Source: Synechococcus sp. 1G10 (lineage in GTDB: Bacteria > Cyanobacteriota > Cyanobacteriia > PCC-6307 > Cyanobiaceae). From it: a stretch of 64,000 nt of DNA. Below, piece after piece: positions 1 through 64,000 of the stretch. Each line of letters begins with the position of its first letter. Positions within the stretch are counted from its first letter, which is position 1. The notes under the pieces are model-generated. The model was not told the DNA's origin. It made no database searches and saw nothing but the letters and a program-made list of their open reading frames with translations. Location of the stretch: positions 62,001 through 126,000 of the forward strand of contig NZ_NQKW01000008.1 in the NCBI RefSeq assembly GCF_002252625.1. The letters run 5' to 3'. The position numbers and the translations under genes are program-made.

Positions 1-226
1 GTGAATAGGGGTAGGGTGAAACATCGTGCCTGCTGGCCCAGTCGGGTCTCTTCCAGGGTTGAGCTATGCAAGTTTGCTGCTCAACATCGAGCAGATAGCA
101 GCCTGGCTCATCGTTCGCCAGTAGCAATCTGTTTTCATCAACAGCAAGTAATCGAGCATTCATGCAGCGCTTGATCGGCAATTCCCACTCCAGGAGCAGG
201 TTGCCCAGGGCTCGTTGTTCCGTCAT
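1..226 (-). CDS. Hypothetical protein, 3' end beyond window
   Basis: A frame opens with ATG at 226 and runs leftward without a stop to the window edge, giving at least 75 codons. The protein begins MTEQRALGNLLLEWELPIKR and continues with a mixed, soluble-looking sequence (LLLANDEPGCYLLDVEQQ). I do not recognise the family. No clear ribosome binding site precedes the ATG, so the start is tentative. It would be the neighbour downstream of the FitAB-like pair on the same strand, about 190 bases away. Because it is truncated by the edge it may be a fragment of an ordinary gene or a chance frame. Confidence 0.45.
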   Translation of the reverse strand, partial: MTEQRALGNLLLEWELPIKRCMNARLLAVDENRLLLANDEPGCYLLDVEQQTCIAQPWKRPDWASRHDVSPYPYS

Positions 227-416
227 GAAGGCACCCGGTCCACTGGTCCCAGCCAGTTCTGACCGCCCCAAGTCATGGGGCTCGCGGTCGTGCAAGGCAG
301 CCAAGGCTTAATCCCAGGCAAGCCCTCCAGAGGTGCGCTCAGGGCAGCAGGGTTCACCTCCAGCGGGATGGCGACTTCGACAAGCTTCTTGCGGTGATGC
401 ATGGGGTGGTCGCTGG

Positions 417-839
417 TCATCGGGCGTTCCAAGGGTTGATCAGCTCCAGGCCGACATCGGCGAAGTCGGCGTCATCGCGCGTGGCCAGCTGGGCGCCCTG
501 GGCCAGCGTGGTGGCGGCCACGACGGCATCGGCGGTGGCCATGGGCCGGCCCAGGCGCTCACGGCGGCTCAGCAGCTCGCCGTACCAGTGAGCCGCTTCG
601 CTGCTGAAGCCCCACACCCGCCCGGCAAACAGCTCGGTGATCAGACCCTCCCAGCTCTGCCGCAGGGCCTGCTTGCGGCGTCCATCGCCCAGGCGGGCGA
701 TGCCATGCAGGATCTCGGCCTCGTTCATGGTCGTGATCGCCACCGCGTCTGGATCCAGGCCGTCGGCCCAGGCCAGCACCCGGGGCTCCGGTTGCGGCCG
801 CATCAGTTCCGAGATCACGTTGGTGTCGAGCACGATCAC
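417..839 (-). CDS. PIN-domain toxin, FitB/VapC family
   Basis: This 140-aa protein has the PIN-domain acidic residues in their usual places: D5 in MIVLDTN, E42 after a short helix, D104 in ATADA, and D122/D123 in LATRDDADF. PIN toxins of this family are Mg-dependent endoribonucleases held inactive by a cognate antitoxin. The C-terminal ELINPW motif is typical of the FitB subgroup. The start overlaps the stop of the upstream antitoxin gene by 4 bases, so the two are translationally coupled. It is full length for the family, and no catalytic residue appears lost. Confidence 0.9.
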   Translation of the reverse strand: MIVLDTNVISELMRPQPEPRVLAWADGLDPDAVAITTMNEAEILHGIARLGDGRRKQALRQSWEGLITELFAGRVWGFSSEAAHWYGELLSRRERLGRPMATADAVVAATTLAQGAQLATRDDADFADVGLELINPWNAR

Positions 840-1108
840 GTCGCTGCCTCCCCTCCACCGAAGCCAGCGGGTTGGGGCAGGGAGGTGCGCTCGGGAACTG
901 CCAGCTCCACACCCCCTAGGTGAGCGAAATGGTCGTGGATGCGGCTGCCGAGGCCTCTAGTGGATGCGGTGCTGGTGCTGCCGCCGGAGACGGCATCACG
1001 GAGGATCGTGCGCACCTCCTCCTCCATGGAGCGGCCATGGCGGGCCGCCTGGAGCCGCAGCTGTGCCTTGGTGGCGTCGTCGAGATTGCGGATGGTGAGG
1101 GTGGCCAC
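836..1108 (-). CDS. FitA-like ribbon-helix-helix antitoxin
   Basis: The 90-aa product begins (M)ATLTIRNLDDATKAQLRLQA and continues HGRSMEEEVRTIL, a classic ribbon-helix-helix DNA-binding unit of FitA type. The rest is the toxin-wrapping tail. I choose the GTG at 1108 because a strong GGAGG lies 7 bases upstream (1116-1120) and the conserved domain starts exactly there; the longer frame from 1177 adds 23 residues of no family character. It should repress its own operon and neutralise the PIN toxin encoded immediately downstream. Confidence 0.87.
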   Translation of the reverse strand: MATLTIRNLDDATKAQLRLQAARHGRSMEEEVRTILRDAVSGGSTSTASTRGLGSRIHDHFAHLGGVELAVPERTSLPQPAGFGGGEAAT

Positions 1109-1173
1109 GGCGGTTCCTCCGCTAGCAGTGCAAGCAGTGCTTGCAAGCCTAGGGGTGGGGGTGCGGTCCATGC

Positions 1174-4689
<3,516 letters not shown>

Positions 4690-4857
4690 GAAGCCTCGAC
4701 TTCCGGCCGACCGATCCAGCAGCCCTCATGGGCATGGGCTGTGATCGGCATGACAGGAGAGACACCTCTAGCGGGCAGTGTGCCAAGGCGTGTGTACCGG
4801 TGGGGCCAACATGCACACATCTAGAGAATTTCCCTTCGGAAGCAGAATCCGAACCCC

Positions 4858-5427
4858 ATGTCCTTCCGCTTCCGCCGCAGCACCCGTCTGGGCCCGCTGC
4901 GCTTCAACTTCGCCAAATCTGGCCTCAGCTCGATCTCTGTCGGTGGCCGTGGGGCCTCCTTCAACATCCCGGTGGCTCGCTCTGGCGGCGCCCGCACCAC
5001 GGTGGGGCTGCCCGGCACCGGTCTGAGCTGGAGCGTCGAGCAGGGAGGCGAGCCCATCGGTCGTCGCGCAGCCATCCCCGCTGGCCCCGCAGAAGACCTG
5101 CCTAATAGTCGCCGCCTCAGGCCCGGTCAACTAGACGCGCTCAAGGCGAGCTGCCTGAACGTGCTGCACCAGCAGCTGTTCCAACCCGGCGGCTGCGGAG
5201 CGCAACTCTGGGAGCTGAGCCTGGTAAGCCGCCTGCTGAACGATCCCTCCATCGGTGATCGCATCTACGGGCAGCTGGCGGTAATCGAAACGCCCGAGAC
5301 GATGGAGGCCTACCTGCTGCGGGCCCAGGGCCAAGACGACTTGAAGCGCAGGGCCAAGCGCTGCGTCGAGGCGGTCCAGGAAGCAGGCCGGCTGGCCCGG
5401 ATCCGGGGCTGGCTGTCTCAGGCATAA
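4858..5427 (+). CDS. DUF4236 protein
   Basis: The first 55 residues (MSFRFRRSTRLGPLRFNFAK... then SVGGRGASFNIPV...TTVGLPGTGLSWS) match DUF4236, a short glycine-rich beta domain found at the N-terminus of many uncharacterised bacterial proteins. The remaining ~130 residues form a helical region (EDLPNSRRLRPGQLDALKASCL, later RAKRCVEAVQEAGRLARIRGWL) of unknown role. It is transcribed divergently from the SNF2 helicase with about 170 bases between them. The function of DUF4236 is not known. Confidence 0.8.
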   Translation: MSFRFRRSTRLGPLRFNFAKSGLSSISVGGRGASFNIPVARSGGARTTVGLPGTGLSWSVEQGGEPIGRRAAIPAGPAEDLPNSRRLRPGQLDALKASCLNVLHQQLFQPGGCGAQLWELSLVSRLLNDPSIGDRIYGQLAVIETPETMEAYLLRAQGQDDLKRRAKRCVEAVQEAGRLARIRGWLSQA

Positions 5428-5767
5428 ACCCCTATTGCCCTGGCCAGCAGGCCATCCGATCGTTGATGCATAGGTTTCGGAGGCCCTTCGATGGATGACA
5501 CTCCCCCGGGTCAGGTGTCAGGAGCGAGCTGACGATCCGGTCCCTGCTCCAACACTCTCGACGGATCACTGACCTCCCCGGCGTGTGACGTTGTCGCCGT
5601 CCATTGCACCGTTAATGGCTCTGCCTCAGGTGCCCCGGACCCAACGGGAGGTCCCACTTGTCAACTGGCCCCAGGTGCCAGCGTCAGCAGCTCCGCCCCA
5701 ACCAACCAAACTGCTTCAGAGCCCGGTGGCCTCGTCACCGGGCTTTGTTGTGCAGTCCCCTTGACCC
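5428..5767. other. 340-base gene-free stretch with a terminator
   Basis: No supported gene lies between the DUF4236 gene and the next rightward gene. A strong hairpin (5720-5744) stands near its right end, almost 300 bases beyond the preceding stop codon. That is far for a simple 3' end, so a small transcript could originate inside this interval. Open frames here have no start context or family signal. Confidence 0.5.
5720..5744 (+). terminator. Rho-independent terminator-like hairpin
   Basis: AGCCCGGTG, a 7-base loop, then CACCGGGCT form a perfect 9-bp stem followed by TTGTTGT. The stem is GC-rich and the tail is moderately T-rich. It could end the DUF4236 transcript or an unseen short RNA between 5430 and 5720. 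Confidence 0.6.
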
Positions 5768-6238
5768 ATGGAGAACCTGAGCGATGTCCACCAGACCCTG
5801 GTCGAGGACTACCGGGAATCGATGGTGATCGCCGCCGACAAGCTGCTGGCCCAGCCCAGTTGGACCCTGGAGGCCACCGTGGTGCTGATGCACCTCCACA
5901 GCGGTGCCGTCACCATCGGGCCGGTGAGGAGTCTTCCCCTCTGGCTGGAGCACCTCCCCCCCGAGCTCGATGAATTCGTGCGGTTGCAGGATCAAGGAGT
6001 GAGCTTTGATGAGGCCTACGTCCAGTGCCTGGCTGAACAGGGGCAGGAGTTCGTCGACGCCTGCGAAGCAGCCAAGCGGGGCAAGCCCCTGGTCTCCCAT
6101 GACAACCTGGCCGAGTTCACCGCCCTCTCCCAGAAGGGGTTTGCCCGCGAGCCCCGGGAATTGTTGGCGCTGGCCCAGTGGCCCGACCATGTCACCGGCT
6201 TCCTGGTGTCATGCGAGCCGTTTCATCGACCTGGGTGA
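5768..6238 (+). CDS. Hypothetical protein (156 aa)
   Basis: An acidic, helical 156-aa protein starting MENLSDVHQTLVEDYRESMV with no recognised motif. Segments such as LPPELDEFVRLQDQGVSFDEAYVQ look like a genuine folded protein. Codon use matches the GC-rich neighbours. The last residues (LVSCEPFHRPG) run close to the convergent AbrB-like gene, whose stop is 20 bases away. Function unknown. Confidence 0.6.
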   Translation: MENLSDVHQTLVEDYRESMVIAADKLLAQPSWTLEATVVLMHLHSGAVTIGPVRSLPLWLEHLPPELDEFVRLQDQGVSFDEAYVQCLAEQGQEFVDACEAAKRGKPLVSHDNLAEFTALSQKGFAREPRELLALAQWPDHVTGFLVSCEPFHRPG

Positions 6239-6257
6239 GGCCTCGCTGCCACCCGGC

Positions 6258-6629
6258 TCACTCCTCTTCGTCGGCCGCACCCACTGGAATCAGCCGGATC
6301 TGCTTGCGACCCAGCTTGATCTCGAACTCATCGCCAGGCTTGAGATCGAGCAGGCCGGTGTAGGCCATGCCCACCAACAGGTTTCCGTTGCCCTGCACTG
6401 TCGCCACGTAGCTCAAGCTGCGGCCGGCCTTCCCTTTGCCGCTGCCACCGCCATCTCCGAGGCTGACGCCCTTGGCCTCCAGCAGCGCCTCATAGAAGGC
6501 CGTGAAGTTCAACCGCTCGCTGCCGTCCTTCTTGGTGCTGAGGTAGCCGGCGGCTCGCACCAGATCGGACTTGGAGGCATCACCAAGCTCCTTGACTTTG
6601 GCGAGCAGTTCAGATCCAGTGAGAGCCAT
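6258..6629 (-). CDS. AbrB-like transcriptional regulator
   Basis: The 123-aa protein starts MALTGSELLAKVKELGDASK and carries KSDLVRAAGYLSTKKDGSERLNF in the first half. A C-terminal beta segment (GNGNLLVGMAYTGLLDLKPG, then DEFEIKLGRKQIRLIPV) has the swapped-hairpin AbrB pattern of cyanobacterial regulators (cyAbrB). Members of this family regulate nitrogen, carbon and stress genes. I choose the ATG at 6629 because the family N-terminus begins there; the frame extends upstream to 7007 only by overlapping the next gene. A glycine-rich linker (GDGGGSGKGKAG) joins the two halves. Confidence 0.87.
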   Translation of the reverse strand: MALTGSELLAKVKELGDASKSDLVRAAGYLSTKKDGSERLNFTAFYEALLEAKGVSLGDGGGSGKGKAGRSLSYVATVQGNGNLLVGMAYTGLLDLKPGDEFEIKLGRKQIRLIPVGAADEEE

Positions 6630-6708
6630 GTTGCGCAGGCGTTGTTGGCTGGACCCTAACGACCAGCCAGATCGCTGCCAGAGCAAGAAGGTGCGGGTGC
6701 CCGTCCCT

Positions 6709-7353
6709 TCATCGAAGGCTTTCGCAGGCCTCGCCATCACCATTGGAGTCCAGATAGGTGTGTCCCTGGCGCAACAGCACCTGAGCTTGCTGATAAGAGC
6801 CGATCTCCTTGCAGCGATACTTCCGGCCACCAGGAATCGATCCAGTTGCGCTCGCTGATCGCCCTGCTGTTCGGCCACGGCGGAAGTCCCAGGGGCGGGT
6901 GATGCCGCCGGGCACCTGCCACACGCCGTAGCGGCTGCGGGAGGCCCGGAACTCGGCATCCAGGTACTCCTTGGCATCGCACTGGCCCAGCCACTTCCGG
7001 TAGGCAAAGGCCATGCCGTCTTCCACCAGGGCCAGGTTGATGTTCACGCCACTGATCACCTCGGCCACGGTGCGGCCGTAGCGATCCACTGTCTGGGGCC
7101 TGATGGTCACGCTGGAGCCCAGCCGCAGGCGGCTCTGCAGGTAGCTGCGGGCCTGGGCGCCATGGGGGGCCTGGGCCATCTCGGGCGCATCGATGCAGGC
7201 CAGCCGCACCGTGATCCGCTGCTGGCCCTGCTGCACGCGGATCGTGTCGCCGTCACCGATCTAGAGAACCGTGGCGCGATCGCCTGCCGCCTGGCCCCTA
7301 TCCGCCAGCGACCCACTCCACAGCAGTGCCGCCACGAGAACTCCATGAGCCAT
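6709..7353 (-). pseudogene. Thermonuclease-Excalibur gene with a nonsense codon
   Basis: The gene reads from ATG at 7353: a secretion-type leader (MAHGVLVAALLWSG...ATVL), then TAG at 7261-7263, then in the same frame IGDGDTIRVQQGQQRITVRL and LACIDAPEMAQAPHGAQARS, the conserved start of staphylococcal-nuclease-like (SNc) enzymes. The C-terminus holds an Excalibur Ca-binding motif, DSNGDGEACE. One base change (a sense codon such as TCG to TAG) would explain the stop. Restart at GTG downstream would give a leaderless protein lacking the first catalytic strand. Readthrough cannot be excluded, but I read it as a recent pseudogene of a secreted nuclease. Confidence 0.82.
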
Positions 7354-7400
7354 GGCCAGGTTGCGGTCTGGCCGGAGGGGAATCCGCAAGGGTGCCCACT

Positions 7401-8276
7401 TCAAGGCGTTGCAGATTGATCTTCGATCTCCGGTCCAGTCGACATCCGTTGCGCCATGACGTACGCCGAGGTGTGGGTCAGTGGCACCGACTCCCCGTGC
7501 AACTTCTCCAGCGCCGGTCTCAACTCAGCCAGGAGAGCTTCCCGTACCGCCGGATTGAGGGCCAGGAACGGCGAGTAGGTGGTCAGAAGGGTGAGGTAGT
7601 CGTCGATCGTCAGGAGGCTTTCCACCAGCCATTGACCCTGCCGGGCGCCGTGAAACAACGGCGACTCCAGCAAGAGTTGACCCAAGGCCGCGAGAATCCC
7701 TGCCACAGCGTCGGCATCTTCATAGGGGCGCTCCAGCTCAGGGGCATGGCGGCGGTAGATCGCTCGCAAGGCCTCATGCGTCTGGCTCGATGGCTGCAGT
7801 TCCTTGTTCCACAGCAGGATCAACCAGCCGTTCTCCCGCAAAGCACCGGCCGCTTTCGGATAGGCGATCTCCGGCAGGATCCAGTGAAACGAGGTGGCCG
7901 CCACCACGGCATCGAACCGCTCCTGGCGAGGTTCCCACTCCTCCAGAGAAGTCGCCACCAGCTCCACTTTCGGGAACCGCAGACAGGCCTCCTGAGCCAG
8001 CAGGCAGAACTCCGGATTGGGCTCAAGGGCCACGATCCGGCAACCCAGCTCTGCGAACGACACCGTGGCCGTACCCGGTCCACAGCCCACTTCAAGAAGC
8101 GTGGATGCAGCCGTCAAGCCAGATCGAGCCACCACCTCCTCCACCAGTTGCTGCGGGTACCGGGGCCGGGTGGCGGCATAGGCCGCTGCAGCCGGGGAGT
8201 ACCAGTGAGTGCGCTGTTCCACGCTCCTTGCCGAATAGGTGGCGACGGTCTCCTTGATCTCGGCAAAAGGATCCAT
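7401..8276 (-). CDS. Class I SAM-dependent methyltransferase
   Basis: A 291-aa protein with motif I LLEVGCGPGTA at residues 60-70, the acidic motif II region ALEPNPE and a motif IV-like FDAVVAATSFHWI. This is the Methyltransf_11/25 arrangement for small-molecule methylation; FHWI replaces the usual LHH. The N-terminus contains YAATRPRYP, common in this subgroup. The substrate cannot be told from sequence. It stands alone, 47 bases upstream of the broken thermonuclease on the same strand. Confidence 0.85.
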   Translation of the reverse strand: MDPFAEIKETVATYSARSVEQRTHWYSPAAAAYAATRPRYPQQLVEEVVARSGLTAASTLLEVGCGPGTATVSFAELGCRIVALEPNPEFCLLAQEACLRFPKVELVATSLEEWEPRQERFDAVVAATSFHWILPEIAYPKAAGALRENGWLILLWNKELQPSSQTHEALRAIYRRHAPELERPYEDADAVAGILAALGQLLLESPLFHGARQGQWLVESLLTIDDYLTLLTTYSPFLALNPAVREALLAELRPALEKLHGESVPLTHTSAYVMAQRMSTGPEIEDQSATP

Positions 8277-8383
8277 GGAGCCTCATGATTGGAACAAATC
8301 CCCCCCCGGGCGTTATCACCATGGCGCGGTCTTCGGGGGCAGCCACCGCAGCCGGGGCCATCGCCCTTGCCTCCCGACCCCAC

Positions 8384-8770
8384 TCAGGGGCTGTGCTCTA
8401 GCCCCTCCAGCGCCGTGCGCATGCTGCCGAGAAACTCCTCATCCACCTCGGTGGCGGTGAGTTCCTCGCCCACCAGGTCCTGGATCAGGCGGTAGAAACG
8501 CACCTCAAACCACTTGCGGAACACGGCATAGGTGCGTTCCGCAGGCCAGGTGCCGGTGTCACGGTGCCAGACATCCAGCTCCGCCTCAAAGATCGCCTCG
8601 TACACCTCTTCGAGGATCTCCTCGGCCTCCTCAACCGTGTCGTAGTCGGGGATCAAGTAAAGGCAGGGCTCCCTGGCGTCGGCTGCATCGACATCCAGAT
8701 CCAGATCCAGTTGCCTGGCCCACTCGAGCAGCTGCTGGGCGGGGTAGATCCCCACCGCGCAGCGGTTCAC
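8384..8770 (-). CDS. Conserved acidic hypothetical protein
   Basis: The 128-aa protein starts at GTG 8770 (MNRCAVGIYPAQQLLEWARQ) and is rich in Asp/Glu (DLDLDVDAADA, DYDTVEEAEEILEEVYEAIF). It ends near LEGLEHSP and has one conserved-looking block WFEVRFYRLIQDLVGEE. It looks like a small helical protein conserved in picocyanobacteria, but I cannot assign a function. The ATG 8 bases upstream is out of frame (ATG GCC GGG TGA), which supports the GTG. The frame continues upstream to 9181 but there it only overlaps the divergent thiamine-binding-type gene. Confidence 0.65.
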   Translation of the reverse strand: MNRCAVGIYPAQQLLEWARQLDLDLDVDAADAREPCLYLIPDYDTVEEAEEILEEVYEAIFEAELDVWHRDTGTWPAERTYAVFRKWFEVRFYRLIQDLVGEELTATEVDEEFLGSMRTALEGLEHSP

Positions 8771-8926
8771 CCGGCCATGGCCCACCCGGCGGGATGGCCC
8801 AAACGCTAGGCCTGGCCAACGAAGCGGGCAGGGCTCTGCAGGAGAAGCCGGACACCGGCTCAACCCTGAACGGAGGAGGGGCCAGGAGGATGAGTGCCTC
8901 TCAATGAAGCCTCCGGAGGCATGTCG

Positions 8927-9277
8927 ATGAAGGTGATCGTCGATCTCTGTGTTGTACCGATCGGGGTCGGCGTCAACCTGGCCCCCTACATCGCTGCCTA
9001 CGAGCGGGTGCTGCTGGACGCCGGCCTCAAGATCCAGCTGCACCCCAACGGCACCGCGATCGAGGGCGAGTGGGCGCCCGTCTTCCAAGCCATCGAGGCT
9101 TGCCATACGGCCGTGCACACCATGGGCGCCCCCCGCATCTTCACCACCGTGAAGGTCAACATCCGTACCGATAGGGACCAAACGCTGGAGGAAAAGGTTG
9201 CAAGCGTCGAGGCGCTTCTCCAGTCTGCTCCTCTACGCATAGCGGGCGGCAGGACTGGACGCGAGGCTCCTACATGA
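8927..9277 (+). CDS. MTH1187/YkoF-family thiamine-binding-type protein
   Basis: The product (MKVIVDLCVVPIGVGVNLAP...YERVLLDAGLKIQLHPNGT...TVKVNIRTDRDQTLEEKV) matches the MTH1187 family (DUF77), small ferredoxin-like proteins of about 100 residues; some relatives bind thiamine. GGAGG at 8914-8918 gives ideal spacing to ATG 8927 and poor spacing to ATG 8921, so I choose 8927 (116 aa). The C-terminal 20 residues (LRIAGGRTGREAPT) go beyond the usual domain end. Confidence 0.85.
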   Translation: MKVIVDLCVVPIGVGVNLAPYIAAYERVLLDAGLKIQLHPNGTAIEGEWAPVFQAIEACHTAVHTMGAPRIFTTVKVNIRTDRDQTLEEKVASVEALLQSAPLRIAGGRTGREAPT

Positions 9278-9354
9278 GCAATGCCGAGCAGGCTATGGCG
9301 TTGAAGGAATGGCTGAGCCGGGTGGACTGGAAGCAACGAACCTACCGGTTGTGA
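9274..9354 (+). CDS. Possible 26-residue ORF coupled to the upstream gene
   Basis: ATGA overlaps the stop of the MTH1187-family gene, opening a 26-aa frame (MSNAEQAMALKEWLSRVDWK...) that ends at 9354. The overlap and the amphipathic sequence are suggestive. It could equally be a remnant of a longer gene, since no family is recognised. Confidence 0.25.
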   Translation: MSNAEQAMALKEWLSRVDWKQRTYRL

Positions 9355-10027
9355 TGGATGATTCGGTCTTCAACGTCAATGGCGGAGTCAGGTTCCGCTA
9401 GGCCGGCAAGCTCATCATCCATGAAGCAAACCGGCTGGCTTTAATCCGCGCAATGCTGCAGGGAGCAGGCAGTGATCCTGGGACACTATGGCTGCCATGG
9501 TGCAAGTCATGTCAGGAATGGATGGCCGCTGTGCCGTCGCTGCTATGACCCCCAACCGATAGTGAGCGCGTATCCGATGGGACGGCGCAGCACGCATTTG
9601 ACGCGGTGCGGTGCGGTGCGGTATGGGATGGTGTGGCAGCGCAGACGTTCCTCGGTGGTATTGACAAACTTCAGGGTGTGGTGAGCAGCGTTGTAGCGGA
9701 AACCTCTCAGTGGTGTGCTGACTCGCCAATGTGTTTGCCTCTCGGCCCTGGTCCAGAATTCCGCGACTCCCACAGAGGAAGAGTTGTTCGTCTCTATCCA
9801 GACTTGCTGCGCCCCACCTCAACTTGTATTCCAATAGTGATTGATAGCGGCTTATATCAGACGCCGACAATGCCATGATGCAGTTATCTCAAGATCATTG
9901 GAATACGGAGTTGTCATTATTTCAGGCGAGTCAATGGAATAAATACAGAGTATTAATTGCGATCGGAAGTATGTCTGATGCCACAGGCTTGTGCTATGAC
10001 GGCGACTGCCAAAGCGGTTTAGTTGAG
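9355..10027. other. Gene-free stretch with a GCGGT tandem repeat
   Basis: I see no supported gene here. Frames on both strands have irregular composition and no domain. At 9603-9622 the pentamer GCGGT is repeated four times. From about 9880 rightward the base composition becomes AT-rich, as in the following helicase gene, so a transferred segment probably begins near here. Confidence 0.5.
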
Positions 10028-11953
10028 CTAGAATTCTATTCCATATGAACTCGCATCAATATTGATTGAGAGAGAAGGAGCTTTTACCGATTCAGTGTGC
10101 TTTACCTCGAGGTCAACAAGGCTTTCTGGCATGCCCTGAAGAAAATAGGCAGATCCATTGGGAATCCGCTGATATGTAGCGATCAGTGCTTTTGAGAGAT
10201 TAAGTTCTACCTTCGCTCGCGTCAAAGCCACGTAGAGGCATCGCCGTTCCTCTTCATACTCTTCTTCTGATTTCGAATAAGAAGGTGGGTAATGGCCTGC
10301 TTGTAGGGCGGGGACATAGACAATATCAGATTCAAGGCCCTTGGCCGAATGTATTGTCGATACGATGACGTGATCGGTATTGGGATCGTTATCTCTCCTA
10401 AATCCTTCAGTGAATGGATTTAAAGCATAACTCTCAAGGAATGTCGAAATACTCTCTTCGCGCTCTGCAAGGGTCTGCAGGATTGGAATGTCAGACTTTC
10501 GGCTTCCCCATTCGTCTCGATACAGCTGTGCAAACTCATCCGAGAGAACATCTGCGATGTAACCAATAAGGCTGGCGATATTACTAGAGATTTGCTGAGA
10601 TATCTTCTTAATTGCAGATCCTGGTCGTCTGAACTTAGATTCCGAAGCCATCAAAAGGTTGATCCGCTCAGAAAGAGCTGTAGACGCGCCTAGCATATTC
10701 ACCATTTCAGATGCACTCTCAACACCAATTCCTGAGAAGATCTGGAGGTATCGCAACCAGGCAATCTCGTCTATCGGGTTATGGAGAATCCGAAGTGTAG
10801 ACACAATGTCACGAACATGCCGAGCTTGGAGGAATGAGAAGCCGCCATAGTAGGCTACAGGTATCTTTCTTTTAATCAAAGCAGAATCAAGGGCTTTTCG
10901 CCAGATTGATGAGCGGAAGAGAATAAGATTACACCGATAAGGTATGCCCCTACCATGATCCTCCTTAATTTTTTCTGCGATGTACTCAGCTTCTTCAAAC
11001 GGATCTGAGAAGACACGCATGATCGGCTTCCCTCCGCGGAGTTCAGACCATAGCTCTTTGCCGTAGTTGATGGAGCTGTCGCGAAGAAGCCAGTTTGAAA
11101 TACCTAAGAACTCATTGGGAGAACGATAGTTCTGGGTCAGGGCAAGCTTCTCGGAATTGGGAACCAACTCAGTAAAGTCGTGGATAAAGCGATAGTCTGA
11201 TCCACGGAAGGCATAGATCGCTTGAGCATCGTCGCCTACACAGAAGAGATTGACGTGGCCAATCAAAGGTTGGAGGAGTCTCCACTGGAGCGGGTTTGTA
11301 TCTTGCATCTCGTCAACCAAGATAGAATCATAAGAAGCTCCAATGGCCTTGGCCACGTCTAGGCTTTCTAGATTTTTAGCAACAACATCCAAGACGTCAT
11401 CGAGATCCAGAAGGTTTTGTCGACGTTTTGCAGCCTGATACTCAATAAAGACTTGCTTGATCTGCTCATACAACTGCTTGTGCTTAGGTAGATACTGATC
11501 AATATAATCACTAAGCTTCTTGGATGAGTTTCGGCAGAAGGAATAGATAGAGCGCATTTCAGGGGCCTTAGGAAAATCTTTGGGTCTCCTCCCGCGGATC
11601 ATGCTCATCATGTCTTTCTGATCTTCGGGGTCAATGATTGTGTATGAGCCATTGGCATCATTCGCAATGATGCGTGAGCACCAAGAGTGAAATGTAGACG
11701 CGTTGACCCTCTTGCCAATATCACTGCCGGCATAAAGGGCGATTCGTCCTACAAGTTCTGCGGCTGCCTTGCGCGTGAATGTAATGGCAAGAATGCGCTC
11801 CGGTGCTGATCCACATTCCAACAGGTGGCAAATCCGTGCCACCATCGTTTTTGTCTTCCCTGTACCAGCTCCAGCGACAACCACGATGTTTGGCGACGAG
11901 GAAGTGACCGCTGCCAGCTGCTCCGAATTGAGTCCCTCCTTGTAATCCTGCAT
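10028..11953 (-). CDS. UvrD/Rep-family SF1A helicase
   Basis: A 641-aa helicase with Walker A GAGTGKT (28-34), motif Ia ITFTRKAAAEL (57-67), Walker B DEMQD (214-218), motif IV-type ALTQNYRSP, motif V VSTIHSAKGLESDIVYVPAL and motif VI CLYVALTRAKVEL. It is a little shorter than UvrD/PcrA (about 720 aa). The gene is AT-richer than the region around it, which suggests recent transfer. It follows a 189-aa gene on the same strand after 31 bases. UvrD-like helicases serve as partner subunits in defence systems such as Gabija (GajB), but no OLD-family nuclease is present here. Confidence 0.93.
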   Translation of the reverse strand: MQDYKEGLNSEQLAAVTSSSPNIVVVAGAGTGKTKTMVARICHLLECGSAPERILAITFTRKAAAELVGRIALYAGSDIGKRVNASTFHSWCSRIIANDANGSYTIIDPEDQKDMMSMIRGRRPKDFPKAPEMRSIYSFCRNSSKKLSDYIDQYLPKHKQLYEQIKQVFIEYQAAKRRQNLLDLDDVLDVVAKNLESLDVAKAIGASYDSILVDEMQDTNPLQWRLLQPLIGHVNLFCVGDDAQAIYAFRGSDYRFIHDFTELVPNSEKLALTQNYRSPNEFLGISNWLLRDSSINYGKELWSELRGGKPIMRVFSDPFEEAEYIAEKIKEDHGRGIPYRCNLILFRSSIWRKALDSALIKRKIPVAYYGGFSFLQARHVRDIVSTLRILHNPIDEIAWLRYLQIFSGIGVESASEMVNMLGASTALSERINLLMASESKFRRPGSAIKKISQQISSNIASLIGYIADVLSDEFAQLYRDEWGSRKSDIPILQTLAEREESISTFLESYALNPFTEGFRRDNDPNTDHVIVSTIHSAKGLESDIVYVPALQAGHYPPSYSKSEEEYEEERRCLYVALTRAKVELNLSKALIATYQRIPNGSAYFLQGMPESLVDLEVKHTESVKAPSLSINIDASSYGIEF

Positions 11954-11984
11954 GGTTAGAGTCTGCGAATAGATCTAATGGTTA

Positions 11985-12554
11985 TCAGGACTTGTAGGCG
12001 CATAATGCCGTCTCTGCGTGGTACGGGCGTAGGGACCACCACTCCTCCGGCAATTCTGACATTCGTAGATGGGAACACCCTTTCAGCGAACGTCCTAGCA
12101 GCCTCTCAGCACCGGCAAGGGTGCCTGCATGGAGGTAGACATACTCAGGCTGAAGCCCCAGGTAGGACCCAATCCAGAGGGCGATGTCGAACACGCAGAC
12201 TGACTTCGCTGCGCTCGCTGCACTCATATGCTGATTTGGACCAGAAGTGAGCGCCATCTGAACTTGCAGCCAAAGCCCGTGGAAGTTCTTGGCAGCTTGG
12301 ATCTGATGTCCTCGCCTGGCAATGGCGCGAGCAGCGTTGGCGCAGCCGGCCGGCTTCCAACAGTCGTTTGACTGCGCACGGCCGATGAAGTGGCTGTGGG
12401 TGCCGTATGGCATCTTCCCGCAGGTTGAGTACTTGACTGCCTGTATGAAGGATTCGCGCCTGGCGTAGTACAACAACTCTTCTTCTTCCTTCCAAGCGTG
12501 ATCAGTCAGGTACTCGCGAGGTGAAGAGATCTTGTAAGGGGCGTTGATGCTCAC
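11985..12554 (-). CDS. Unknown 189-aa partner of the UvrD helicase
   Basis: A 189-aa protein (MSINAPYKISSPREYLTDHA...) lying 31 bases upstream of the UvrD-like helicase and read in the same direction. The second half (FDIALWIGSYLGLQPEYVYL, then HAGTLAGAERLLGRSL, EEWWSLRPYHAETALCAYK) looks strongly constrained. The YLHAGT..GA and terminal PYHAE..LC.YK patterns are faintly like bacterial OGG-fold glycosylase-type proteins, but I am not confident. An upstream HIGRAQSNDCWKPAGCANAA segment has two cysteines. I infer a two-gene unit with the helicase. Confidence 0.65.
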   Translation of the reverse strand: MSINAPYKISSPREYLTDHAWKEEEELLYYARRESFIQAVKYSTCGKMPYGTHSHFIGRAQSNDCWKPAGCANAARAIARRGHQIQAAKNFHGLWLQVQMALTSGPNQHMSAASAAKSVCVFDIALWIGSYLGLQPEYVYLHAGTLAGAERLLGRSLKGCSHLRMSELPEEWWSLRPYHAETALCAYKS

Positions 12555-12680
12555 GGTAGTGTGAATGGTGATTGGAACGTTAGATATTCGAGTCTTGTCT
12601 CTACAGATTAGTTGCTCCTGAAGTGTGAAGGCAGTACTGCCGTTGTCCCCTTAAGCATCTCCGCCAAGCGGTTGCGCCAC

Positions 12681-12698
12681 ATCCCCCATTCGGGGGAT
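12681..12698. promoter_or_regulatory. Palindrome ATCCCCC-ATTC-GGGGGAT (copy 1)
   Basis: Perfect 7-bp arms around a 4-base centre. It lies 127 bases upstream of the 189-aa/UvrD unit and in the interval shared with the rightward LuxR-type gene. The same arms with different centres occur at 17067-17086 and 28390-28407. An operator or a mobile hairpin repeat is possible. Confidence 0.6.
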
Positions 12699-13040
12699 AT
12701 TGAGTCTTGCCGGCGGAGTGACCCATTGATTGCTGATTTAGACATCCAGCAGTCTGAAGACATGGAAGCTGATCCGGGACCGGTATTCTGACGGACGAAT
12801 TGATACCCCTATGAGGTCGTGTCCGATCAGTGGTAACACTGTTGCTGTCCAACACGTTAGTGCTTTATCAACACCTGTAACCAGGTTGCATGGCGCTTCT
12901 GCATGCCAAGGCTGAATATCTAGGGAGGCCTGAACGGGAGTGAATCACCTTCTGTGGCCCTTGCCAGCTTGGTGGGAACAAGGATGGTTTCATCGCTCCG
13001 CCGCTTCCTTTCCTAGGATCCGCGAAATCCTGGTCCAAGG

Positions 13041-13817
13041 ATGGATCTGACCCCTCTCCTGCAGAACATCCCGACGCTGCTGGATGAGTACGGCAAGCTC
13101 CTTGAGGGGAAGACCATCGTGGCCTGCCTCGGCAACACCAGGTGGCTGGGCGCCTTCATCTGCATCAACCCGATCACTGAGCACGTGGTGGGGGCTTCCA
13201 CCACCGAGGAGGAGGGCTTCCATCACGTGCTGCAGCACCGGCCCCACTTCCTGCTCGTGAGTGAGAGCCTGCATGAGGGGGCAGGTGTGTCGCTGGTGCG
13301 GCGGGCCGAACGGTTCCACCCAGACACCCGCACCATCCTCATCACCAACCGGGAGTCCACCGCCGTGATCGGCGAGGCGCTGGAGGCCGGTTGCGATGCG
13401 ATCTGCTTCGAGACAGAAGACTTCACACCCGTGTTCCGGATCGTCGCCGGCGGCGGCGTCTACTACCCGAAGGAAGCCGCCGCTGTCCTGCGGCAGCAAA
13501 GCCATCGCAGGGAGGATGCTCCCCAGCTCGAGAGCCTCACCGAGCGGGAGGTCGAGGTACTCACCGGGGTGATGCTCGGGCTCTCGAACCGAAACATCGG
13601 CGAGCGGCTGTACGTCTCCGCGGAAACGGTGAAGACCCACGTCGGCAATGTGATCAGCAAGCTCCAGGCCCGCGACCGCACCCATGCCGCCGTGCTGGGC
13701 GTGGCCCTGGGGATCCTTTCACTGGAAGCTGCTCTGAACACCGGCCCGGCCTTCAGCCTCTGGGGGGATGCCTCGGCTTCAGAAGCGCTGAGCAAGGCTT
13801 CTGCTCGTGGTTCATGA
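13041..13817 (+). CDS. LuxR-family response-regulator-like transcription factor
   Basis: A 258-aa protein. The C-terminal 65 residues (ESLTEREVEVLTGVMLGLSN, then RNIGERLYVSAETVKTHVGN) are a LuxR/GerE HTH. The N-terminal half is receiver-like (VACLGNTRWLGAFICIN..., LLVSESLHEGAGVSLVRRA, TILITNRESTAVIGEALEAG) but I do not see the usual phosphoacceptor Asp context, so it may be a degenerate receiver. A YYPKEAAAVLRQQ linker joins the two. It is transcribed divergently from the UvrD unit. I infer it may control neighbouring genes; palindrome copy 1 lies between them. Confidence 0.88.
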   Translation: MDLTPLLQNIPTLLDEYGKLLEGKTIVACLGNTRWLGAFICINPITEHVVGASTTEEEGFHHVLQHRPHFLLVSESLHEGAGVSLVRRAERFHPDTRTILITNRESTAVIGEALEAGCDAICFETEDFTPVFRIVAGGGVYYPKEAAAVLRQQSHRREDAPQLESLTEREVEVLTGVMLGLSNRNIGERLYVSAETVKTHVGNVISKLQARDRTHAAVLGVALGILSLEAALNTGPAFSLWGDASASEALSKASARGS

Positions 13818-13836
13818 GGCTGGCCTGGACGTTCGA

Positions 13837-14016
13837 TCACCGCGGTTCCACTTCTTCAGCCAGGGCCAGCACATCACCAAGAGTCTGCTCGTAGTCGGCT
13901 GCCAGCTCAGCCTTCCGCTCGGGTGTGATCCAAGATTCCTGAATCCCCCGCACCAGTCCAGGCAGGCGCTGGCGCAACACCGTCAGACGGGCCAGCCGTA
14001 GGTCTAGCTCGTTCAT
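13837..14016 (-). CDS. Small helical hypothetical protein
   Basis: The 59-aa product MNELDLRLARLTVLRQRLPG... followed by ERKAELAADYEQTLGDVLAL is a compact, charged helical protein. I choose the ATG at 14016, which directly follows an out-of-character MGWEWLM extension. It converges on the LuxR-type gene with 19 bases between the stops. Function unknown. Confidence 0.55.
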   Translation of the reverse strand: MNELDLRLARLTVLRQRLPGLVRGIQESWITPERKAELAADYEQTLGDVLALAEEVEPR

Positions 14017-14049
14017 CATTAACCACTCCCATCCCACAGGTCAGGCTGA

Positions 14050-14169
14050 TCAGAGAAGCGATTCACAGGCCACCCCCCCATCCCCATTGCGGTCCAGATA
14101 GATGTGGCCTTGCCGCAGCAGCTCCTGAGCACGGCCAAAGCTGCCGACGCTATTGCAGGTGTAATTGCT
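14050..14169 (-). pseudogene. Orphan Excalibur-domain remnant
   Basis: Minus-strand frame reading SNYTCNSVGSFGRAQELLRQ and then GHIYLDRNGDGGVACESLL before a TGA at 14050-14052. This is the C-terminal Excalibur domain seen at the end of the thermonuclease gene near 6.7 kb, but with an extra Gly codon from a lengthened G run and no upstream domain. A TGA lies just before it, and a CACT tandem repeat starts beside it. I read it as a leftover C-terminus of a second secreted nuclease-type gene. Confidence 0.7.
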
Positions 14170-14170
14170 T

Positions 14171-14190
14171 CACTCACTCACTCACTCACT
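14171..14190. repeat. (CACT)5 microsatellite
   Basis: Five perfect CACT units. They lie at the broken edge of the Excalibur remnant and overlap the last codons of the next leftward gene (ending at 14178), so slippage here may have changed that gene's C-terminus. Confidence 0.8.
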
Positions 14191-14471
14191 ACTCCACCGT
14201 TGCTGGAGGTCAGTAACTTTCTCCCAGGAGGCGTAAGCGTTGGTCGACCGGATGGGTTCCGGTAGCTTTGGCGCCAGTCCTTCTTGAACTGCCCGCGCTG
14301 CTCGCAGCAGTGAAAGTAGTCGTGGATCGTACCTGCGTATTTGATGACGCCGTGGGTCGCGGCCTTGAAGGCGACGGCGGGGCTGGGGCGCATGGCGTAC
14401 CAGGCAAGCTCGGCCTTCTCCCGGTGGAATCCAGGGGTACGGGGGCATTCATCGAGAGAGTCGATGTTCAT
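14178..14471 (-). CDS. Small phage-like hypothetical protein
   Basis: A 97-aa protein starting MNIDSLDECPRTPGFHREKA with the block ELAWYAMRPSPAVAFKAATH, then YAGTIHDYFHCCEQRGQFKK. Aromatic and Cys-rich; no family recognised. I choose ATG 14471; longer frames run into the conserved twin module upstream. It is the last gene of a leftward run of six small genes (14.2-16.2 kb) that resembles a phage accessory cluster. Its C-terminal residues (SSNGGVVSE) are affected by the adjacent CACT repeat. Confidence 0.55.
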   Translation of the reverse strand: MNIDSLDECPRTPGFHREKAELAWYAMRPSPAVAFKAATHGVIKYAGTIHDYFHCCEQRGQFKKDWRQSYRNPSGRPTLTPPGRKLLTSSNGGVVSE

Positions 14472-14521
14472 CGTGGATTGGATTGGATGGGATTGGGAGT
14501 GAATTGGTGGCTGGGCTGGGC

Positions 14522-14671
14522 TTACGAGCCTTGGATGAGTCTGCATCCGGGCCGCAACCGCACCCAGTTGAAGGCATCACCATCGGGTGCCCACTCTTGA
14601 ACCTTCTGCACGGCATCCACCCGCTCAAACTCCACAGGGGGCGCTGTCTGGTTCTGGGCAGGCGCTGCCAG
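14522..14671 (-). other. 49-codon conserved module, copy 1 (no standard start)
   Basis: From CTG 14671 to TAA 14522 the frame encodes LAAPAQNQTAPPVEFERVDA, then VQKVQEWAPDGDAFNWV and a basic tail ending IQGS. A second frame of exactly the same length with about 60% identity is at 15704-15853. Differences include synonymous third-base changes (GAT/GAC, AAC/AAT), so the frame was translated at some time. No ATG, GTG or TTG is available; copy 1 is in frame with the 88-aa gene upstream, separated from it by a single TGA (14678-14680). Confidence 0.55.
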
Positions 14672-14677
14672 CTGGTG

Positions 14678-14944
14678 TCAGATGGCCCGGAACAGCTTGA
14701 GCTGGTTGACGGCATACCTGACGAATGACCTGTCGATGGTGGCCTGTGGCTTTCCCTGAAGTGACACCTTGTTGGTTCGGTGGTTGAGACCTGCTGACAG
14801 CGCCATGACGGTCAGAGGCCCATGGGCCATCAGCCGATGGAACATGAGGTCAATGGTGCGCTGTGTGTTGTTGAGCTTGGCGACCTGGTATGAGGCGAAC
14901 ACCCTGGAGTTGAGAGCAATGAGCTGTGAGTCTGAGAGCGGCAT
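14678..14944 (-). CDS. Hypothetical protein (88 aa), possibly truncated by TGA
   Basis: MPLSDSQLIALNSRVFASYQ...TIDLMFHRLMAHGPLTVMAL...IDRSFVRYAVNQLKLFRAI. It looks like a small winged-helix or replication-associated helical protein, but I cannot name the family. The TGA at 14678-14680 is followed in frame by the 49-codon conserved module, so the original protein may have been about 140 residues and the present gene a truncation. It lies in the phage-like leftward cluster. Confidence 0.55.
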   Translation of the reverse strand: MPLSDSQLIALNSRVFASYQVAKLNNTQRTIDLMFHRLMAHGPLTVMALSAGLNHRTNKVSLQGKPQATIDRSFVRYAVNQLKLFRAI

Positions 14945-14980
14945 GGTGAATGGTTGGGTGGATTGGGTGGATGAGGCGGT

Positions 14981-15358
14981 TTATGGCGTGGTGGCCATAA
15001 CGGCTTTCTGCTGGCAGATGACAAGCTGAGACGGCCACATACGGTTGTAGCGTGCGGAAAACTCCCAAGGGCCCAGCTTCTGCATCTCGTTGTGCAGCCA
15101 CTTGATGACCAGCACCATGTCCTCGGTGGGTATGGTGCGGATCTCGCTGGGACCAATCCAGCGGGTCATGTCGGCTGGGCATTCTTTACTGTCACGGGTG
15201 CCATCGAGGCCCGCTTGCTCCAGGAGGAATGCATCGCGGCGGCTGGCTAAAGAGATCCGCAGTTGCTCATCTCCGTACTCCCCTTGTGATCTGGCGGCTC
15301 TGGTAGCAGGATCGAATGAAATGCCAACCTTGCAATGGGTGTCGCTGTAGCGCCTCAT
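14981..15358 (-). CDS. GIY-YIG/T5orf172-like phage protein
   Basis: A 125-aa protein beginning MRRYSDTHCKVGISFDPATR AARSQGEYGDEQ. The CKVGIS.DP..R motif followed by a basic/acidic helix (DAFLLEQAGLDGTRDS) is the pattern of GIY-YIG-type (T5orf172/MUG113) nuclease-like domains in phages. The first GIY motif strand is shortened to the very N-terminus, so the start may be upstream or the domain may be incomplete. The rest (IRTIPTEDMVLVIKWLHNEM) is unassigned. Confidence 0.5.
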   Translation of the reverse strand: MRRYSDTHCKVGISFDPATRAARSQGEYGDEQLRISLASRRDAFLLEQAGLDGTRDSKECPADMTRWIGPSEIRTIPTEDMVLVIKWLHNEMQKLGPWEFSARYNRMWPSQLVICQQKAVMATTP

Positions 15359-15387
15359 CCTGAACAGGTACAGATAGGTCTCTCAAG

Positions 15388-15648
15388 TCAAGAGGACACC
15401 TTGAAGCGGCCAGCACTGTCGAGCACATCCTGCATAGTGTTGTGCTTACCGGTGTTGGCACGTAAAAAGCCAGCCCGAGCAATGCGGCTTGCCATGACGG
15501 CGGCGCGTACGCCGTACACCTCAGCGAGATGGCCGGGGGTCTCACCACTCAAGTAGCGGTGGATGATGACTTCAAGCTCGCCTGGCTCAGTGTCGTAGGG
15601 GTTGATTAGCTCAACCTCAGTGGGGTCGTGGTAACGGGTGAGGGTCAT
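15388..15648 (-). CDS. Small HTH-like hypothetical protein
   Basis: An 86-aa protein (MTLTRYHDPTEVELINPYDT). The segment VIIHRYLSGETPGHLAEVYG followed by VRAAVMASRIARAG has helix-turn-helix spacing, so DNA binding is plausible. ATG 15648 is chosen because upstream codons belong to the conserved twin module. It lies in the phage-like cluster. Confidence 0.5.
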   Translation of the reverse strand: MTLTRYHDPTEVELINPYDTEPGELEVIIHRYLSGETPGHLAEVYGVRAAVMASRIARAGFLRANTGKHNTMQDVLDSAGRFKVSS

Positions 15649-15703
15649 GATTGAGAATTGGGTGGAGGTTGTAGTAGAGAGTGGTGTGAATTGGTTGCTG
15701 TAC

Positions 15704-15853
15704 TTACGAGCCTTGGAAGCGTCGGGACCGAGTGTGTCTACAACTCGCATTGAACGCATCACCGTCGGGTTCCCAATTTTGAAACGTCTGCGCGGCATCT
15801 ATCTGCTCAACCTCCGCAGGTGGCGCTGTCTGGTTCTGGGCAGGCTCTGCCAG
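15704..15853 (-). other. 49-codon conserved module, copy 2 (no standard start)
   Basis: CTG 15853 to TAA 15704 encodes LAEPAQNQTAPPAEVEQIDA, then AQTFQNWEPDGDAFN and a basic tail ending FQGS. It has the same length as copy 1 (14522-14671), the same stop context CAAGGCTCGTAAG, and the same position just upstream of the next small gene. Its first codons overlap the 3' end of the HNH gene in another frame. Confidence 0.55.
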
Positions 15854-16151
15854 CTGGTGGATTACTCCCGGCGTCCTTTGCTTTAGCCGCTTCCTTCGTC
15901 TGCCACTGCATGTTGCTCGGTGCATCCGAGCCACCACGCTTGATCGGGACGATGTGATCAATGACGTAGCCAGGGCACCCGTGGGGACAGCCGGTCTGAT
16001 GCTTGAAGGCAGTGCGGGCTGAACTACTGCGATGGGAGCACGCGTAGCAGCGGGAGTGATAGGGGGAGTGATGCCACCCGCGAGCCATAGCTGGCGCTGC
16101 GGCGGACAGCAGCAGGGCGCCGATGAGGGATGAGACGAAAGTACGGGTCAT
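15807..16151 (-). CDS. Secreted-type HNH endonuclease
   Basis: A 114-aa protein with a signal peptide (MTRTFVSSLIGALLLSAAAP AMA) followed by an HNH core: CYACSHRSSSA, TGCPHGCPGYVIDHIVPI and GGSDAPSNMQWQTKEAAKAKD. The IDHI and N...W.T..A pattern matches HNH nucleases of cyanobacteria and phages. I choose ATG 16151 because the signal peptide starts there. The last residues (NPPAGRACPEPDSATCGG) arise from a frame different from that of the conserved twin module and may reflect a frameshift at the gene end. Confidence 0.75.
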   Translation of the reverse strand: MTRTFVSSLIGALLLSAAAPAMARGWHHSPYHSRCYACSHRSSSARTAFKHQTGCPHGCPGYVIDHIVPIKRGGSDAPSNMQWQTKEAAKAKDAGSNPPAGRACPEPDSATCGG

Positions 16152-16182
16152 GGGTCGATGATCTGGCGATGGTGGTGGTGGC

Positions 16183-16901
16183 TCAGGCTGTGGCGTCGCG
16201 CAGCAGAGCCAGCTCAGCAGAATGCCCTTGCTGCCCTGCATACCTCCTGCGGTCGATGTTCAGATGGCGAAGGCTCGGGTGGGTCAGCACCATCACCGTT
16301 GAGCGCAACCCATCAACCCCAGGAAACGTCACGCCCCGCTGAAGTGGACCAGCTGCATCGACCTCAGCGAATTTCCTGGCGCTGACGATGCACTCCAGTT
16401 CGGGCGACATGGGCGCCATGAAGCGTGGAATCTCGACGCCCATCAGCACGATGAGACGGGGGCGCTGGGTGCGGATCTGCTCCAGTAGCACCTGCCCGCA
16501 GTGCCTGGTGAAGATGGGGCATATCTGCCCTGGCGACGGACCTGTCGGTTTCGAGTTGCCAATGCGAAGACCCAGGGAGAAGTTGTTGAAGAAGCAATGG
16601 GAGGTCTGATGCCTGCCACCTGAAGCAGGGGCAGGATGCCCTGCCAGGTGGGGTTGCTGCTGGGCTCGGCACCCTGAGCCAGGGCGTCGTTGTGCATGAC
16701 CTCGTTGCCGAAGTCTTGTCCGACGACCATCACGCCGCCAGCGGTGAAGCAGGCGTTGGCGGAGAAGCGGCCGTAGCCGCCGGGGGAGAAGGCACGACCA
16801 GGGTTCGGCCTGGGAACGAGCAGCATCCCTGCTGGGTAGGCGACGGTTTGGCGCTGGAGCGCCCAGAGCTCTGAGTAGCGGCTGTCAGTTGGCACGGTCA
16901 T
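16183..16901 (-). pseudogene. Frameshifted uracil-DNA-glycosylase-like gene
   Basis: The 5' part (from ATG 16901) reads ...GGVMVVGQDFGNEVMHNDAL...TWQGILPLLQVAG in one frame. Near 16611-16619 the homology moves to another frame: HQTSHCFFNNFSLGLRIGNS, then ICPIFTRHCGQVLLEQIRTQ, RPRLIVLMGVEIPRFM and VMVLTHPSLRHLN, ending at 16183. The VGQD.G, CFF.N.. and THPS blocks are the order of the uracil-DNA-glycosylase superfamily. A one-base indel separates the halves, so the intact protein (about 240 aa) is not made unless by frameshifting. Confidence 0.7.
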
Positions 16902-17039
16902 AAGGTTGGTATGGGTGGAAGCCCCGATGCTCTCGAGGGCGGGCCGGGGTGATCAGGCGTCGCGCCAACGATTTGGTGGTCCCATCGTTTATCGGCGCAT
17001 GAGTGGGTCGTGGTGCCCCATTACCCCCTTGCTTTCTTC

Positions 17040-17947
17040 ACGATCTCCGCTCCACCGCCAGTTGTGCATCCCCCGATAGGGGGATGTCCCGCGTCAAGCC
17101 CCTTGTCCGGCGCTCAACGTGATTGTCGGCGAACAGGGGGATCCTGAGGCTGGCCTGCTGAATGGCCTCACTTACGGCTACGGCATCCAGCGACCTAATG
17201 ACAGGGAGACGGATGGGGATCTGTGCTCCGATGTGGCAATAAATGCCTCTGTGCAGCTGGGAAGGCTGCAACCGCAGCGCGGAAGCCTGCAGCTTGAGCC
17301 TGGCCACACGGTGGCGCCATACGCCCGACCTTGCAGCCGGCAGCAGCCAGCTCCTGGTTTACTGGTGTACGCGCGGGGAGCCGTAGAAGCCTCGGTGCAG
17401 CTGGAACACCTCCTGCATCTCAGCTGTGATATCGGCGTTCTGGGTCGCCCGCTGTCCCGGCGCCTTGTGCCGCTGTCGCCAGGCGTAGTAACCGCTGCAG
17501 GCCACGCCAATCTGCCGTCACAGCCAGGAGACGGAGCAGCGGCCTTCCAGGTGGTTGATCAGGCGAAACCTCTCGGCGGCAGCTTGTTCGGCGACGATTA
17601 GGTAGCTGCCCGCCTACGTAGTTGACACCGGGCAGACAGCTGCTCCTTTGCAAAGTGCGCTGCCGCCAGCCTGAAAAAATCCTTCTCCCACCTGAGCTCT
17701 CGGCTCTCCTGGCGGAGCCGACTGAGCTCAGCACGCTCCCCTCAGTGGTCAGCAGGCCCTGGTCCCTCGGGCCACTGTCAACACGTTCGACCCGGGCCTG
17801 GCGAACCCAGCTGGCCAGGCTGCTGGAGGGAAGGTCAAGCCGCCGGGCAACAGCAGAGCAGGGAAGGCCCTCCTGAAGGCAGAAGGTGACATACTCCTGT
17901 TTCTGCTGCGCCGTGAACCGGCGCCGGGTCTTGGTGGGTTTGGTCAT
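17040..17947 (-). mobile_element. Decayed IS3-family transposase
   Basis: OrfA starts at 17947 (MTKPTKTRRRFTAQQKQEYV then SAVARRLDLPSSSLASWVRQ), a clear IS3 helix-turn-helix. Downstream the OrfB pieces appear in different frames: a YYAWRQR-type segment near 17.5 kb, RGFYGSPRVHQ near 17.4 kb and RVARLKLQASALRL near 17.3 kb. Several frameshifts and a missing integrase catalytic core show it is dead. I cannot define the terminal repeats, so the bounds are those of recognisable coding sequence. Confidence 0.75.
17067..17086. promoter_or_regulatory. Palindrome CATCCCCC-GATA-GGGGGATG (copy 2)
   Basis: Eight-bp arms around GATA. It lies 166 bases upstream of the uracil-DNA-glycosylase-like gene start and at the 3' edge of the IS3 remnant. 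It has the same 7-bp core arms as copies 1 (12681) and 3 (28390), but a different centre. Confidence 0.6.
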
Positions 17948-18019
17948 TCATGGACAGTCCGGTGGTCATGGCGTGACAATTAGCGACCTGTTTACTGAAC
18001 CGGGGAAAGTCCACTGCTA

Positions 18020-21000
18020 TCACCCCAACCGATCCCTTGTGATAACCACATAGGACTCGTCCCGTACCTTGTAACCTTCGTTATGGCGTCGAGCAAAGTC
18101 AAGCCCCCGATCGAATAGTACTCGGAATGATTCGCCCCCAGCGACCTTCAGTGATAGTTCACGAGCATGCTTCAGTCGTGGCTCATAACGTCGACGTGCG
18201 TAGTGCCGCCAATCGAGATGAGCAGAGAGAGAGAGTGGAAACGACTGAAGCGCTGTATTGAGCCTAGTTCGACGGGACGTGACTCCATAACGATGTTCTT
18301 CCTCCGTTTCAGCAGTGTGTACCAGGATTGTCGTGTCTTTGTTAAGCCAGGGGCCATTAAGAAGTCCTACAAGCAGCTCGCCGGACCCAGTATCCTGGTT
18401 GTCAAGATAGCGATCGGTGTACTCAGCATGTACTAATCTCCGTCCTTTCAATAGGGATGGTAGTCCGATGAAGTCAGCCAACTGTGCGGCCGTGACATAG
18501 GGTTTAAGCTCTTCTGATCTGGGGCCAGGGAAGACAATCCGGGTATCCTCATCTGCAAGCTCATCAATACCCACCATCCGAGCATTGCTGCGCCATTCAA
18601 GGAGCCTGCTGAGAACAATATTCACGCCTTCAGGGCTGCGAGTTTCTAGACAATCGATCACTTCGCCCTTCTTAGGATGGACGAGTTGAATGGCAGCGCG
18701 ATGTGGTCCATCTGATCCTAAGACCACCGTGTCAGGAACATTCAGGTCAAAGCAAAACAATTCGAGCAGGCCTTGATCGATCCACTGTGAAAGTCGTTTT
18801 CGCAGCACGCGCGTAACCTCGTCGCCACCCGAGGGTGGCAGGTTGCGCAGTATCAATGTAGGTGGGTTACCATCTCTACACCGGTCAATTGTCTTGGTCA
18901 AGAACGAAAACGAAAAGGGTGTCTGAATATTCTGGAGGGCAAGCAAGGTCTGATGTTCTGCAAACTGAGCTGCACGATTGAGAACAGCTGAGATTCGGTC
19001 TGGATTGATGCGGCTGGCGTGCGGTGCAAAACTGATCTGCCGTTCATCAGGGAAGAGCTGTGCGACTATTGGCTGTAAGAAGGTTTGCACACTTCGCCTG
19101 TCTAGCTGGTCGTGAAACAGTTGATTGGTGTAGGTCCGCAAGCAGTCGTAGCAACTGCTCGCACAGCTGCAAGAGCTCACAAGCTCCATTGTTCTCATTA
19201 ACACCTCCTCGAAGCGATCACCTATTCGTTGACTATGCCCAGCTCCGGAGGGTACGTTGTCATAAATGATGAGTTCTGTTACTCCATCCTGATTTTCAAC
19301 AGGACGGAAGAGTCCATCGAGTTCACTCCTTGGCACATCAATGACCTGGGCGGCCGCTGCCAGTACGGCATAGGTCAGCGAACGCCAGAAGCCCACCCCA
19401 CCGGTTAGCTCATCAGGCGAGCCATCACTTTCAGAATCTGGTTGAGAGTGAATCCCATCACCACCTTCGAGGTGGCGGACGGTTGCGTACAGACCTGGAG
19501 CATTGGTTCGCCTTGCGAAGCGAATTCTTACCAGATCACTGCGGAAGCGATGGGCTAGATGCACCTCCTCATAGCGGCCTTCACATGGACTCTGGGTAAT
19601 TGGATTTGTGTGGCTAATTCGTGTGGAGTTTCCAGCTACCGCTCCCGACTTTCGCTTCTTCTTGGCCTCCTCCCTTCGCTGAAGGATCTGCTGGGATAGA
19701 TCCAAGCCACAGCGCGTGCAAAGCTGGAATCCTCCGAGAGCCTTGTTGGGCCCCTGGTTGGAAAGAAAGAACTCACCAGCTTTGCTTGTAACGATCTCGA
19801 TGAAATCAGTATTCCGTGGCTCGGCATCCTGGTTGGCTTGGGCTAGAAAGACCTGAGAGGTGGATTGGCGAACAGGCTTACGGTGAGGGGTTACAGAAGG
19901 CGGTGCATTCCAGTCGGTGGTGAATGCGCGTGGCACCTTGAACGCCTTGGGCTTCCTTGAACCCTTGGTCAGCATGACCCGACACACAGGGCAACAACGC
20001 TCTCCATCCAGCTCTAGCCGCTCCTCAATTGCCTCAGAAGTACTGGCGGCAGTGAAGTAGTTGCAAGCGTAACAGATCCAATACCAATTGGTTTCTATAT
20101 CTCCTGCCCGGACTACGCCAACGCTGCGGTGGACTCGATCATCCACGACAATGTCCTGCCCTGGTGAATATTCACCCAGAGCCAAGCGGCGATCTCTCTG
20201 CAGACGATGACGCCCCTTCCCTCGATAAGTATCTGAGCTGCCCTGGGTGAGGAGCTGGACAACATCTACAGGGAACCCGTAGATCGGCAGGATGCTGGAA
20301 GTAGCCAGTTGCTCATGAAGTTGGCGCTCCCCCACCTTCCGGAGTTGTGCCTCTAAGGCACCCTTGCGGCTGACCATTCCGTTCTGCCTTCTTGCACTCT
20401 CCTTATCGCTTGAGCTAAGTAATTCCATCAGCTCCTTGATCAAGTCCATCCGAAGTTTCGCAAGATCATTCCAAGCCTCTTGCTGATCTTTGCAGAAGTT
20501 CTCTAGAACATCACGAAAGGCATTGATCAGTTTCTGCTCACTTGCACTCGCCCCGAGCCTGTCAAGCCAGAAGCGGATCATCTTGAGGGCCTCGGGCATC
20601 TGCAGCCACTCGTGAAACTCAAGCAACAGTGATGGCTGAACTCCAATCTCAGAAACAGTAAGATTTTCCGGCAGACCAATAAACTCCATGACATCTACCT
20701 TCTCAGCTCCTCGCTGGAGGCTGGTATGTAGGAATCGAGCTAGGAGTTCAGCGCGGATGTGGCGTTGCTGAATGTCGAAGTTTCGAGGGTCTAGACTGGG
20801 AACCTGATTGCTGCCATCAATCAATCTGCCTGGATTGTCAAAGTAATATCGATCGTGGGGCCGTCGTTGGCCATACATCAAGGTGACAGCAACACCATCA
20901 GTGCGACGGCCTGCTCGACCAGCACGCTGCTGATAGTTGCTTACAAATGGAGGGAAATTTCGCATCGCCACGACTTGGAGTTCGCCAATGTCAACTCCCA

Positions 21001-24000
21001 TTTCAAGAGTGGTTGAAGAGCTGAGCAGGTTAATCAGACCGCGGCGGAAACGGTTTTCACGGTCAGAAAGTTCATCAGTCTCAAGTTGGGCCGTGTGCTC
21101 CATCGAACGCAGTGGCAGCGGGGTACGCTGAATGAGCAGTTTGTAGTGATTGGACGGCAGTGCATCACGCTGGAGCTCCAACAGGTTGCCCTGACACTTG
21201 TAGGAGGGGCAGGAGAATGCATTGGCGCTTTTGCTGCGGTTAATGGCGTCCAAGCCTGGTATATGAAAGATATGCCGGCAGTTGGGACAGCGAAACCAGC
21301 CGTCTTCTTGGTTGGTAAGCCTGAGAAGATCCCAGTTCAACTGCAAACGCTCCCCGCGCCGACTGAAGATTTTCTCTTCTACCAGTGCCTCATGCAGAGC
21401 AAACATGGCCTGCTCTGAGGGAAGCTTTCCAAAGAAGCGGGAGGCATAGGTAAGCAATCTGTTCTGAGTACTGTGCCATCCGCCCTTTGCTGTTGGCCGT
21501 GGAGCCAATGTCATTGCGTTCGGCTCGCTTGCTTTCGATTCTCTTTTGAATTTCAGATAGAGAAGCGGGCGGCCCTCGGCGTCCAACGTAGCGGGGATCC
21601 TTCGGGCTGGCTGACCGCCTGTTTCGGGAAAATATCGCGACGAGCCTTCAATGTCAACGGCACCAAGCAATCGTATCAAATCTGTGAAAGTAAACAGGAA
21701 GATGCGGGCTATCGCCTCGGCCTGCTCGCCTTTCAGATCAAAGGCCTTGACAACATTCTCAACGAGTGTGTCACGGAATCCATAGAGGTGGCAGGCAAGC
21801 ATTCCAAGTGACTCCATCGAAAAGCGCCTTGCTGATGGCAAGCCAAACTCCCTAAGCAGGACTTCCCGGGCCCTTTGCCTCGCCAGCTTGCTACAGCGAT
21901 CTGGACTGAGTCTCCTGCTCTCATGCTCATCGTCATAGGTGACATAGCTACGGTGGTGAAGCTCCTCATTACGATCTGGATGGGGAATTGAGATTCGTAG
22001 AAACTTGCGAACGATCTCCTCTTCAACCTCACTGATCGATGCGCCTCCCTTCTCACAAACCTCCTGGAAAGATTGCCACACCACTTGTCTATACAGGTTC
22101 TCTGTATGGGTGCGCTGAAAGTCAGAGGCAAAAAATGCGGCGTCCTGCCGTCCATCGGAAAAGGTCAGCATCTTTCGGCGGCTGCTTTTTGCTGAGGCTG
22201 GGCCTGACTCAGGCAGCAATTCAAAGAGTGTGTCCAGCATCACCTCCAAAGGTGCATCGGTAAAGGAGACAAAGCGACTCAGAGGACTGCTCTGTCCTCG
22301 GCTGGCACCACAGGCCGGGCAACATGACACCATGCCGCCTTCCTGCTGGTTGGCATTCTTAGGCCGAATCCACTGGAGAGGCCAGGCTGCTTCAACCTGC
22401 CCCTTCTGCCCGATCCTTAGCGTCCAGCCAGTTTCAGGCGGAGTTGCCCCCGTCAGGATGACGGGTGTTGGCTGGCATCCACCGTTGAGCACCACATCGC
22501 CTGATTCGGCATCGGCTGCCGCATCAGTGACCTCCTCCCCACTGTCCTCATCACTAGTGATCGACTCGGGGAGCACCGTGACTAGCACTCGCAGATCAGA
22601 TTTGATCTCAAGTGTTTCGAGAGAGCGGGGAAGCGTCTGGAGGAGCTGTGCCTTGGCGAGGGTTAGTCCAAAAGCTTCTCCACACTTTCGGCAACTGGAC
22701 AGCTCAATGACCGGGCCATCGCAAGATTCACAGGCCTCCTTGCTATTTAGGTAGAGCCGCCCCCAGCGCGGACTCAATTCCGTTTGATTCGGGTCCTTAA
22801 TGGCCCCGAAGCAATTGGGATCAACGCAGGCATGTAGGCCTTCAATGCTGCGAAACAGCAAGTGAAGCCGGACCGGGACTAGGGGATGTTGATTTGTTGA
22901 TATGCGGGCGAGAGTACCGATCTGTACAAGGTTGGACAATGCCTTTTCGAGCCTTGGCACCTCTTCTGGTACCACCGCACCATCGAGACATGTGGGCACC
23001 GGCCAAAGCTCTGGGCTTTCGGCTAGATGACGCCAAGGCCTTGGGCCCATGGCAAGGCATGCGATGAGCCGGTGCATCAGAGGATGACTGACAAAAGCCT
23101 CCCAGAGAAACCGGTTGAGATCTCCACCTGCCTTGCTTTTGGCAGCACCCAAATCTGTCTCTGTTACGAAGGCTTTCAGCACTTCACACCAGACTTCGAC
23201 TGGCGCATCAAGGGCAGGAAGCTCGAGATCTGCGACTACCTCATAAAGCTCGCGTTCATCCAGACCATCAGGAAGTGTGCTCGGCGGACGTAGGCGTTCC
23301 TCCACACTCATACGATCGCCCCAGATCACCTGTTGAAAGGGTTCGTCAAAGAGCTGACTAGCAAAGTCTTTAACCCTCACGGGCGTATCAGCTTGGCTGG
23401 GGTCACCCAAGGTGGCGCTAGTAGCTATGCCCTGCATCACGCCGCTTTCACTCAGGCCTACCGCAACCTTGAAGCGGCGGATCAGCATCGATACTTCTGT
23501 GCCGGTAGAGCCGTTGTAGGTGTGTGCCTCATCGACCACCAGCAAGCGGAAGTCAGGAGAGCGCTCGAAGATCTGCGTGCGCTCAGTCGGCCGCACGAGC
23601 ATATGCTCAAGCATCGAGTAGTTGGTGACGAGAATCTGAGGGGGGTTTGCCCAGATCTGCTCACGCGAGACCAGCTGAATTTTGAGGATGCGCTGCATCG
23701 CAGCTTCGACAAGATCGCTGGATGGGCGACGGGCCAAAGCCTCCCTCTCATGGGTTGGCAGTAGCTCCAGTAGCTCTTCACGATCGCTAGCAACAAGCTC
23801 AGCCCTCAACGAGGCAACGCCATCGGTCTCCTTCGTCTCCGTGCGACTCGTGTAGAAGCCGAAGCGGATCAGCTCATGGTCGCTGCTCTGGCGGGAGAGA
23901 AGCAGCCGCAGCCGCTTGACCTGATCGTTGACCAGGGCATTCATCGGATAAAGGATCAGTGCCTGAACACCTCGTCGTGGTGTTCGAAGAAGGTGATCCA

Positions 24001-24385
24001 ACATCGGGATGGCAAAGCATTCGGTCTTGCCTGACCCCGTACCTGTGGCCACAACGATATTCTCTCCATCCTGCACAGCCGAGCGAATCGCTCGCTCTTG
24101 GTGGGTATAGAGAGGCCGATTGGGATCAAAAAGTTTGAGCAGACCGGGATGGAGTACACCTTGCTCAACGAGCTGCAGGAGGGTTGCGCCATTCTGATAG
24201 GGCTGAGTGCCCTCGAGATAGGGATCCTGCGCTACAGCTCCTGGCTCCCGTAGAAGTTTTTCAAACCCGTAGCGCAGGTGGGGGTCGCGAAGGGGGTAGG
24301 CGGTGAGCAAGTAGCGAATCAGGCTCTCCCTGGGTTCTGTGGCGGCCTGCACCGCGTCCAGACCTGCAGTCATAGTTGTTGTCAC
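18020..24385 (-). CDS. Giant DEAH helicase with DUF1998, DruE-like
   Basis: A 2121-aa SF2 helicase: Walker A TGTGSGKT at about 114-121, DEAH at 285-288, motif III SATLGD, and a C-lobe with TTLEMGVDIGEL and QQRAGRAGRR. Cys clusters recur (C.DP.C...C.SC...C.KC near 510-560; CCPACG; CPNC; CYAC with CPVC; CTRCG), and a DUF1998 block (LIIYDNVPSGAGHSQRIGDR, CSCASSCYDCLRTY) lies near 1700-1760. About 350 further residues follow, with LDWRHYARRRYEP...FDRGLDFARRHNEG resembling PLD/MIT-C-terminal-like folds. Size, domain order and operon match DruE of the Druantia defence system. Start is GTG 24385 or ATG 24373, just after the preceding gene. Confidence 0.85.
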   Translation of the reverse strand: MTTTMTAGLDAVQAATEPRESLIRYLLTAYPLRDPHLRYGFEKLLREPGAVAQDPYLEGTQPYQNGATLLQLVEQGVLHPGLLKLFDPNRPLYTHQERAIRSAVQDGENIVVATGTGSGKTECFAIPMLDHLLRTPRRGVQALILYPMNALVNDQVKRLRLLLSRQSSDHELIRFGFYTSRTETKETDGVASLRAELVASDREELLELLPTHEREALARRPSSDLVEAAMQRILKIQLVSREQIWANPPQILVTNYSMLEHMLVRPTERTQIFERSPDFRLLVVDEAHTYNGSTGTEVSMLIRRFKVAVGLSESGVMQGIATSATLGDPSQADTPVRVKDFASQLFDEPFQQVIWGDRMSVEERLRPPSTLPDGLDERELYEVVADLELPALDAPVEVWCEVLKAFVTETDLGAAKSKAGGDLNRFLWEAFVSHPLMHRLIACLAMGPRPWRHLAESPELWPVPTCLDGAVVPEEVPRLEKALSNLVQIGTLARISTNQHPLVPVRLHLLFRSIEGLHACVDPNCFGAIKDPNQTELSPRWGRLYLNSKEACESCDGPVIELSSCRKCGEAFGLTLAKAQLLQTLPRSLETLEIKSDLRVLVTVLPESITSDEDSGEEVTDAAADAESGDVVLNGGCQPTPVILTGATPPETGWTLRIGQKGQVEAAWPLQWIRPKNANQQEGGMVSCCPACGASRGQSSPLSRFVSFTDAPLEVMLDTLFELLPESGPASAKSSRRKMLTFSDGRQDAAFFASDFQRTHTENLYRQVVWQSFQEVCEKGGASISEVEEEIVRKFLRISIPHPDRNEELHHRSYVTYDDEHESRRLSPDRCSKLARQRAREVLLREFGLPSARRFSMESLGMLACHLYGFRDTLVENVVKAFDLKGEQAEAIARIFLFTFTDLIRLLGAVDIEGSSRYFPETGGQPARRIPATLDAEGRPLLYLKFKRESKASEPNAMTLAPRPTAKGGWHSTQNRLLTYASRFFGKLPSEQAMFALHEALVEEKIFSRRGERLQLNWDLLRLTNQEDGWFRCPNCRHIFHIPGLDAINRSKSANAFSCPSYKCQGNLLELQRDALPSNHYKLLIQRTPLPLRSMEHTAQLETDELSDRENRFRRGLINLLSSSTTLEMGVDIGELQVVAMRNFPPFVSNYQQRAGRAGRRTDGVAVTLMYGQRRPHDRYYFDNPGRLIDGSNQVPSLDPRNFDIQQRHIRAELLARFLHTSLQRGAEKVDVMEFIGLPENLTVSEIGVQPSLLLEFHEWLQMPEALKMIRFWLDRLGASASEQKLINAFRDVLENFCKDQQEAWNDLAKLRMDLIKELMELLSSSDKESARRQNGMVSRKGALEAQLRKVGERQLHEQLATSSILPIYGFPVDVVQLLTQGSSDTYRGKGRHRLQRDRRLALGEYSPGQDIVVDDRVHRSVGVVRAGDIETNWYWICYACNYFTAASTSEAIEERLELDGERCCPVCRVMLTKGSRKPKAFKVPRAFTTDWNAPPSVTPHRKPVRQSTSQVFLAQANQDAEPRNTDFIEIVTSKAGEFFLSNQGPNKALGGFQLCTRCGLDLSQQILQRREEAKKKRKSGAVAGNSTRISHTNPITQSPCEGRYEEVHLAHRFRSDLVRIRFARRTNAPGLYATVRHLEGGDGIHSQPDSESDGSPDELTGGVGFWRSLTYAVLAAAAQVIDVPRSELDGLFRPVENQDGVTELIIYDNVPSGAGHSQRIGDRFEEVLMRTMELVSSCSCASSCYDCLRTYTNQLFHDQLDRRSVQTFLQPIVAQLFPDERQISFAPHASRINPDRISAVLNRAAQFAEHQTLLALQNIQTPFSFSFLTKTIDRCRDGNPPTLILRNLPPSGGDEVTRVLRKRLSQWIDQGLLELFCFDLNVPDTVVLGSDGPHRAAIQLVHPKKGEVIDCLETRSPEGVNIVLSRLLEWRSNARMVGIDELADEDTRIVFPGPRSEELKPYVTAAQLADFIGLPSLLKGRRLVHAEYTDRYLDNQDTGSGELLVGLLNGPWLNKDTTILVHTAETEEEHRYGVTSRRTRLNTALQSFPLSLSAHLDWRHYARRRYEPRLKHARELSLKVAGGESFRVLFDRGLDFARRHNEGYKVRDESYVVITRDRLG

Positions 24386-24392
24386 GTTCTGC

Positions 24393-25298
24393 TCAAGCTA
24401 TGAGACCAAGACTGTTGAGGATTGCACGTACCAGTGCACGGTTGCGTGGACGAACCACGCGTGTGCGCCAGAGCTCTGGATGGTGATCCGAAAGCGCCCA
24501 CAGTAGGCGTGCATGGGCAGCAGGTAGCACTACCTTCTGCAGATCAAGGGTGCCGCTGGACTCATGCCATGGCACTGACAAGGGGCAGCAGGCCAATCGA
24601 TCAAGTTCAAACATCGCAAGCAGCGCAGTCTCTTGTCCAAGGCAGAAATACTTCATTTGAACCTGCCATAGCAAAGTGCGGTCAGGTAGCTGTAGTAAAG
24701 CTGAGCGCGGTTTCTCCCTCGGGTGCAGATCAATCCAGCGTTTGACTTGGGTCGCTCCGATCGTGGGAACGTACTGGGCGATGCGATCGAACAAGTGGAA
24801 GGGATCGTGGTCCCAGTGGCCGTCACGCAGTGCCAAATCTGTCGGCAGTTCTGGTTGCGGAAGCACCTCAATGAGTTCACTCCAGGACTGAAGTGGAACC
24901 CCGATGTTATCTAGCCGCTCCCTGGCTCGGACAGGTGGAAGCCGGCTACGAATGCGCGGCTCACTTACCTCTTGATCGGTCTCCAACTGTCGATGCACAG
25001 CTGCGAGATAGGCGCGATCTCCAAGAAAGCGGGCTTCGCCAAAGCCTTCACCGTCAAACACCACGGCTGGACGGGCAGCGCTGAAACACTGGCGCGGCCC
25101 ATTGGTTACTTCACCGCGAGCCACCAGCTCTTTTAGTGCATCGTGAATCTCTTCCTCCTGCGGGGGCTTTCTACCTGGGCCTCGTTCCAATTGCAGCAAC
25201 AGACATAGGCTGCGCAGAGGCACAGGACGAGGGCGATACCGATCGGCTTCGGCCCTATGGCGAGAGAGGATATCAATCAACTCTTCTTGCAAAGCCAT
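24393..25298 (-). CDS. Unknown 301-aa middle gene of the DruE-like operon
   Basis: A 301-aa protein (MALQEELIDILSRHRAEADR). Residues about 25-80 (PVPLRSLCLLLQLERGPG, then EEEIHDALKELVARGEV) look like a winged-helix unit. The middle (ERLDNIGVPLQSWSELIEVL) and C-terminus (LPAAHARLLWALSDHHPELW) match nothing I recognise. Its ATG overlaps the stop of the 1009-aa gene (TAATG), and the giant helicase starts 7 bases beyond its stop, so the three are one translationally coupled operon. I infer an accessory or DNA-recognition subunit. Known Druantia types II/III have different subunit counts, so homology to DruF/G is untested. Confidence 0.75.
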   Translation of the reverse strand: MALQEELIDILSRHRAEADRYRPRPVPLRSLCLLLQLERGPGRKPPQEEEIHDALKELVARGEVTNGPRQCFSAARPAVVFDGEGFGEARFLGDRAYLAAVHRQLETDQEVSEPRIRSRLPPVRARERLDNIGVPLQSWSELIEVLPQPELPTDLALRDGHWDHDPFHLFDRIAQYVPTIGATQVKRWIDLHPREKPRSALLQLPDRTLLWQVQMKYFCLGQETALLAMFELDRLACCPLSVPWHESSGTLDLQKVVLPAAHARLLWALSDHHPELWRTRVVRPRNRALVRAILNSLGLIA

Positions 25299-28200
25299 TA
25301 CGCTATCTTCTCCAGATCGATACCCCAGGAGAGCATCTCAGATGCCGCCACAATCAGGCCGTCGAGATCCTCCTTATGGCTCGCCTGATCAAGCTCAATC
25401 CAGAGTTGATGATCAATCCTCTGGACTCGAATGACATCAGCTGGTATCCCCTCAGCCTGCCTCAGCTTTGTCATGACAGCCTCAAAGTCTTTATGAAGTT
25501 TGATTTTGTTCACGAGTTGAGTTACGGGTGGAGTAAACCTCAGCGAATACGTGAGACCTCTTCGTGGTCCTCTCTGTCGGGATCCCCTGCGGCCTTCAGC
25601 TCCTCGGTGGCCGGGTGGTTTCAGCTCAGCTGATGGAGACCCAGCTGTATCGCTCGGCTGTGCCCAGTACATGAGTTGTAGGGCAAGACGACTTGAATCG
25701 ATCCAGGGCTGCAGCGTCTTGTTGTTCTTCAGATTCGAGATGGCCTCTTGCAGACGATCTCTAGGCAAGGTGGGGGTGATGTCTTTGGCGACTTGTGGGA
25801 AGTCTTCCACTGGTGCTCCATGCAGCAACTGTTCAAGCAGGGCAGAATCTGCACCGATGGGTACCAGATCATGCTGATCACGCAAACCCGACCACCAACC
25901 CAGCTGACGAAGGCGCTGTTGCCCAAGGAACAGCTCCAAGACGAAGATCCCTTCTGGATCAGGAAGCAGCTTCTCCAACTCAAGCAGCATGAGTGGGGAC
26001 TCAGCAAGGATCGCAATCCGCTGGGAGGGCCTTTCTGGGGTGAGAAGATTCCAAGCATGAAGCTCGTAGACTACTCCTGATCGCAAGCCGCCAAGCTCTC
26101 CGCTCTTGCAATCCCAAGTGATACTCTCAGCTTCAGGCTCGCCAAGAACAGCCAAGGGAACCGCCGCCGCATCGCCAATGCGTTGCAAGCTGAGCTGATA
26201 CCAGTCAGAAGGTTCAAGACTATAGCGGAGAATACTTGTCTCAACAACTACCTCGCCGCGTGCCGTTGCTGCTTGCAGGAAAGAATGACTGGATTCTCCG
26301 TTGCGAATCTCAACGCGCATTTGTTCAAAGGGCCACAGCCCACTTACCTTCCACACGGACAACCAAAAGTTGGCAGGATCATCAACACGCTCCGGAGTGG
26401 ACGAGGTGTTGAACGCTTGAATCACAGGTTCAATGATTGGGGGATTGATGAGCTTTTGGATTGTCAGCTGGGACAAGCCAACTAGATCGTTTGCCGTGTC
26501 ATCCAGTTCCAGCCGCAACTGCTGCTGCCAACGGCGAGGGAGTGTTTCGTGATCTTCCTCGACCAAAATCACAATGGAGTAGCGCCCCGAGTGGGTCAGA
26601 AACGCATCGAGATCAATTGCTTGCCAAGCGTCCGCTCTCGGAATGATGTGGACTTCGTCGTCCCTGGTGAGCCAGCTCCGATTGTCGAGATCCTCAATGC
26701 GTAAGCGAAGCGTGGCCGATTCTTCGAGCGGTGGAATCCACAACTTGGGTGCAATGGTAAAAACCTGCTGCCTGCCGAGGAGGCGAGCTCCGCGCAGTTC
26801 AGGGGAGAGCTTGTCCTGGTGGCACCACTCCAGCTGGAACTTAATGTCGCTAGAGCATAATCGGAGGCAGGCTTCTGCTGAGACTTTTTCAACATGGAAC
26901 CCGTGCCAGCCCCGGAGGCTGCATGAGCTCACTCTCTCGATCACTTGGATATCATCGCTAGGCAGAAGTGTGAACTGCCTTGGCGTAAACAGAACCACTT
27001 CCTGCGCATCACCGAGTTCGGCACCCGGGTCTAATCTCTCACCGCTGAGCGGATCAAAGATCAGCACGGGTCGATCCGGATCCGGCCCCTGGCATGACCA
27101 GCTGTAGGCAACAGAGCCGTCCTGAGAGCCAAGACGGAAGTCCCAGTTACATTGAGCAGGGGCCTCTTTCACTAGGTAGCTGACTTCCATGGGTATATCA
27201 AGCACACCCTGCAAGATATCGATGTCGAACTCCGCTCCAGCTGGCTCCAGTACGCCATAGCCGCTCGACAAAGCCTTCCACTCGGGGGCATTCACCTGCT
27301 GTGGAGGCAACACCAGTGTAAGTTCTTCCCAGTCATTCGGGTCCATACGAAGCTTTGGGGGCTGGCTGCGCATAAGCCTGATGCGCCGACCATGAACGGG
27401 TTTTGGGTTAAAGCGCAGCAACGGAACAAGAGAGGCCCAGTCGCGAAGGAAGAAAGCATGAGGCAAATCGAACCCTGCCAGAACCCTTTCCCGCTCGGCG
27501 TTGTTGGCTAGGACACGGGCATCGAGGCCTCGACGATCAAGTTCGGTGGCGATCGTAGCCAGGCTGCTAGTGAGTTCTCCCGAGAGAGGATGCACCGGTT
27601 GATCGTCCTTGGGGCAACTCATCTCTAGGAAGCGCTTGATCGTGAGCCAGCCACGATGATGGCGGGTGCAATGGTTGAGGAGCAGTTGAGCCACCGCCTC
27701 CGGACTGGCATGGGCTATTTCCCACCAGCCATACTCATCACGGAGTTCGCCTAGCAAGGTGGCGAAACACTGCTGATGCTTTACCGGTACACCATTTTGC
27801 AGGTTAAGCGTGCTAACATATAGGTTTCTATCCTCGACAACGCCTTTGGCTTTCACCAAGTCGAGATACCTGAAACCTCGGCGAAGAATCTCTTGAAAGG
27901 TTTGAAGACTTAGCTGCGAGACTGGCAGACCCATGTGCTCCTGAAGCGCTGTCCAAAAGCCACGGATGTCATCAGACTGATAGGCAAACTCAGTAAGGGC
28001 GAGGGTAGTTAGACGGCACCAATATCCCTCCGGATCGACCACGTCATATTCTTTTGAGCATGTGCAGGAAGAAAATGGGCTTAGCCGGCAAAAGTTTGCA
28101 CCTACGGTTTCGATTAATCTCTTCGCTTCCGTAGGATCTATCCGCGCTGAGCCAAGGAAGCGTCGGCTTGACGGTTCCTTATGAATTGCCTCGTCGACAC

Positions 28201-28327
28201 GTAACTCTTCCCAAAGTGCTTTTGCATCACCCCTTGATGAAAAATCAGCGATAGATGTTTTGTGATCGGTCACAGCAGATTTCAAGCCATCTGCTGTTTT
28301 TCTAGGCAATACCTTGCTGATTCGCAT
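25298..28327 (-). CDS. Unknown 1009-aa first gene of the DruE-like operon
   Basis: A 1009-aa protein (MRISKVLPRKTADGLKSAVT) with no catalytic motif I can name. The N-terminal third is helical, with a Cys pair region (FCRLSPFSSCTCSKEYDVVD). The centre is beta-rich with repeated WEL/LVLPP and IRIEDLDNRSW-like segments suggestive of Ig-like modules. Near the C-terminus is a basic linker (GHRGAEGRRGSRQRGPRRG) before a compact domain (LVNKIKLHKDFEAVMTKLRQ). Position and size recall DruH of type III Druantia, but this is inference. It is the promoter-proximal gene; palindrome copy 3 lies 63 bases upstream. Confidence 0.75.
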   Translation of the reverse strand: MRISKVLPRKTADGLKSAVTDHKTSIADFSSRGDAKALWEELRVDEAIHKEPSSRRFLGSARIDPTEAKRLIETVGANFCRLSPFSSCTCSKEYDVVDPEGYWCRLTTLALTEFAYQSDDIRGFWTALQEHMGLPVSQLSLQTFQEILRRGFRYLDLVKAKGVVEDRNLYVSTLNLQNGVPVKHQQCFATLLGELRDEYGWWEIAHASPEAVAQLLLNHCTRHHRGWLTIKRFLEMSCPKDDQPVHPLSGELTSSLATIATELDRRGLDARVLANNAERERVLAGFDLPHAFFLRDWASLVPLLRFNPKPVHGRRIRLMRSQPPKLRMDPNDWEELTLVLPPQQVNAPEWKALSSGYGVLEPAGAEFDIDILQGVLDIPMEVSYLVKEAPAQCNWDFRLGSQDGSVAYSWSCQGPDPDRPVLIFDPLSGERLDPGAELGDAQEVVLFTPRQFTLLPSDDIQVIERVSSCSLRGWHGFHVEKVSAEACLRLCSSDIKFQLEWCHQDKLSPELRGARLLGRQQVFTIAPKLWIPPLEESATLRLRIEDLDNRSWLTRDDEVHIIPRADAWQAIDLDAFLTHSGRYSIVILVEEDHETLPRRWQQQLRLELDDTANDLVGLSQLTIQKLINPPIIEPVIQAFNTSSTPERVDDPANFWLSVWKVSGLWPFEQMRVEIRNGESSHSFLQAATARGEVVVETSILRYSLEPSDWYQLSLQRIGDAAAVPLAVLGEPEAESITWDCKSGELGGLRSGVVYELHAWNLLTPERPSQRIAILAESPLMLLELEKLLPDPEGIFVLELFLGQQRLRQLGWWSGLRDQHDLVPIGADSALLEQLLHGAPVEDFPQVAKDITPTLPRDRLQEAISNLKNNKTLQPWIDSSRLALQLMYWAQPSDTAGSPSAELKPPGHRGAEGRRGSRQRGPRRGLTYSLRFTPPVTQLVNKIKLHKDFEAVMTKLRQAEGIPADVIRVQRIDHQLWIELDQASHKEDLDGLIVAASEMLSWGIDLEKIA

Positions 28328-28389
28328 TGCAGCTTAAAATCAGGTAACGACACTGATAAACACTCTCACCGCACCGGCATTCGATGGGC

Positions 28390-28407
28390 ATCCCCCAGCT
28401 GGGGGAT
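28390..28407. promoter_or_regulatory. Palindrome ATCCCCC-AGCT-GGGGGAT (copy 3)
   Basis: Perfect 18-bp palindrome (the centre AGCT is itself self-complementary). It stands 63 bases upstream of the DruE-like operon's first start codon and beside the point where recD2 homology ends. It shares its arms with the copies at 12681 and 17067. Confidence 0.65.
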
Positions 28408-28432
28408 TCCAGCTTGCTAAGTGTTGTGTCCG

Positions 28433-29244
28433 CCCCGCTGGGCCGCTCCCCGCCCAGCTCGAGCAGTTCGGCGCTGGGCAGGCCGCAGTGGCCATCACCG
28501 CTGGCCTCCAGCAGGGCGTAATTGACGCCGGCCCGCAGGCGGATCATCGCCTCAGGCTTGATGCCCAACCGCGCGGCGATCGCATCGGCGGTGCGGAAGC
28601 CGATGCCGCGGATGTCTCGGGCCAGGCGGTAAGGGTTCTCGGCCATCACCTGCACGGCGTCGTTGCCGTACGTCTTGAAGATCCGCACGGCCCGGGCGGT
28701 GCCGACGCCATGGCTGTGCAGAAACACCATGATTTCGCGCACCACCTTCTGATCGGCCCCATGCCTGGCTGATCCGCTGCCCCCGCACCGGGCCGATACC
28801 CGGCACCTCTCGTAGGCGCTCGGGCGCCTGCTCGATCACCTCGAACACCTGATCGCCGAACACCGCCACAAGCTTGCTGGCATAGATCGGGCCGATGCCC
28901 CGGATCATTCCCGAGCCCAGGTACTTCTCGATGCCCTCGGCGGTTGTAGGCGCCGAGGCCTTGAGGAAGGAGGCCTTGAACTGCTGGCCGTGCTCGCGGT
29001 TGTTCACCCAGGTGCCGCTCACCGTCACCCACTCGCCGGCGCTGATCTCAGCGGCATGGCCCACCACCGTCACCAGGTCGCGATGGCCGCGGGCCTTGAT
29101 GCGCAGCACGCAGAAGCCGTTCTCGGCGTTGTGGAAGGTGACGCGCTCGATCGATCCCGCCAGCACCTCGGTGGGTTGCGGACTGGCCTGGGCAGAATCG
29201 GTGGGAGACGGGCGTGTCAGGGCGGAAGTGGCCTGTGGGCTCAC
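28433..29244 (-). pseudogene. recD2: Truncated, frameshifted recD2 helicase
   Basis: From GTG 29244 the frame gives the RecD2 N-terminal OB/HhH region: EVLAGSIERVTFHNAENGFC, GEWVTVSGTWVNNREHGQQF, KYLGSGMIRGIGPIYASKLV, REVPGIGPVRGQRISQAW. A G run at 28757-28760 carries one base too many. After it the homology continues in another frame: DQKVVREIMVFLHSHGVGTA, RDIRGIGFRTADAIAARLGI, NYALLEASGDGHCGLP. Homology stops near 28430-28450, before the helicase core (Walker A is absent). About two thirds of the gene is missing, so the DruE-like operon replaced or deleted the rest. Confidence 0.85.
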
Positions 29245-29255
29245 CTTTGCAGCCT

Positions 29256-29501
29256 TCAGCCTTGCGGGTGGCGAAGGGTGCGCCAGCTGCCGCTCTCGGT
29301 GCTCACCTCCAGGCCAAGGCCAACCAGGGTGGCCGGTTCGCCAGCGGGTTGCTGCTGCTGCCACCAGTGGGTGGCGAACGCCCAGGCCTCCTCGATCGAC
29401 TCGAAGTGCTCATCGAGCTCAAAGTGGGGTTGGCCGTGGTGATCCACCAAGCGATAGCGCCGTGGCTGGTGGCTGCTGCTGATCGGCAATGAAGTGGCCA
29501 T
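29256..29501 (-). CDS. Small conserved cyanobacterial hypothetical protein
   Basis: An 81-aa protein: RRYRLVDHHGQPHFELDEHF, then ESIEEAWAFATHWW and LGLEVSTESGSWRTLRHP. The regular pattern suggests a small folded domain conserved with recD2 in picocyanobacteria, though I cannot name it. Its stop is 11 bases before the recD2 start. Its 5' end overlaps the DUF1651-like gene by about 80 bases in another frame; either that gene ends early or the true start is further inside. Confidence 0.6.
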   Translation of the reverse strand: MATSLPISSSHQPRRYRLVDHHGQPHFELDEHFESIEEAWAFATHWWQQQQPAGEPATLVGLGLEVSTESGSWRTLRHPQG

Positions 29502-29703
29502 CGGTTATGAGCTCAGCCCGGCTCAGCTCCCGGCGTGATTTCAGCAAGGGGATCTCCTGATCGGGGAGCAACTCGCCGGTGGTGATCTCCAGCCGCTGGT
29601 AGGTGCGCTCCCAGCGGGTCGGGCGAAAGCGCAGCACCTGGCGCCCGTCGCTCAACCAGCCCTCCTTTGGGGTCAGGGGGACTCGAGGTGATGGTCGGCT
29701 CAT
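29419..29703 (-). CDS. DUF1651-like protein
   Basis: A 94-aa product starting MSRPSPRVPLTPKEGWLSDG. The pattern GWLSDGRQVLRFRPTRWERT followed by EIPLLKSRRELSRAELI is that of DUF1651, a family found almost only in Prochlorococcus/Synechococcus. The ATG at 29703 overlaps the stop of the SLOG gene (ATGA), fixing the start. The last 25 residues (ADQQQPPATALSLGGSPRPT) go beyond the family and may reflect a shifted stop. Function unknown. Confidence 0.65.
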   Translation of the reverse strand: MSRPSPRVPLTPKEGWLSDGRQVLRFRPTRWERTYQRLEITTGELLPDQEIPLLKSRRELSRAELITDGHFIADQQQPPATALSLGGSPRPTPL

Positions 29704-30233
29704 GCCTCGTGGGGCCGGGCCTCGATCAACCGGCAGCACTCCTGCACGTCGCTCGCGCTCTCCACCCCCTCGGCGAGGGAGCAGAAGAAGTCGTGCCACA
29801 GCGGCGGCACCGCCAGCAGGATCAGCGGTTGGCCCGCATTGAGCGCATGGGCGGCTTCTGAGGCTGTGCCGGGGCCCTCGCCCCCGCAGACCACCACCAC
29901 ATCGGCGCTGAGCACGTTGATCACGTTGCGGGCCTTGCCCATGCCGGTGAACAGGGCCAGATCCAGGTCCGCGGTGCCCTTCCGCTCCTCACCGTTCCCT
30001 ACATCGGGCAATACCCCCACCACCAGGTGCACCTCCACCCGAGCCGCGCCGCGGCTGGCCGCCGCCATCACTTCCACCGCGCGCCCGCCGGTGAGCAGCA
30101 CCCAACCCCTGGCGCTGATGCACTCACCGAGCTCCTCGGCCAGACGCATGGCAGGAGCGGCGATGCTCCGGTTCAACCAGTGCCCCCACACCAACTCAAT
30201 CTCCCGGGCATGCGGCGTTGGCGACATCGACAC
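29700..30233 (-). CDS. SLOG/LOG-type nucleotide-binding protein
   Basis: A 177-aa Rossmann-like protein with RGWVLLTGGRAVEVMAAASR near residue 45 and VVVVCGGEGPGTASEAAHAL near residue 115. This is the TIGR00725/SLOG-cluster arrangement with its GG..GVM-like and GG..GT..E loops. SLOG proteins bind or cleave nucleotides or nucleotide-derived ligands, some in conflict systems and some as cytokinin-type hydrolases. It is first in a short leftward operon with the DUF1651-like gene (4-base overlap). Confidence 0.8.
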   Translation of the reverse strand: MSMSPTPHAREIELVWGHWLNRSIAAPAMRLAEELGECISARGWVLLTGGRAVEVMAAASRGAARVEVHLVVGVLPDVGNGEERKGTADLDLALFTGMGKARNVINVLSADVVVVCGGEGPGTASEAAHALNAGQPLILLAVPPLWHDFFCSLAEGVESASDVQECCRLIEARPHEA

Positions 30234-30385
30234 CGACTGGATCCGTCAGTTGCTGCGCGGAATCAAGCAGAAGGTCGAGGCACGAGAATTCCTGTAAGAG
30301 AAGCGGTATCCCTAAACCGTGAACGACCTCTGGGATGGATGAGTTCCGCTGCGAGTGCATGAAGCCCACCGGGCCGTAGCAGCCA

Positions 30386-30676
30386 TCAGCTCGCAAGCAC
30401 AACCCCAATCTCAGGCGGGTCCTCTGGCTTGTCCTGCCCAAGCAATGCTTCAGGCATGGCCCTTGGGGCTGGGTCGTAAGCGTCCATCCTGCCAATGACG
30501 TGCTGGATCTGGATGGAGTGCTGCTGGCCCGTATCGACGTCGATCACCGACGCCCAGATCGGGTTGGTGCTCCAGTGGATCAAGTCGAGCCAAGCCACCA
30601 TCTCTGGCCACCAGCGACTGGACGCCACCGCCACGATGTCGCCGTGCTGAAGACGGCGGGGTAGGGGATCAACCAT
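30386..30676 (-). CDS. DUF3104-like small protein
   Basis: A 96-aa protein: LQHGDIVAVASSRWWPEMVA ... PIWASVIDVDTGQQHSIQIQHVIG. The GD.V.V...WW...V and DVDTG....I motifs match DUF3104, a beta-rich family typical of picocyanobacteria. The C-terminal 30 residues (PAPRAMPEALLGQDKPED) are not part of it. It lies 9 bases downstream of a small frame on the same strand. Confidence 0.6.
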   Translation of the reverse strand: MVDPLPRRLQHGDIVAVASSRWWPEMVAWLDLIHWSTNPIWASVIDVDTGQQHSIQIQHVIGRMDAYDPAPRAMPEALLGQDKPEDPPEIGVVLAS

Positions 30677-30685
30677 GGCGGCGCC

Positions 30686-30874
30686 TCAGGATGACCCGCT
30701 CACTGGCTTGCTCTTCATGCCCCAATCCCTGTGATTGCTGAAGGAAGCGGGAGTGGATGGAAATGACGGATGCGCAGATGTCGAGGACTCCTGTGACCGC
30801 GTGAGGACTCCGTAGTCGACAAGCATCCAATCCTCGGCGCGAAAGGTTGCGTATGGGGAGGAAACAGGGCTCAT
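30686..30874 (-). CDS. Small hypothetical protein (62 aa)
   Basis: MSPVSSPYATFRAEDWMLVD, then a Ser-rich region ending GMKSKPVSGSS. The start FRAEDWMLVDYGVL looks protein-like, while the Ser-rich remainder is doubtful. Possibly a two-gene unit with the DUF3104-like gene 9 bases downstream, or a degraded gene. Confidence 0.35.
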   Translation of the reverse strand: MSPVSSPYATFRAEDWMLVDYGVLTRSQESSTSAHPSFPSTPASFSNHRDWGMKSKPVSGSS

Positions 30875-31133
30875 GGCAGAGCAGCAAGTACATCAGTACT
30901 AGCCGCTGTACTTGCTGGTGTCAACAGGCATGAAGGGGGAGGCTGGGGGGGCGGGCTTTCATGGATCAGGCCAATGGATAATCTCTTGCTCAGCCAGACC
31001 ACCACATCTGGTGCTCCTGACGATTCCCAAGAGCAGAAACCACCATCCGGAGTTCTTGGCTCGTGTGGCCGAGGCGGTCATCTATTCCGTGGCTCAGCGA
31101 CGAAAAGGGAATTGACGAGGCAGCAGAGGAACG

Positions 31134-31373
31134 ATGCGTTGGCACTCCACAGCCCAGCGTCTATTGCTGGCCACCGCACTCGTGAGTGGGGTGAGCGGGG
31201 GCAAGGCCGCCGCATCCCGGGTCGCCGACTGTCCTCCCGCTGGATCAGCCCGGCTTGATGGCTTATATCGCTGGTACCTGGCCGCTGGTACTAGCTACCG
31301 TGACGACCTGGCGTCCCAGCAGCAGCACCTCTGCCCGGAGCTCAGTGTGGATAGTTCTGCATCGCTTGAATGA
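31134..31373 (+). CDS. Small secreted protein
   Basis: A 79-aa product with a signal peptide (MRWHSTAQRLLLATALVSGV then SGGKAAA) and a short mature part (LDGLYRWYLAAGTSYRDDLA). RBS-like GCAGAGGA precedes the ATG. I do not recognise it; it may be a truncated copy of a longer secreted protein because it ends in SSASLE with no closing motif. Confidence 0.5.
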   Translation: MRWHSTAQRLLLATALVSGVSGGKAAASRVADCPPAGSARLDGLYRWYLAAGTSYRDDLASQQQHLCPELSVDSSASLE

Positions 31374-31468
31374 GCAGTTCAGCGTATCCGATGTAGCTTT
31401 ATGAACAGGCGCTTCTCGGACCTAAGAGGCAAGACTACATTCATAAGAGAGAGTATGCACATTGCTGT

Positions 31469-31729
31469 ATGAAAAATGATGTAGATGCGTCAGAGGTTGA
31501 CTCAAAAAACCTGGAATTCGCGCCAACAGTTAGCTTTCGACATTCCGCTATGGGCACAAACGCTGAAGCAGAGGAGCGAGCAGAGTTCTTTCAAAAAACG
31601 AACAAAGGCACGAGAAAAACCAACGTTGTTCCTGCTGACAGAAGGCCTACAGAAGTGCTACCCCCATCTTCATCTGGTGATACTTCTGAAAAGGCGCCAA
31701 TTTCAGTACGTCTTCAGAGTGACGAGTAA
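31469..31729 (+). CDS. Hypothetical protein, doubtful
   Basis: An 86-aa hydrophilic frame (MKNDVDASEVDSKNLEFAPT) ending 12 bases before the DUF1036 gene on the same strand. It is Ser/Thr/Glu-rich and probably disordered if real. A competing frame overlaps it. No motif is visible. Confidence 0.3.
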   Translation: MKNDVDASEVDSKNLEFAPTVSFRHSAMGTNAEAEERAEFFQKTNKGTRKTNVVPADRRPTEVLPPSSSGDTSEKAPISVRLQSDE

Positions 31730-31741
31730 GAGACCACGATC

Positions 31742-32083
31742 ATGTACGTGAAATTCAACAATCAATCATCTTCCGCACTCTGGCTTGTCGTCGGCTACTA
31801 CAAGCCAGGCTGCCCTGATGGGGGAGATTGGGCAAAACGAGGTTGGTACCGTCTATCTCCAGGCCAGTCAGCCTTGGTGTTGGAGACGAACAACATATAC
31901 CATACATACTACGCTGAGGCAGATGATGGTCGCCACTGGCGCGGAGAATACTACACTAATTTGCCATTGCAAGCATTTGATTGGTGTTGGGGCACAGCTT
32001 CAACATCTGGCTTTACTGTGGGAATGAGGCTAGTAAGAATAAAGGCGACAGGAAGTGGAACGCAAACCTGGAATCTAACTTAG
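31742..32083 (+). CDS. DUF1036-like protein
   Basis: A 113-aa protein: YVKFNNQSSSALWLVVGYYK, DWAKRGWYRLSPGQSALVLE, then YYAEADDGRHWRGE. This is the DUF1036 pattern (small beta protein with N.T...V.VA.GY, RGWW.L.PG). No signal peptide is present, which is unusual for the family. It is AT-richer than the chromosome and converges on the DUF1353 gene with 22 bases between them. Function of the family is unknown; possibly an envelope or stress protein. Confidence 0.7.
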   Translation: MYVKFNNQSSSALWLVVGYYKPGCPDGGDWAKRGWYRLSPGQSALVLETNNIYHTYYAEADDGRHWRGEYYTNLPLQAFDWCWGTASTSGFTVGMRLVRIKATGSGTQTWNLT

Positions 32084-32105
32084 GGCCTTTTAGTGGGCGT
32101 GCAGT

Positions 32106-32684
32106 CTATTGTCCGCTTACGGCATTGATTGCTGAATCAACTCGCCGCTCAAGCTCGAATGGATCATCTGTAACTCCCTGCCTGAGAAGCAACTCAGACG
32201 CTACACGAAAGTCGGCCTCTATGCGTTTCTCGCTTGGAGGAATTGATGTTCGCGGCTTAGGTGTGAATGATTTTTCGATACCGAGAGACCATAGTGGCAC
32301 TACATCTCCGAGTGCACCAATCCGGACACCAAGATAAAGAGTGTTTGCCTCCTCTGGGCTGCAACCTCCAGCTCTGCAGGCATGATAAAACATACGATCA
32401 GCGGCTCTGCGTAACGCTATGTCTCCCACCGCATCATTGCAGGCCTTGTCGTGCACAATGCTTGCACGCCTGTAGTCGCCTGTATATGGCGATCCCACAA
32501 GAGACCATAAAGCCTTGGGAATTGATGCTCCATCAACTTTGTAGCCAGATGGAACCTCCCAGGCAAAACCAGCAGGGTCTGTAAATGCAAAGTCTTCAAG
32601 CAGTTGCATTTTCCTATCAGACCCAATCTCCGTCATCCACCGAGTGCTGGGCTCGCCGGAGAAGAAGCCATGCTCCTGTGGCAT
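32106..32684 (-). CDS. DUF1353 protein
   Basis: A 192-aa protein with VPSGYKVDGASIPKALWSLV, GSPYTGDYRRASIVHDKACN and RRAADRMFYHACRAGGCSPEEA. This is the DUF1353 signature (DGAS.P...W...G.P..G.Y..A...HD), found in phages, plasmids and integron cassettes. A conserved His-Asp suggests a metal site. AT-rich composition and lone position support a mobile origin. Confidence 0.85.
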   Translation of the reverse strand: MPQEHGFFSGEPSTRWMTEIGSDRKMQLLEDFAFTDPAGFAWEVPSGYKVDGASIPKALWSLVGSPYTGDYRRASIVHDKACNDAVGDIALRRAADRMFYHACRAGGCSPEEANTLYLGVRIGALGDVVPLWSLGIEKSFTPKPRTSIPPSEKRIEADFRVASELLLRQGVTDDPFELERRVDSAINAVSGQ

Positions 32685-32997
32685 CGTTCAGATCCAGAAT
32701 ATGGAAATCTAGTGCCTCCTCTCTCAGAGGTCTAGGATTTTATCTTCATGTTGCATTTGCAAGGGCCATCCTTCTGGACCTCGATATATTGCCATTTCTA
32801 AGGCAACCTTGAGAAGCCACAAGAAAATCCTCTGCACGTGCAGATGTGACTCGCGTCTGACATCCATGATCTCAAGTCGGGACGATGGTCCCGCTACCGA
32901 CGGCCTGCCATGATCCAGATTGTAAAATCCGAACAAGACCTGGATTCCGGCGAGACGTATCTATCGTAGGCGACTGCTCAAAAGCGTCAAAGGGCTT
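32685..32997. other. Gene-poor leader between DUF1353 gene and attC
   Basis: A 70-codon leftward frame (32724-32936, starting MFGFYNLDHGRPSVAGPSSR) is the only candidate. It has no family signal, and I do not call it. If the integron reading is right, this stretch is the 5' part of the second cassette. Confidence 0.35.
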
Positions 32998-33051
32998 ATC
33001 CAACACCGGATAAGATCGTGGCTACGCACGATCTATCCTTGTTCGTTAGGC
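32998..33051 (-). other. Integron attC-like recombination site
   Basis: On the minus strand GCCTAAC (33051-33045, R'' core RYYYAAC) begins and GTTGGAT (33004-32998, R' core GTTRRRY) ends a 54-base imperfect hairpin. The hairpin has GGATA-GATCGTG pairing with CACGATC-T-TATCC around CGTAGC. The bulged T and the conserved cores fit attC architecture. The first six bases of the gene cassette upstream (GTTAGGC at 33846) exactly complement this R'', as expected for one cassette's own split site. Confidence 0.65.
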
Positions 33052-33125
33052 CGGGCCACGGCTCCTGAGACATGGTGCCGAGTATCAGCTTTGACCAACG
33101 CCTAGACCAGGCAAAGCTGAATAGC

Positions 33126-33809
33126 TTACGCCAGCTCGGCCAGACCACCCTCACCCATCCCGCCTGACGCCTCCGGCTGCCTCACCAGGTCGACGAATCT
33201 CTGATCGAGGCTGTATGGGACGCTTTCAGCCGTTTGGCGTACCTCGTTCAGGAGGCTCGCAAGCTTCATGCCTTCGTAGTGAGCAACGATAGCAAGCATT
33301 ACCTCGCTAGGCGACTGGAGCTTCCCAGGCCGACTGGGCAAGGACGCTAGGGGTGAAACGACCACATGGCTCTCGCCGTGCTTCGTCCAATGGCCACCGC
33401 TTGGAAGAAGCTCTGCACTGAAATTCGCTCCTGTGGTGTTTTCTCCACACGGTGCCACAAAGCAGACTGTGATCTCATTTTGAGTGTCAGGCGGTGTCGT
33501 TTTCGGAGTTGGTAGTATGATCCATTTGTCAGAATCGGCACCTTGGCCTGGTACGCGCTCATATTTATTGCACTCAGTACATCCTTTCAGTTCATCTGGA
33601 TTCTTAACGTCAATTGTCTTTGGTACATCGATTGCCCAAAGACCAGACCAAGGATCACGAGGCTCTTTTGTGATCTTATAGCACCAGCAGCAGAGGGTAG
33701 TAAGATTATCAACGCGCCTTGGATCAAGGGTATTGCTATTACTCCCGTCAGTGTTCTTCTTCATTGTATTCTTATCGATTTTTTCGACAAATTCAACTTT
33801 GTATGCCAC
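33126..33809 (-). CDS. Hypothetical cassette protein with Cys pairs
   Basis: A 227-aa protein, GTG start at 33809 with GGAGAGG upstream. The N-terminus has two Cys pairs (LTTLCCWCYKITKEPR and LKGCTECNKYERV) that could bind zinc, followed by a beta-rich centre (DKWIILPTPKTTPPDTQNE) and a helical C-terminus. No family recognised. It fills the interval between a cassette start core (33846) and an attC-like site (32998-33051), so I infer it is an integron gene cassette. AT-rich relative to surroundings. Confidence 0.65.
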   Translation of the reverse strand: MAYKVEFVEKIDKNTMKKNTDGSNSNTLDPRRVDNLTTLCCWCYKITKEPRDPWSGLWAIDVPKTIDVKNPDELKGCTECNKYERVPGQGADSDKWIILPTPKTTPPDTQNEITVCFVAPCGENTTGANFSAELLPSGGHWTKHGESHVVVSPLASLPSRPGKLQSPSEVMLAIVAHYEGMKLASLLNEVRQTAESVPYSLDQRFVDLVRQPEASGGMGEGGLAELA

Positions 33810-33894
33810 CGGTGTTCTCCTCTCCGGTAAGTGTTGAAGGCCTAACTTGTTACTGGATGGCTTCAGTGAACCACCGCGAAATGCTCACCCCTTT

Positions 33895-34005
33895 CCGAGA
33901 ACCACGGCTCAAGGGCATCGGGCGCCTAGCAAGAACCCCGTTTCATCAAAGGCTATCACATTTATCTCCAAAAGCTTGGCCGTGGTTCTCGGACCCGAGA
34001 ACCAC
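33895..34005. repeat. Inverted-repeat cluster CCGAGAACCAC
   Basis: CCGAGAACCACGGC at 33895-33908 is repeated exactly in inverse at 33979-33992. The core CCGAGAACCAC returns at 33995-34005, making a near-contiguous palindrome (GTGGTTCTCGG, AC, CCGAGAACCAC) at 33982-34005. It sits just past the 3' end of the integrase remnant and could be a terminator, a protein-binding array or part of an attI-like region. Confidence 0.7.
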
Positions 34006-34017
34006 TTGTTCACAACT

Positions 34018-34221
34018 CTACACAATGTCCGCCGGGCTGCGTACCCCAAGCTGCACACGATTGAGAACATGGGTATAGATCATGGTCGTGCTCACGTCCT
34101 GGTGGCCCAGTCGTTCATTGATCGTGCGGATGTCCTGGCTGCCCTGCAGTAGATGGCTGCAATACGGGTAGCGCCACTTCAAGTCGTTGGAGGCCGGCAT
34201 TGGGGCCTCCCCGTGTGACAC
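34018..34221 (-). pseudogene. 3' end of an integron-type integrase (IntI-like)
   Basis: The last ~45 residues read [20 protein letters not shown], then [26 protein letters not shown]. The [14 protein letters not shown] and GVRSP tail is that of IntI and close relatives and includes the catalytic Tyr (IYTH). Upstream, HSFATHLL is degenerate (YPYCSHLL) and the rest is missing, so only the C-terminus remains. Its 3' end faces the cassette, the reverse of most integrons but known in some. Confidence 0.75.
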
Positions 34222-34412
34222 TCCTATGGACTGTCAAGCCCTGGGTGCCCCTCGGCTGATGGGTCAGGAGAAGCCGGATCTGACCAGCTCGGCCACGATG
34301 GCCGTGAACCAGCGCTGGCCACGCCGTGGAACACGTCACCACCTCCACTGAGCTGCTGCTCTGGGAGGCCATCGACCAAGTCCGTTAGGCAGAAGACGGT
34401 ACTGATCTCTCT

Positions 34413-34973
34413 ATGGATGAGCTGGCGGAGAGTGTGATGGCCGCTCTGGGTTCATCGCTGTCGCTGCAGCAGATCTGCAGAGCGGCGGATGGCTTGCTGC
34501 ACCTGGCCGACGATCCCAGCCAAGGGAGCGCCGCTCGGCAGGTTCCTGTGGTCGACGTGCAGGCCGTTCAGGAGAGGGCGCTGAATCTCCTGGACTGGCA
34601 GGTGCTGGAAGATGACGACGATCGCAGCGACATCCAGAAGCTGATCGACAACGCCACCGATGCCCACACCGTGCTGGTGCGCGATCCCACCAGCACCCCT
34701 GAGCTGCAGGAGATCGGGATCCTGGAGCTTCTGCAGCGCTATCCCTGTCGCGGCAGCGAGGCCCGCTGGAGCCCCGACGACGCGATCGCCTTCCTGGAAA
34801 CAAAGACCCGCTGGCTGGATGCGGCGCTGGAGAGCTGGGATGCTGGTGGCGAGGCCATGGCTGACGAAAGCGATCTGATCGAGGCCAAGGCCGTCGTTCT
34901 GGTCGTGCCAGAGCAAGCTGGTCAGCCGCTGCGGACCGAGCTACTCGACGTGCTGATCCCCGTTGACAGTTGA
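34413..34973 (+). CDS. Hypothetical protein (186 aa)
   Basis: An acidic, helical 186-aa protein (MDELAESVMAALGSSLSLQQ...). It has FLETKTRWLDAALESWDAGG in the second half and ends LRTELLDVLIPVDS. It looks like a conserved soluble protein but I cannot place it. The 3' end overlaps only non-coding frames of the IS110 remnant's flank. GC content matches the chromosome, so it probably is a resident gene between the integron remnant and IS110. Confidence 0.55.
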   Translation: MDELAESVMAALGSSLSLQQICRAADGLLHLADDPSQGSAARQVPVVDVQAVQERALNLLDWQVLEDDDDRSDIQKLIDNATDAHTVLVRDPTSTPELQEIGILELLQRYPCRGSEARWSPDDAIAFLETKTRWLDAALESWDAGGEAMADESDLIEAKAVVLVVPEQAGQPLRTELLDVLIPVDS

Positions 34974-35074
34974 TCCGCCGACCGGCTCTGGTTCCGGCGG
35001 ATCCGCCGCCTGCCATGGAGGGCAGGAAACGGCTCCGCCGGGAGCCTGGGCGACTGCAGTAAGCCCGCTGCTGA

Positions 35075-36060
35075 TCAGACCGCTGCCGTGCGAACGGCGG
35101 GACCACCACGCAGGATGCCGAACACCTCGCGGGCGACGAACCGCTTGAGGCAGCGGATGATCTCCTTCATCGAGCGGCCCTCTGCGGTGCGGCGCTCGAC
35201 GTACTCCTTGGTCTGCTGATGCCGCTGCAGCCGGCAGATGACGATGCGGTGCAGGGCGCAGTTGGCCTGACGATTGCCGCTGCGATTCAGCCGGTGCCGC
35301 ACCACTTTGCCCGAGCTGGCCGGTAGCGGATTGACACCACAGAGGGCGGCGAACGAGGCCTCGGATTTCATCCGTTCCTGGTTGTCGCCCACCGCCACGA
35401 CCAGGGTGGCGGAGATGTCGACACCCACTCAGTAGGTGTTGCGCAACTCGGGGCAGAGCTGCATGGTCAGTTGATCCAGCTGCGCCACGGTGTCCTTGAG
35501 CTCCTGATCCAGCTGCTGGATGCGGCGCGCCAGGGTGCGCAGGGTCATCTTGGCGGCCGCCAGAGGGGTGGTGATCTCGCCAGAACGCAGGCCTGCGCAG
35601 CTTTCGACCAGCTCCTTTCTCTTGAGCCGCTGCAGCCGTTCCCGCAACGCTGCCGGCGCCGTCACCACGATGGCGTGCAGCTGATTGAGAGCAGCAGTGC
35701 GGTTCGCGGTGGCCGAATCCTTGGCCACCTTGAGCATGCGAATCATCTCCACCAAAGCGTCGCCCGCCTTGGGGATGACGCTGGCCGTTCCGGCGATACA
35801 GGCCCGTGCTGCGGCCTCCGCATCGATCGTATCGTCCTTGCCAATGCGACGCCGGGTAGAGCGATCTGGCCTGTTCACCTCCACCACTGCCAACCCTGCT
35901 GTCTGCAGGGCGCGGCAGAGACCGGCGCCGTAGCAACCGGTGCCTTCTACGGCAAACCCCGGGCAGCTGCCGAATCCATAAGCCCAGCGGATCAGTTTCT
36001 GGTAGCCGCTGCGGTTGGCATCGATCTTGAGGGACTAAATCCAGAGGACGATGCTGGCAC
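35075..36060 (-). mobile_element. Dead IS110-family transposase
   Basis: Reading leftward: a broken N-terminus (ASIVLWI, TAG at 36035-36037), then LKIDANRSGYQKLIRWAYGF, EGTGCYGAGLCRALQTAGLA, GKDDTIDAEAAARA (DEDD-type site), LCPELRNTY, TGA at 35429-35431, and in the same frame VGVDISATLVVAVGDNQERM, FAALCGVNPLPASSGK and RLNRSGNRQANCALHRIV (transposase_20). Two nonsense codons and a shortened N-terminus inactivate it. It lies at the 3' end of the GpA-type terminase gene, whose C-terminus looks irregular, so it may have inserted there. Confidence 0.88.
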
Positions 36061-36096
36061 TGAGCCGCCATTCAAGCTGCCTGCCAAGGATTTGCC

Positions 36097-38112
36097 CTAC
36101 CGCCCCAGCCAGCCCCTGCCGCGCCTGCCGCTGCCCCCCTGCAGCCAGCCTGAACTCTTCGATCGCCCCCGAGTAACTGGCCGCTGCTCGGGGGCGTGAT
36201 GTAATTCCGGGCCAGCGTTGCTGGGTGCCTCAGGCTCCTGGGGATCGGGCTCCGCCACCGCGACCACGTGCTCGGTGGCTGGCACTGCCGTACCTTCCAG
36301 TGCTGTTTGCCTGGCCCTCCATTCCTCCTCCGGCCACCGATCGATTCCCAGCGCTGCCGCGGCACCCCTTGCCATGATCCGGCAGTCGAGCTGCTCGTTG
36401 CGCGGTCGGACCTTCTCCCATCGGTAGACAGGGAACCCACGGTGCAGGGATTGGCGCAGCTCCTCCGCCGTCAGCCCCTGGAAGTGCTCCTCCGGGTACT
36501 CAGGGAAGTGGCAAAATCCACGTGCGAACGGGTCGCCAGGGTTCAGCGGCGGCGGCTGCCGCAGCCAGCCGTAGAGCTCTTGCTTCCCTACGGACACACC
36601 CAGAGGCCACAGCCGGATACCACGGAGCACTTTCTTGCCCCGGATCGTTACATCCTGCGGTGTCGGTATTCCCAGGATGCTGGTCAGGTTGTCGCGGCCT
36701 TTTGTTGCCATGATTCTTGAATCGTGCTGGCTACGCACCCAGCTGTAAACCGTCTGGCTTTGGTCGCCAGAGTCAACCGCAACCTTGCTGATCTTCAGCG
36801 AAGCTCCCACAGCAGTCGGTAACGATCGCCCCAACTCCGCCGCCAGATCACGCCAAACACACGGCACTACCGGGTCAATCTGAATCACAGCAGTATCACC
36901 CGGCAACACCACATAATCCACGCTCCAGCTCTCCAGGTTCTGACCCCATGCCACAATCTCCAGCTCAATCCGATCCCGTTGGATGTCAACGCCAGCGGTG
37001 ACGACGACGCCACCGGCAGGTACTTTGCCCCGCTGATAGGTATCTCGCCTGCGGTAGAGCGCTTCCCAATCCGGCGCCTCGCCGTTTTCCTGCCACGGCA
37101 GCGCCAGCACGGTGTTGGTGAACACCCGTAACCGCTGCTCATCATCCTTCGCCTTCTCATACAGCTCCGCAGCATCCGCCCAGCTGAACCATCCCAGTGG
37201 GCTGTAAAGGCTGTTGATGTGGTAGCCGTGAATCTTGGCGCCGGGATTCAATGCTTTCCACTGGCCGCCCGCCAGCATTCGTGGCTTGTGCCGTTCCTCG
37301 ATCAGCACGCCGCATCCTTCACAGGCAAGCGTTGCACCTGCTCTCAAGTCCTTCGGGTCGTAGTGGATCCGGCTCCATTCGAGCACTTGCCGGTGCCCGC
37401 AATCAGGACAAGCCACCTGGAACACCCGCTGATCGGATTGTTCCCAGATCGACCAGATGCGTGATCTTGACGCCAGCGTTGGTGTACTGGTGAGCAGCAC
37501 TTTCTTCCGCGTGAACGTCCTGGTTCTCGCCATCGCCAGGTCCACCGGGTCGCCTTCCCCATCCACGTCGCCCGGGTAGGCATCAATCTCATCCATGAAC
37601 AGGTCGCGGATCGGCATTGATCGCAACCCCGCTGCGCTGTTTGCGCCGGTGATCATCATGATGCCGCCCGGATATTCCTTGCTCAGCACGGTGTTGCCGC
37701 TGTCCCGTTCCCGCGCCGGGCGGATCTTCGCCTTCAGTCGCGGCGCTTCTTCGATCAATGGTGTCACCCGCTGCCGGCTGAACCGCTTCGCCAGGTCAAC
37801 CGTTGGCTGCACGCACAGCATCGGCCCCGGCGAGGTGTCGATCGTTGCGCCGATCCAGTTGATCCCGCATTCCGTCTTCCCCAGCTGTGCCCCGGCCACC
37901 ACACACACCTCCTGCACCGGCTCGGAGCGGCTGAGACTCCGCATCACCTCCGCCAGATACGGTGTCCGGCTTGTGCGCCACGGCCCCGGCTCTGAACTCG
38001 CCCGAGTGCTCAGCACGCGGAACTGATCCGCCCACTTGTCCACTGGCAGCAGCGGGTCAGGCGTCAGCCCTGCGATCAGGGCACCTATTGCATCCTCAGC
38101 AGGGCATGTCAC
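36097..38112 (-). CDS. terL: Phage terminase large subunit, GpA type
   Basis: A 671-aa protein of the lambda GpA family: Walker A-like VVAGAQLGKTECG near 72-84, FMDEIDAYP as Walker B, TSTPT motif III, a CPDCGH...CEGCGV zinc region, then the nuclease part beginning VVTAGVDIQRDRIELEIVAW. It packages phage DNA with the Nu1-like small subunit. The last 40 residues (APEQRPVTRGRSKSSGWLQG) are low complexity and end at the IS110 border, so the true C-terminus may be lost. Its start overlaps the small-subunit gene by 17 bases. Confidence 0.93.
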   Translation of the reverse strand: MTCPAEDAIGALIAGLTPDPLLPVDKWADQFRVLSTRASSEPGPWRTSRTPYLAEVMRSLSRSEPVQEVCVVAGAQLGKTECGINWIGATIDTSPGPMLCVQPTVDLAKRFSRQRVTPLIEEAPRLKAKIRPARERDSGNTVLSKEYPGGIMMITGANSAAGLRSMPIRDLFMDEIDAYPGDVDGEGDPVDLAMARTRTFTRKKVLLTSTPTLASRSRIWSIWEQSDQRVFQVACPDCGHRQVLEWSRIHYDPKDLRAGATLACEGCGVLIEERHKPRMLAGGQWKALNPGAKIHGYHINSLYSPLGWFSWADAAELYEKAKDDEQRLRVFTNTVLALPWQENGEAPDWEALYRRRDTYQRGKVPAGGVVVTAGVDIQRDRIELEIVAWGQNLESWSVDYVVLPGDTAVIQIDPVVPCVWRDLAAELGRSLPTAVGASLKISKVAVDSGDQSQTVYSWVRSQHDSRIMATKGRDNLTSILGIPTPQDVTIRGKKVLRGIRLWPLGVSVGKQELYGWLRQPPPLNPGDPFARGFCHFPEYPEEHFQGLTAEELRQSLHRGFPVYRWEKVRPRNEQLDCRIMARGAAAALGIDRWPEEEWRARQTALEGTAVPATEHVVAVAEPDPQEPEAPSNAGPELHHAPEQRPVTRGRSKSSGWLQGGSGRRGRGWLGR

Positions 38113-38776
38113 CGGCCAGCCTCTCCAATGCAGTTGTCATCTCGCGCTCCAGCAGGATCGCGATCTCTGCGGCGTCATCCATCGCTGCCAGGTCTGACGC
38201 CAGCCGCACCGGCAGTCCCATCAGCCGCTGCAGGATCTGCCGTCCTGCCTCGAACCATGCTTTCTTGATCGCCCGCGCATCCATCAGCTCCATCTCCTCC
38301 CGTGCCAGGTCGATCTCCAGCAGTCGCGCACGTAGCTCCGCTGACCGGCGCTCTGATTCAGCTCGTGGCTGCCTGGCGCTGCTGTCATCCGCCTGCGCTT
38401 GCGCCTGATCCAGCTCAGCCGCCAGCTTCTCTGCATCCCCGTCTTTTGGCACCTGGCCCCACAGCAGGGATGGCACCGCATCAAGCGGTTCATCCGGCTG
38501 CCGCTGAGTGGTTGCCGGTGGCGGTGGCGGCCATGGGCCGGGTGTTGCCGGTGCTGTTGGCTGTGGCAATGGTGGCCGCATTGGCTGCTTGCTTCCGGTC
38601 TTCTTTCCTTTGGTTGTTGACTGCCAGTCGGGTATGGCTTCGGTGTTGATCAATACGCTGCGATCCTGGCGTTTCACCCACTCCGGCGCAATCCGCCCTC
38701 GCCGGATGCCGGTTGTCACGTTCGCAGCGGTGCATCCCACCTTCTCTGCAAACAGTTTCTGGCTGATCCACGGCAT
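38096..38776 (-). CDS. Terminase small subunit, Nu1-like
   Basis: A 226-aa protein. MPWISQKLFAEKVGCTAANV TTGIRRGRI at the start is a winged-HTH as in lambda Nu1. A Pro-rich linker follows (PPLPQPTAPATPGPWPPPPP), then a coiled-coil (AEKLAAELDQAQAQADDSSA) and a helical C-terminus. ATG 38776 is chosen for the HTH start and lies 3 bases after the upstream stop. It recognises phage DNA and recruits the GpA-type subunit encoded next. Confidence 0.85.
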   Translation of the reverse strand: MPWISQKLFAEKVGCTAANVTTGIRRGRIAPEWVKRQDRSVLINTEAIPDWQSTTKGKKTGSKQPMRPPLPQPTAPATPGPWPPPPPATTQRQPDEPLDAVPSLLWGQVPKDGDAEKLAAELDQAQAQADDSSARQPRAESERRSAELRARLLEIDLAREEMELMDARAIKKAWFEAGRQILQRLMGLPVRLASDLAAMDDAAEIAILLEREMTTALERLAGDMPC

Positions 38777-38778
38777 GG

Positions 38779-39099
38779 TTAAGTCTTCACCAGTGCGCAA
38801 ATCTCTTTCACCACCTGCCGGCAGCCGTTATAGTCACCTACTCGCAGCATCTCCTGGTACAATCTCCTGTAACTCAGCAGCGCCCAGCCGCGCACTGAGT
38901 TGGCGTTAGGTTGTCCAGCTTGCGCTAGATATTGCTGCACGGTTGTCATCACTGCCCCGCAGTTGGCGTCCGGGTAGGTCTGGGCCAGCGCCTCCTTTAC
39001 CTGCCGTTCACTTGCTCCAGTCAGCAGCCACTCGATCACCGCCTCCACCGGCGGCGGCTCGGCTGGCGTAGTGACAGTGATTTCGCTGATTTCATCCAT
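38779..39099 (-). CDS. Small phage protein upstream of Nu1
   Basis: A 106-aa acidic protein (MDEISEITVTTPAEPPPVEA). VIEWLLTGASERQVKEALAQ looks like an HTH-type segment, and a helical C-terminus (RRLYQEMLRVGDYNGCRQVV) follows. It overlaps the preceding gene by 8 bases and ends 2 bases before the Nu1-like start, so it belongs to the packaging operon. It may be a second DNA-binding packaging factor; function unknown. Confidence 0.65.
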   Translation of the reverse strand: MDEISEITVTTPAEPPPVEAVIEWLLTGASERQVKEALAQTYPDANCGAVMTTVQQYLAQAGQPNANSVRGWALLSYRRLYQEMLRVGDYNGCRQVVKEICALVKT

Positions 39100-39769
39100 G
39101 ATCGCTATAACACTTCAGCTGGTCGCTGGTTGACGCCAGGGAGAGGCTCTTGTCCTGCCTCCTCCAGACGTCATCCAGGGCAGCGCTCAGGAAGTCGCAC
39201 AGCTCAGGATCATGTCCAACCTGGAAGCTCTCCAGCCGTGGGTTCTGGTTCAGGTTCATGCTGCTCCGCAGCGCTACGGCCCATTCTTCGCTGCGCAGCG
39301 TCACGAACTTGGCGTGCGTCCTGGTCACCCTGATGCTGTCATCTCCAAACGTCTCCCGTATCCTGGCGGCCAGTTCCGGCACTCGCCTCACAAAAGTCTG
39401 ATCCACCAACCACCGGCAGGCGGTCACCTTCCCTGATTGCATCAGCAGCATCATCCGCTCTACGTCGGCATGGGCAGCGGTCCATGTGCTGATCTCCATT
39501 CTTGCCGGTCCGATCTTCTCCAGTAGCGCCTCAATCAGATCGGACAAGCTGAACTGCCCACGGGTGAACCCAAACAGCTCCATCCCGTCGCGCTCCAGCT
39601 CCTTCACGATTTCGACGGCAGACTCGTGCCGGAAATCTTGCGCATTTCTGCGGCGGATCGGTCGTTTCACCACTGCCTGCTGGATGCAGTCAGGCGGCGC
39701 CACTGCATCCACTCGACCATTCAGCAGCGGGTTGACCGGGATCTGCAGCTGGCCAGTCATGGCAAGCAT
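39092..39769 (-). CDS. PLD-like nuclease-fold phage protein
   Basis: A 225-aa protein with a single PLD half-site: RTHAKFVTLRSEEWAVALRS SMNLNQNPRLE (HxK...S..N.N...E). Phage operons upstream of GpA-type terminase often carry this family. One HKD-like motif implies a dimer if active. It is first in the packaging operon, and a cluster of CCAGTTTAAC sites lies 20-60 bases upstream. Confidence 0.75.
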   Translation of the reverse strand: MLAMTGQLQIPVNPLLNGRVDAVAPPDCIQQAVVKRPIRRRNAQDFRHESAVEIVKELERDGMELFGFTRGQFSLSDLIEALLEKIGPARMEISTWTAAHADVERMMLLMQSGKVTACRWLVDQTFVRRVPELAARIRETFGDDSIRVTRTHAKFVTLRSEEWAVALRSSMNLNQNPRLESFQVGHDPELCDFLSAALDDVWRRQDKSLSLASTSDQLKCYSDHG

Positions 39770-39788
39770 CCTCGGAGATTCGCTTCTC

Positions 39789-39828
39789 CCCAGTTTAACA
39801 CCCAGAAGTTAAACTGGGCCAGTTTAAC
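39789..39828. promoter_or_regulatory. Triple operator CCAGTTTAAC
   Basis: CCAGTTTAAC occurs at 39790-39799 and 39819-39828, and inverted (GTTAAACTGG) at 39808-39817. The first two form an 11-bp inverted repeat with an 8-base spacer. The cluster lies just upstream of the terminase operon's first start codon (39769), as expected for a phage repressor or activator site. Confidence 0.65.
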
Positions 39829-40083
39829 CGGGAAAAGTCTGGCACTAGCGAAAAAGCGAGGAGCCGGGGCCCCGCATGTAACAAACCCTCAGGAAGAACC
39901 TATAAGTGCCACCCCCTCGGCTATCCTTGCTCACTACAAGTAACAGTAGGTAGGTATCACTACTCTCGGCATTCCGGGCTATGGCATGGTGGCCGCCTCC
40001 TGCCGCTTGCGCTGCTTTGCTTCGCGATGTGCCTGACCGAGCGCCAGTGGCGCCTCTAGGCAACGCCCTAGCAACAAAGCATG
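39829..40083. other. Deletion scar region between phage operons
   Basis: No gene is seen. The Rad52 homolog stops abruptly at its right edge, so this stretch probably marks a deletion that joined the early and packaging parts of the phage remnant. Confidence 0.4.
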
Positions 40084-40215
40084 TCAGTACGACATCACCT
40101 GCCAGCCCTCCAGGTAGCTGACCTTGGTGCGGCCCTGTTCGCGCTGGCGAACCTTGGCGCGATCGAGGGGGGCGGAGAGGGACTGAATCTGCTCGGCGGA
40201 GAACGTGCAGGTCAT
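40084..40215 (-). pseudogene. N-terminal stub of a Rad52-like recombinase
   Basis: MTCTFSAEQIQSLSAPLDRA, then KVRQREQGRTKVSYLEGWQV and a stop two residues later (MSY). The SAPLD...VR.R.QG..KVSYLEGW block is the start of phage/bacterial Rad52/22-type single-strand annealing proteins, which normally continue for 150 or more residues. The remainder is missing. It follows Gp157 and a 69-aa gene, the usual company of phage recombinases. Confidence 0.8.
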
Positions 40216-40250
40216 GGCATCGAGGGGGTGAGTGGGAACAGGGTTCGGGA

Positions 40251-40460
40251 TCAGTGGGCGGCGGTTTTCTGCGGCGGTTCGATCAGCACCCAGCAGGGCG
40301 GTTCGCTGCAGTGGATGTGATCCGGGGAGGGCCGGCGGCCTGGTTGGCGGGTGATCGGCACCACCCAGCTGGCCAGGCGGGTGGACCAGATGTGACCACT
40401 GGGCCTGGGGCTGGTGGGTGTGGTGGTGGAGCTGGCGCTGACGTAGGGGGAGAGATCCAT
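40251..40460 (-). CDS. Small phage hypothetical protein
   Basis: A 69-aa protein (MDLSPYVSASSTTTPTSPRP) with a constrained-looking second half RLASWVVPITRQPGRRPSPD, then CSEPPCWVLIEPP. It sits between the Gp157 gene and the Rad52 stub on the same strand. Unknown function. Confidence 0.5.
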   Translation of the reverse strand: MDLSPYVSASSTTTPTSPRPSGHIWSTRLASWVVPITRQPGRRPSPDHIHCSEPPCWVLIEPPQKTAAH

Positions 40461-40569
40461 AGCTGTCGTGGTGTGAGGTGGCGACGGACTGAGTGGTGAT
40501 GGCTCGCAATGGATGACATGGGCCCGCCTCTGCAGCGGACCCGTATCGAGGTGGCCTCTGGCTCCCCGC

Positions 40570-41202
40570 TCAGTGGATGCGCCAGCTGCGGCGCGACACC
40601 AGTTGGACGCCGGCGATCTGGTGGCCGGCCTTCAGTGCTTCCTTGATGGCGGCCTTATCCGGTTGGCTGGTGGTCTTCGTCACCAGCCACTCCTGTGCCA
40701 GGGCCTGCTCGTCGTCGATCTCAACGGCCTGGGATTTGCGGCTGCTCAGCTCGTGGTTGGGGAAGGAGAAGCGGGTGGCCCCCGGCTGCAGCCGGGTGAG
40801 CACCAGAACGAGGGAGTCCTCAAGGGACTCGGCCCGACCGGCATCGGAGCGGGCGAGATCGGTAAGCCGCTTGGCCTGCTGCTGCCGGTAGGCGGCCTGG
40901 CCGCGCAGGTGCTCGATCACCCAGCAGGTGGCATCGGCCTTGGCCGCCAGGGCCTGCTTGTTGCCCTCGTCTGCGAGAAGGGCGGCCTCCAACTCAGCGA
41001 GGGCGCGGCTGCGTTGCTCGGGCTCATCGGCCTCCAGCTGCTCGGCCAGCTGGCTGATGACGGTGGTGAGCTCCCGGGCCTCGATGCCCAGCTGCCAGAG
41101 GGAGCCGGAGCGGCGGATGGAGGTGGCGGGACCGGCGGCTTCTGGAGCAGCCACAGCTGGGGCAATGCCAGGAGCGACGGCTATGGGGGTGAGAACAGGC
41201 AT
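40570..41202 (-). CDS. Siphovirus Gp157-family protein
   Basis: A 210-aa protein: IEARELTTVISQLAEQLEAD, KADATCWVIEHLRGQAAYRQ, QQAKRLTDLARSDAGRAESL and TRFSFPNHELSSRKSQAVEI. This matches the Gp157 family (coiled-coil first half, beta C-terminal part), known from siphoviruses, where it has been linked to phage resistance. The Ala/Pro-rich N-terminus (about 35 residues) is additional. It is in the early-gene part of the phage remnant. Confidence 0.85.
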   Translation of the reverse strand: MPVLTPIAVAPGIAPAVAAPEAAGPATSIRRSGSLWQLGIEARELTTVISQLAEQLEADEPEQRSRALAELEAALLADEGNKQALAAKADATCWVIEHLRGQAAYRQQQAKRLTDLARSDAGRAESLEDSLVLVLTRLQPGATRFSFPNHELSSRKSQAVEIDDEQALAQEWLVTKTTSQPDKAAIKEALKAGHQIAGVQLVSRRSWRIH

Positions 41203-41251
41203 GACAGTGAAAAGGGGATGGGGAACGAAGCGCCAACAGGCGCGGAAGGCT

Positions 41252-41773
41252 TCAGGGGCAAGAGGCAGAAGCGGGCTTGGCCCAGCGAGCGGCGGATGGG
41301 CTGACCTCGACCACGGCGATCGGCACCGGGGAGCGGGAGGCCATGCGGCGGGCTTCTCTCACCAGCGAGGCCGTGCCGGGCCCGCCGGGGAAGGCCACCA
41401 CCAGCACCGAGGTGGAGACACCAGGTGAGGTGTGGGCCACGGCCCGGGCAACGGCCAGCTCGATGAGCTCCCGATTGCGGATCGGACCGGCAGCCCGGCC
41501 ATGGCGCTGCCACTCGGCTGGCATGACCAGCGCCGACCAACCCAGCTGATGGGCGGCACGGGCAATGGCGGCATCAGCTCCTCGTGCTCCGCCATGGAGC
41601 AGCAGATGAACCAGCCGGCCGCCACTGCGGGCCAGCAGCTCAGCGGCGACCCGCTGATGGGGCCAGGCCAGATCACGGCCGCCGCCAGCCGCGATCACAA
41701 GGGAGCTACCGGGGCTCCTTGCGGGCCCGGATGAAGTACAAAAAGCCATGGAATCAGTTGCCGCAGGTGACAA
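41252..41773 (-). CDS. DUF2493/YspA-like SLOG protein
   Basis: A 173-aa protein with LVIAAGGGRDLAWPHQRVAA, LLHGGARGADAAIARAAHQL, AGPIRNRELIELA and VVAFPGGPGTASLVREARR. These are the loops of the cpYpsA-related SLOG family (DUF2493), a predicted nucleotide or nucleotide-derivative sensor frequent in phages. The true start may be nearer residue 25, where the fold begins. It heads the leftward phage remnant. Confidence 0.85.
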   Translation of the reverse strand: MSPAATDSMAFCTSSGPARSPGSSLVIAAGGGRDLAWPHQRVAAELLARSGGRLVHLLLHGGARGADAAIARAAHQLGWSALVMPAEWQRHGRAAGPIRNRELIELAVARAVAHTSPGVSTSVLVVAFPGGPGTASLVREARRMASRSPVPIAVVEVSPSAARWAKPASASCP

Positions 41774-42504
41774 CTGATCGGGGCATCATGCCGCTTGTGA
41801 GAGTGCGGCGGTGATGGCGAGATCAGGGGATGAGGTTGCCGCAGGCGATGGGCTCGGGGCCTTTGGCGCGACCCACATTCTACCAGTACAAATGCACTTT
41901 AGACACTGCAGAGACACTGCGATGACTTGGATCTGAGGGGTTCTGGCTCATGCTCACGGACCTCGAATGGGTGACAGCCAGCTGGCCATCTTTGCGGCCG
42001 GCCTGGGGCTCAGGCCTGATGGACAGCCGCGCAGCCGCGCGAGGTATCCCAAGGCCACCGGCGCTCCTGATCTATCACCTACCGGCCGGATGAGTGGCGG
42101 CACCGCAGCCGCGGGAAAGCTGCTGGGCAGGCGTGACCTGAGCAAGCCCATCCCGGCGGCGGCGAGGGGAGATCAGATTCACGCGAGCGCAAGGGTCGGC
42201 GCAGCCGACTTGCCTGCCCTTGCGCCGCGTGACACCCTGCATCCCCGCCGCCGGGTGGTCTCAGTCCTTCTGCTCTTGAGGCGCCTTCTTTTTGAGCGGC
42301 CAACTGCAAGAGATGCAAGAGAAAGTCCCGGGCTGCTTCAGGCAGATCAATCACCGGCTTACGTGCCCAGCGACCACCGACGGGCTCCGCTGAGCGGCCT
42401 AAAACCCTTGAAAGGCCAACAGGAGGCGAGTTTCTCTTGCACTTTCTCTTGCATGTCAAAAAACAAGGGCCCCCGGTTTCGCCGAGAACCCTTACGGTGA
42501 CTAA
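41774..42504. other. Gene-free stretch left of the att site
   Basis: No convincing gene. On the minus strand a short frame from ATG 42452 starts MQEKVQEKLASCWPFKGFRP and ends soon after, resembling the start of a phage integrase; it may be a leftover. GCAAGAGA-type repeats occur near 42307-42330 and, in inverse, near 42433-42452. Confidence 0.45.
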
Positions 42505-42550
42505 TCGGGGCGACAGGATTCGAACCTGCGACCTAGTGCTCCCAAAGCTC
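42505..42550 (-). other. att site: 3' half of tRNA-Pro
   Basis: The minus strand reads CTTTGGGAG, a variable stretch, then GGTCGCAGGTTCGAATCC TGTCGCCCCG A. This is the anticodon loop (TTTGGGA, anticodon UGG), T arm and 3' acceptor strand of a tRNA-Pro. The 5' acceptor and D arm are absent upstream, so it is not a functional tRNA. A tyrosine integrase starts 100 bases away. The partial copy's 3' side (left) is therefore chromosome, and the inserted element lies to the right. Confidence 0.8.
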
Positions 42551-42646
42551 GCTTTTGCCTTTCTGTGAGAAGCCAGGAGCAGTCTCGGATCTTGCCCAAA
42601 AAGCATTGCCAGCACTGCTTTCCACCCTGCCAACTCTTGGCAGTCC

Positions 42647-43912
42647 ATGCCGCTGCATGCCAACCTGTGGGGCGGAATCTCTCCCAGAATCTCTCCCATG
42701 CCCCGCCCGAGTGTCTGGGTAACGGTCCTGAGGGCTGGTCTCTCCCACAGCCTCTCCCAGGAGGGCTGCCGCTCCGGAATCACGGTCAATGAGAAGCGGG
42801 GTAAGGCCCGGGTCAATATCTCCGAGGCCCTGGGCGATGGCCGCCGCAGGCAGGTGCCGCTGCCGATCGACTGGGCACCAGAGAATGTTGATGCGATCCG
42901 AGAAGCCGCCCTCGCCATCTATCGCGGCCTTGTCGCTGGCCAGCCAGTTGAGGTCGCCATCGAAGCCGTGGCAGGGGAGCCGGAAGCCGGCATCAGCAAC
43001 GCTGGGCCCATCAGCTGGCCCGCCTTGATCGAGGCGTTCCGCGAGCGCAAGCTGGGCAGTGGCGAGATCAAGCCAACGACGTGGACCAACATCTACGCCC
43101 GGCGCATGAAGGTGATCCTGGCTGCGGTTGATCGAGCCGAGACGCCTGTGCAGTTGCTGGAGGCCATCACGGCTCCTTGGGCCAGCCAGCCTGGTTGTCG
43201 CGGTCGGCAACTCCAGGTGCAGCAGACCGCCGCGATCCTCCGTTGGGGAGTCGATACGGGCCGCCTGCCGGCTGAGTGGGCACCGCCGCTGGATCTCAGC
43301 CCCTATGTGGGGCGTAAACGGGAGGCTGCTGCCGTCACGACGCCTCTTGCCGTTGGGGAGATCCTGGCCCTTGTGGAGACGATCCCCGATTCGAAGTGGC
43401 GCTATGCCTTTCAACTGCTCTCCGCCTATGGGCTCAGACCGGAAGAACTGCAGCACCTTGAACTTCGTGGTGGGCGACTGTGGTGCACCTACTCGAAGAT
43501 CTCCAGTCGTGGCAGGACCGAACCCAGGCCGCTCAGGCTCTTGCCCTGCGATCCATGGGCAGCTGAGTGGAACCTTGAAGCCAACTACCAAGCTGATCGA
43601 TTGCCGCCCATGAAACCCGGACTCGGAGCCGATGCCATGGGCCTCTACATGCGCCGCCGAGGACTTTGGACTGAACTTCGGCAGCGGTATGAGGCCGAAG
43701 GAGAAAAGCTGGTGCTCTATTCCTGCCGCCATGCTTACGCGCACCGCGCCCACACCCTCTGCTCAATGCTGCCCACCAAGTTTGTGGCGGCTGCCATGGG
43801 CCATAGCCTTGAAACACACCTCGCCGCTTACAGCCGCTGGATCGGAGACGATGAAGTGGACGCAGCATTTGAGCGGGCAGCCCAGCGGATGGAGCAGCTC
43901 AAAGCCGGCTGA
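42647..43912 (+). CDS. Tyrosine-type site-specific integrase
   Basis: A 421-aa recombinase with a helical core-binding domain (LIEAFRERKLGSGEIKPTTW) and catalytic domain: Arg in AYGLRPEELQ near 262, SCRHAYAHRA near 358-366, GHSLETHLAAYSRW with the Tyr nucleophile near 395. It adjoins a tRNA-Pro half site, its likely target. The N-terminal 20 residues encode repeats of LSHSL/ISP type from TCTCTCCCA repeats; the start may be ATG 42701. It catalyses integration and excision of the right-hand element. Confidence 0.92.
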   Translation: MPLHANLWGGISPRISPMPRPSVWVTVLRAGLSHSLSQEGCRSGITVNEKRGKARVNISEALGDGRRRQVPLPIDWAPENVDAIREAALAIYRGLVAGQPVEVAIEAVAGEPEAGISNAGPISWPALIEAFRERKLGSGEIKPTTWTNIYARRMKVILAAVDRAETPVQLLEAITAPWASQPGCRGRQLQVQQTAAILRWGVDTGRLPAEWAPPLDLSPYVGRKREAAAVTTPLAVGEILALVETIPDSKWRYAFQLLSAYGLRPEELQHLELRGGRLWCTYSKISSRGRTEPRPLRLLPCDPWAAEWNLEANYQADRLPPMKPGLGADAMGLYMRRRGLWTELRQRYEAEGEKLVLYSCRHAYAHRAHTLCSMLPTKFVAAAMGHSLETHLAAYSRWIGDDEVDAAFERAAQRMEQLKAG

Positions 43913-44002
43913 GGCTTCGGGCATTGCTGGCAAGCCTTGAAGCCAACATCGCCACATACTTGTATTCCTTGATTGGTCGCGATTCAGAACCGATCAGATC
44001 AT

Positions 44003-45343
44003 TCATCGCTCCACCAGCTTCCAGAACCCCCACTTCGCCCCATAGATGTCGTACAGGCGTTCCACGTAGGCCGAGTGATCGGGATGCACCTGCCAGTCGT
44101 CGATGCGGGCAGCCAGCTGTTCACAGCTGCGCAGCTGCTCGGCGGCGTAGCGGTAGCGCTTGGCTCGCCCCATCCACAACGCAAAGAACACCATCGGCCG
44201 CAACAGCAGCGTGGCGGCGAGTGGATAGTCCTTACTCAGGCGTTCCGCGGCGGCGCTGTGAATCGCGTAGGCATCCCCCTCCCACTCGTCCTCATGGGCC
44301 AGCACATGGCGTGCGGCGAGGGCCAGTGCCGGCCATTCCACCAGGAAGTGCAGGCCTAGCAGGCTGATCGGATGCTGCTCGGCCACCTGCAGGGCCCGCT
44401 CTTCCGCTTCCACATCCTCAAAGTCTTCAAGGCGCTTGAGGTAGTCGCGCAGGTGCGGGATCGAGAGGGTCCTGCTGAACCACTGCCAGCGCATCTCCTG
44501 GGCTTCCACCTGGCGATTCAGGGCCTCGAGCACGGCGATGCGGCTGTCGTGCCACTGCGAATCCTCAAAACCTGCGGCGTCTTCTGTCGCTTCATCGAGG
44601 ATCTCCAGGGCCTGCTCCGCCCGCCCGGAAGTCAGAAGGTGTTGGGCCACGGTGGCGGCGATGTCGCGCCAGCGCAGATCCTCCGCAGTGAACTGGGCCA
44701 GGTAGCCATCCACATCACCGCGGGCCACGGCGATCTGGAGAAGGTGGGTGTTGCCGTCGTGGGCGCCATGCTGGCGGCAGTAGCTCCCCAGCAGCTTCAG
44801 GCCCCAGTCGCCCAGGGCGTCTTTCAGCGCTGGCACCAACGCATCGAACTGCTCATAAGTGTTCTCGGCCAGCAGCTCAGCGGCATCTTGCGCCAGTGTT
44901 TCCGGCTCCAGCTGGGCGGCCTGGGCCAGCGGGCCCAGCTGCTCGGCGCCCCGCTCGAATACCCCGATCACCGCCCCGGTGGTGTCTGTGCAGCGCGCCA
45001 GCACACCCTCGGAGAGTTCAAGGAAACGCAGTAGGAGATCGCATGCCTGCCTGGGATCACCGGCCGCGATCGGACCGATGATCGCCTGGAGCTGCGCCTC
45101 CAGATCAGCCACGAGGGCTTTGCGTCTGGCCGAATCCACAAAGGTGCTGGCCCGGTCGATCGCGGTCAGGCGTTTGCGCACTTCCTGAACGGCGCCATCG
45201 ACCCCCTCGGCAGCGGCCAGGGCAAGGCGCAGCCGCCGCTGGATCACGGCGTTGCCACCGCTCACCTCGATCAACAGCTCAGCCAGCGCTGCAGCACCCA
45301 GGGCTTCCAGGTTCTTGGCGTTGAGGGTGCGCTTGCTGGCCAC
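44003..45343 (-). CDS. DUF6880-family protein
   Basis: A 446-aa all-helical protein (MASKRTLNAKNLEALGAAAL AELLIEVS). TPR-like helical pairs run through the middle (AQHLLTSGRAEQALEILDEA), and the C-terminus is a characteristic block (YPLAATLLLRPMVFFALWMG, YVERLYDIYGAKWGFWKLVE). This is DUF6880, seen with SWIM zinc-finger proteins in bacteria. Role unknown. It lies between the integrase and the first VapBC pair and is transcribed toward the integrase; it could be cargo. Confidence 0.8.
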   Translation of the reverse strand: MASKRTLNAKNLEALGAAALAELLIEVSGGNAVIQRRLRLALAAAEGVDGAVQEVRKRLTAIDRASTFVDSARRKALVADLEAQLQAIIGPIAAGDPRQACDLLLRFLELSEGVLARCTDTTGAVIGVFERGAEQLGPLAQAAQLEPETLAQDAAELLAENTYEQFDALVPALKDALGDWGLKLLGSYCRQHGAHDGNTHLLQIAVARGDVDGYLAQFTAEDLRWRDIAATVAQHLLTSGRAEQALEILDEATEDAAGFEDSQWHDSRIAVLEALNRQVEAQEMRWQWFSRTLSIPHLRDYLKRLEDFEDVEAEERALQVAEQHPISLLGLHFLVEWPALALAARHVLAHEDEWEGDAYAIHSAAAERLSKDYPLAATLLLRPMVFFALWMGRAKRYRYAAEQLRSCEQLAARIDDWQVHPDHSAYVERLYDIYGAKWGFWKLVER

Positions 45344-45347
45344 CGCC

Positions 45348-45770
45348 CTAAGCCAGTGCTGGACTCAGGCCCAGGACAGCGGCGGCTTGCTGCATCCGTC
45401 CGTCGAAGCTGGCCAGGTGGGAGCAGCGGCTGTGGAGGGCCACGGCCAGATGCAGGGCATCACCGGCCCGCAGGCCGAGCCCTGGATCCTGCAGCAGCTC
45501 GGCCGCCTGGCGAAAGCGACCGCGGTCCAGCGAACGCAGCTCAACGCCGCCCTGCAGCAGTCGCTCGAACTGCTCTCCTGCGGCCGCTCGAGCCTCCTGG
45601 CTGAGGCCATGCTGGCGCTGCTTGATGCCCAGGGCGCTGTGGGTCTCGGTGATCAGCCAGTCGCTGCTGATCAATGGTTCGCGGCACTGCTCAAACCAGT
45701 TCAGCGCCAGGGGGCTGCGTTCTTCCGGGGTCAGCAGGGCCACCACCACGCTGGTGTCGAGGTAAATCAT
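45348..45770 (-). CDS. VapC-type PIN toxin
   Basis: A 140-aa PIN protein: D5 (MIYLDTS), E42 (TETHSALG), D104 (RAGDALHLAVAL) and D123 (SFDGRM) form the metal site. ATG 45770 starts the conserved strand. Its antitoxin gene ends 13 bases upstream. VapC toxins cleave tRNA or rRNA. Closely similar in layout to the PIN toxin at 50777. Confidence 0.88.
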   Translation of the reverse strand: MIYLDTSVVVALLTPEERSPLALNWFEQCREPLISSDWLITETHSALGIKQRQHGLSQEARAAAGEQFERLLQGGVELRSLDRGRFRQAAELLQDPGLGLRAGDALHLAVALHSRCSHLASFDGRMQQAAAVLGLSPALA

Positions 45771-45783
45771 TGATGGCCCGCCA

Positions 45784-46080
45784 TCACCAGCGCTCACCGG
45801 CGCGGCACTCCTCGATCACCGATGGGGTGAGGGGCATGGTGGCCTGCAGTTGGCGCAGATCGGCGGCAAGAGCAGAGCGATCCAGCCGCTGCAAAGGCTC
45901 CAGGCTCAGTCGGCCGTCGGCCCCGACGACGATCTCGATCTGATCACCCTCCTGCAGGCCGGCCTGACGCAGGCAATCGGCGGGGAGCCGCACCGCCAGG
46001 CTGTTGCCCCAGCGGCGGATCGCTTGCTGGAAGTGCCGGCCGGCATCAACAGAATGGTCACTGGGCTGGGACTGCGCCAA
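45784..46080 (-). CDS. AbrB/MazE-type antitoxin for VapC
   Basis: FQQAIRRWGNSLAVRLPADC, LRQAGLQEGDQIEIVVGADG and LEPLQRLDRSALAADLRQLQ form a SpoVT/AbrB swapped-hairpin DNA-binding domain plus a toxin-binding tail. No ATG is available; TTG 46080 is the first start downstream of the palindromic site at 46110-46129, but the true start may be elsewhere. It should repress the operon and neutralise the PIN toxin. Confidence 0.75.
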   Translation of the reverse strand: MAQSQPSDHSVDAGRHFQQAIRRWGNSLAVRLPADCLRQAGLQEGDQIEIVVGADGRLSLEPLQRLDRSALAADLRQLQATMPLTPSVIEECRAGERW

Positions 46081-46109
46081 AGGAGCCAGCTCGGCCGCAG
46101 TCGGCCTGT

Positions 46110-46129
46110 TGTAGATACACGACTCTACA
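46110..46129. promoter_or_regulatory. Inverted repeat TGTAGA-N8-TCTACA
   Basis: Six-bp arms with an 8-base centre, 30 bases upstream of the antitoxin's likely start. It is a plausible autoregulatory operator of the AbrB-type antitoxin. It lies in the 3' end region of the preceding small HTH gene. Confidence 0.45.
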
Positions 46130-46144
46130 TCCAGTTTGAGTGGT

Positions 46145-46390
46145 TCAGCGCTGGAGATGCCGCCGGCTCCAACCGGTGATCGTGGCCTCCACGTTTTCAA
46201 GGTGCCACTGCAGCGGGCCCCGGCCCTGGGTGCATCCCCAGCGGCGGTAGTGCTTGCCGGGTGTGAGCACCCCCCGCAACCGCAGCTGGCGGAGGGTTTC
46301 GCGGCTCATGCCCAGCGCTGCGCAGGCTTCTGCCGTCGTGACCCAGACCCTCTGGCGCCCAGATGTGGGTGGTGTGGTCTGACTCTCCAT
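46145..46390 (-). CDS. Excisionase-like HTH protein
   Basis: An 81-aa protein with VWVTTAEACAALGMSRETLR QLRLRGVLTPGKHYRRWG, a MerR/excisionase-type winged helix. The W...LENVEATI C-terminus is common in cyanobacterial phage islands. Its ATG overlaps the stop of the antirepressor gene. It could control integrase direction or the lysogeny switch. Confidence 0.75.
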   Translation of the reverse strand: MESQTTPPTSGRQRVWVTTAEACAALGMSRETLRQLRLRGVLTPGKHYRRWGCTQGRGPLQWHLENVEATITGWSRRHLQR

Positions 46391-47157
46391 CAGCCCAGCT
46401 CCCGCACCACGTCAACAACGGCGGGGTTCCAGAGGATCTGATAGCCGCTGTGCCCCTGGCGGCAATACGGCAGTGCTTCTCCCCAGTGCCGGCCGGCATC
46501 GGTGAGCTCCCACTCCCCACGCTGGTTGCGGACCTGCAGCCCGCAGGCGGCGAGGTGTTGGTTCGTGTCCTTGGCCTTCATGCCCAGCAACTGCCCGAGC
46601 CCAGTGGGATTGAGGGAGCAGATCGGCTGCTCCGCTGCCGGCAGCGCCCGCCGCAGGGTTTCGGTCGCCAGCCCGGTGTTCTCCTGGATGCAGGTGAGCG
46701 TGGCAGCCATGGCGATGCCGGGTTTCACGCCGGGGACCTGGGCCACGGCCTGACCGATCAGCAGCAGGGCGCTGACGCTGTCCTGCTGCGCTGCTGGCAG
46801 GGCGGCCAGAGCACCGGGGATGGCATAGCGGCCGGTACGGCGGATGGTGGGCAGCACCTCGTGGGTGACCCAGCGCTTGAAACGCCTGGCCTCCGGCTTG
46901 CGGCTGCCTATCACCAGATTGTAGAGACCCGGCTCGTTGACGGTGGTCATGACCTGCTCGCCGCCAGGGGTGTCAGTTGAAATGACACCCTTCTCGTCGT
47001 CATCCAAGCGGCTCATGGCCTGACGTGGATTGCCGATGCCCAGCACGCTGCAGACATCGGCGGCGACGAACCAGGGTTGGCCCTTCTCATCGGTGATGAC
47101 CCGGACCTGAAGGCCCTCGAACTCGAAGGGCACCAGGGGGGATTCGTTGCTGCTCAT
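46390..47157 (-). CDS. Bro-N phage antirepressor
   Basis: A 255-aa protein. The Bro-N domain (FEFEGLQVRVITDEKGQPWF VAADVCSVLGIGNPRQAMSR, then TVNEPGLYNLVIGSRKPEAR RFKRWVTHEVLPTIRRTG) covers residues 10-115. The C-terminal half (NPTGLGQLLGMKAKDTNQHL, WELTDAGRHWGEALPYCRQG) is a winged-helix of antirepressor type. Such proteins inactivate phage repressors. It overlaps the next upstream gene by 4 bases. Confidence 0.9.
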   Translation of the reverse strand: MSSNESPLVPFEFEGLQVRVITDEKGQPWFVAADVCSVLGIGNPRQAMSRLDDDEKGVISTDTPGGEQVMTTVNEPGLYNLVIGSRKPEARRFKRWVTHEVLPTIRRTGRYAIPGALAALPAAQQDSVSALLLIGQAVAQVPGVKPGIAMAATLTCIQENTGLATETLRRALPAAEQPICSLNPTGLGQLLGMKAKDTNQHLAACGLQVRNQRGEWELTDAGRHWGEALPYCRQGHSGYQILWNPAVVDVVRELG

Positions 47158-47462
47158 GGGACCTGACTCGGTGTGACAGGGGTGGATCCGCCGGTGGCCA
47201 TGTCAGCTGCGGAGGTGATGAAGGTGCGAGAGGTTGTTGGTGCCGGCGTGAGCCGCGGCGGGACTGGCCCAGCGATCACCAGCAGCAGGGTGCTCAGCTG
47301 GAAAACCAGGACCAGCAGCACCAGCCGGTACAGGTCTCGCAGGCTGCTCACATAGACGGTGGTGGTGGGCCGGCGGGTGCGGCAGAAGGCCGGCAGCTGG
47401 GGTTTGCCCCCCTGGAGGCGTCCGCCGCCAACACCGCCGCGGACACTGTGGAGGTGGGTCAT
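47154..47462 (-). CDS. Single-pass membrane protein of the left arm
   Basis: A 102-aa protein with one hydrophobic segment (LYRLVLLVLVFQLSTLLLVI) at residues 45-65 and a Thr/Pro-rich C-terminus. The start and stop overlap both neighbours by 1-4 bases, which supports it as a real gene. Role unknown. Confidence 0.6.
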   Translation of the reverse strand: MTHLHSVRGGVGGGRLQGGKPQLPAFCRTRRPTTTVYVSSLRDLYRLVLLVLVFQLSTLLLVIAGPVPPRLTPAPTTSRTFITSAADMATGGSTPVTPSQVP

Positions 47463-48055
47463 CAGAACGGTGCCTCCTCGTCGTCATCGGCGGCCCAGTC
47501 ACTGGTGCCGGAGCCGGTGGATGTGTTGACCGCGGAGTAGCCGTCGAGCTCGTCGAAGCCGTCGGTGGGATCCACCTGCTCGTAGGGCACGAACTCGACC
47601 ACCTGGATGGCCCGCGGCTGGAAGGTCATGCCGCAGCCGTTCTCGCCGTCCCAGTCGTAGATGTCGAAGGCGATGATCACCTTGGAGCCGTTGCCGATGG
47701 CGGCCCCATCCCAGGACTGCTTTTTCGCATCGACGATGCGGGGCCCCTCGGAGAGGGAGCCATCGCGCCGCTGGAACTGCGGGATCTTGAAGCGCACCAC
47801 GGTGAGCTCGCTGGGCTTGTCCTTGTCGGCCTTCCAGGGGAAGCCCTTCTCCGCACGGCGTTTGCGGCTGCCGTGCAAGGCGATGAACTGATCCTCCATC
47901 GCCAGCAGGAAGGATTGCGCCCTCTCGTCGGCGTTGGGCAGCAGCAGGTCGCAGGTCCAGGCCAGCGGTTTGCTCTTGTCGAGCTGATGCCTTGGGGTGA
48001 TCAGATGGGCCCAGCGCACGGCGGCGAGGGGCGTGCGGAACAGGTCCTTAGCCAT
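47462..48055 (-). CDS. Phage ssDNA-binding protein, DUF2815-like
   Basis: A 197-aa protein: LAAVRWAHLITPRHQLDKSK, FLLAMEDQFIALHGSRKRRA, IGNGSKVIIAFDIYDWDGEN. It has an acidic, flexible C-terminus ending DWAADDDEEAPF. The OB-fold-like core and the acidic tail with terminal Phe are features of gp2.5/DUF2815-type ssDNA-binding proteins. I choose ATG 48055. It would coat ssDNA during replication by the primase-helicase of the right arm. Confidence 0.75.
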   Translation of the reverse strand: MAKDLFRTPLAAVRWAHLITPRHQLDKSKPLAWTCDLLLPNADERAQSFLLAMEDQFIALHGSRKRRAEKGFPWKADKDKPSELTVVRFKIPQFQRRDGSLSEGPRIVDAKKQSWDGAAIGNGSKVIIAFDIYDWDGENGCGMTFQPRAIQVVEFVPYEQVDPTDGFDELDGYSAVNTSTGSGTSDWAADDDEEAPF

Positions 48056-48293
48056 GGTGTGAATCGGGTGAAACGGTCGGTTGATCGAAGGGAGGAAGCG
48101 GCGGCAGGCCAAAGCGCTCCCGCAGCAGGTGGTGCACCGCTCCGCTGGCGGAGAGGTTGCGGGCCTCCATCAGCTCGCGGATCCGCAGATAGACATCGGT
48201 GCGCACCTGGGTCTGGATGAAGTGGCGGCCGGCCACTGAGCGGGGCTGCTCGCCGTAGCGACGGGGCGGCCTGGGGCGATGGCTCGGGCTCAT
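48048..48293 (-). CDS. Ribbon-helix-helix small protein
   Basis: An 81-aa basic protein: FIQTQVRTDVYLRIRELMEA, then RNLSASGAVHHLLRERFGL, an RHH/CopG-like DNA-binding unit. ATG 48293 overlaps the preceding stop (48290), and its own stop overlaps the next start. A likely phage regulator. Confidence 0.65.
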   Translation of the reverse strand: MSPSHRPRPPRRYGEQPRSVAGRHFIQTQVRTDVYLRIRELMEARNLSASGAVHHLLRERFGLPPLPPFDQPTVSPDSHHG

Positions 48294-49036
48294 GGGGCAG
48301 ACGGCGTGGGAACGACATCCGGCTCCATGCCCTGGCATTCCTCGAGGAAGCGCTCGATGAAGTCGCCATGCCTGTGCTGGGTGATGCGATCACCGATCGA
48401 GCGAGCGCTGCGGGGCACCTGGAAGTGCTCGCGGAAGGCATTGGTCAGCTCACGGCGGGAGGCCTGGGGCAGATCCAGCACGCGGCGGTGGTAGCCGCTG
48501 ATCTCCTCAGCAGTGAGGGGAAGCAGTGCTGGGTCGCCACCTTCATCGGGGTTGGCGCTGCTGCCGGCCCGGGCCTCGACCTGCTGGCCTGAAGCTTGTG
48601 CCTCGCCATCGGGCTCCGGCCGAGCCACAGCCGTCAGCGATCCGTCAGACTTGTCGACTTCACATAGTTCTGCAATGTCACAGGGCTTTGCAGCCTGAGC
48701 CTGTGGGGATACAGGAATGCCCAGCAGCATGGCCAGCATCAAGCCGGTCATTCCGGCCAGATCGCCGGTTTCGTCGGCCCAGGCCTCACTGCTGAGCTCA
48801 GCGCCAGCGGCGTGCCTCACCGTGACCTGCAGCCTGGAGCGACCCTGCTGCTCGTCCAGTTGGGCGGACCAGCCGATGCCCTGGCGGAAAGCAGGGCGGG
48901 CAGCCTCCGCGACGGCGCCCAGGTCGGGGCAGGGGATGGCGGGCACTTCGGCCTGGAAGCAGGCCAGAGCGTGGGTGAGCTGTTGCTCAGGGGGTTGATG
49001 GCACAGGCCCTCCGCGGGCCTGGATGGTGTGACCAT
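48290..49036 (-). CDS. First gene of the left arm, unknown
   Basis: A 248-aa protein (MVTPSRPAEGLCHQPPEQQL). The first half (FQAEVPAIPCPDLGAVAEAA, SRLQVTVRHAAGAELSSEAW) is a mixed alpha/beta domain. The second carries a HTH-like end (LPLTAEEISGYHRRVLDLPQ, FREHFQVPRSARSIGDRITQ HRHGDFIERFL). No family named. A 30-bp conserved hairpin element lies 57 bases upstream, which suggests this is the promoter-proximal gene of the leftward operon down to 46145. Confidence 0.6.
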   Translation of the reverse strand: MVTPSRPAEGLCHQPPEQQLTHALACFQAEVPAIPCPDLGAVAEAARPAFRQGIGWSAQLDEQQGRSRLQVTVRHAAGAELSSEAWADETGDLAGMTGLMLAMLLGIPVSPQAQAAKPCDIAELCEVDKSDGSLTAVARPEPDGEAQASGQQVEARAGSSANPDEGGDPALLPLTAEEISGYHRRVLDLPQASRRELTNAFREHFQVPRSARSIGDRITQHRHGDFIERFLEECQGMEPDVVPTPSAP

Positions 49037-49092
49037 GGGGGATCAGATCGGGCGGTTGCCCGCTGATCCGGATCTTAGAGCTTTCTACTAGA

Positions 49093-49122
49093 AGCCGCAT
49101 CAGTAGCGGCTGTTAATTCCTA
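49093..49122 (-). promoter_or_regulatory. 30-bp shared element, left copy
   Basis: Reads (minus) TAGGAATTAAC, AGCCGC, a 7-base loop, GCGGCT. The right-arm copy at 56593-56622 has the same 11-mer, same stem and same loop length in the same orientation to its downstream genes. The loop sequences differ. Likely a phage-specific promoter, operator or leader hairpin. Confidence 0.7.
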
Positions 49123-49126
49123 GCCA

Positions 49127-49846
49127 TCAGGCTGTGACGGGCTTCTTGCCCTTGCCGTTGCCGGGTTTGCGCGGCTGGCGGTTGGCAGTCTCCCACTGAT
49201 CAAGCCAGCGCTTGGGCTGATACAGGTCGGCCTCGATCCAGAGGGGGGCCAGCTCCTCTGGCTTGTAGTCGCCAAAACCGGTGAGGACGGCGTAGAAGCG
49301 CTTGCGGTGCTCATCGCTGGCTTCTGCCGCCAGGGCGGTGATGGCCTCGCTGGGCTCGAGCTCGCACTCATCGACGACCCGCCGCAGCTGGTTGCGCCAC
49401 TTGGCCGACAGCTCGGTGGCCTTGCGCTGGCCGATGGTGGGGGCTGGAGTGGTGCGGAACGCATCCGGCACCTCGCGCAGGCCGCAATAGCAGGCCCAGA
49501 ATTCCAGTGGTGTCCAGACCGGGCAGTCGCTGTCCCCGATGGCAACCGCGCCCTTCAGCTTCTCCTTGATCGCCTGATCCTTGAGCGAGCCCCACTCCTC
49601 ATTGGCGATCCGGCGGTTGAGTTCCCCCAGTTGCCAGAAGGCCTTCTGGCGCAGCTCGCCGGCCTTGCCCTGCTCGATCACCGAGAGGTTGCCGTAGGAG
49701 ATCGTCTCGAAGCCAACCTCTTCCGCCCAGCTGCAGGCGGTGTACTGGGTCCAGCCGTTGCGTCTGCGCCAGTTCAGCAGCATTCGTCCGAATGCAGCGC
49801 GGTTCTCCTCCTGGTGCTCAAGCAGCTCCGCGTAGGTGATCGCCAC
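49127..49846 (-). CDS. HTH-containing phage regulator, repressor-like
   Basis: A 239-aa protein. AAFGRMLLNWRRRNGWTQYT ACSWAEEVGFETISYGNLSV IEQGKAGELRQKAF is an HTH of Cro/CI type with an altered recognition helix. The remainder (LEFWACYCGLREVPDAF, RNQLRRVVDECELEPSEAIT) is helical and ends in a basic tail. Palindromes lie just upstream of its start (49852-49880), fitting autoregulation. It is a candidate lysogeny repressor of the element. Confidence 0.7.
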   Translation of the reverse strand: MAITYAELLEHQEENRAAFGRMLLNWRRRNGWTQYTACSWAEEVGFETISYGNLSVIEQGKAGELRQKAFWQLGELNRRIANEEWGSLKDQAIKEKLKGAVAIGDSDCPVWTPLEFWACYCGLREVPDAFRTTPAPTIGQRKATELSAKWRNQLRRVVDECELEPSEAITALAAEASDEHRKRFYAVLTGFGDYKPEELAPLWIEADLYQPKRWLDQWETANRQPRKPGNGKGKKPVTA

Positions 49847-49851
49847 GTTCT

Positions 49852-49880
49852 GAACTCCGAGTTCTTAGCGAGAAGCTAAG
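49852..49880. promoter_or_regulatory. Two adjacent palindromes upstream of the regulator
   Basis: GAACTC-C-GAGTTC at 49852-49864 and CTTAGC-GAGAA-GCTAAG at 49864-49880. CTTAGA and CTAGAAG half-site-like sequences recur at 49073-49092 ahead of the left arm. They could be binding sites of the HTH regulator. Confidence 0.5.
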
Positions 49881-49924
49881 ACAAACTTGGCACGCGCAGC
49901 CATAGCCTGTCATGTCTTGGCATG

Positions 49925-50089
49925 TCAGGACCGGTCAGTACCAAGCCTGTTGAGGATGCGCTTGGCCTGTTGCCCAGTGATCGCTTTACTTGTTTCCGCC
50001 TGCAATCTCAAAGCCAATGTGTAGGGATGCTCGCCGGGGTGGAGCTGGGCCAGCCGCCTGAGCCGCCGCTGCAGTTCTGCCGGATCCAT
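49925..50089 (-). CDS. Small 54-aa phage protein coupled to VRR-NUC
   Basis: ATG 50089 overlaps the stop of the VRR-NUC gene (TGATG) and opens a 54-codon frame: MDPAELQRRLRRLAQLHPGE, then HPYTLALRLQAETSKAITGQ QAKRILNRLG. It is basic and helical. The overlap and the regular sequence support translation. Function unknown. Confidence 0.6.
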   Translation of the reverse strand: MDPAELQRRLRRLAQLHPGEHPYTLALRLQAETSKAITGQQAKRILNRLGTDRS

Positions 50090-50466
50090 CAGTGGCTCAG
50101 CCGCATCGATCTGGTCACGGCGAGCGACTGCTCGGCTTCCTCGATGGAGCGGCAGACGGCCGACACACCCCCAAGCCGCTCCACCAGCTGCAGAAAGGCC
50201 CGCTGCTCAGCGCTGACGACACCGTGGGGCGTCTTGATCTCAAGGGCGACGAACTGGGCGATCCGCTGGCCCACCATCTCGGGTGTGACCTCCAGCATTC
50301 GCAGGCCGATCAGGTCGCTACTGCCCTTACAGAGCCCAAAGCGCACCAGCCGGCCTTGTTGGTCGACCAGGGCACCGGTGTTGTTGCGCCAGAGCCGCAC
50401 CGACCCCCGGCCGCAGGCCAGGCGGATGCGCTGCTGGATCTCGTATTCGTTGGGGGAGGGGGCCAT
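50089..50466 (-). CDS. VRR-NUC nuclease
   Basis: A 125-aa protein: NEYEIQQRIRLACGRGSVRL WRNNTGALVDQQGR, RFGLCKGSSDLIGL, ALEIKTPHGVVSAEQRAFLQ LVERLGG. The E...GS.DL...EIK...G..S..Q pattern is the VRR-NUC (PD-(D/E)XK) fold of phage Holliday-junction or flap nucleases. Diverges from the PHD/VapC pair across 60 bases. Confidence 0.9.
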   Translation of the reverse strand: MAPSPNEYEIQQRIRLACGRGSVRLWRNNTGALVDQQGRLVRFGLCKGSSDLIGLRMLEVTPEMVGQRIAQFVALEIKTPHGVVSAEQRAFLQLVERLGGVSAVCRSIEEAEQSLAVTRSMRLSH

Positions 50467-50528
50467 GCCCCCTGTTGCCGTGTTGCCTGGGCCTCGACCA
50501 ACGATCCCGCATAGAGTTGGTCATCTAG

Positions 50529-50776
<248 letters not shown>

Positions 50777-50777
<1 letters not shown>

Positions 50778-51223
50778 TGCTTTACGTGGATACCTGCGTG
50801 CTGCTGGCGGCTCTGACACCGGAGGCCCACTCCGATACCGCAGCGGCCTTTCTCGAGCAGGCCACAGCACCACTGGCGATCAGCCCTTGGAGTGCCACCG
50901 AGCTCCATTCCGCTCTCGGGCTCAAGGTGCGCACCAAGGCCCTGAGCCCGCCAGAGGCCGAGGCGGTGCTGCTGGGCTTTGAACGCAGCCTGGCCCCAGG
51001 TTTTCTGATGCTGGAAGTGGAACCGCAGGACTTCCGTAATGCCAATGCCTGTCTGCGCGGCTGGACCACGGCCCTGCGGGCGGCCGATGCGCTGCACCTG
51101 GCGATCGCCTCCGGACGGGGCGCCACCCTCTGCAGCCTGGATGCGCCGTTTGTGCTGGCTGCCCAACAGCTGGGGCTTGATGCCCAGCTGATTGGGACTG
51201 ATGAAACCTCCATTCAGACCTGA
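50777..51223 (+). CDS. VapC-type PIN toxin
   Basis: A 148-aa PIN protein: D5 (MLYVDTC), E42 (ATELHSALG), D104 (RAADALHLAIA), D122 (SLDAPF). All acidic residues are present. It overlaps the 3' end of the convergent helicase gene by 10 bases. Its spacing of catalytic residues is identical to that of the toxin at 45348. Confidence 0.88.
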
Positions 51224-52632
51224 AGGCCACGCTGCCGGGCCGCCCAGACATGCTTGGCCCAGCCTGGTTTGTAGCCCCGCTCCTGCTCCCGCTGCTGCAA
51301 CTGCTCAAAGGTGCGGCAGCCGGCCGAGGGCGATCGGCGGCGTGGCCGCTGCTGCTGGCGGGGCTTGGGCCGGTGGGCACCGGCGACGATTTCGACCAGC
51401 TCGCCCTCGATCTGCTGGAGCCCGCGACGCTGTTCATCGCGCTCTTCGCTGAGGAACAGGTGGCCGCAGTCGGGGCACTGCTGGGCTGCGCTGGGGCAAC
51501 TGCAGAAACAGAGTGGGCAGTCCTTGATCGGAATCGAGACGCCCTCCCGCTTGCGGCGGCCAGCCAGATTCCACTCCCGCTCGTCGGTGGGCAGGCCGTG
51601 GCGATGGGCATTACCGACGTGATCGAGGATCACTGCTTCTTGCTTTCCAGCTGCGGGCCGCAGGGCCCGGCCCACCATCTGCAGGTAGAGGCTCAGGCTG
51701 GCGGTGGGGCGCATCAGGATCGCCCCGCCCACCGAGGGGATGTCGGTGCCCTCGGAAATGATCATGCAGCTGGTGAGCACCTCCACCTCGCCGGTGCCAA
51801 GTCCTGCGATCAGGCGCCTGCGGTCCTCTGCTGGAGTGCTGCCACTGACCGCAGCGGCGCGAATTCCCTCAGCGCGGAACGCACCGGCCAGTTGCTCGGC
51901 GTGCTGGATCGTGCAGCAGAAGCAGATCGCCGTGGCCGGGTGCAGCCGGCGGCGGTAGTGCGACACCGCATCGCCGACGGCAGCCCGATCACCGAAGGTC
52001 TGGGCTGCCTGCTCAAGGTCGAAGTCGCCCATCCGGCGGCGAAGTTTGCTGTTGCGCGCCCCTGGCCAGGAGAAGACTCTGGGGCGGGCCAGCCAGCCCT
52101 GCTCCACCAGCCAGGCCGCTGAGGGGCCCAGCACCAGTGCCTCAAAGAAGCCGCCCGCCTCAACGCCCAGCCCCTTGCCGTCGAGGCGCTCGGGAGTGGC
52201 GGTCTTGCCGATCAAGTGGGCGCCTGGCCAGGCGTTGATGATCCGGCCCCAACTGTTGCCGGCCACCAGGTGGTGGGCCTCGTCCTGAATGATCAGATCC
52301 GGCGCCGGCAGCTGAGCCAGGCGCCGCACCACGGTCTGCACCGAGCCCACGGCCACCTGCTGCCCTTGGAGCTGGTGATCGGGGACGATCAGGTCGGGCT
52401 CCAGACCCCAGGCCCGCACCGTGGCGCTGAGCTGCTCGATCAGCTCGGCCCGGTGGGCCAGCACCAGCACTCGGCGCCCCTTGCCGGCCGCGCCCTGCAC
52501 GATCGCGCCGATGGTCTGGCCCTTGCCGGCGCCTGTGGGCATCACGGCGCAGACCCGCTTGTGCCGCTTCAGGGCGGTGCGAATCTCGGCCAGGAGCTGG
52601 AGCTGGTAGTCACGCAGGACGATCTGGGCCAT
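51214..52632 (-). CDS. Phage SF2 DEAH-box helicase
   Basis: A 472-aa helicase: LRDYQLQLLAEI Q-like motif, Walker A region MPTGAGKGQTIGAI, DEAHH motif II, KTATPERLDG motif III, EGTDIPSVGGAILMRPT and QMVGRALRP in lobe 2. A zinc knuckle follows (CPLCFCSCPSAAQQCPDCGH). The P-loop reads GAGKGQT instead of GxGKT. It is a UvsW/RecG-like phage replication helicase in position. It converges on the VapC gene. Confidence 0.9.
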   Translation of the reverse strand: MAQIVLRDYQLQLLAEIRTALKRHKRVCAVMPTGAGKGQTIGAIVQGAAGKGRRVLVLAHRAELIEQLSATVRAWGLEPDLIVPDHQLQGQQVAVGSVQTVVRRLAQLPAPDLIIQDEAHHLVAGNSWGRIINAWPGAHLIGKTATPERLDGKGLGVEAGGFFEALVLGPSAAWLVEQGWLARPRVFSWPGARNSKLRRRMGDFDLEQAAQTFGDRAAVGDAVSHYRRRLHPATAICFCCTIQHAEQLAGAFRAEGIRAAAVSGSTPAEDRRRLIAGLGTGEVEVLTSCMIISEGTDIPSVGGAILMRPTASLSLYLQMVGRALRPAAGKQEAVILDHVGNAHRHGLPTDEREWNLAGRRKREGVSIPIKDCPLCFCSCPSAAQQCPDCGHLFLSEERDEQRRGLQQIEGELVEIVAGAHRPKPRQQQRPRRRSPSAGCRTFEQLQQREQERGYKPGWAKHVWAARQRGLQV

Positions 52633-52735
52633 GGAGAGGACTGGATGCTTGGCGCTGATCAGCGCAGGCTGACAATGTTCAACTTACCAAGCCTTGCCCT
52701 GTGTGCTTAGGCTGTGCTCAGAATTCCTAGTCCAC

Positions 52736-52918
52736 ATGGCCTTGTTTGCTTCACCGCTGAGCTTCTCGATCACCGAGGAGCAGTTGGCTTGGCTTGACCA
52801 GCGTCGCCGCCACGGCGCCCTCAGTCGCTCGGCGGCGCTGCGGCAGGTGATCGATGCCACCATCGCCGCGGAGCAGGGGGGTGCGACTCTCCTGGCCACG
52901 GTCGCCGCCCAGCGTTGA
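52736..52918 (+). CDS. Small RHH-like regulator
   Basis: A 60-aa protein: SPLSFSITEEQLAWLDQRRR, then HGALSRSAALRQVIDATIAA, an RHH-type unit. It lies 15 bases upstream of the primase gene on the same strand and diverges from the SF2 helicase. I choose ATG 52736. Likely regulates the divergent promoters. Confidence 0.65.
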   Translation: MALFASPLSFSITEEQLAWLDQRRRHGALSRSAALRQVIDATIAAEQGGATLLATVAAQR

Positions 52919-52933
52919 TCTGAGGCGACACCC

Positions 52934-55597
52934 ATGGCAACCGATGTGATCACCGCGGCTATGGGCCGCTGGAGCGAAATCCTTGAGGCACTGGCCGGGC
53001 TGCGGCCCGAGCAGCTGTGCAACCGCCATCAGCCCTGCCCCATCTGCGGCGGAAGGGACCGCTACCGCTTTGACGACAAAGACGACAGTGGTTCCTGGTT
53101 CTGCAACCAGTGCGGCGGCAAGGATCACATGGGCGGCGGCGGTTCCGGGATGGATCTGCTGATGCGGGTGCGCCACTGGAGCTTTCGCCAGGCCTGCCAG
53201 GAGGTGGAGCGCTATCTGGGCCTGGCAGGGGATGGGGATGGGGATGGACGGCACCGGCCCCAGCCCGCTGCCTCTGCCAACGGCTCCTGCGGCAAGCCAG
53301 CAGCCGCACCAGCTGCAGCCACCGGGCTTCCCGGCCACGGCGGCCGGCCCTGGCGGCAACCCGAGCTACCGCCAGCCGATGCGCCGCCGCCTGCGCTGGA
53401 TGCGGGCGCCATCGCCCAGTGGTGTTACCGCAATCCGGCCGGCGCTCAGTTGTTCTGGATCCAGCGCCTCTGTGGCGGCCGCAGCGGCCGCAAGGCCTTC
53501 CTGCATCGCGTCTGGCTGGATGGCGGCTGGCACCGGCCCAGCCGCCGCGACGCCTTCTCCTGCGAATGGCCTGCGCCCCGTCCGCTCTATGGCCTGCCTG
53601 GCCTGAGCCAACGGCCCGACGCTCCTGTGCTGGTGGTGGAGGGCGAGCGCACAGCCGATGCCGCAGCGCTGCTCTTCCCGGAGCAGGTGGTGATCAGCTG
53701 GGCCAACGGCACCAACGCCATCGCCAAGACGGACTGGAGTCCGCTGGTGGGGCAATCGGTGACGCTCTGGCCTGATGCCGATGCCCCGGGCCGCAAGGCG
53801 ATGGCGCGGCTGGCCGCGCTGCTCGCCGAGCAGGGCTGCCGCCTACAGCTGGTGGAACCGCCGGACGAACTCACCCCGGGTTGGGATCTGGCCGATGCCG
53901 ACTGGAGCCCCGAGCAAGCAGCCGAACACCTGCAGACGTTGGCGCGGACTTTCCCACCGGCTCCGGGCGCTGGCACCCAGCCCTCCGCAGGCTCCATGGC
54001 TCCATTTCAGTGTCTCGGCTACGACGGTGAGGCCAGCTACTACCGCTCCGGCCGCAGCGGGCAGGTGCTGCGCCTGGCCCGCTCCGCCCACACCGCCACC
54101 CACCTGGTGGCCCTGGCGCCGCTGCGCCACTGGGAAACCCTCTACCCCAGCCGTACGGGGGTGAACTGGGCGGCGGTGGCCAGCGACCTCTACGAGCGCT
54201 CGATCGCCGCCGGCCTGTTCTGCCCGGAGCGCATCCGCGGCCGCGGGGCCTGGTGGGACGACGGCAGGCCGCTGCTGCATCTCGGTGATCGCCTGGTCAC
54301 CCCGGACGGCGATCAGCCGATCACGGCCCCCTTCCTCTCGCGGTTCGTCTACCAGCGCATGCCGCGCCTCGATGGGCCTGGCGATGTAGCTTCGCTGTCG
54401 GTGCAGGAAGCGACGGTGATCGTGAGCATCGCCAATCGCTTCCGCTGGGATGTGCCCGCCTCCGGCACCCTGCTGGTGGGGTGGGTGGTGCTGGGCCCGA
54501 TCTGCGGGTCCCTCCGCTGGCGGCCCCACATCTGGCTCACCGCAGGTGCCGGCTCAGGCAAGAGCGCGATCCTCGATCGCTACGTCACCCCGCTGCTGGG
54601 TGACTTCGCCCTGCTGGTGAGTGGCTCCACCACAGAAGCGGGGCTGCGCCAATCGATCGGCTCCGATGCGGTGCCGGTGGTGTTCGATGAGGCTGAGAGC
54701 AACGAGCGGCCGGACCAGCAGCGCATGCAGGGCATCCTGGCGCTGGCGCGGGTGGCCAGCAGCGAGAGCGGTGCCGCCCTGCTCAAGGGTTCACCCAGCG
54801 GTGAAGTGAGCCGCTATCGGGTGCGCTCGATGTTCCTGCTCAGCTCGATCGCCACCGCCCTCAAGCAGGGCGCGGACCACAGCCGCTTTGCCCAGCTCAC
54901 CCTGCGCAATCCAGCCGATCTACCCAAGGCCGAACGCGAGGCCCACTGGGCTGGGCTGGATCGGGACCTCGAGCGACACATCACCCCTGAGTTGGGCCGG
55001 CGCCTGATCGCCCGCACCGCCCGCCTGATCCCGATGATCCGCCAGGCCGCCGGGGTCTTCACTCGGGCGGCGGCGCGGCACTTCGATTCCCAGCGCCTCG
55101 GCGATCAGTACGGCACGCTGCTGGCGGGCGCCTGGTCGCTGCTCAGCGATGTGGCTCCCACAGAAGCCGAGGCCGAGCTCTGCATTGCCTCCCATGAATG
55201 GGAGAGCTACAGCCAGAGCACCGAGCTGGCCGATGAGCAGCGCTGCCTGCAGATGATCCTGCAGTACCCCGCCAGGGTGGAGTGCGCCGATCGCACCGTG
55301 ACCCGCACCATCGGCGAGCTGGTGGAGCTGGCTGCCCACCAGGCCCACGACCTGGAGATCAGCGCCGAGCTTGCGTCCCAGACCCTGGCTCGCCAGGGTC
55401 TCCGGCTGGAGCAGGACCAGCTGCTGGTGAGCAACACGGCCCAGCCGATCGCAGCAATCCTGCGGGAAACGGCATGGGCCAATGGCTGGTCGGTGCTGCT
55501 GCTGCGCCTCAGCGGTGCCCAGCGCCGCGGGCCGGTTCGCTTCTGCGGCGCCGGCATGGTCACACGCGCGGTGGCCATCCCCCTGGCGGTTCTCTGA
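52934..55597 (+). CDS. Phage primase-helicase (zinc-TOPRIM-DUF927)
   Basis: An 887-aa protein. A P4-type zinc finger (Cys35, 38, 57, 60: CPICGG...CNQCGG) is followed by a TOPRIM domain (VLVVEGERTADA near 232, WPDADAPGRKA near 280). A DUF927-type ATPase follows, with Walker A TAGAGSGKSAI near 536-544, VFDEAES as Walker B and a helical C-terminus. It primes and unwinds DNA for replication of the element. It lies 15 bases downstream of the RHH gene and begins the rightward arm. Confidence 0.93.
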   Translation: MATDVITAAMGRWSEILEALAGLRPEQLCNRHQPCPICGGRDRYRFDDKDDSGSWFCNQCGGKDHMGGGGSGMDLLMRVRHWSFRQACQEVERYLGLAGDGDGDGRHRPQPAASANGSCGKPAAAPAAATGLPGHGGRPWRQPELPPADAPPPALDAGAIAQWCYRNPAGAQLFWIQRLCGGRSGRKAFLHRVWLDGGWHRPSRRDAFSCEWPAPRPLYGLPGLSQRPDAPVLVVEGERTADAAALLFPEQVVISWANGTNAIAKTDWSPLVGQSVTLWPDADAPGRKAMARLAALLAEQGCRLQLVEPPDELTPGWDLADADWSPEQAAEHLQTLARTFPPAPGAGTQPSAGSMAPFQCLGYDGEASYYRSGRSGQVLRLARSAHTATHLVALAPLRHWETLYPSRTGVNWAAVASDLYERSIAAGLFCPERIRGRGAWWDDGRPLLHLGDRLVTPDGDQPITAPFLSRFVYQRMPRLDGPGDVASLSVQEATVIVSIANRFRWDVPASGTLLVGWVVLGPICGSLRWRPHIWLTAGAGSGKSAILDRYVTPLLGDFALLVSGSTTEAGLRQSIGSDAVPVVFDEAESNERPDQQRMQGILALARVASSESGAALLKGSPSGEVSRYRVRSMFLLSSIATALKQGADHSRFAQLTLRNPADLPKAEREAHWAGLDRDLERHITPELGRRLIARTARLIPMIRQAAGVFTRAAARHFDSQRLGDQYGTLLAGAWSLLSDVAPTEAEAELCIASHEWESYSQSTELADEQRCLQMILQYPARVECADRTVTRTIGELVELAAHQAHDLEISAELASQTLARQGLRLEQDQLLVSNTAQPIAAILRETAWANGWSVLLLRLSGAQRRGPVRFCGAGMVTRAVAIPLAVL

Positions 55598-55887
55598 GCG
55601 CGAATGTCACTGCGACAACCCCCGGAAACACCCTGCTGTTATGGCCAGAGCGCTTGCAGCGCAGTTGTTCTCGGCGGCTGTAACAGCGTGACGGTTTTGC
55701 TGGGGGGAGAGACACCCTCCTACTCACACCCCCCTATTCACCCCCTCTCCCTGACTCACTGCTGCTTGCTAATGCCTTTATTGATAGATAGATGGTTACT
55801 AAAGCGGGGGCTGCTCGAGATCGCTGGTGGCGAGCGGGATCTCGGGCGTGACGAGCTCTGTCACAGCGCGTTGCTGGCGCAACGGCC
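55598..55887. other. Gene-poor interval, possible small RNA or promoter
   Basis: Apart from the 40-codon frame at 55772 nothing is supported. A pyrimidine-rich run (CCTCCTACTCACACCCCCC) and a GATAGATAGATGG repeat lie in it, and base composition changes sharply to AT-rich near 55760. Confidence 0.4.
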
Positions 55888-55894
55888 ATGCTGA
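55772..55894 (+). CDS. Possible 40-aa coupled ORF
   Basis: MPLLIDRWLLKRGLLEIAGG, then ERDLGRDELCHSALLAQRPC; its TGA lies within the first codons of the next gene (ATGCTGA overlap). Suggestive of coupling, but no family or clear RBS is visible. Confidence 0.3.
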   Translation: MPLLIDRWLLKRGLLEIAGGERDLGRDELCHSALLAQRPC

Positions 55895-56574
55895 AGAGCA
55901 CCTGGCTTGATCCCATCCCCGGCCTGTGGCGGGAGGAGGCCGCCCACCGCTACTGGCTGGGGGAGCACCTGTTTCCGGTGTCGATCACCGGCGTGCTGGC
56001 CCATGGCCTCAGCGCCACGGCCCGCAAAGCGATCGAGGCCAAGCGGCCGGTCTGGGAACCACGCGGCATCACCGTGCACACCGCTCTGGAGCGCTACAGC
56101 CAGGCCCGCTTCCTGGAGGGCTGTGGCCAGGCCGATGCCCTGCTGGCAGTGGAGGAGCTGCCAGGGCATCACCGCTACCGGGACTGGATTCTGCCGCTGC
56201 TGCAGCTGCCTCTCTGGGACGAGGTGCAGGTGATCGCCAGCGAACGGCTCAGCTGCTGCCTCACCCGCAACCTGGCCGGCGGCTTCGATGGGGCCTATGC
56301 CTCACCGGCTCTCAGTGACCGCTGGGGCCGCGAGGTGCGGGTGCTCTACGACCTCAAGACCCTCTCGGCCCATGGCCGGCCCTACTCCACCGCCGCCCAG
56401 CTGGGGGGCTACATGGTGCTCGAGGCCACCCAGGGAAACCACTACGACCTGGGCCAGACGCTCTGGAGCAAGCCTGGCGAGGCAGCTCCGAGCACCTTCT
56501 ACAGCCGTGAGCAGTGCCTGGCGGCCTGGGCCGCCGCCTGGAGTCGCTACTGCCTGGCCCGCAGACCCTTCTGA
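55888..56574 (+). CDS. PD-(D/E)XK exonuclease-like protein
   Basis: A 228-aa protein with the nuclease core LAGGFDGAYASPALSDRWGR, EVRVLYDLKTLSAHG and PYSTAAQLGGYMVLEA (D...D-L-K...Q..GY), as in RecB/Cas4-like phage exonucleases. The N-terminus (LVNI-like GEHLFPVSITGVLAHGLSAT, GITVHTALERY) contains the conserved HT of this group. It probably provides exonuclease for recombination or degradation. Confidence 0.82.
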   Translation: MLKSTWLDPIPGLWREEAAHRYWLGEHLFPVSITGVLAHGLSATARKAIEAKRPVWEPRGITVHTALERYSQARFLEGCGQADALLAVEELPGHHRYRDWILPLLQLPLWDEVQVIASERLSCCLTRNLAGGFDGAYASPALSDRWGREVRVLYDLKTLSAHGRPYSTAAQLGGYMVLEATQGNHYDLGQTLWSKPGEAAPSTFYSREQCLAAWAAAWSRYCLARRPF

Positions 56575-56592
56575 TCCGCCAGCAGACGCTGA

Positions 56593-56622
56593 TAGGAATT
56601 AACAGCCGCTGTGATTGCGGCT
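56593..56622 (+). promoter_or_regulatory. 30-bp shared element, right copy
   Basis: TAGGAATTAAC, AGCCGC, a 7-base loop, GCGGCT, 77 bases upstream of the packaging genes. Pairs with the left copy at 49093-49122. The stem would form in the RNA if transcribed. Confidence 0.7.
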
Positions 56623-56698
56623 CTCAGTGCAGAGCCCATACACTGACCTGATCGCCAGGCTGTACTTTCCTGGCTTGCTTGTCGCTGTGTTGGCTGTC

Positions 56699-57067
56699 AT
56701 GACCACCGCCCCTGCCGATGCTTCTGCCTCTGCTCCAGCCCCAGAGGCGATCGACGCCGTGCTGGATGCCCTCACCGCGCTCAAGGCCCAGCAGAAGCAA
56801 CTGGAGCAGCAGCTCGAACCCCTGCTGGCGGCGCTCAGCGTGGCGATGGACGCCGGTGAGCTGGATCCCTCCTTCTCCCACAACGACTGGGCCTTCTGCC
56901 ACAACGCCGGTCGCCTGAACTACGAGTTCCCTCCCGCGGTGCACCAGATCGAGCAGCAGCTCAAGGCCGCCCGCGATGCGGCGATTCAGCAGGGCAGCGC
57001 AACGGAGAAGCGCGGCAAGCCCTTCTGGACCATCCGCCCCCCGAAAGCAGCGGCCCTGCCGATCTGA
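56699..57067 (+). CDS. Phage hypothetical protein upstream of TerS
   Basis: A 122-aa protein (MTTAPADASASAPAPEAIDA). A coiled-coil (VLDALTALKAQQKQLEQQLE) is followed by FSHNDWAFCHNAGRLNYEFP and IEQQLKAARDAAIQQGSATE, ending FWTIRPP. I recognise the pattern of phage replication-operon proteins but no family name. It ends 5 bases before the TerS-like gene. Confidence 0.6.
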   Translation: MTTAPADASASAPAPEAIDAVLDALTALKAQQKQLEQQLEPLLAALSVAMDAGELDPSFSHNDWAFCHNAGRLNYEFPPAVHQIEQQLKAARDAAIQQGSATEKRGKPFWTIRPPKAAALPI

Positions 57068-57072
57068 GCCCC

Positions 57073-57594
57073 ATGCCGCCCCGGTCCGCTCCACCGACGC
57101 CAGATCCGATCGAGGAACTGCGCTCTGCTGCCAGTGCAGAGGATGAAAACGGCCAACCGCTGTATGAACCGACCGATCCCGCCAGGCCGATCGGGCACGC
57201 CAATCCTCCCCGCCGGCCCAGAGGCATCGCCTCCCATCAGCCGCCCAGGCCCTCAAGGCTTGAGGTCGAACGTCGCATCGCCGAGGCGCAGTTGTGGATC
57301 GCCCAGCGGATTCCGCTGGTGTTGATCTACGAAAAAGGTCGTGAAAGCTGGGGGGTGAATAACAGCCAGACGATCAACAGGTATCTCAATCTCGCGCGCG
57401 AACGCATGGTTGAGGAGCTGATCTCCGACCGGAAGCGTCACCAGGCCGAGCAGATCTACGCCCTGATGGATTGCGCCCGCCGGGCAGCGGACGCCGAGCA
57501 GTTCTCCGCCGCCGTGGGGGCCCATCGGGTGATCGCCGAGATCGCCGGGATGCTGCGTGCTCCGGTCAAGCCGCCCAGCGATGCCAGCTCATGA
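57073..57594 (+). CDS. Terminase small subunit-like protein
   Basis: A 173-aa protein. A Pro/Arg-rich N-terminus precedes a helical HTH region: LEVERRIAEAQLWIAQRIPL, VLIYEKGRESWGVNNSQTIN RYLNLARERMVEELISDRKR. The W.V....INRYL.LAR pattern is common in phage small terminase proteins. Its stop overlaps the start of TerL (ATGA). Confidence 0.7.
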   Translation: MPPRSAPPTPDPIEELRSAASAEDENGQPLYEPTDPARPIGHANPPRRPRGIASHQPPRPSRLEVERRIAEAQLWIAQRIPLVLIYEKGRESWGVNNSQTINRYLNLARERMVEELISDRKRHQAEQIYALMDCARRAADAEQFSAAVGAHRVIAEIAGMLRAPVKPPSDASS

Positions 57595-59237
57595 CCAGAG
57601 GCTTGCTGCAGACCGTCCAGGCCCCAGCCCGTGCTCTCGCCCCAGCCGGGCTGCTGTTCGATGGCGGGCTGCTTCATTCCCCGCACCACCTGGACTGCTG
57701 GCGTGATGGCGGCCTGCTCGGTGTTTCTGGTCCCTCCCTGGCCTCCGCCAGCACGGAGCCACTGAGCTTCCGGGAGTTCATCGCCCAGGCCTACCCCCGC
57801 TACGGCTTTCACCGCTGGGCAGTGGTGCTGATCGCTCTGCTGCAGGCGATCGCCGATGGCGAGCTCTCGCGGCTGATCGTCACCTGCCCGCCGCGGCTGG
57901 GGAAATCGCTCTTGGTTTCCAAGCTCTTCCCCGCCTACTTCATCTACCGCCACCCGCATCTGTTCGCGGCCATCGCCAGCTACTCGGGCGAGCTGGCCTA
58001 TGCCCACTCCCGTGAGGCGCGGCACTTCTACCGCGTCACCGGCAACCTGCTCTCGAAGGATTCAGCAGCGGTCGGCAACTGGCTCACCACCCAGCGCGGC
58101 GGCTGCATCGCGGCTGGTGTGGATGGCCCGTTCACGGGCAAGGGTTACAGCCTCGGTGTGATCGATGACCCCTACAAGGGCCCAGCCGATGCGGGCTCGG
58201 TCCGGGTGCGCTCTCGCATCGAGGAATGGCTCAAGGCCGTCTGGTTCACCAGAGCTGAGCCCCAGTTCATTGACGCGGGCGCTGGCGCCCTGCAGCGCAA
58301 TCTTTCGGCTCAGGTGATCGTGCTCACCCGCTGGGATCACGAGGACGTGATCGGCTGGCTGATGGCCCAGGAAAGCGGCGATGCCCCGCAGGAGTGGCAT
58401 GTGCTCAACCTCCCGGCGATTGCTGAGCACAGGGCTGATCGGCAGAGCTTCCCGGCCTCCTGCACCGTCGAGCCCGACTGGCGCTTACCCGGCGAGGCTC
58501 TCTGCCGCGAACGCTTCCCGCTCTCTGAGCTGCTCAAGATCCGCACCCGGGTCGGTTCGTTCTGGTGGAACGCTCTGTTTCAGCAGCGCCCCTCGCCGAT
58601 GCAGGGCGCCATCTTCCAGCGGGCCTGGATCAAGCCGCCGTTCCCCCGCGAGCAGCTCCGCCGCTTCTCGCCCTTGGTGCTCTCATGCGATCTGTCCTTC
58701 AAAGGGGAGGAGCAGAACGATCATTGCGGCTTCGTGCTGATGGGCCTGCTGCTGCCCGATTCGGCGGGGCCACAACAGCTGGGGCCAGAGGCCCGGCCTC
58801 TGGCCCCCCAGCTGGAGCTGGAGGTGATCTGGGCGGCCCGCCATCACTTCGATCTGCCTCAGACAATTCGCTTCCTGCTCTCCACCCTCGCGGCCCTCGA
58901 CGCCCAGGGGCTTCGCCCTCACGCGGTGCTGATCGAGGACGCGGCCAACGGTCCGGCCGTGCAGCAGACCCTCAAGCGCAAGGTGCCGGGCCTGCTGCCG
59001 ATCCCCGCCCGCGGCAGCAAGGAGTCACGTGCTCATGCCGTCGCCCCGCTGCTGGAAGCAGGCCAGGTGCGTTTCCATCACCGAGCTGCGCCGCTGGTGG
59101 AGGAGCTGCCGCGCTTCCCCAAGGGCACCAAGGATCTGGTCGATGCCTTTGGTCATGGGGCCTTGTGGCTGGAGACGCGCTACTGGCGCGGCCTGGGCAT
59201 CAAGCGCGATCCGCTGCCGATGCTTCTTTCCCGGTGA
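57591..59237 (+). CDS. terL: Phage terminase large subunit
   Basis: A 548-aa protein: Walker A CPPRLGKSLLVSKLF near 98-112, LGVIDDPYKG as Walker B, QVIVLTRWDHEDVIGWLM as motif III, then RNase H-like nuclease SCDLSFKGEEQNDHCGFVLM and VDAFGHGALW near the end. ATG 57591 overlaps the TerS stop. It cuts and packages DNA. It is a different family from the GpA-type terminase at 36-38 kb, so the two phage blocks are unrelated. Confidence 0.93.
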   Translation: MTRGLLQTVQAPARALAPAGLLFDGGLLHSPHHLDCWRDGGLLGVSGPSLASASTEPLSFREFIAQAYPRYGFHRWAVVLIALLQAIADGELSRLIVTCPPRLGKSLLVSKLFPAYFIYRHPHLFAAIASYSGELAYAHSREARHFYRVTGNLLSKDSAAVGNWLTTQRGGCIAAGVDGPFTGKGYSLGVIDDPYKGPADAGSVRVRSRIEEWLKAVWFTRAEPQFIDAGAGALQRNLSAQVIVLTRWDHEDVIGWLMAQESGDAPQEWHVLNLPAIAEHRADRQSFPASCTVEPDWRLPGEALCRERFPLSELLKIRTRVGSFWWNALFQQRPSPMQGAIFQRAWIKPPFPREQLRRFSPLVLSCDLSFKGEEQNDHCGFVLMGLLLPDSAGPQQLGPEARPLAPQLELEVIWAARHHFDLPQTIRFLLSTLAALDAQGLRPHAVLIEDAANGPAVQQTLKRKVPGLLPIPARGSKESRAHAVAPLLEAGQVRFHHRAAPLVEELPRFPKGTKDLVDAFGHGALWLETRYWRGLGIKRDPLPMLLSR

Positions 59238-59241
59238 CGCC

Positions 59242-59829
59242 GTGGCTCAGCTCCTTCTGCCGCTGCTCGCGTCCGCCACCGATGTTGTTGTCCCCTCGCC
59301 TCGCCCCCTTCGGCGCCGCCGTCGCCGGCCTCCGTGCGTTCATCTGCAGCTCGTCTTTGCTTTCCCCTACCAGCCGCCTCCCCAGACGCCATGCAAGTCC
59401 AGGCGGCAGCGGCCCGAGCACCCTCATGCGGCAGTGCATCGGCTCGCCCTGGCTCACGTGGACCTGGCCGACAAGATCGCCGGCAACTTCGCCCGCCGCA
59501 CTACCCATCCTTTTGATGACCTGCGCCAGCTTGCGGTGATCGGTCTGCTCAAGGCGGCGGCACGCTTCGATGGCACGGGTGGGCGATCGTTTCGTCCCTA
59601 CGCCCGCACCTATGCCAATGGCGAGATCACCCACTACCTGCGGGACCATGGCTTTGCGATCAAGGTGCCGCCGTCATGGCGTGACCTCTATGCCAGCGGG
59701 CAGAAGTTGCTGCGGGAAGGACTACCGCCCGATGCAGTGCCAGAGCGGTTGGGTGTAACAGAAGAGCGCTGGCGGGAGATCAAGGAGGCCTGCTCGATCA
59801 CGGTGATCGCACTGCAGCCGGATACCTGA
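59242..59829 (+). CDS. Sigma-70-like factor downstream of TerL
   Basis: From GTG 59242 a 195-aa product: a basic N-terminal stretch, then LAHVDLADKIAGNFARRTTH, PFDDLRQLAVIGLLKAAARF, DGTGGRSFRPYARTYANGEI THYLRDHGF. These are sigma-70 region 2 (including the 2.4-like block); a region 3-type helical end (PDAVPERLGVTEERWREIKE A) follows. It starts 4 bases after the terL stop. I infer a late-gene sigma factor for the element, or a DNA-binding relative. Confidence 0.75.
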   Translation: MAQLLLPLLASATDVVVPSPRPLRRRRRRPPCVHLQLVFAFPYQPPPQTPCKSRRQRPEHPHAAVHRLALAHVDLADKIAGNFARRTTHPFDDLRQLAVIGLLKAAARFDGTGGRSFRPYARTYANGEITHYLRDHGFAIKVPPSWRDLYASGQKLLREGLPPDAVPERLGVTEERWREIKEACSITVIALQPDT

Positions 59830-60091
59830 AACTTCAGATCGACTCTTCAGATCAGAATCAGGAAGACTCACTAATCTTAAAACGGTAACATCTTGCTCAA
59901 TCTTATGCATCATAGGAGCCTCTGGGCAACCGTGGACCCTGAAAATTGCAACGCTGCAGCGCAATGAGCCTCCAAAGCAGAATCGCCGAGACATAGGTTA
60001 ATCAGAGCTGCCCTAAGCTCCAAGTGTGCAGTCGCGTGACTGAGTGGGGCGTGATCATAAATTCATGGGATTTAACTTTGACGCAAGCTTT
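59830..60091. other. Gene-free stretch, element edge uncertain
   Basis: AT-rich with no supported frame. The second att copy or a complete tRNA-Pro is not here. It separates the phage genes from an AT-rich hypothetical gene. Confidence 0.4.
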
Positions 60092-60550
60092 CTACGTCTC
60101 TTCTATGAGACCATCATTAACAATACCGATCGCATAAGCTGCCTCCTCGTCAGGGAGATCCATCAATATAGCGCCTCTGCGCTTCATCTTTGGAGCTAAG
60201 TCACGGCTATAGAATTCTTCAAATGGTGAATAGTTGTCCAGCCCCGAACTGACTGGCTTAAATGAAAATCCATCAGAGTCGATTAAACGCAGAGCTTTGC
60301 GAAAGCTTTCTGGATCAATAGGTTTCTTGACTAGGCTGACGATCTCTATGTACATTACCCATGGAATACCATCAAGTTTTATCATCTCTTTGTTGTAATC
60401 AGATTTCGGTATCTGCTGCAGTTCATCTATGCTAGACCTCGAAAAGCCAAGCACACGTAGACGGAATGAGATTTCTTCCTGGTAGCTTGCGGCTACACAA
60501 TGATACCAATTACCGCCCTTGATCGCATCCGAGAGCAGAACTCTTGACAT
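60092..60550 (-). CDS. Hypothetical protein (152 aa), AT-rich
   Basis: MSRVLLSDAIKGGNWYHCVA, then FRLRVLGFSRSSIDELQQIP, IDPESFRKALRLIDSDGFSF and PFEEFYSRDLAPKMKRRGAI. A soluble alpha/beta protein without recognised family. Its composition is AT-richer than the phage genes to the left, so it entered separately. Confidence 0.6.
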   Translation of the reverse strand: MSRVLLSDAIKGGNWYHCVAASYQEEISFRLRVLGFSRSSIDELQQIPKSDYNKEMIKLDGIPWVMYIEIVSLVKKPIDPESFRKALRLIDSDGFSFKPVSSGLDNYSPFEEFYSRDLAPKMKRRGAILMDLPDEEAAYAIGIVNDGLIEET

Positions 60551-60662
60551 TGATCGACTGAGTTAGCAACGAGACTTACTCTAGCACAGGTTACAAGTTA
60601 GAACAGATTCCCATTGGGGCAAAGGATCTTTCGAGTTTCCGCGCAAGGCCAGTTCGCCATAA

Positions 60663-62032
60663 GAGCTTGCCAAAAAACTGACTAAGTAGCCGCGTTTTCC
60701 CTTCTCCGAGCTGATTTCTCTGTGATTTCGTCAGCTGGGGACATTTCGAGCGCTCAGGCAACCCGATTTCGCTGCACTTGGGCTGTTTTGGCGGCCCGAC
60801 TGCCGCCGTTTGAGCACACCTTTGGGCAACTGGCGGCTCATGCCCTTGCCATGGTGGGCCTGAGCAAGTCGTCCAGTCGGATCAGGTTGTAGGCGATCAC
60901 GTGCAGCCCGTAGCCGAAGGCTTCTCCGAAAGGAGTACACGGCGCTCACGTTTTCCTGGCCGCGCAGTTTTAACTGGCGCAGCCCGCCGAACGCCTTGAT
61001 CCAGCCAAATACCTTCTCGATGCCGCGGCGGGCATCGCTGACCCACCGCTGCGGGCGTTGTTCTGCGCCACGTGTGGCGTCACGCCCAGCCGCCGCATCT
61101 CGGCCACGAACCCTTTCGTGTCGTAGTTCTTGTCGGCGCCAATGGTCTTCTGGTGAGCACCGGCACTATCTGCTGCCATCTCCTGGGCGGGCATCCCGCT
61201 CACCGGTGCCCGTGGCCTTGGTGGCGCTGCAATCGACGATCAGGTCATGGCGGTTCTCCATGAGCACATGGCCTCGGTAGCTCAGCTGCGATGGATGGGC
61301 TTTGGATTTCCGCTCCAGCAGGGCGTCGGGATCCATGCTTGAGCGGTGGGTCTCATTGCTGAGCTAGATGACGCGAAAGTCACCCTTGGCCCGCTTCTTT
61401 CCCTCCTTGGGTGCACCGAATCCCTCACCAGGACCTGTGGGCGGAGGCGGAGGATCCTCCTGACAATCGACCCGCTTCAAGGAGGCGTATGACGCCCAGG
61501 CTTGCAGCAGCGTGCCGTCCACGGAGAAGTGGTCATCGCTGAGCAGCGGTTTGACCTCGGGAGCTCCCATCAGCTTCTCCAGGAACTTCCCCATGACGTC
61601 CTCGTTGAGGAGGCGCTTGCGGTTCTTGGTGTAGACGCAGTCGGCCGGAGGCCATAGGTGGTGGGATGCCAGATCGGATCGTCGGGGCTGAGGCCCACAA
61701 ACCAGCGGAACAGCAGGTTGTAGTGGAGCTGCTCCAGCAGCAGCCTCTCGGAGCGGATCCCATAGAACGCCCACCACCGAGGCCAGCAGCTGTTGCTCCG
61801 GTGGAACCGATGGTCGACCTTCTGAGGCGTATAGCCTGCAGAAGGTGGGATTGAGCCGATGGAGAGCCTGGTCCGCCAGCTTGCGAATCCGCCTCAGCGG
61901 ATGGATGGTCGGTATCCGCTCCTCGATCGAGACGTAGGAGAACAGGGAGCCGCTGCGCTCCTGTTGGCCTCGCATCAACGGTCATGTGGTTGGCTTGTTT
62001 TCGCAGAGCTAGCCGAGTTTTTCAGCAAACTC
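60663..62032 (-). mobile_element. Decayed IS1182-type insertion sequence
   Basis: Imperfect terminal repeats: GAGCTTGCCAAAAAACTG at 60663 and, inverted, GAGTTTGCTGAAAAACTC ending at 62032. Between them the minus strand has transposase pieces in several frames: RGQQERSGSLFSYVSIEERI PTIHPLRRIRKLADQALHRL, KNRKRLLNEDVMGKFLEKLM, DGTLLQAWASYASLKRVD, and in other frames GADKNYDTKGFVAEMRRLGV. Frameshifts and an internal stop (RVI*) show it is inactive. Confidence 0.85.
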
Positions 62033-62183
62033 ACAAGGACCATATGCAGGGGTGAGGTGGGGGCCTTTTTTGGACAGATTGGGGCATTCGGTTTGAACCT
62101 GGCCTGCCCAGCATGGCCAAGAGTTGTCCGGGGGTTACTTCAGGGATAGACTAGAGCTTTCGTTGCCGCGTACTGATCAGCAT

Positions 62184-64000
62184 ATGGGCACACTTATTAA
62201 AGATCTAAGCGAAAGGTTTCTTGCTGAAGGTCGTTCAGCCCCTATGCTATTTAGAGATCTCGCAAAACTTGAAACGTATCTAGCAGAGAGTTACAAAACA
62301 CGATCACTCATCGAGTTAATTCAGAATGCCGATGATGCAGAGGCAAGTAGCTTTGGTATTCACGAAGCACCCGGCGGTTTTGCTGTCGGGAATACAGGGC
62401 GGATCTTTTCGGCCACAGATGTAGAAGCTCTGTGCCGAAGCGGAGCATCCAACAAGTACCGAGGCGGCTTGACAATCGGCTATCGAGGAATTGGTTTTAA
62501 GTCAGTTGTTAATTTGGCAAATACAATCTTTGTCTACAGCGGTGAGCATGAATTCTGCTTTAATAAAGAGCGTACCATTTCAGAACTTGGAATTGAGATT
62601 GACGTACCTCTTATTCGAATTCCGCATGAGATTGAAAGCAGGTCAAGGCAAGAATTAGATACTTATGTTGAAGACATTAAGCATAGCTTTGGCTACGCAA
62701 CAGTATTTATCTTTACCAGCCTAAATAAGCGCCTTTCGCAAAATGAACTTTCCAACTTTGACGCTGGCAGCTTACTCTTTCTTAATCATCTAAGGCACTT
62801 CTCTATACAGAATGGCGATCTCGCTAGGAATATTAGTATTTCCCAGGGCCAACAGAAAGATAATACGGGATTGAGCTTAACAATTACTGAAGGAGAGAAA
62901 AGCGATACCTGGTATGTCTTTAGCTCACCGTCCAGTACATTTACTAAGATTGCAGCCCGGATGTCATCCAATAAGATAGTTTCAGCTGACTTTAGTGAAT
63001 CTGTGTTTCACTCATTTACTCCCAGCGAAGACTTTACAGGTGCGCTCCTCAAAATTAACGGAGATTATAGCACAGATCCATCGCGTAAGCGTCTTGATAT
63101 GGACGATAGGTCGCGCGAGTCGTTTAATGACGCTGTAGAGCTTCTTGCAGATCTCATCCATCAGATTTTGGAATGTCAACGTGAAATACCTGGCTTTTTC
63201 CAGCCACTAGCGGATAGCCAGAAGTATCCTAGATCTGCCGAGCACTGCATCATTAAAGCTTTAGCTCAAAGACTTCTCTCATCCGAGAGCAACAAGCATC
63301 CTTACCTATCGGTGTATAGACTACGTCCTAAATGGTTAAATTATGATGACTATGAACTTGTATGCCGGGCTGATTTGAAGGCTGTGAGTCGCGAGCATAT
63401 TGGCTCGTATCCTGAACTTATTAGTTTTTTCGAACAGATCAATATACCAGTTCTATCTCTTGAGGAGGTAATACAGAGAATAAACAAATCCTGCCTAAGT
63501 GAGCTCGGATATGAGCAGCTAGTAAGTCGACTTATCAAGCAATATCGCTATGATCTGACTTCGGATCGAGCTTCCTTCTTAAAAGGCTTGGTTCTTTGGC
63601 CGACAAGTGCTGGAATTGTTACTGCCGGTGAGCTGGGAAGTAGTAAATCGCTCGAAAGGGGATTCATGGACTATTTGACAAACAACAATGATTCAGCAGA
63701 CGTCACTTTTTTTATGAGTAAGTTAGATATTGAGTGCATACAGCCTGAGTCTTCTAGCATAATGCGTAATCCTCTTTTATCTTCAGGATTGGCATCTCAC
63801 CAATCGAGCATGACAGGGGCTAGCAACCCTGTAACTGAGGACCTTCCGAACGGGATGAAGTCAAAGCCTAGAATTCAGAGATGGAGAACTGCGGAGCAAA
63901 ATGCGGAAGAATATCTGCAGTCATTAGTTGGAGTTAAAAGCGTTACTGATATGAGTCGCGCCAATCTTGGCTATGATCTTGAGCTGCTGCTTGACAATGG
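62184..64000 (+). CDS. Sacsin-like ATPase entering DUF3883, 3' truncated
   Basis: An uninterrupted frame from ATG 62184 to the window end (605 codons). The N-terminus has the GHKL/HSP90-type ATP site of sacsin-like proteins: KTRSLIELIQNADDAEASSF (N-box, E..QNADDA), then YRGGLTIGYRGIGFKSVVNL (G-box). A long linker follows with DPSRKRLDMDDRS. The last 45 residues (WRTAEQNAEEYLQSLVGVKS, MSRANLGYDLELLLDNG) enter a DUF3883 domain. Such ATPase-DUF3883 proteins are recurrent in defence islands. The gene is markedly AT-rich and lies 150 bases right of the IS1182 element. The 3' end lies outside the window. Confidence 0.88.
   Translation, partial: MGTLIKDLSERFLAEGRSAPMLFRDLAKLETYLAESYKTRSLIELIQNADDAEASSFGIHEAPGGFAVGNTGRIFSATDVEALCRSGASNKYRGGLTIGYRGIGFKSVVNLANTIFVYSGEHEFCFNKERTISELGIEIDVPLIRIPHEIESRSRQELDTYVEDIKHSFGYATVFIFTSLNKRLSQNELSNFDAGSLLFLNHLRHFSIQNGDLARNISISQGQQKDNTGLSLTITEGEKSDTWYVFSSPSSTFTKIAARMSSNKIVSADFSESVFHSFTPSEDFTGALLKINGDYSTDPSRKRLDMDDRSRESFNDAVELLADLIHQILECQREIPGFFQPLADSQKYPRSAEHCIIKALAQRLLSSESNKHPYLSVYRLRPKWLNYDDYELVCRADLKAVSREHIGSYPELISFFEQINIPVLSLEEVIQRINKSCLSELGYEQLVSRLIKQYRYDLTSDRASFLKGLVLWPTSAGIVTAGELGSSKSLERGFMDYLTNNNDSADVTFFMSKLDIECIQPESSSIMRNPLLSSGLASHQSSMTGASNPVTEDLPNGMKSKPRIQRWRTAEQNAEEYLQSLVGVKSVTDMSRANLGYDLELLLDN

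What the first reader, a model, noticed from the sequence alone, without database searches (positions are those of the whole stretch)
18020..28327. Three-gene Druantia-like operon with an unassigned middle gene
A 2121-aa DEAH helicase with DUF1998 and many Cys clusters is coupled (TAATG overlap, 7-base gap) to a 301-aa and a 1009-aa gene that I cannot name. Giant DUF1998 helicases (DruE) define Druantia, but the accessory set seen here (one large and one mid-size unknown protein, no methyltransferase, no DUF4338 gene) does not obviously match the described types. This may be a new subtype.
Basis: partly seen in the sequence, partly recalled or inferred. Interest (0 to 1): 0.78.

Follow-up and report, generated by a model that had tools for sequence, protein, structure and literature searches.

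The report
Three-gene cyanobacterial Druantia, type I/III hybrid
A rare set of three cyanobacterial genes looks like an anti-virus defence system of the Druantia kind that combines a sensor-like part known from one Druantia type with a small part known from another, which suggests that the types share more than the one helicase they are said to share.

Summary
In detail: three same-strand, closely coupled genes code for 1009, 301 and 2121 aa. The 2121-aa protein is DruE (PADLOC DruE1, 704 bits), with helicase core, MZB/DUF1998 and a C-terminal region like that of type III DruE. The other two match no PADLOC model, and no Pfam or NCBIfam model convincingly. The order large-middle-DruE recurs in 13 cyanobacterial loci, window included, three of them on plasmids; distances between the three proteins correlate (Mantel r 0.92-0.96, 12 loci).

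Profile-profile comparison assigns both unknowns, in each case only through intermediates. The 301-aa protein is a divergent DruD, a type I component. The 1009-aa protein belongs to a wider DruH family, the type III partner. Reversed and shuffled controls give at most 1.1%. The DruE tree puts the cyanobacterial clade next to a type III-like branch, where 0 of 39 loci have a DruD that these HMMs recognise. So this is a new Druantia variant: DruH-like + DruD + DruE, without DruA. Predicted mechanism: Ig-domain infection sensor, winged-helix adaptor, helicase-nuclease effector. Function is inferred; nothing was tested against phage.

The parts
25298..28327 (-). Large subunit, 1009 aa: divergent member of the DruH family (putative infection sensor)
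   Evidence: ORF; profile-profile to large partners of type III-like DruE 97.7-98.7%, E 1.8e-12 to 2e-16, 565-572 columns; those to 11 DruH 95.0%, E 3.7e-8, 635 columns
27473..28234 (-). Helical N-terminal domain of the large subunit (residues ~32-285)
   Evidence: AlphaFold2 model, helices H32-41 to H276-282
25880..27355 (-). Array of beta-sandwich (Ig/FnIII-like) domains of the large subunit (residues ~325-816)
   Evidence: AlphaFold2 model; VIA-align best Z 8.6, matches to FnIII/Ig-like domains spanning mainly residues 416-729
24393..25298 (-). Middle subunit, 301 aa: divergent DruD (winged-helix protein, putative DNA-binding adaptor)
   Evidence: Profile-profile to deltaproteobacterial DruD-like proteins 96.8%, E 2.6e-10, 252 columns; PADLOC DruD1 hits two of those at 8.2e-13 and 2.2e-10
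25068..25298 (-). Winged-helix domain of the middle subunit (residues 1-77)
   Evidence: AlphaFold2 model pLDDT 90.9; VIA-align Z up to 10.0 to winged-helix domains, e.g. Stn1 C-terminal domain, rmsd 2.5 over 69 residues
18020..24385 (-). DruE, 2121 aa YprA-family SF2 helicase
   Evidence: PADLOC DruE models; PDB chain 9tu7_Y ('DEAD/DEAH box helicase', 2108 aa, presumably DruE), E 6.3e-76
23759..24106 (-). DruE DEAD/DEAH domain (residues 94-209)
   Evidence: Pfam PF00270
20903..21115 (-). DruE Helicase_C domain (residues 1091-1161)
   Evidence: Pfam PF00271
19139..19375 (-). DruE MZB/DUF1998 zinc-binding domain (residues 1671-1749)
   Evidence: Pfam PF09369
18023..19063 (-). DruE C-terminal region (residues ~1775-2121), like the tandem PLD-like region of type III DruE
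   Evidence: Profile-profile of 11 cyanobacterial C-termini to two type III ones: 95.7%, E 1e-8, 289 columns; that the type III region is PLD-like is from PMC12458937 section 8

Best explanation
This is a three-component anti-phage system of the Druantia kind: DruH-like sensor, DruD-like adaptor, DruE effector. The DruH-like protein (helical domain plus tandem Ig-like domains) recognises a phage structural protein late in infection. The winged-helix DruD-like protein binds DNA or the helicase and couples the sensor to DruE. DruE loads on 3' single-stranded DNA of phage replication intermediates, unwinds it and, through its C-terminal PLD-like region, degrades it or blocks its replication. Shown here: gene order, DruE identity, remote homology of the two partners, and inheritance as a unit. 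Inferred from published work on type III: sensing by DruH, 3' loading and nuclease action of DruE. Guess: the adaptor role of DruD.
For: DruE identity. Triad in 13 cyanobacterial loci, plus partial and decayed ones. Correlated inheritance (Mantel r 0.96, 0.95, 0.92; p 1e-4) and purifying selection. Middle = DruD: the HMM of 10 cyanobacterial sequences finds, besides the cyanobacterial-type loci, only L065 and L041, at about 8e-9 among 1269 ORFs; PADLOC DruD1 finds the same proteins; profile-profile in both directions, with reversed and 8 shuffled controls at 0.6% or less. Large = DruH family; an HMM of type III-like partners hits 6 of 19 cyanobacterial loci at E 1e-3 or better. Fold of the large subunit (helical, then beta-sandwich array) follows the published order in DruH (helical N-terminus, three Ig-like domains; PMC13192584 section 13). 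C-terminus as in type III DruE. Acquired, mobile setting: GC of the triad 54.5%, against 57-60% in the 7-8 kb on either side and 64% further out; three loci on plasmids; integrase genes near L017, L018, L019.
Against: No phage test of this triad is known to me. Direct comparison of the cyanobacterial middle set with type I DruD alone is not significant (0.3%), and of the large set with DruH alone is weak (3.9% with 3 DruH; 11% with 12 rows of which one proved not to be DruH; 4.2% with the 11 good rows): both links need intermediates. Foldseek of the large model shows no DruH among its 50 rows; the solved DruH 9tud may not be in that library. The model is only moderate (pLDDT 67.8, pTM 0.38). 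Several loci are decayed or broken (L150, L151, L152).
Confidence: 0.6

Rival explanations
1. It is a plain type III (III-B-like) Druantia of DruH-like + DruE; the 301-aa gene is an unrelated winged-helix regulator that happens to sit in the operon.
For: DruE groups next to the type III-like branch; winged-helix domains are common in regulators; direct middle-to-type-I-DruD comparison is not significant.
Against: The match to DruD-like proteins covers 252-278 columns, far beyond the winged helix; the gene lies between the other two in all 13 loci counted; its distances follow those of the large subunit at r 0.96.
Confidence: 0.17
2. It is a reduced type I Druantia that lost DruA; the large gene is the counterpart of the ~970-aa protein between DruA and DruD in type I variants.
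For: Same order large-DruD-DruE in type I variants; the ~970-aa proteins match a DruH-family profile built without cyanobacteria at 90.5-92.6%, E 1.3e-6 to 4.6e-7, over 335 or 169 columns.
Against: The DruE tree separates the cyanobacterial clade from type I; holding it with the DruD-bearing type I and deltaproteobacterial rows is rejected (AU p 0.014, quick tree, groups named after a first tree was seen). The large protein matches type III-like partners far better than type I ones (97.7% against 0.2%). DruE C-terminus is of the type III kind; type I DruE have some 90-120 residues there.
Confidence: 0.15
3. It is a DNA-repair or plasmid-maintenance helicase operon, not a defence system.
For: YprA-family helicases include repair enzymes (PMC12458937 section 5); three loci are on plasmids.
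Against: DruE models score far above any repair helicase model shown; sporadic distribution (6 of 149 and 4 of 386 genomes, own genome included in both), decayed copies and mobile setting fit defence better than housekeeping.
Confidence: 0.08

Closest known systems
Druantia type III (DruH-DruE), as in E. coli
   Same: Large Ig-domain subunit of the DruH family; DruE with C-terminal PLD-like region; no DruA
   Different: Extra DruD-like gene; large subunit only remotely related to DruH; DruE in another branch of the tree
Druantia type III-like branch (which I take to be III-B of PMC12458937; equivalence not tested)
   Same: Nearest DruE branch; nearest large subunits
   Different: 0 of 39 such loci have a DruD found by the HMMs used (some of these contigs end near DruE); most of their DruE lack the long C-terminal region, 11 of 13 cyanobacterial ones have it
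Druantia type I (DruA-DruB-DruC-DruD-DruE, recalled) and its DruA-[~970 aa]-DruD-DruE variant
   Same: DruD between large subunit and DruE; same order
   Different: No DruA, no DruB; DruE and large subunit closer to the type III side
Druantia type IV (DruE, DruF, DruL; PADLOC, PMC8565338 passages)
   Same: DruE plus two other genes
   Different: No PADLOC model of any name matches the two accessory proteins

Membership tests
Druantia (any type) | DruE helicase with MZB/DUF1998 | tested here: met
   DruE1 704 bits and MZB 53.7 bits; on the Druantia side of trees with ARMADA as outgroup
Druantia type III | DruH gene | tested here: inconclusive
   No PADLOC DruH hit (positive control L087 2e-129); remote DruH-family membership by profile-profile through intermediates
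Druantia type III | Two components only, DruH and DruE (abstracts of PMC13316683 and PMC13192584) | tested here: not met
   A third, conserved, coupled gene lies between them
Druantia type I | DruA (DUF4338) | tested here: not met
   DruA HMM from two sequences: 0 of 19 cyanobacterial loci, 9 of 12 type I variant loci. Own genome with PADLOC DruA1: 0 matches, but nothing rang in the 14 controls either
Druantia type I | DruD | tested here: met
   Remote only: by intermediates, both directions; no direct PADLOC hit and no significant direct profile match to type I DruD
Druantia type I | DruB and DruC | tested here: not met
   No PADLOC hit for the window proteins; three of 12 alignment members hit DruC1, in the two re-scanned over coiled coil that JetC and LmuB hit too; profile-profile to clostridial DruC-position proteins 1.4%
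Druantia type II / IV | DruM, DruF, DruG / DruF, DruL | tested here: not met
   No PADLOC hit for the two accessory proteins at E 1 or better; remote relationship to these was not tested
[quoted passage not shown]
   Neither gene in the operon; DruE outside the ARMADA clade
Druantia (any type) | Protection against phage | not testable with these tools
   No experiment here

The most novel reading that the evidence does not exclude
The partner proteins of DruE are not type-specific inventions. A DruH-family sensor and DruE form the shared core of type III, type III-like, cyanobacterial and DruA-bearing type I variants; DruD is an older adaptor kept in type I and in cyanobacteria and lost in type III; DruA and the rest are add-ons. 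[quoted passage not shown] The cyanobacterial triad is the bridge that shows it.
Probability: 0.45. Interest if true: 0.72.

Novelty: new variant of a known kind. Interest (0 to 1): 0.57.

Why it matters
How Druantia senses phage and how its types are related are open questions. A minimal three-gene system that carries both the type III sensor family and the type I DruD offers a direct test of what DruD does (add or remove it next to a DruH-DruE pair), and suggests that the types share a sensor-helicase core, which would change how the types are named and searched for.

Tried and rejected
Direct profile search of the two accessory proteins: nothing convincing (members of the middle alignment in Pfam). 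DruC identity of the large protein: three of 12 alignment members hit DruC1; in L018 and L023, re-scanned, the hit falls in coiled coil together with JetC and LmuB, so not counted. Fusion hypothesis (that type III large subunits carry a fused DruD): 6 DruD sets against 11 other sets gave 0.8% at most, rejected. Type I counterpart of the large gene: cyanobacterial set against type I variant, clostridial and deltaproteobacterial counterparts 0.2%, 1.4%, 0.7%; a joint DruH-family profile later reached the type I variant at 77.4% (148 columns), 62.6% (51 sequences) and 90.5% (no cyanobacteria), 92.6% after cleaning, but 10-13% with DruH alone. Relatives of the middle protein in viral contigs: none by peptide patterns of the single protein. 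Fold search of the large subunit in the PDB and viral libraries: only generic beta-sandwich matches. The middle protein beyond residue ~95 matched nothing convincing. phmmer of the DruE C-terminus alone: nothing.

Rows dropped and mended: the DruE trees left out L029, L033, L034 (same places as L020, L021, L024) and DruE ORFs under 1300 aa; one search used 47 of 93 rows. One search used 12 of 13 loci (L018 left out, its large gene is in two ORFs). The DruH set held one wrong ORF (L141), found in a later check; without it the result stands (95.0% instead of 94.6%), but searches used the uncleaned set. HMM hits of a family in the loci from which its HMM was built are by construction. Groups came from gene neighbours and blastp clusters of 130 proteins.
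Full report
OBSERVATION. Three minus-strand ORFs lie at 25298-28327 (1009 aa), 24393-25298 (301 aa) and 18020-24385 (2121 aa), with a one-base overlap and a 7-base gap. The 2121-aa protein matches PADLOC DruE models best (DruE1 704, DruE3 642, DruE2 528, DruE4 481 bits), and has DEAD, Helicase_C and MZB/DUF1998 domains. In the PDB it matches a 2108-residue helicase, 9tu7_Y, at 6.3e-76; a near entry code, 9tud, is named DruH, so 9tu7 is presumably DruE. The 301-aa and 1009-aa proteins have no hit in PADLOC up to E 1; the 1009-aa protein has none in Pfam and NCBIfam, the 301-aa protein only matches at E 0.02 and 0.24 far below cut-offs.

CONSERVATION. The window lies in a 3.34-Mb genome of 84 contigs. 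Among 149 sampled relatives, 6 have the middle gene and 9 the large gene, own genome included, one of the 9 a broken remnant. In an even sample of 386 genomes of the phylum, 4 have the middle gene, own genome included, one of them only as a 41-residue piece. Plasmids of Nostoc, Microchaete/Tolypothrix and Pseudanabaena carry the set. I count 13 loci with large-middle-DruE in this order: window, L016, L017, L018 (large gene in two ORFs), L019, L020, L021 (short DruE), L023, L024, L025, L030, L031, L149. L032, titled as a Chitinophagaceae MAG, has the three genes too, but the large one is cut by the contig end and 1.7 kb lie between middle gene and DruE. L150 has the first two intact and a broken DruE behind a PIN-domain gene. 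L151 and L152 are decayed; L022 and L055 are short contigs. In 12 of the 13, gaps between genes are -44 to +36 bases; mean identities are 0.318 (large), 0.366 (middle) and 0.504 (DruE); distances correlate (large-middle 0.96, large-DruE 0.95, middle-DruE 0.92, each p 1e-4); dN/dS is 0.13-0.29 in three close pairs. The set thus evolves as a unit under purifying selection. Its GC is 54.5%; the 8 kb below it has 57%, the 7.6 kb above it 60%, and the rest of the window 64%. Integrase genes lie near L017, L018 and L019.

REFERENCE SYSTEMS. There is a clear break among the 80: cyanobacterial-type DruE at 43-57% identity, the rest mostly 23-30%, a few 31-41% in their best segment. I classed loci by neighbours: type III with DruH (L050, L087; PADLOC DruH 6e-111, 2e-129), ARMADA, a type III-like branch with one large gene directly before DruE, clostridial type I-like sets, and type I variants DruA-[~970 aa]-DruD-DruE. 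The last is anchored by L128 (DruA1 1e-196, DruD1 5e-130, DruE1 2043 bits) and by plasmid pNWAT01 of Nitrosococcus watsonii, whose record names DruA.

MIDDLE GENE = DruD. An HMM of 10 cyanobacterial sequences finds, beyond the cyanobacterial-type loci (L032 included), only L065 and L041 among 1269 ORFs, at about 8e-9; PADLOC DruD1 finds the same two at 8.2e-13 and 2.2e-10. hhalign: cyanobacterial against deltaproteobacterial set (3 sequences) 96.8%, E 2.6e-10, 252 columns; type I DruD against that set 96.8%, E 3.1e-10, 326 columns. Joining the intermediates to either side links the other: 91.5% and 91.4%, 270 and 278 columns. Against this: without intermediates cyanobacterial and type I DruD give 0.3%. 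Controls for these pairs: reversed templates and 8 column shuffles gave at most 0.6%; 6 DruD sets against 11 other sets at most 0.8%. The model (pLDDT 90.9) has an N-terminal winged helix (VIA-align Z up to 10.0); the rest has no convincing match.

LARGE GENE = DruH FAMILY. hhalign of the cyanobacterial set against 14 type III-like large partners: 97.7%, E 1.8e-12, 565 columns (98.7%, 2e-16, 572 columns on a second run with default pseudocounts). These partners against DruH: 94.6%, E 7e-8, 635 columns with 12 rows; one row proved wrong, and with the 11 good ones it is 95.0%, E 3.7e-8, 635 columns. Direct cyanobacterial against DruH: 3.9%, 11% and 4.2%, so the link is by intermediates. Reversed and shuffled controls gave 0.3% or less. 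A sequence-profile HMM of the partners hits 6 of 19 cyanobacterial loci. PADLOC recognises none of seven large partners from this branch as DruH. The AlphaFold2 model (pLDDT 67.8) has a helical domain at ~32-285 and beta-sandwich domains at ~325-816, the same order as published for DruH (helical N-terminus; Ig-like domains 257-464, 465-631, 632-748; PMC13192584 section 13). Fold searches gave only generic FnIII/Ig matches. Four relatives (L018, L022, L023, L150) start with a hydrophobic stretch (Kyte-Doolittle 1.7-2.2); in L018, L022 and L023 it is followed by coiled-coil-like sequence (by eye; L018 and L023 also by JetC/LmuB matches), suggesting a membrane-tethered form. The window protein has none.

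DruE. Its C-terminal region (11 sequences) matches that of two type III DruE at 95.7%, E 1e-8, 289 columns, and of two Chloroflexota DruE at 96.4%; controls for the type III pair 1.1% or less. PMC12458937 (section 8) says that type III DruE has two PLD-like domains and that the type III-like branch most often has no nuclease. A tree of 93 DruE (FastTree) and one of 47 place the cyanobacterial clade (support 100) as sister to the type III-like branch (98 SH-like; SH-aLRT 92). Holding it with DruD-bearing type I and deltaproteobacterial rows is rejected, p-AU 0.0143, and with DruH-type III rows, 0.0142 (quick tree, groups named after a first tree was seen). HMMs of DruD hit 0 of 39 loci of the type III-like branch, 0 of 6 type III and 0 of 12 ARMADA loci; some of these contigs end close to DruE, so a few may be cut. 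DruD was thus either lost in type III lineages or gained by the cyanobacterial one.

WIDER POINT. A DruH-family profile built without cyanobacteria also reaches the ~970-aa protein of the type I variants at 90.5%, E 1.3e-6, 335 columns (controls 0.1% or less), and at 92.6%, E 4.6e-7, 169 columns after cleaning (controls 0.1% or less). A larger set drops to 62.6%, and DruH alone gives 10-13%. If real, DruE is not the only component shared across types, contrary to the Discussion of PMC13192584.

MECHANISM. By analogy with E. coli type III (PMC13192584 sections 9, 13, 16): the large subunit senses a late phage structural protein, DruE loads on 3'-tailed DNA and its C-terminal domains cut. The winged-helix DruD-like protein would bind DNA or bridge sensor and helicase. 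The last step is my inference.

PRIOR WORK. Seen: PMC12458937 (abstract, sections 5, 7, 8, figure legends, passages), PMC13192584 (abstract, sections 9, 13, 16, passages), PMC13316683 (abstract and outline), PMC8565338 (passages). Searches. No paper of the library holds both DruD and DruH as whole words; Druantia with cyanobacteria gives four papers, of which I read PMC12458937 in part and saw the other three in the listing only. Supplementary tables were not readable here, so the clade may be among the nearly 52,000 sequences of PMC12458937 without being described in the text I read. The founding description of Druantia types I-III, and the type I gene list, are recalled, not read.

Noticed in passing
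window 28458-29157: A 5' piece of a recD2-like helicase gene (TIGR01448 positions 1-233, in two pieces) lies directly upstream of the triad; two matches over the full model length are elsewhere in the genome.
   Followed up: partly
window 17420-17947: A transposase-type HTH protein (HTH_Tnp_1) lies directly downstream of DruE; with the lower GC this fits an inserted stretch.
   Followed up: no
L128 2274-13052; L130 7762-18508; also L077, L080, L085, L100, L102, L106, L108, L110, L112: A type I variant, DruA-[~970 aa]-DruD-DruE, in several phyla and in viral contigs, in some loci followed by a ~410-aa gene; the ~970-aa protein of L128 has no PADLOC hit and the family may belong to DruH.
   Followed up: partly
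L065 3-16609: A deltaproteobacterial locus combines DruD, a GajB-like helicase protein, DruE and a DruK-like PD-(D/E)XK nuclease with two unassigned genes and one that weakly matches restriction enzymes, an arrangement I could not place in a known type.
   Followed up: no
L018 9029, L022 2593, L023 5739, L150 5771: Some large subunits begin with a hydrophobic segment, in three of them followed by coiled-coil-like sequence, suggesting a membrane-anchored sensor form.
   Followed up: partly
L150 10161-10595: A PIN-domain gene sits between the middle gene and a broken DruE.
   Followed up: no
L016 7789-29743: The Pseudanabaena plasmid carries, around the triad, a WYL-domain gene, a protein with both RecQ-like and UvrD-like helicase parts, and a second DruE-related helicase of 1896 aa facing DruE.
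   Followed up: no
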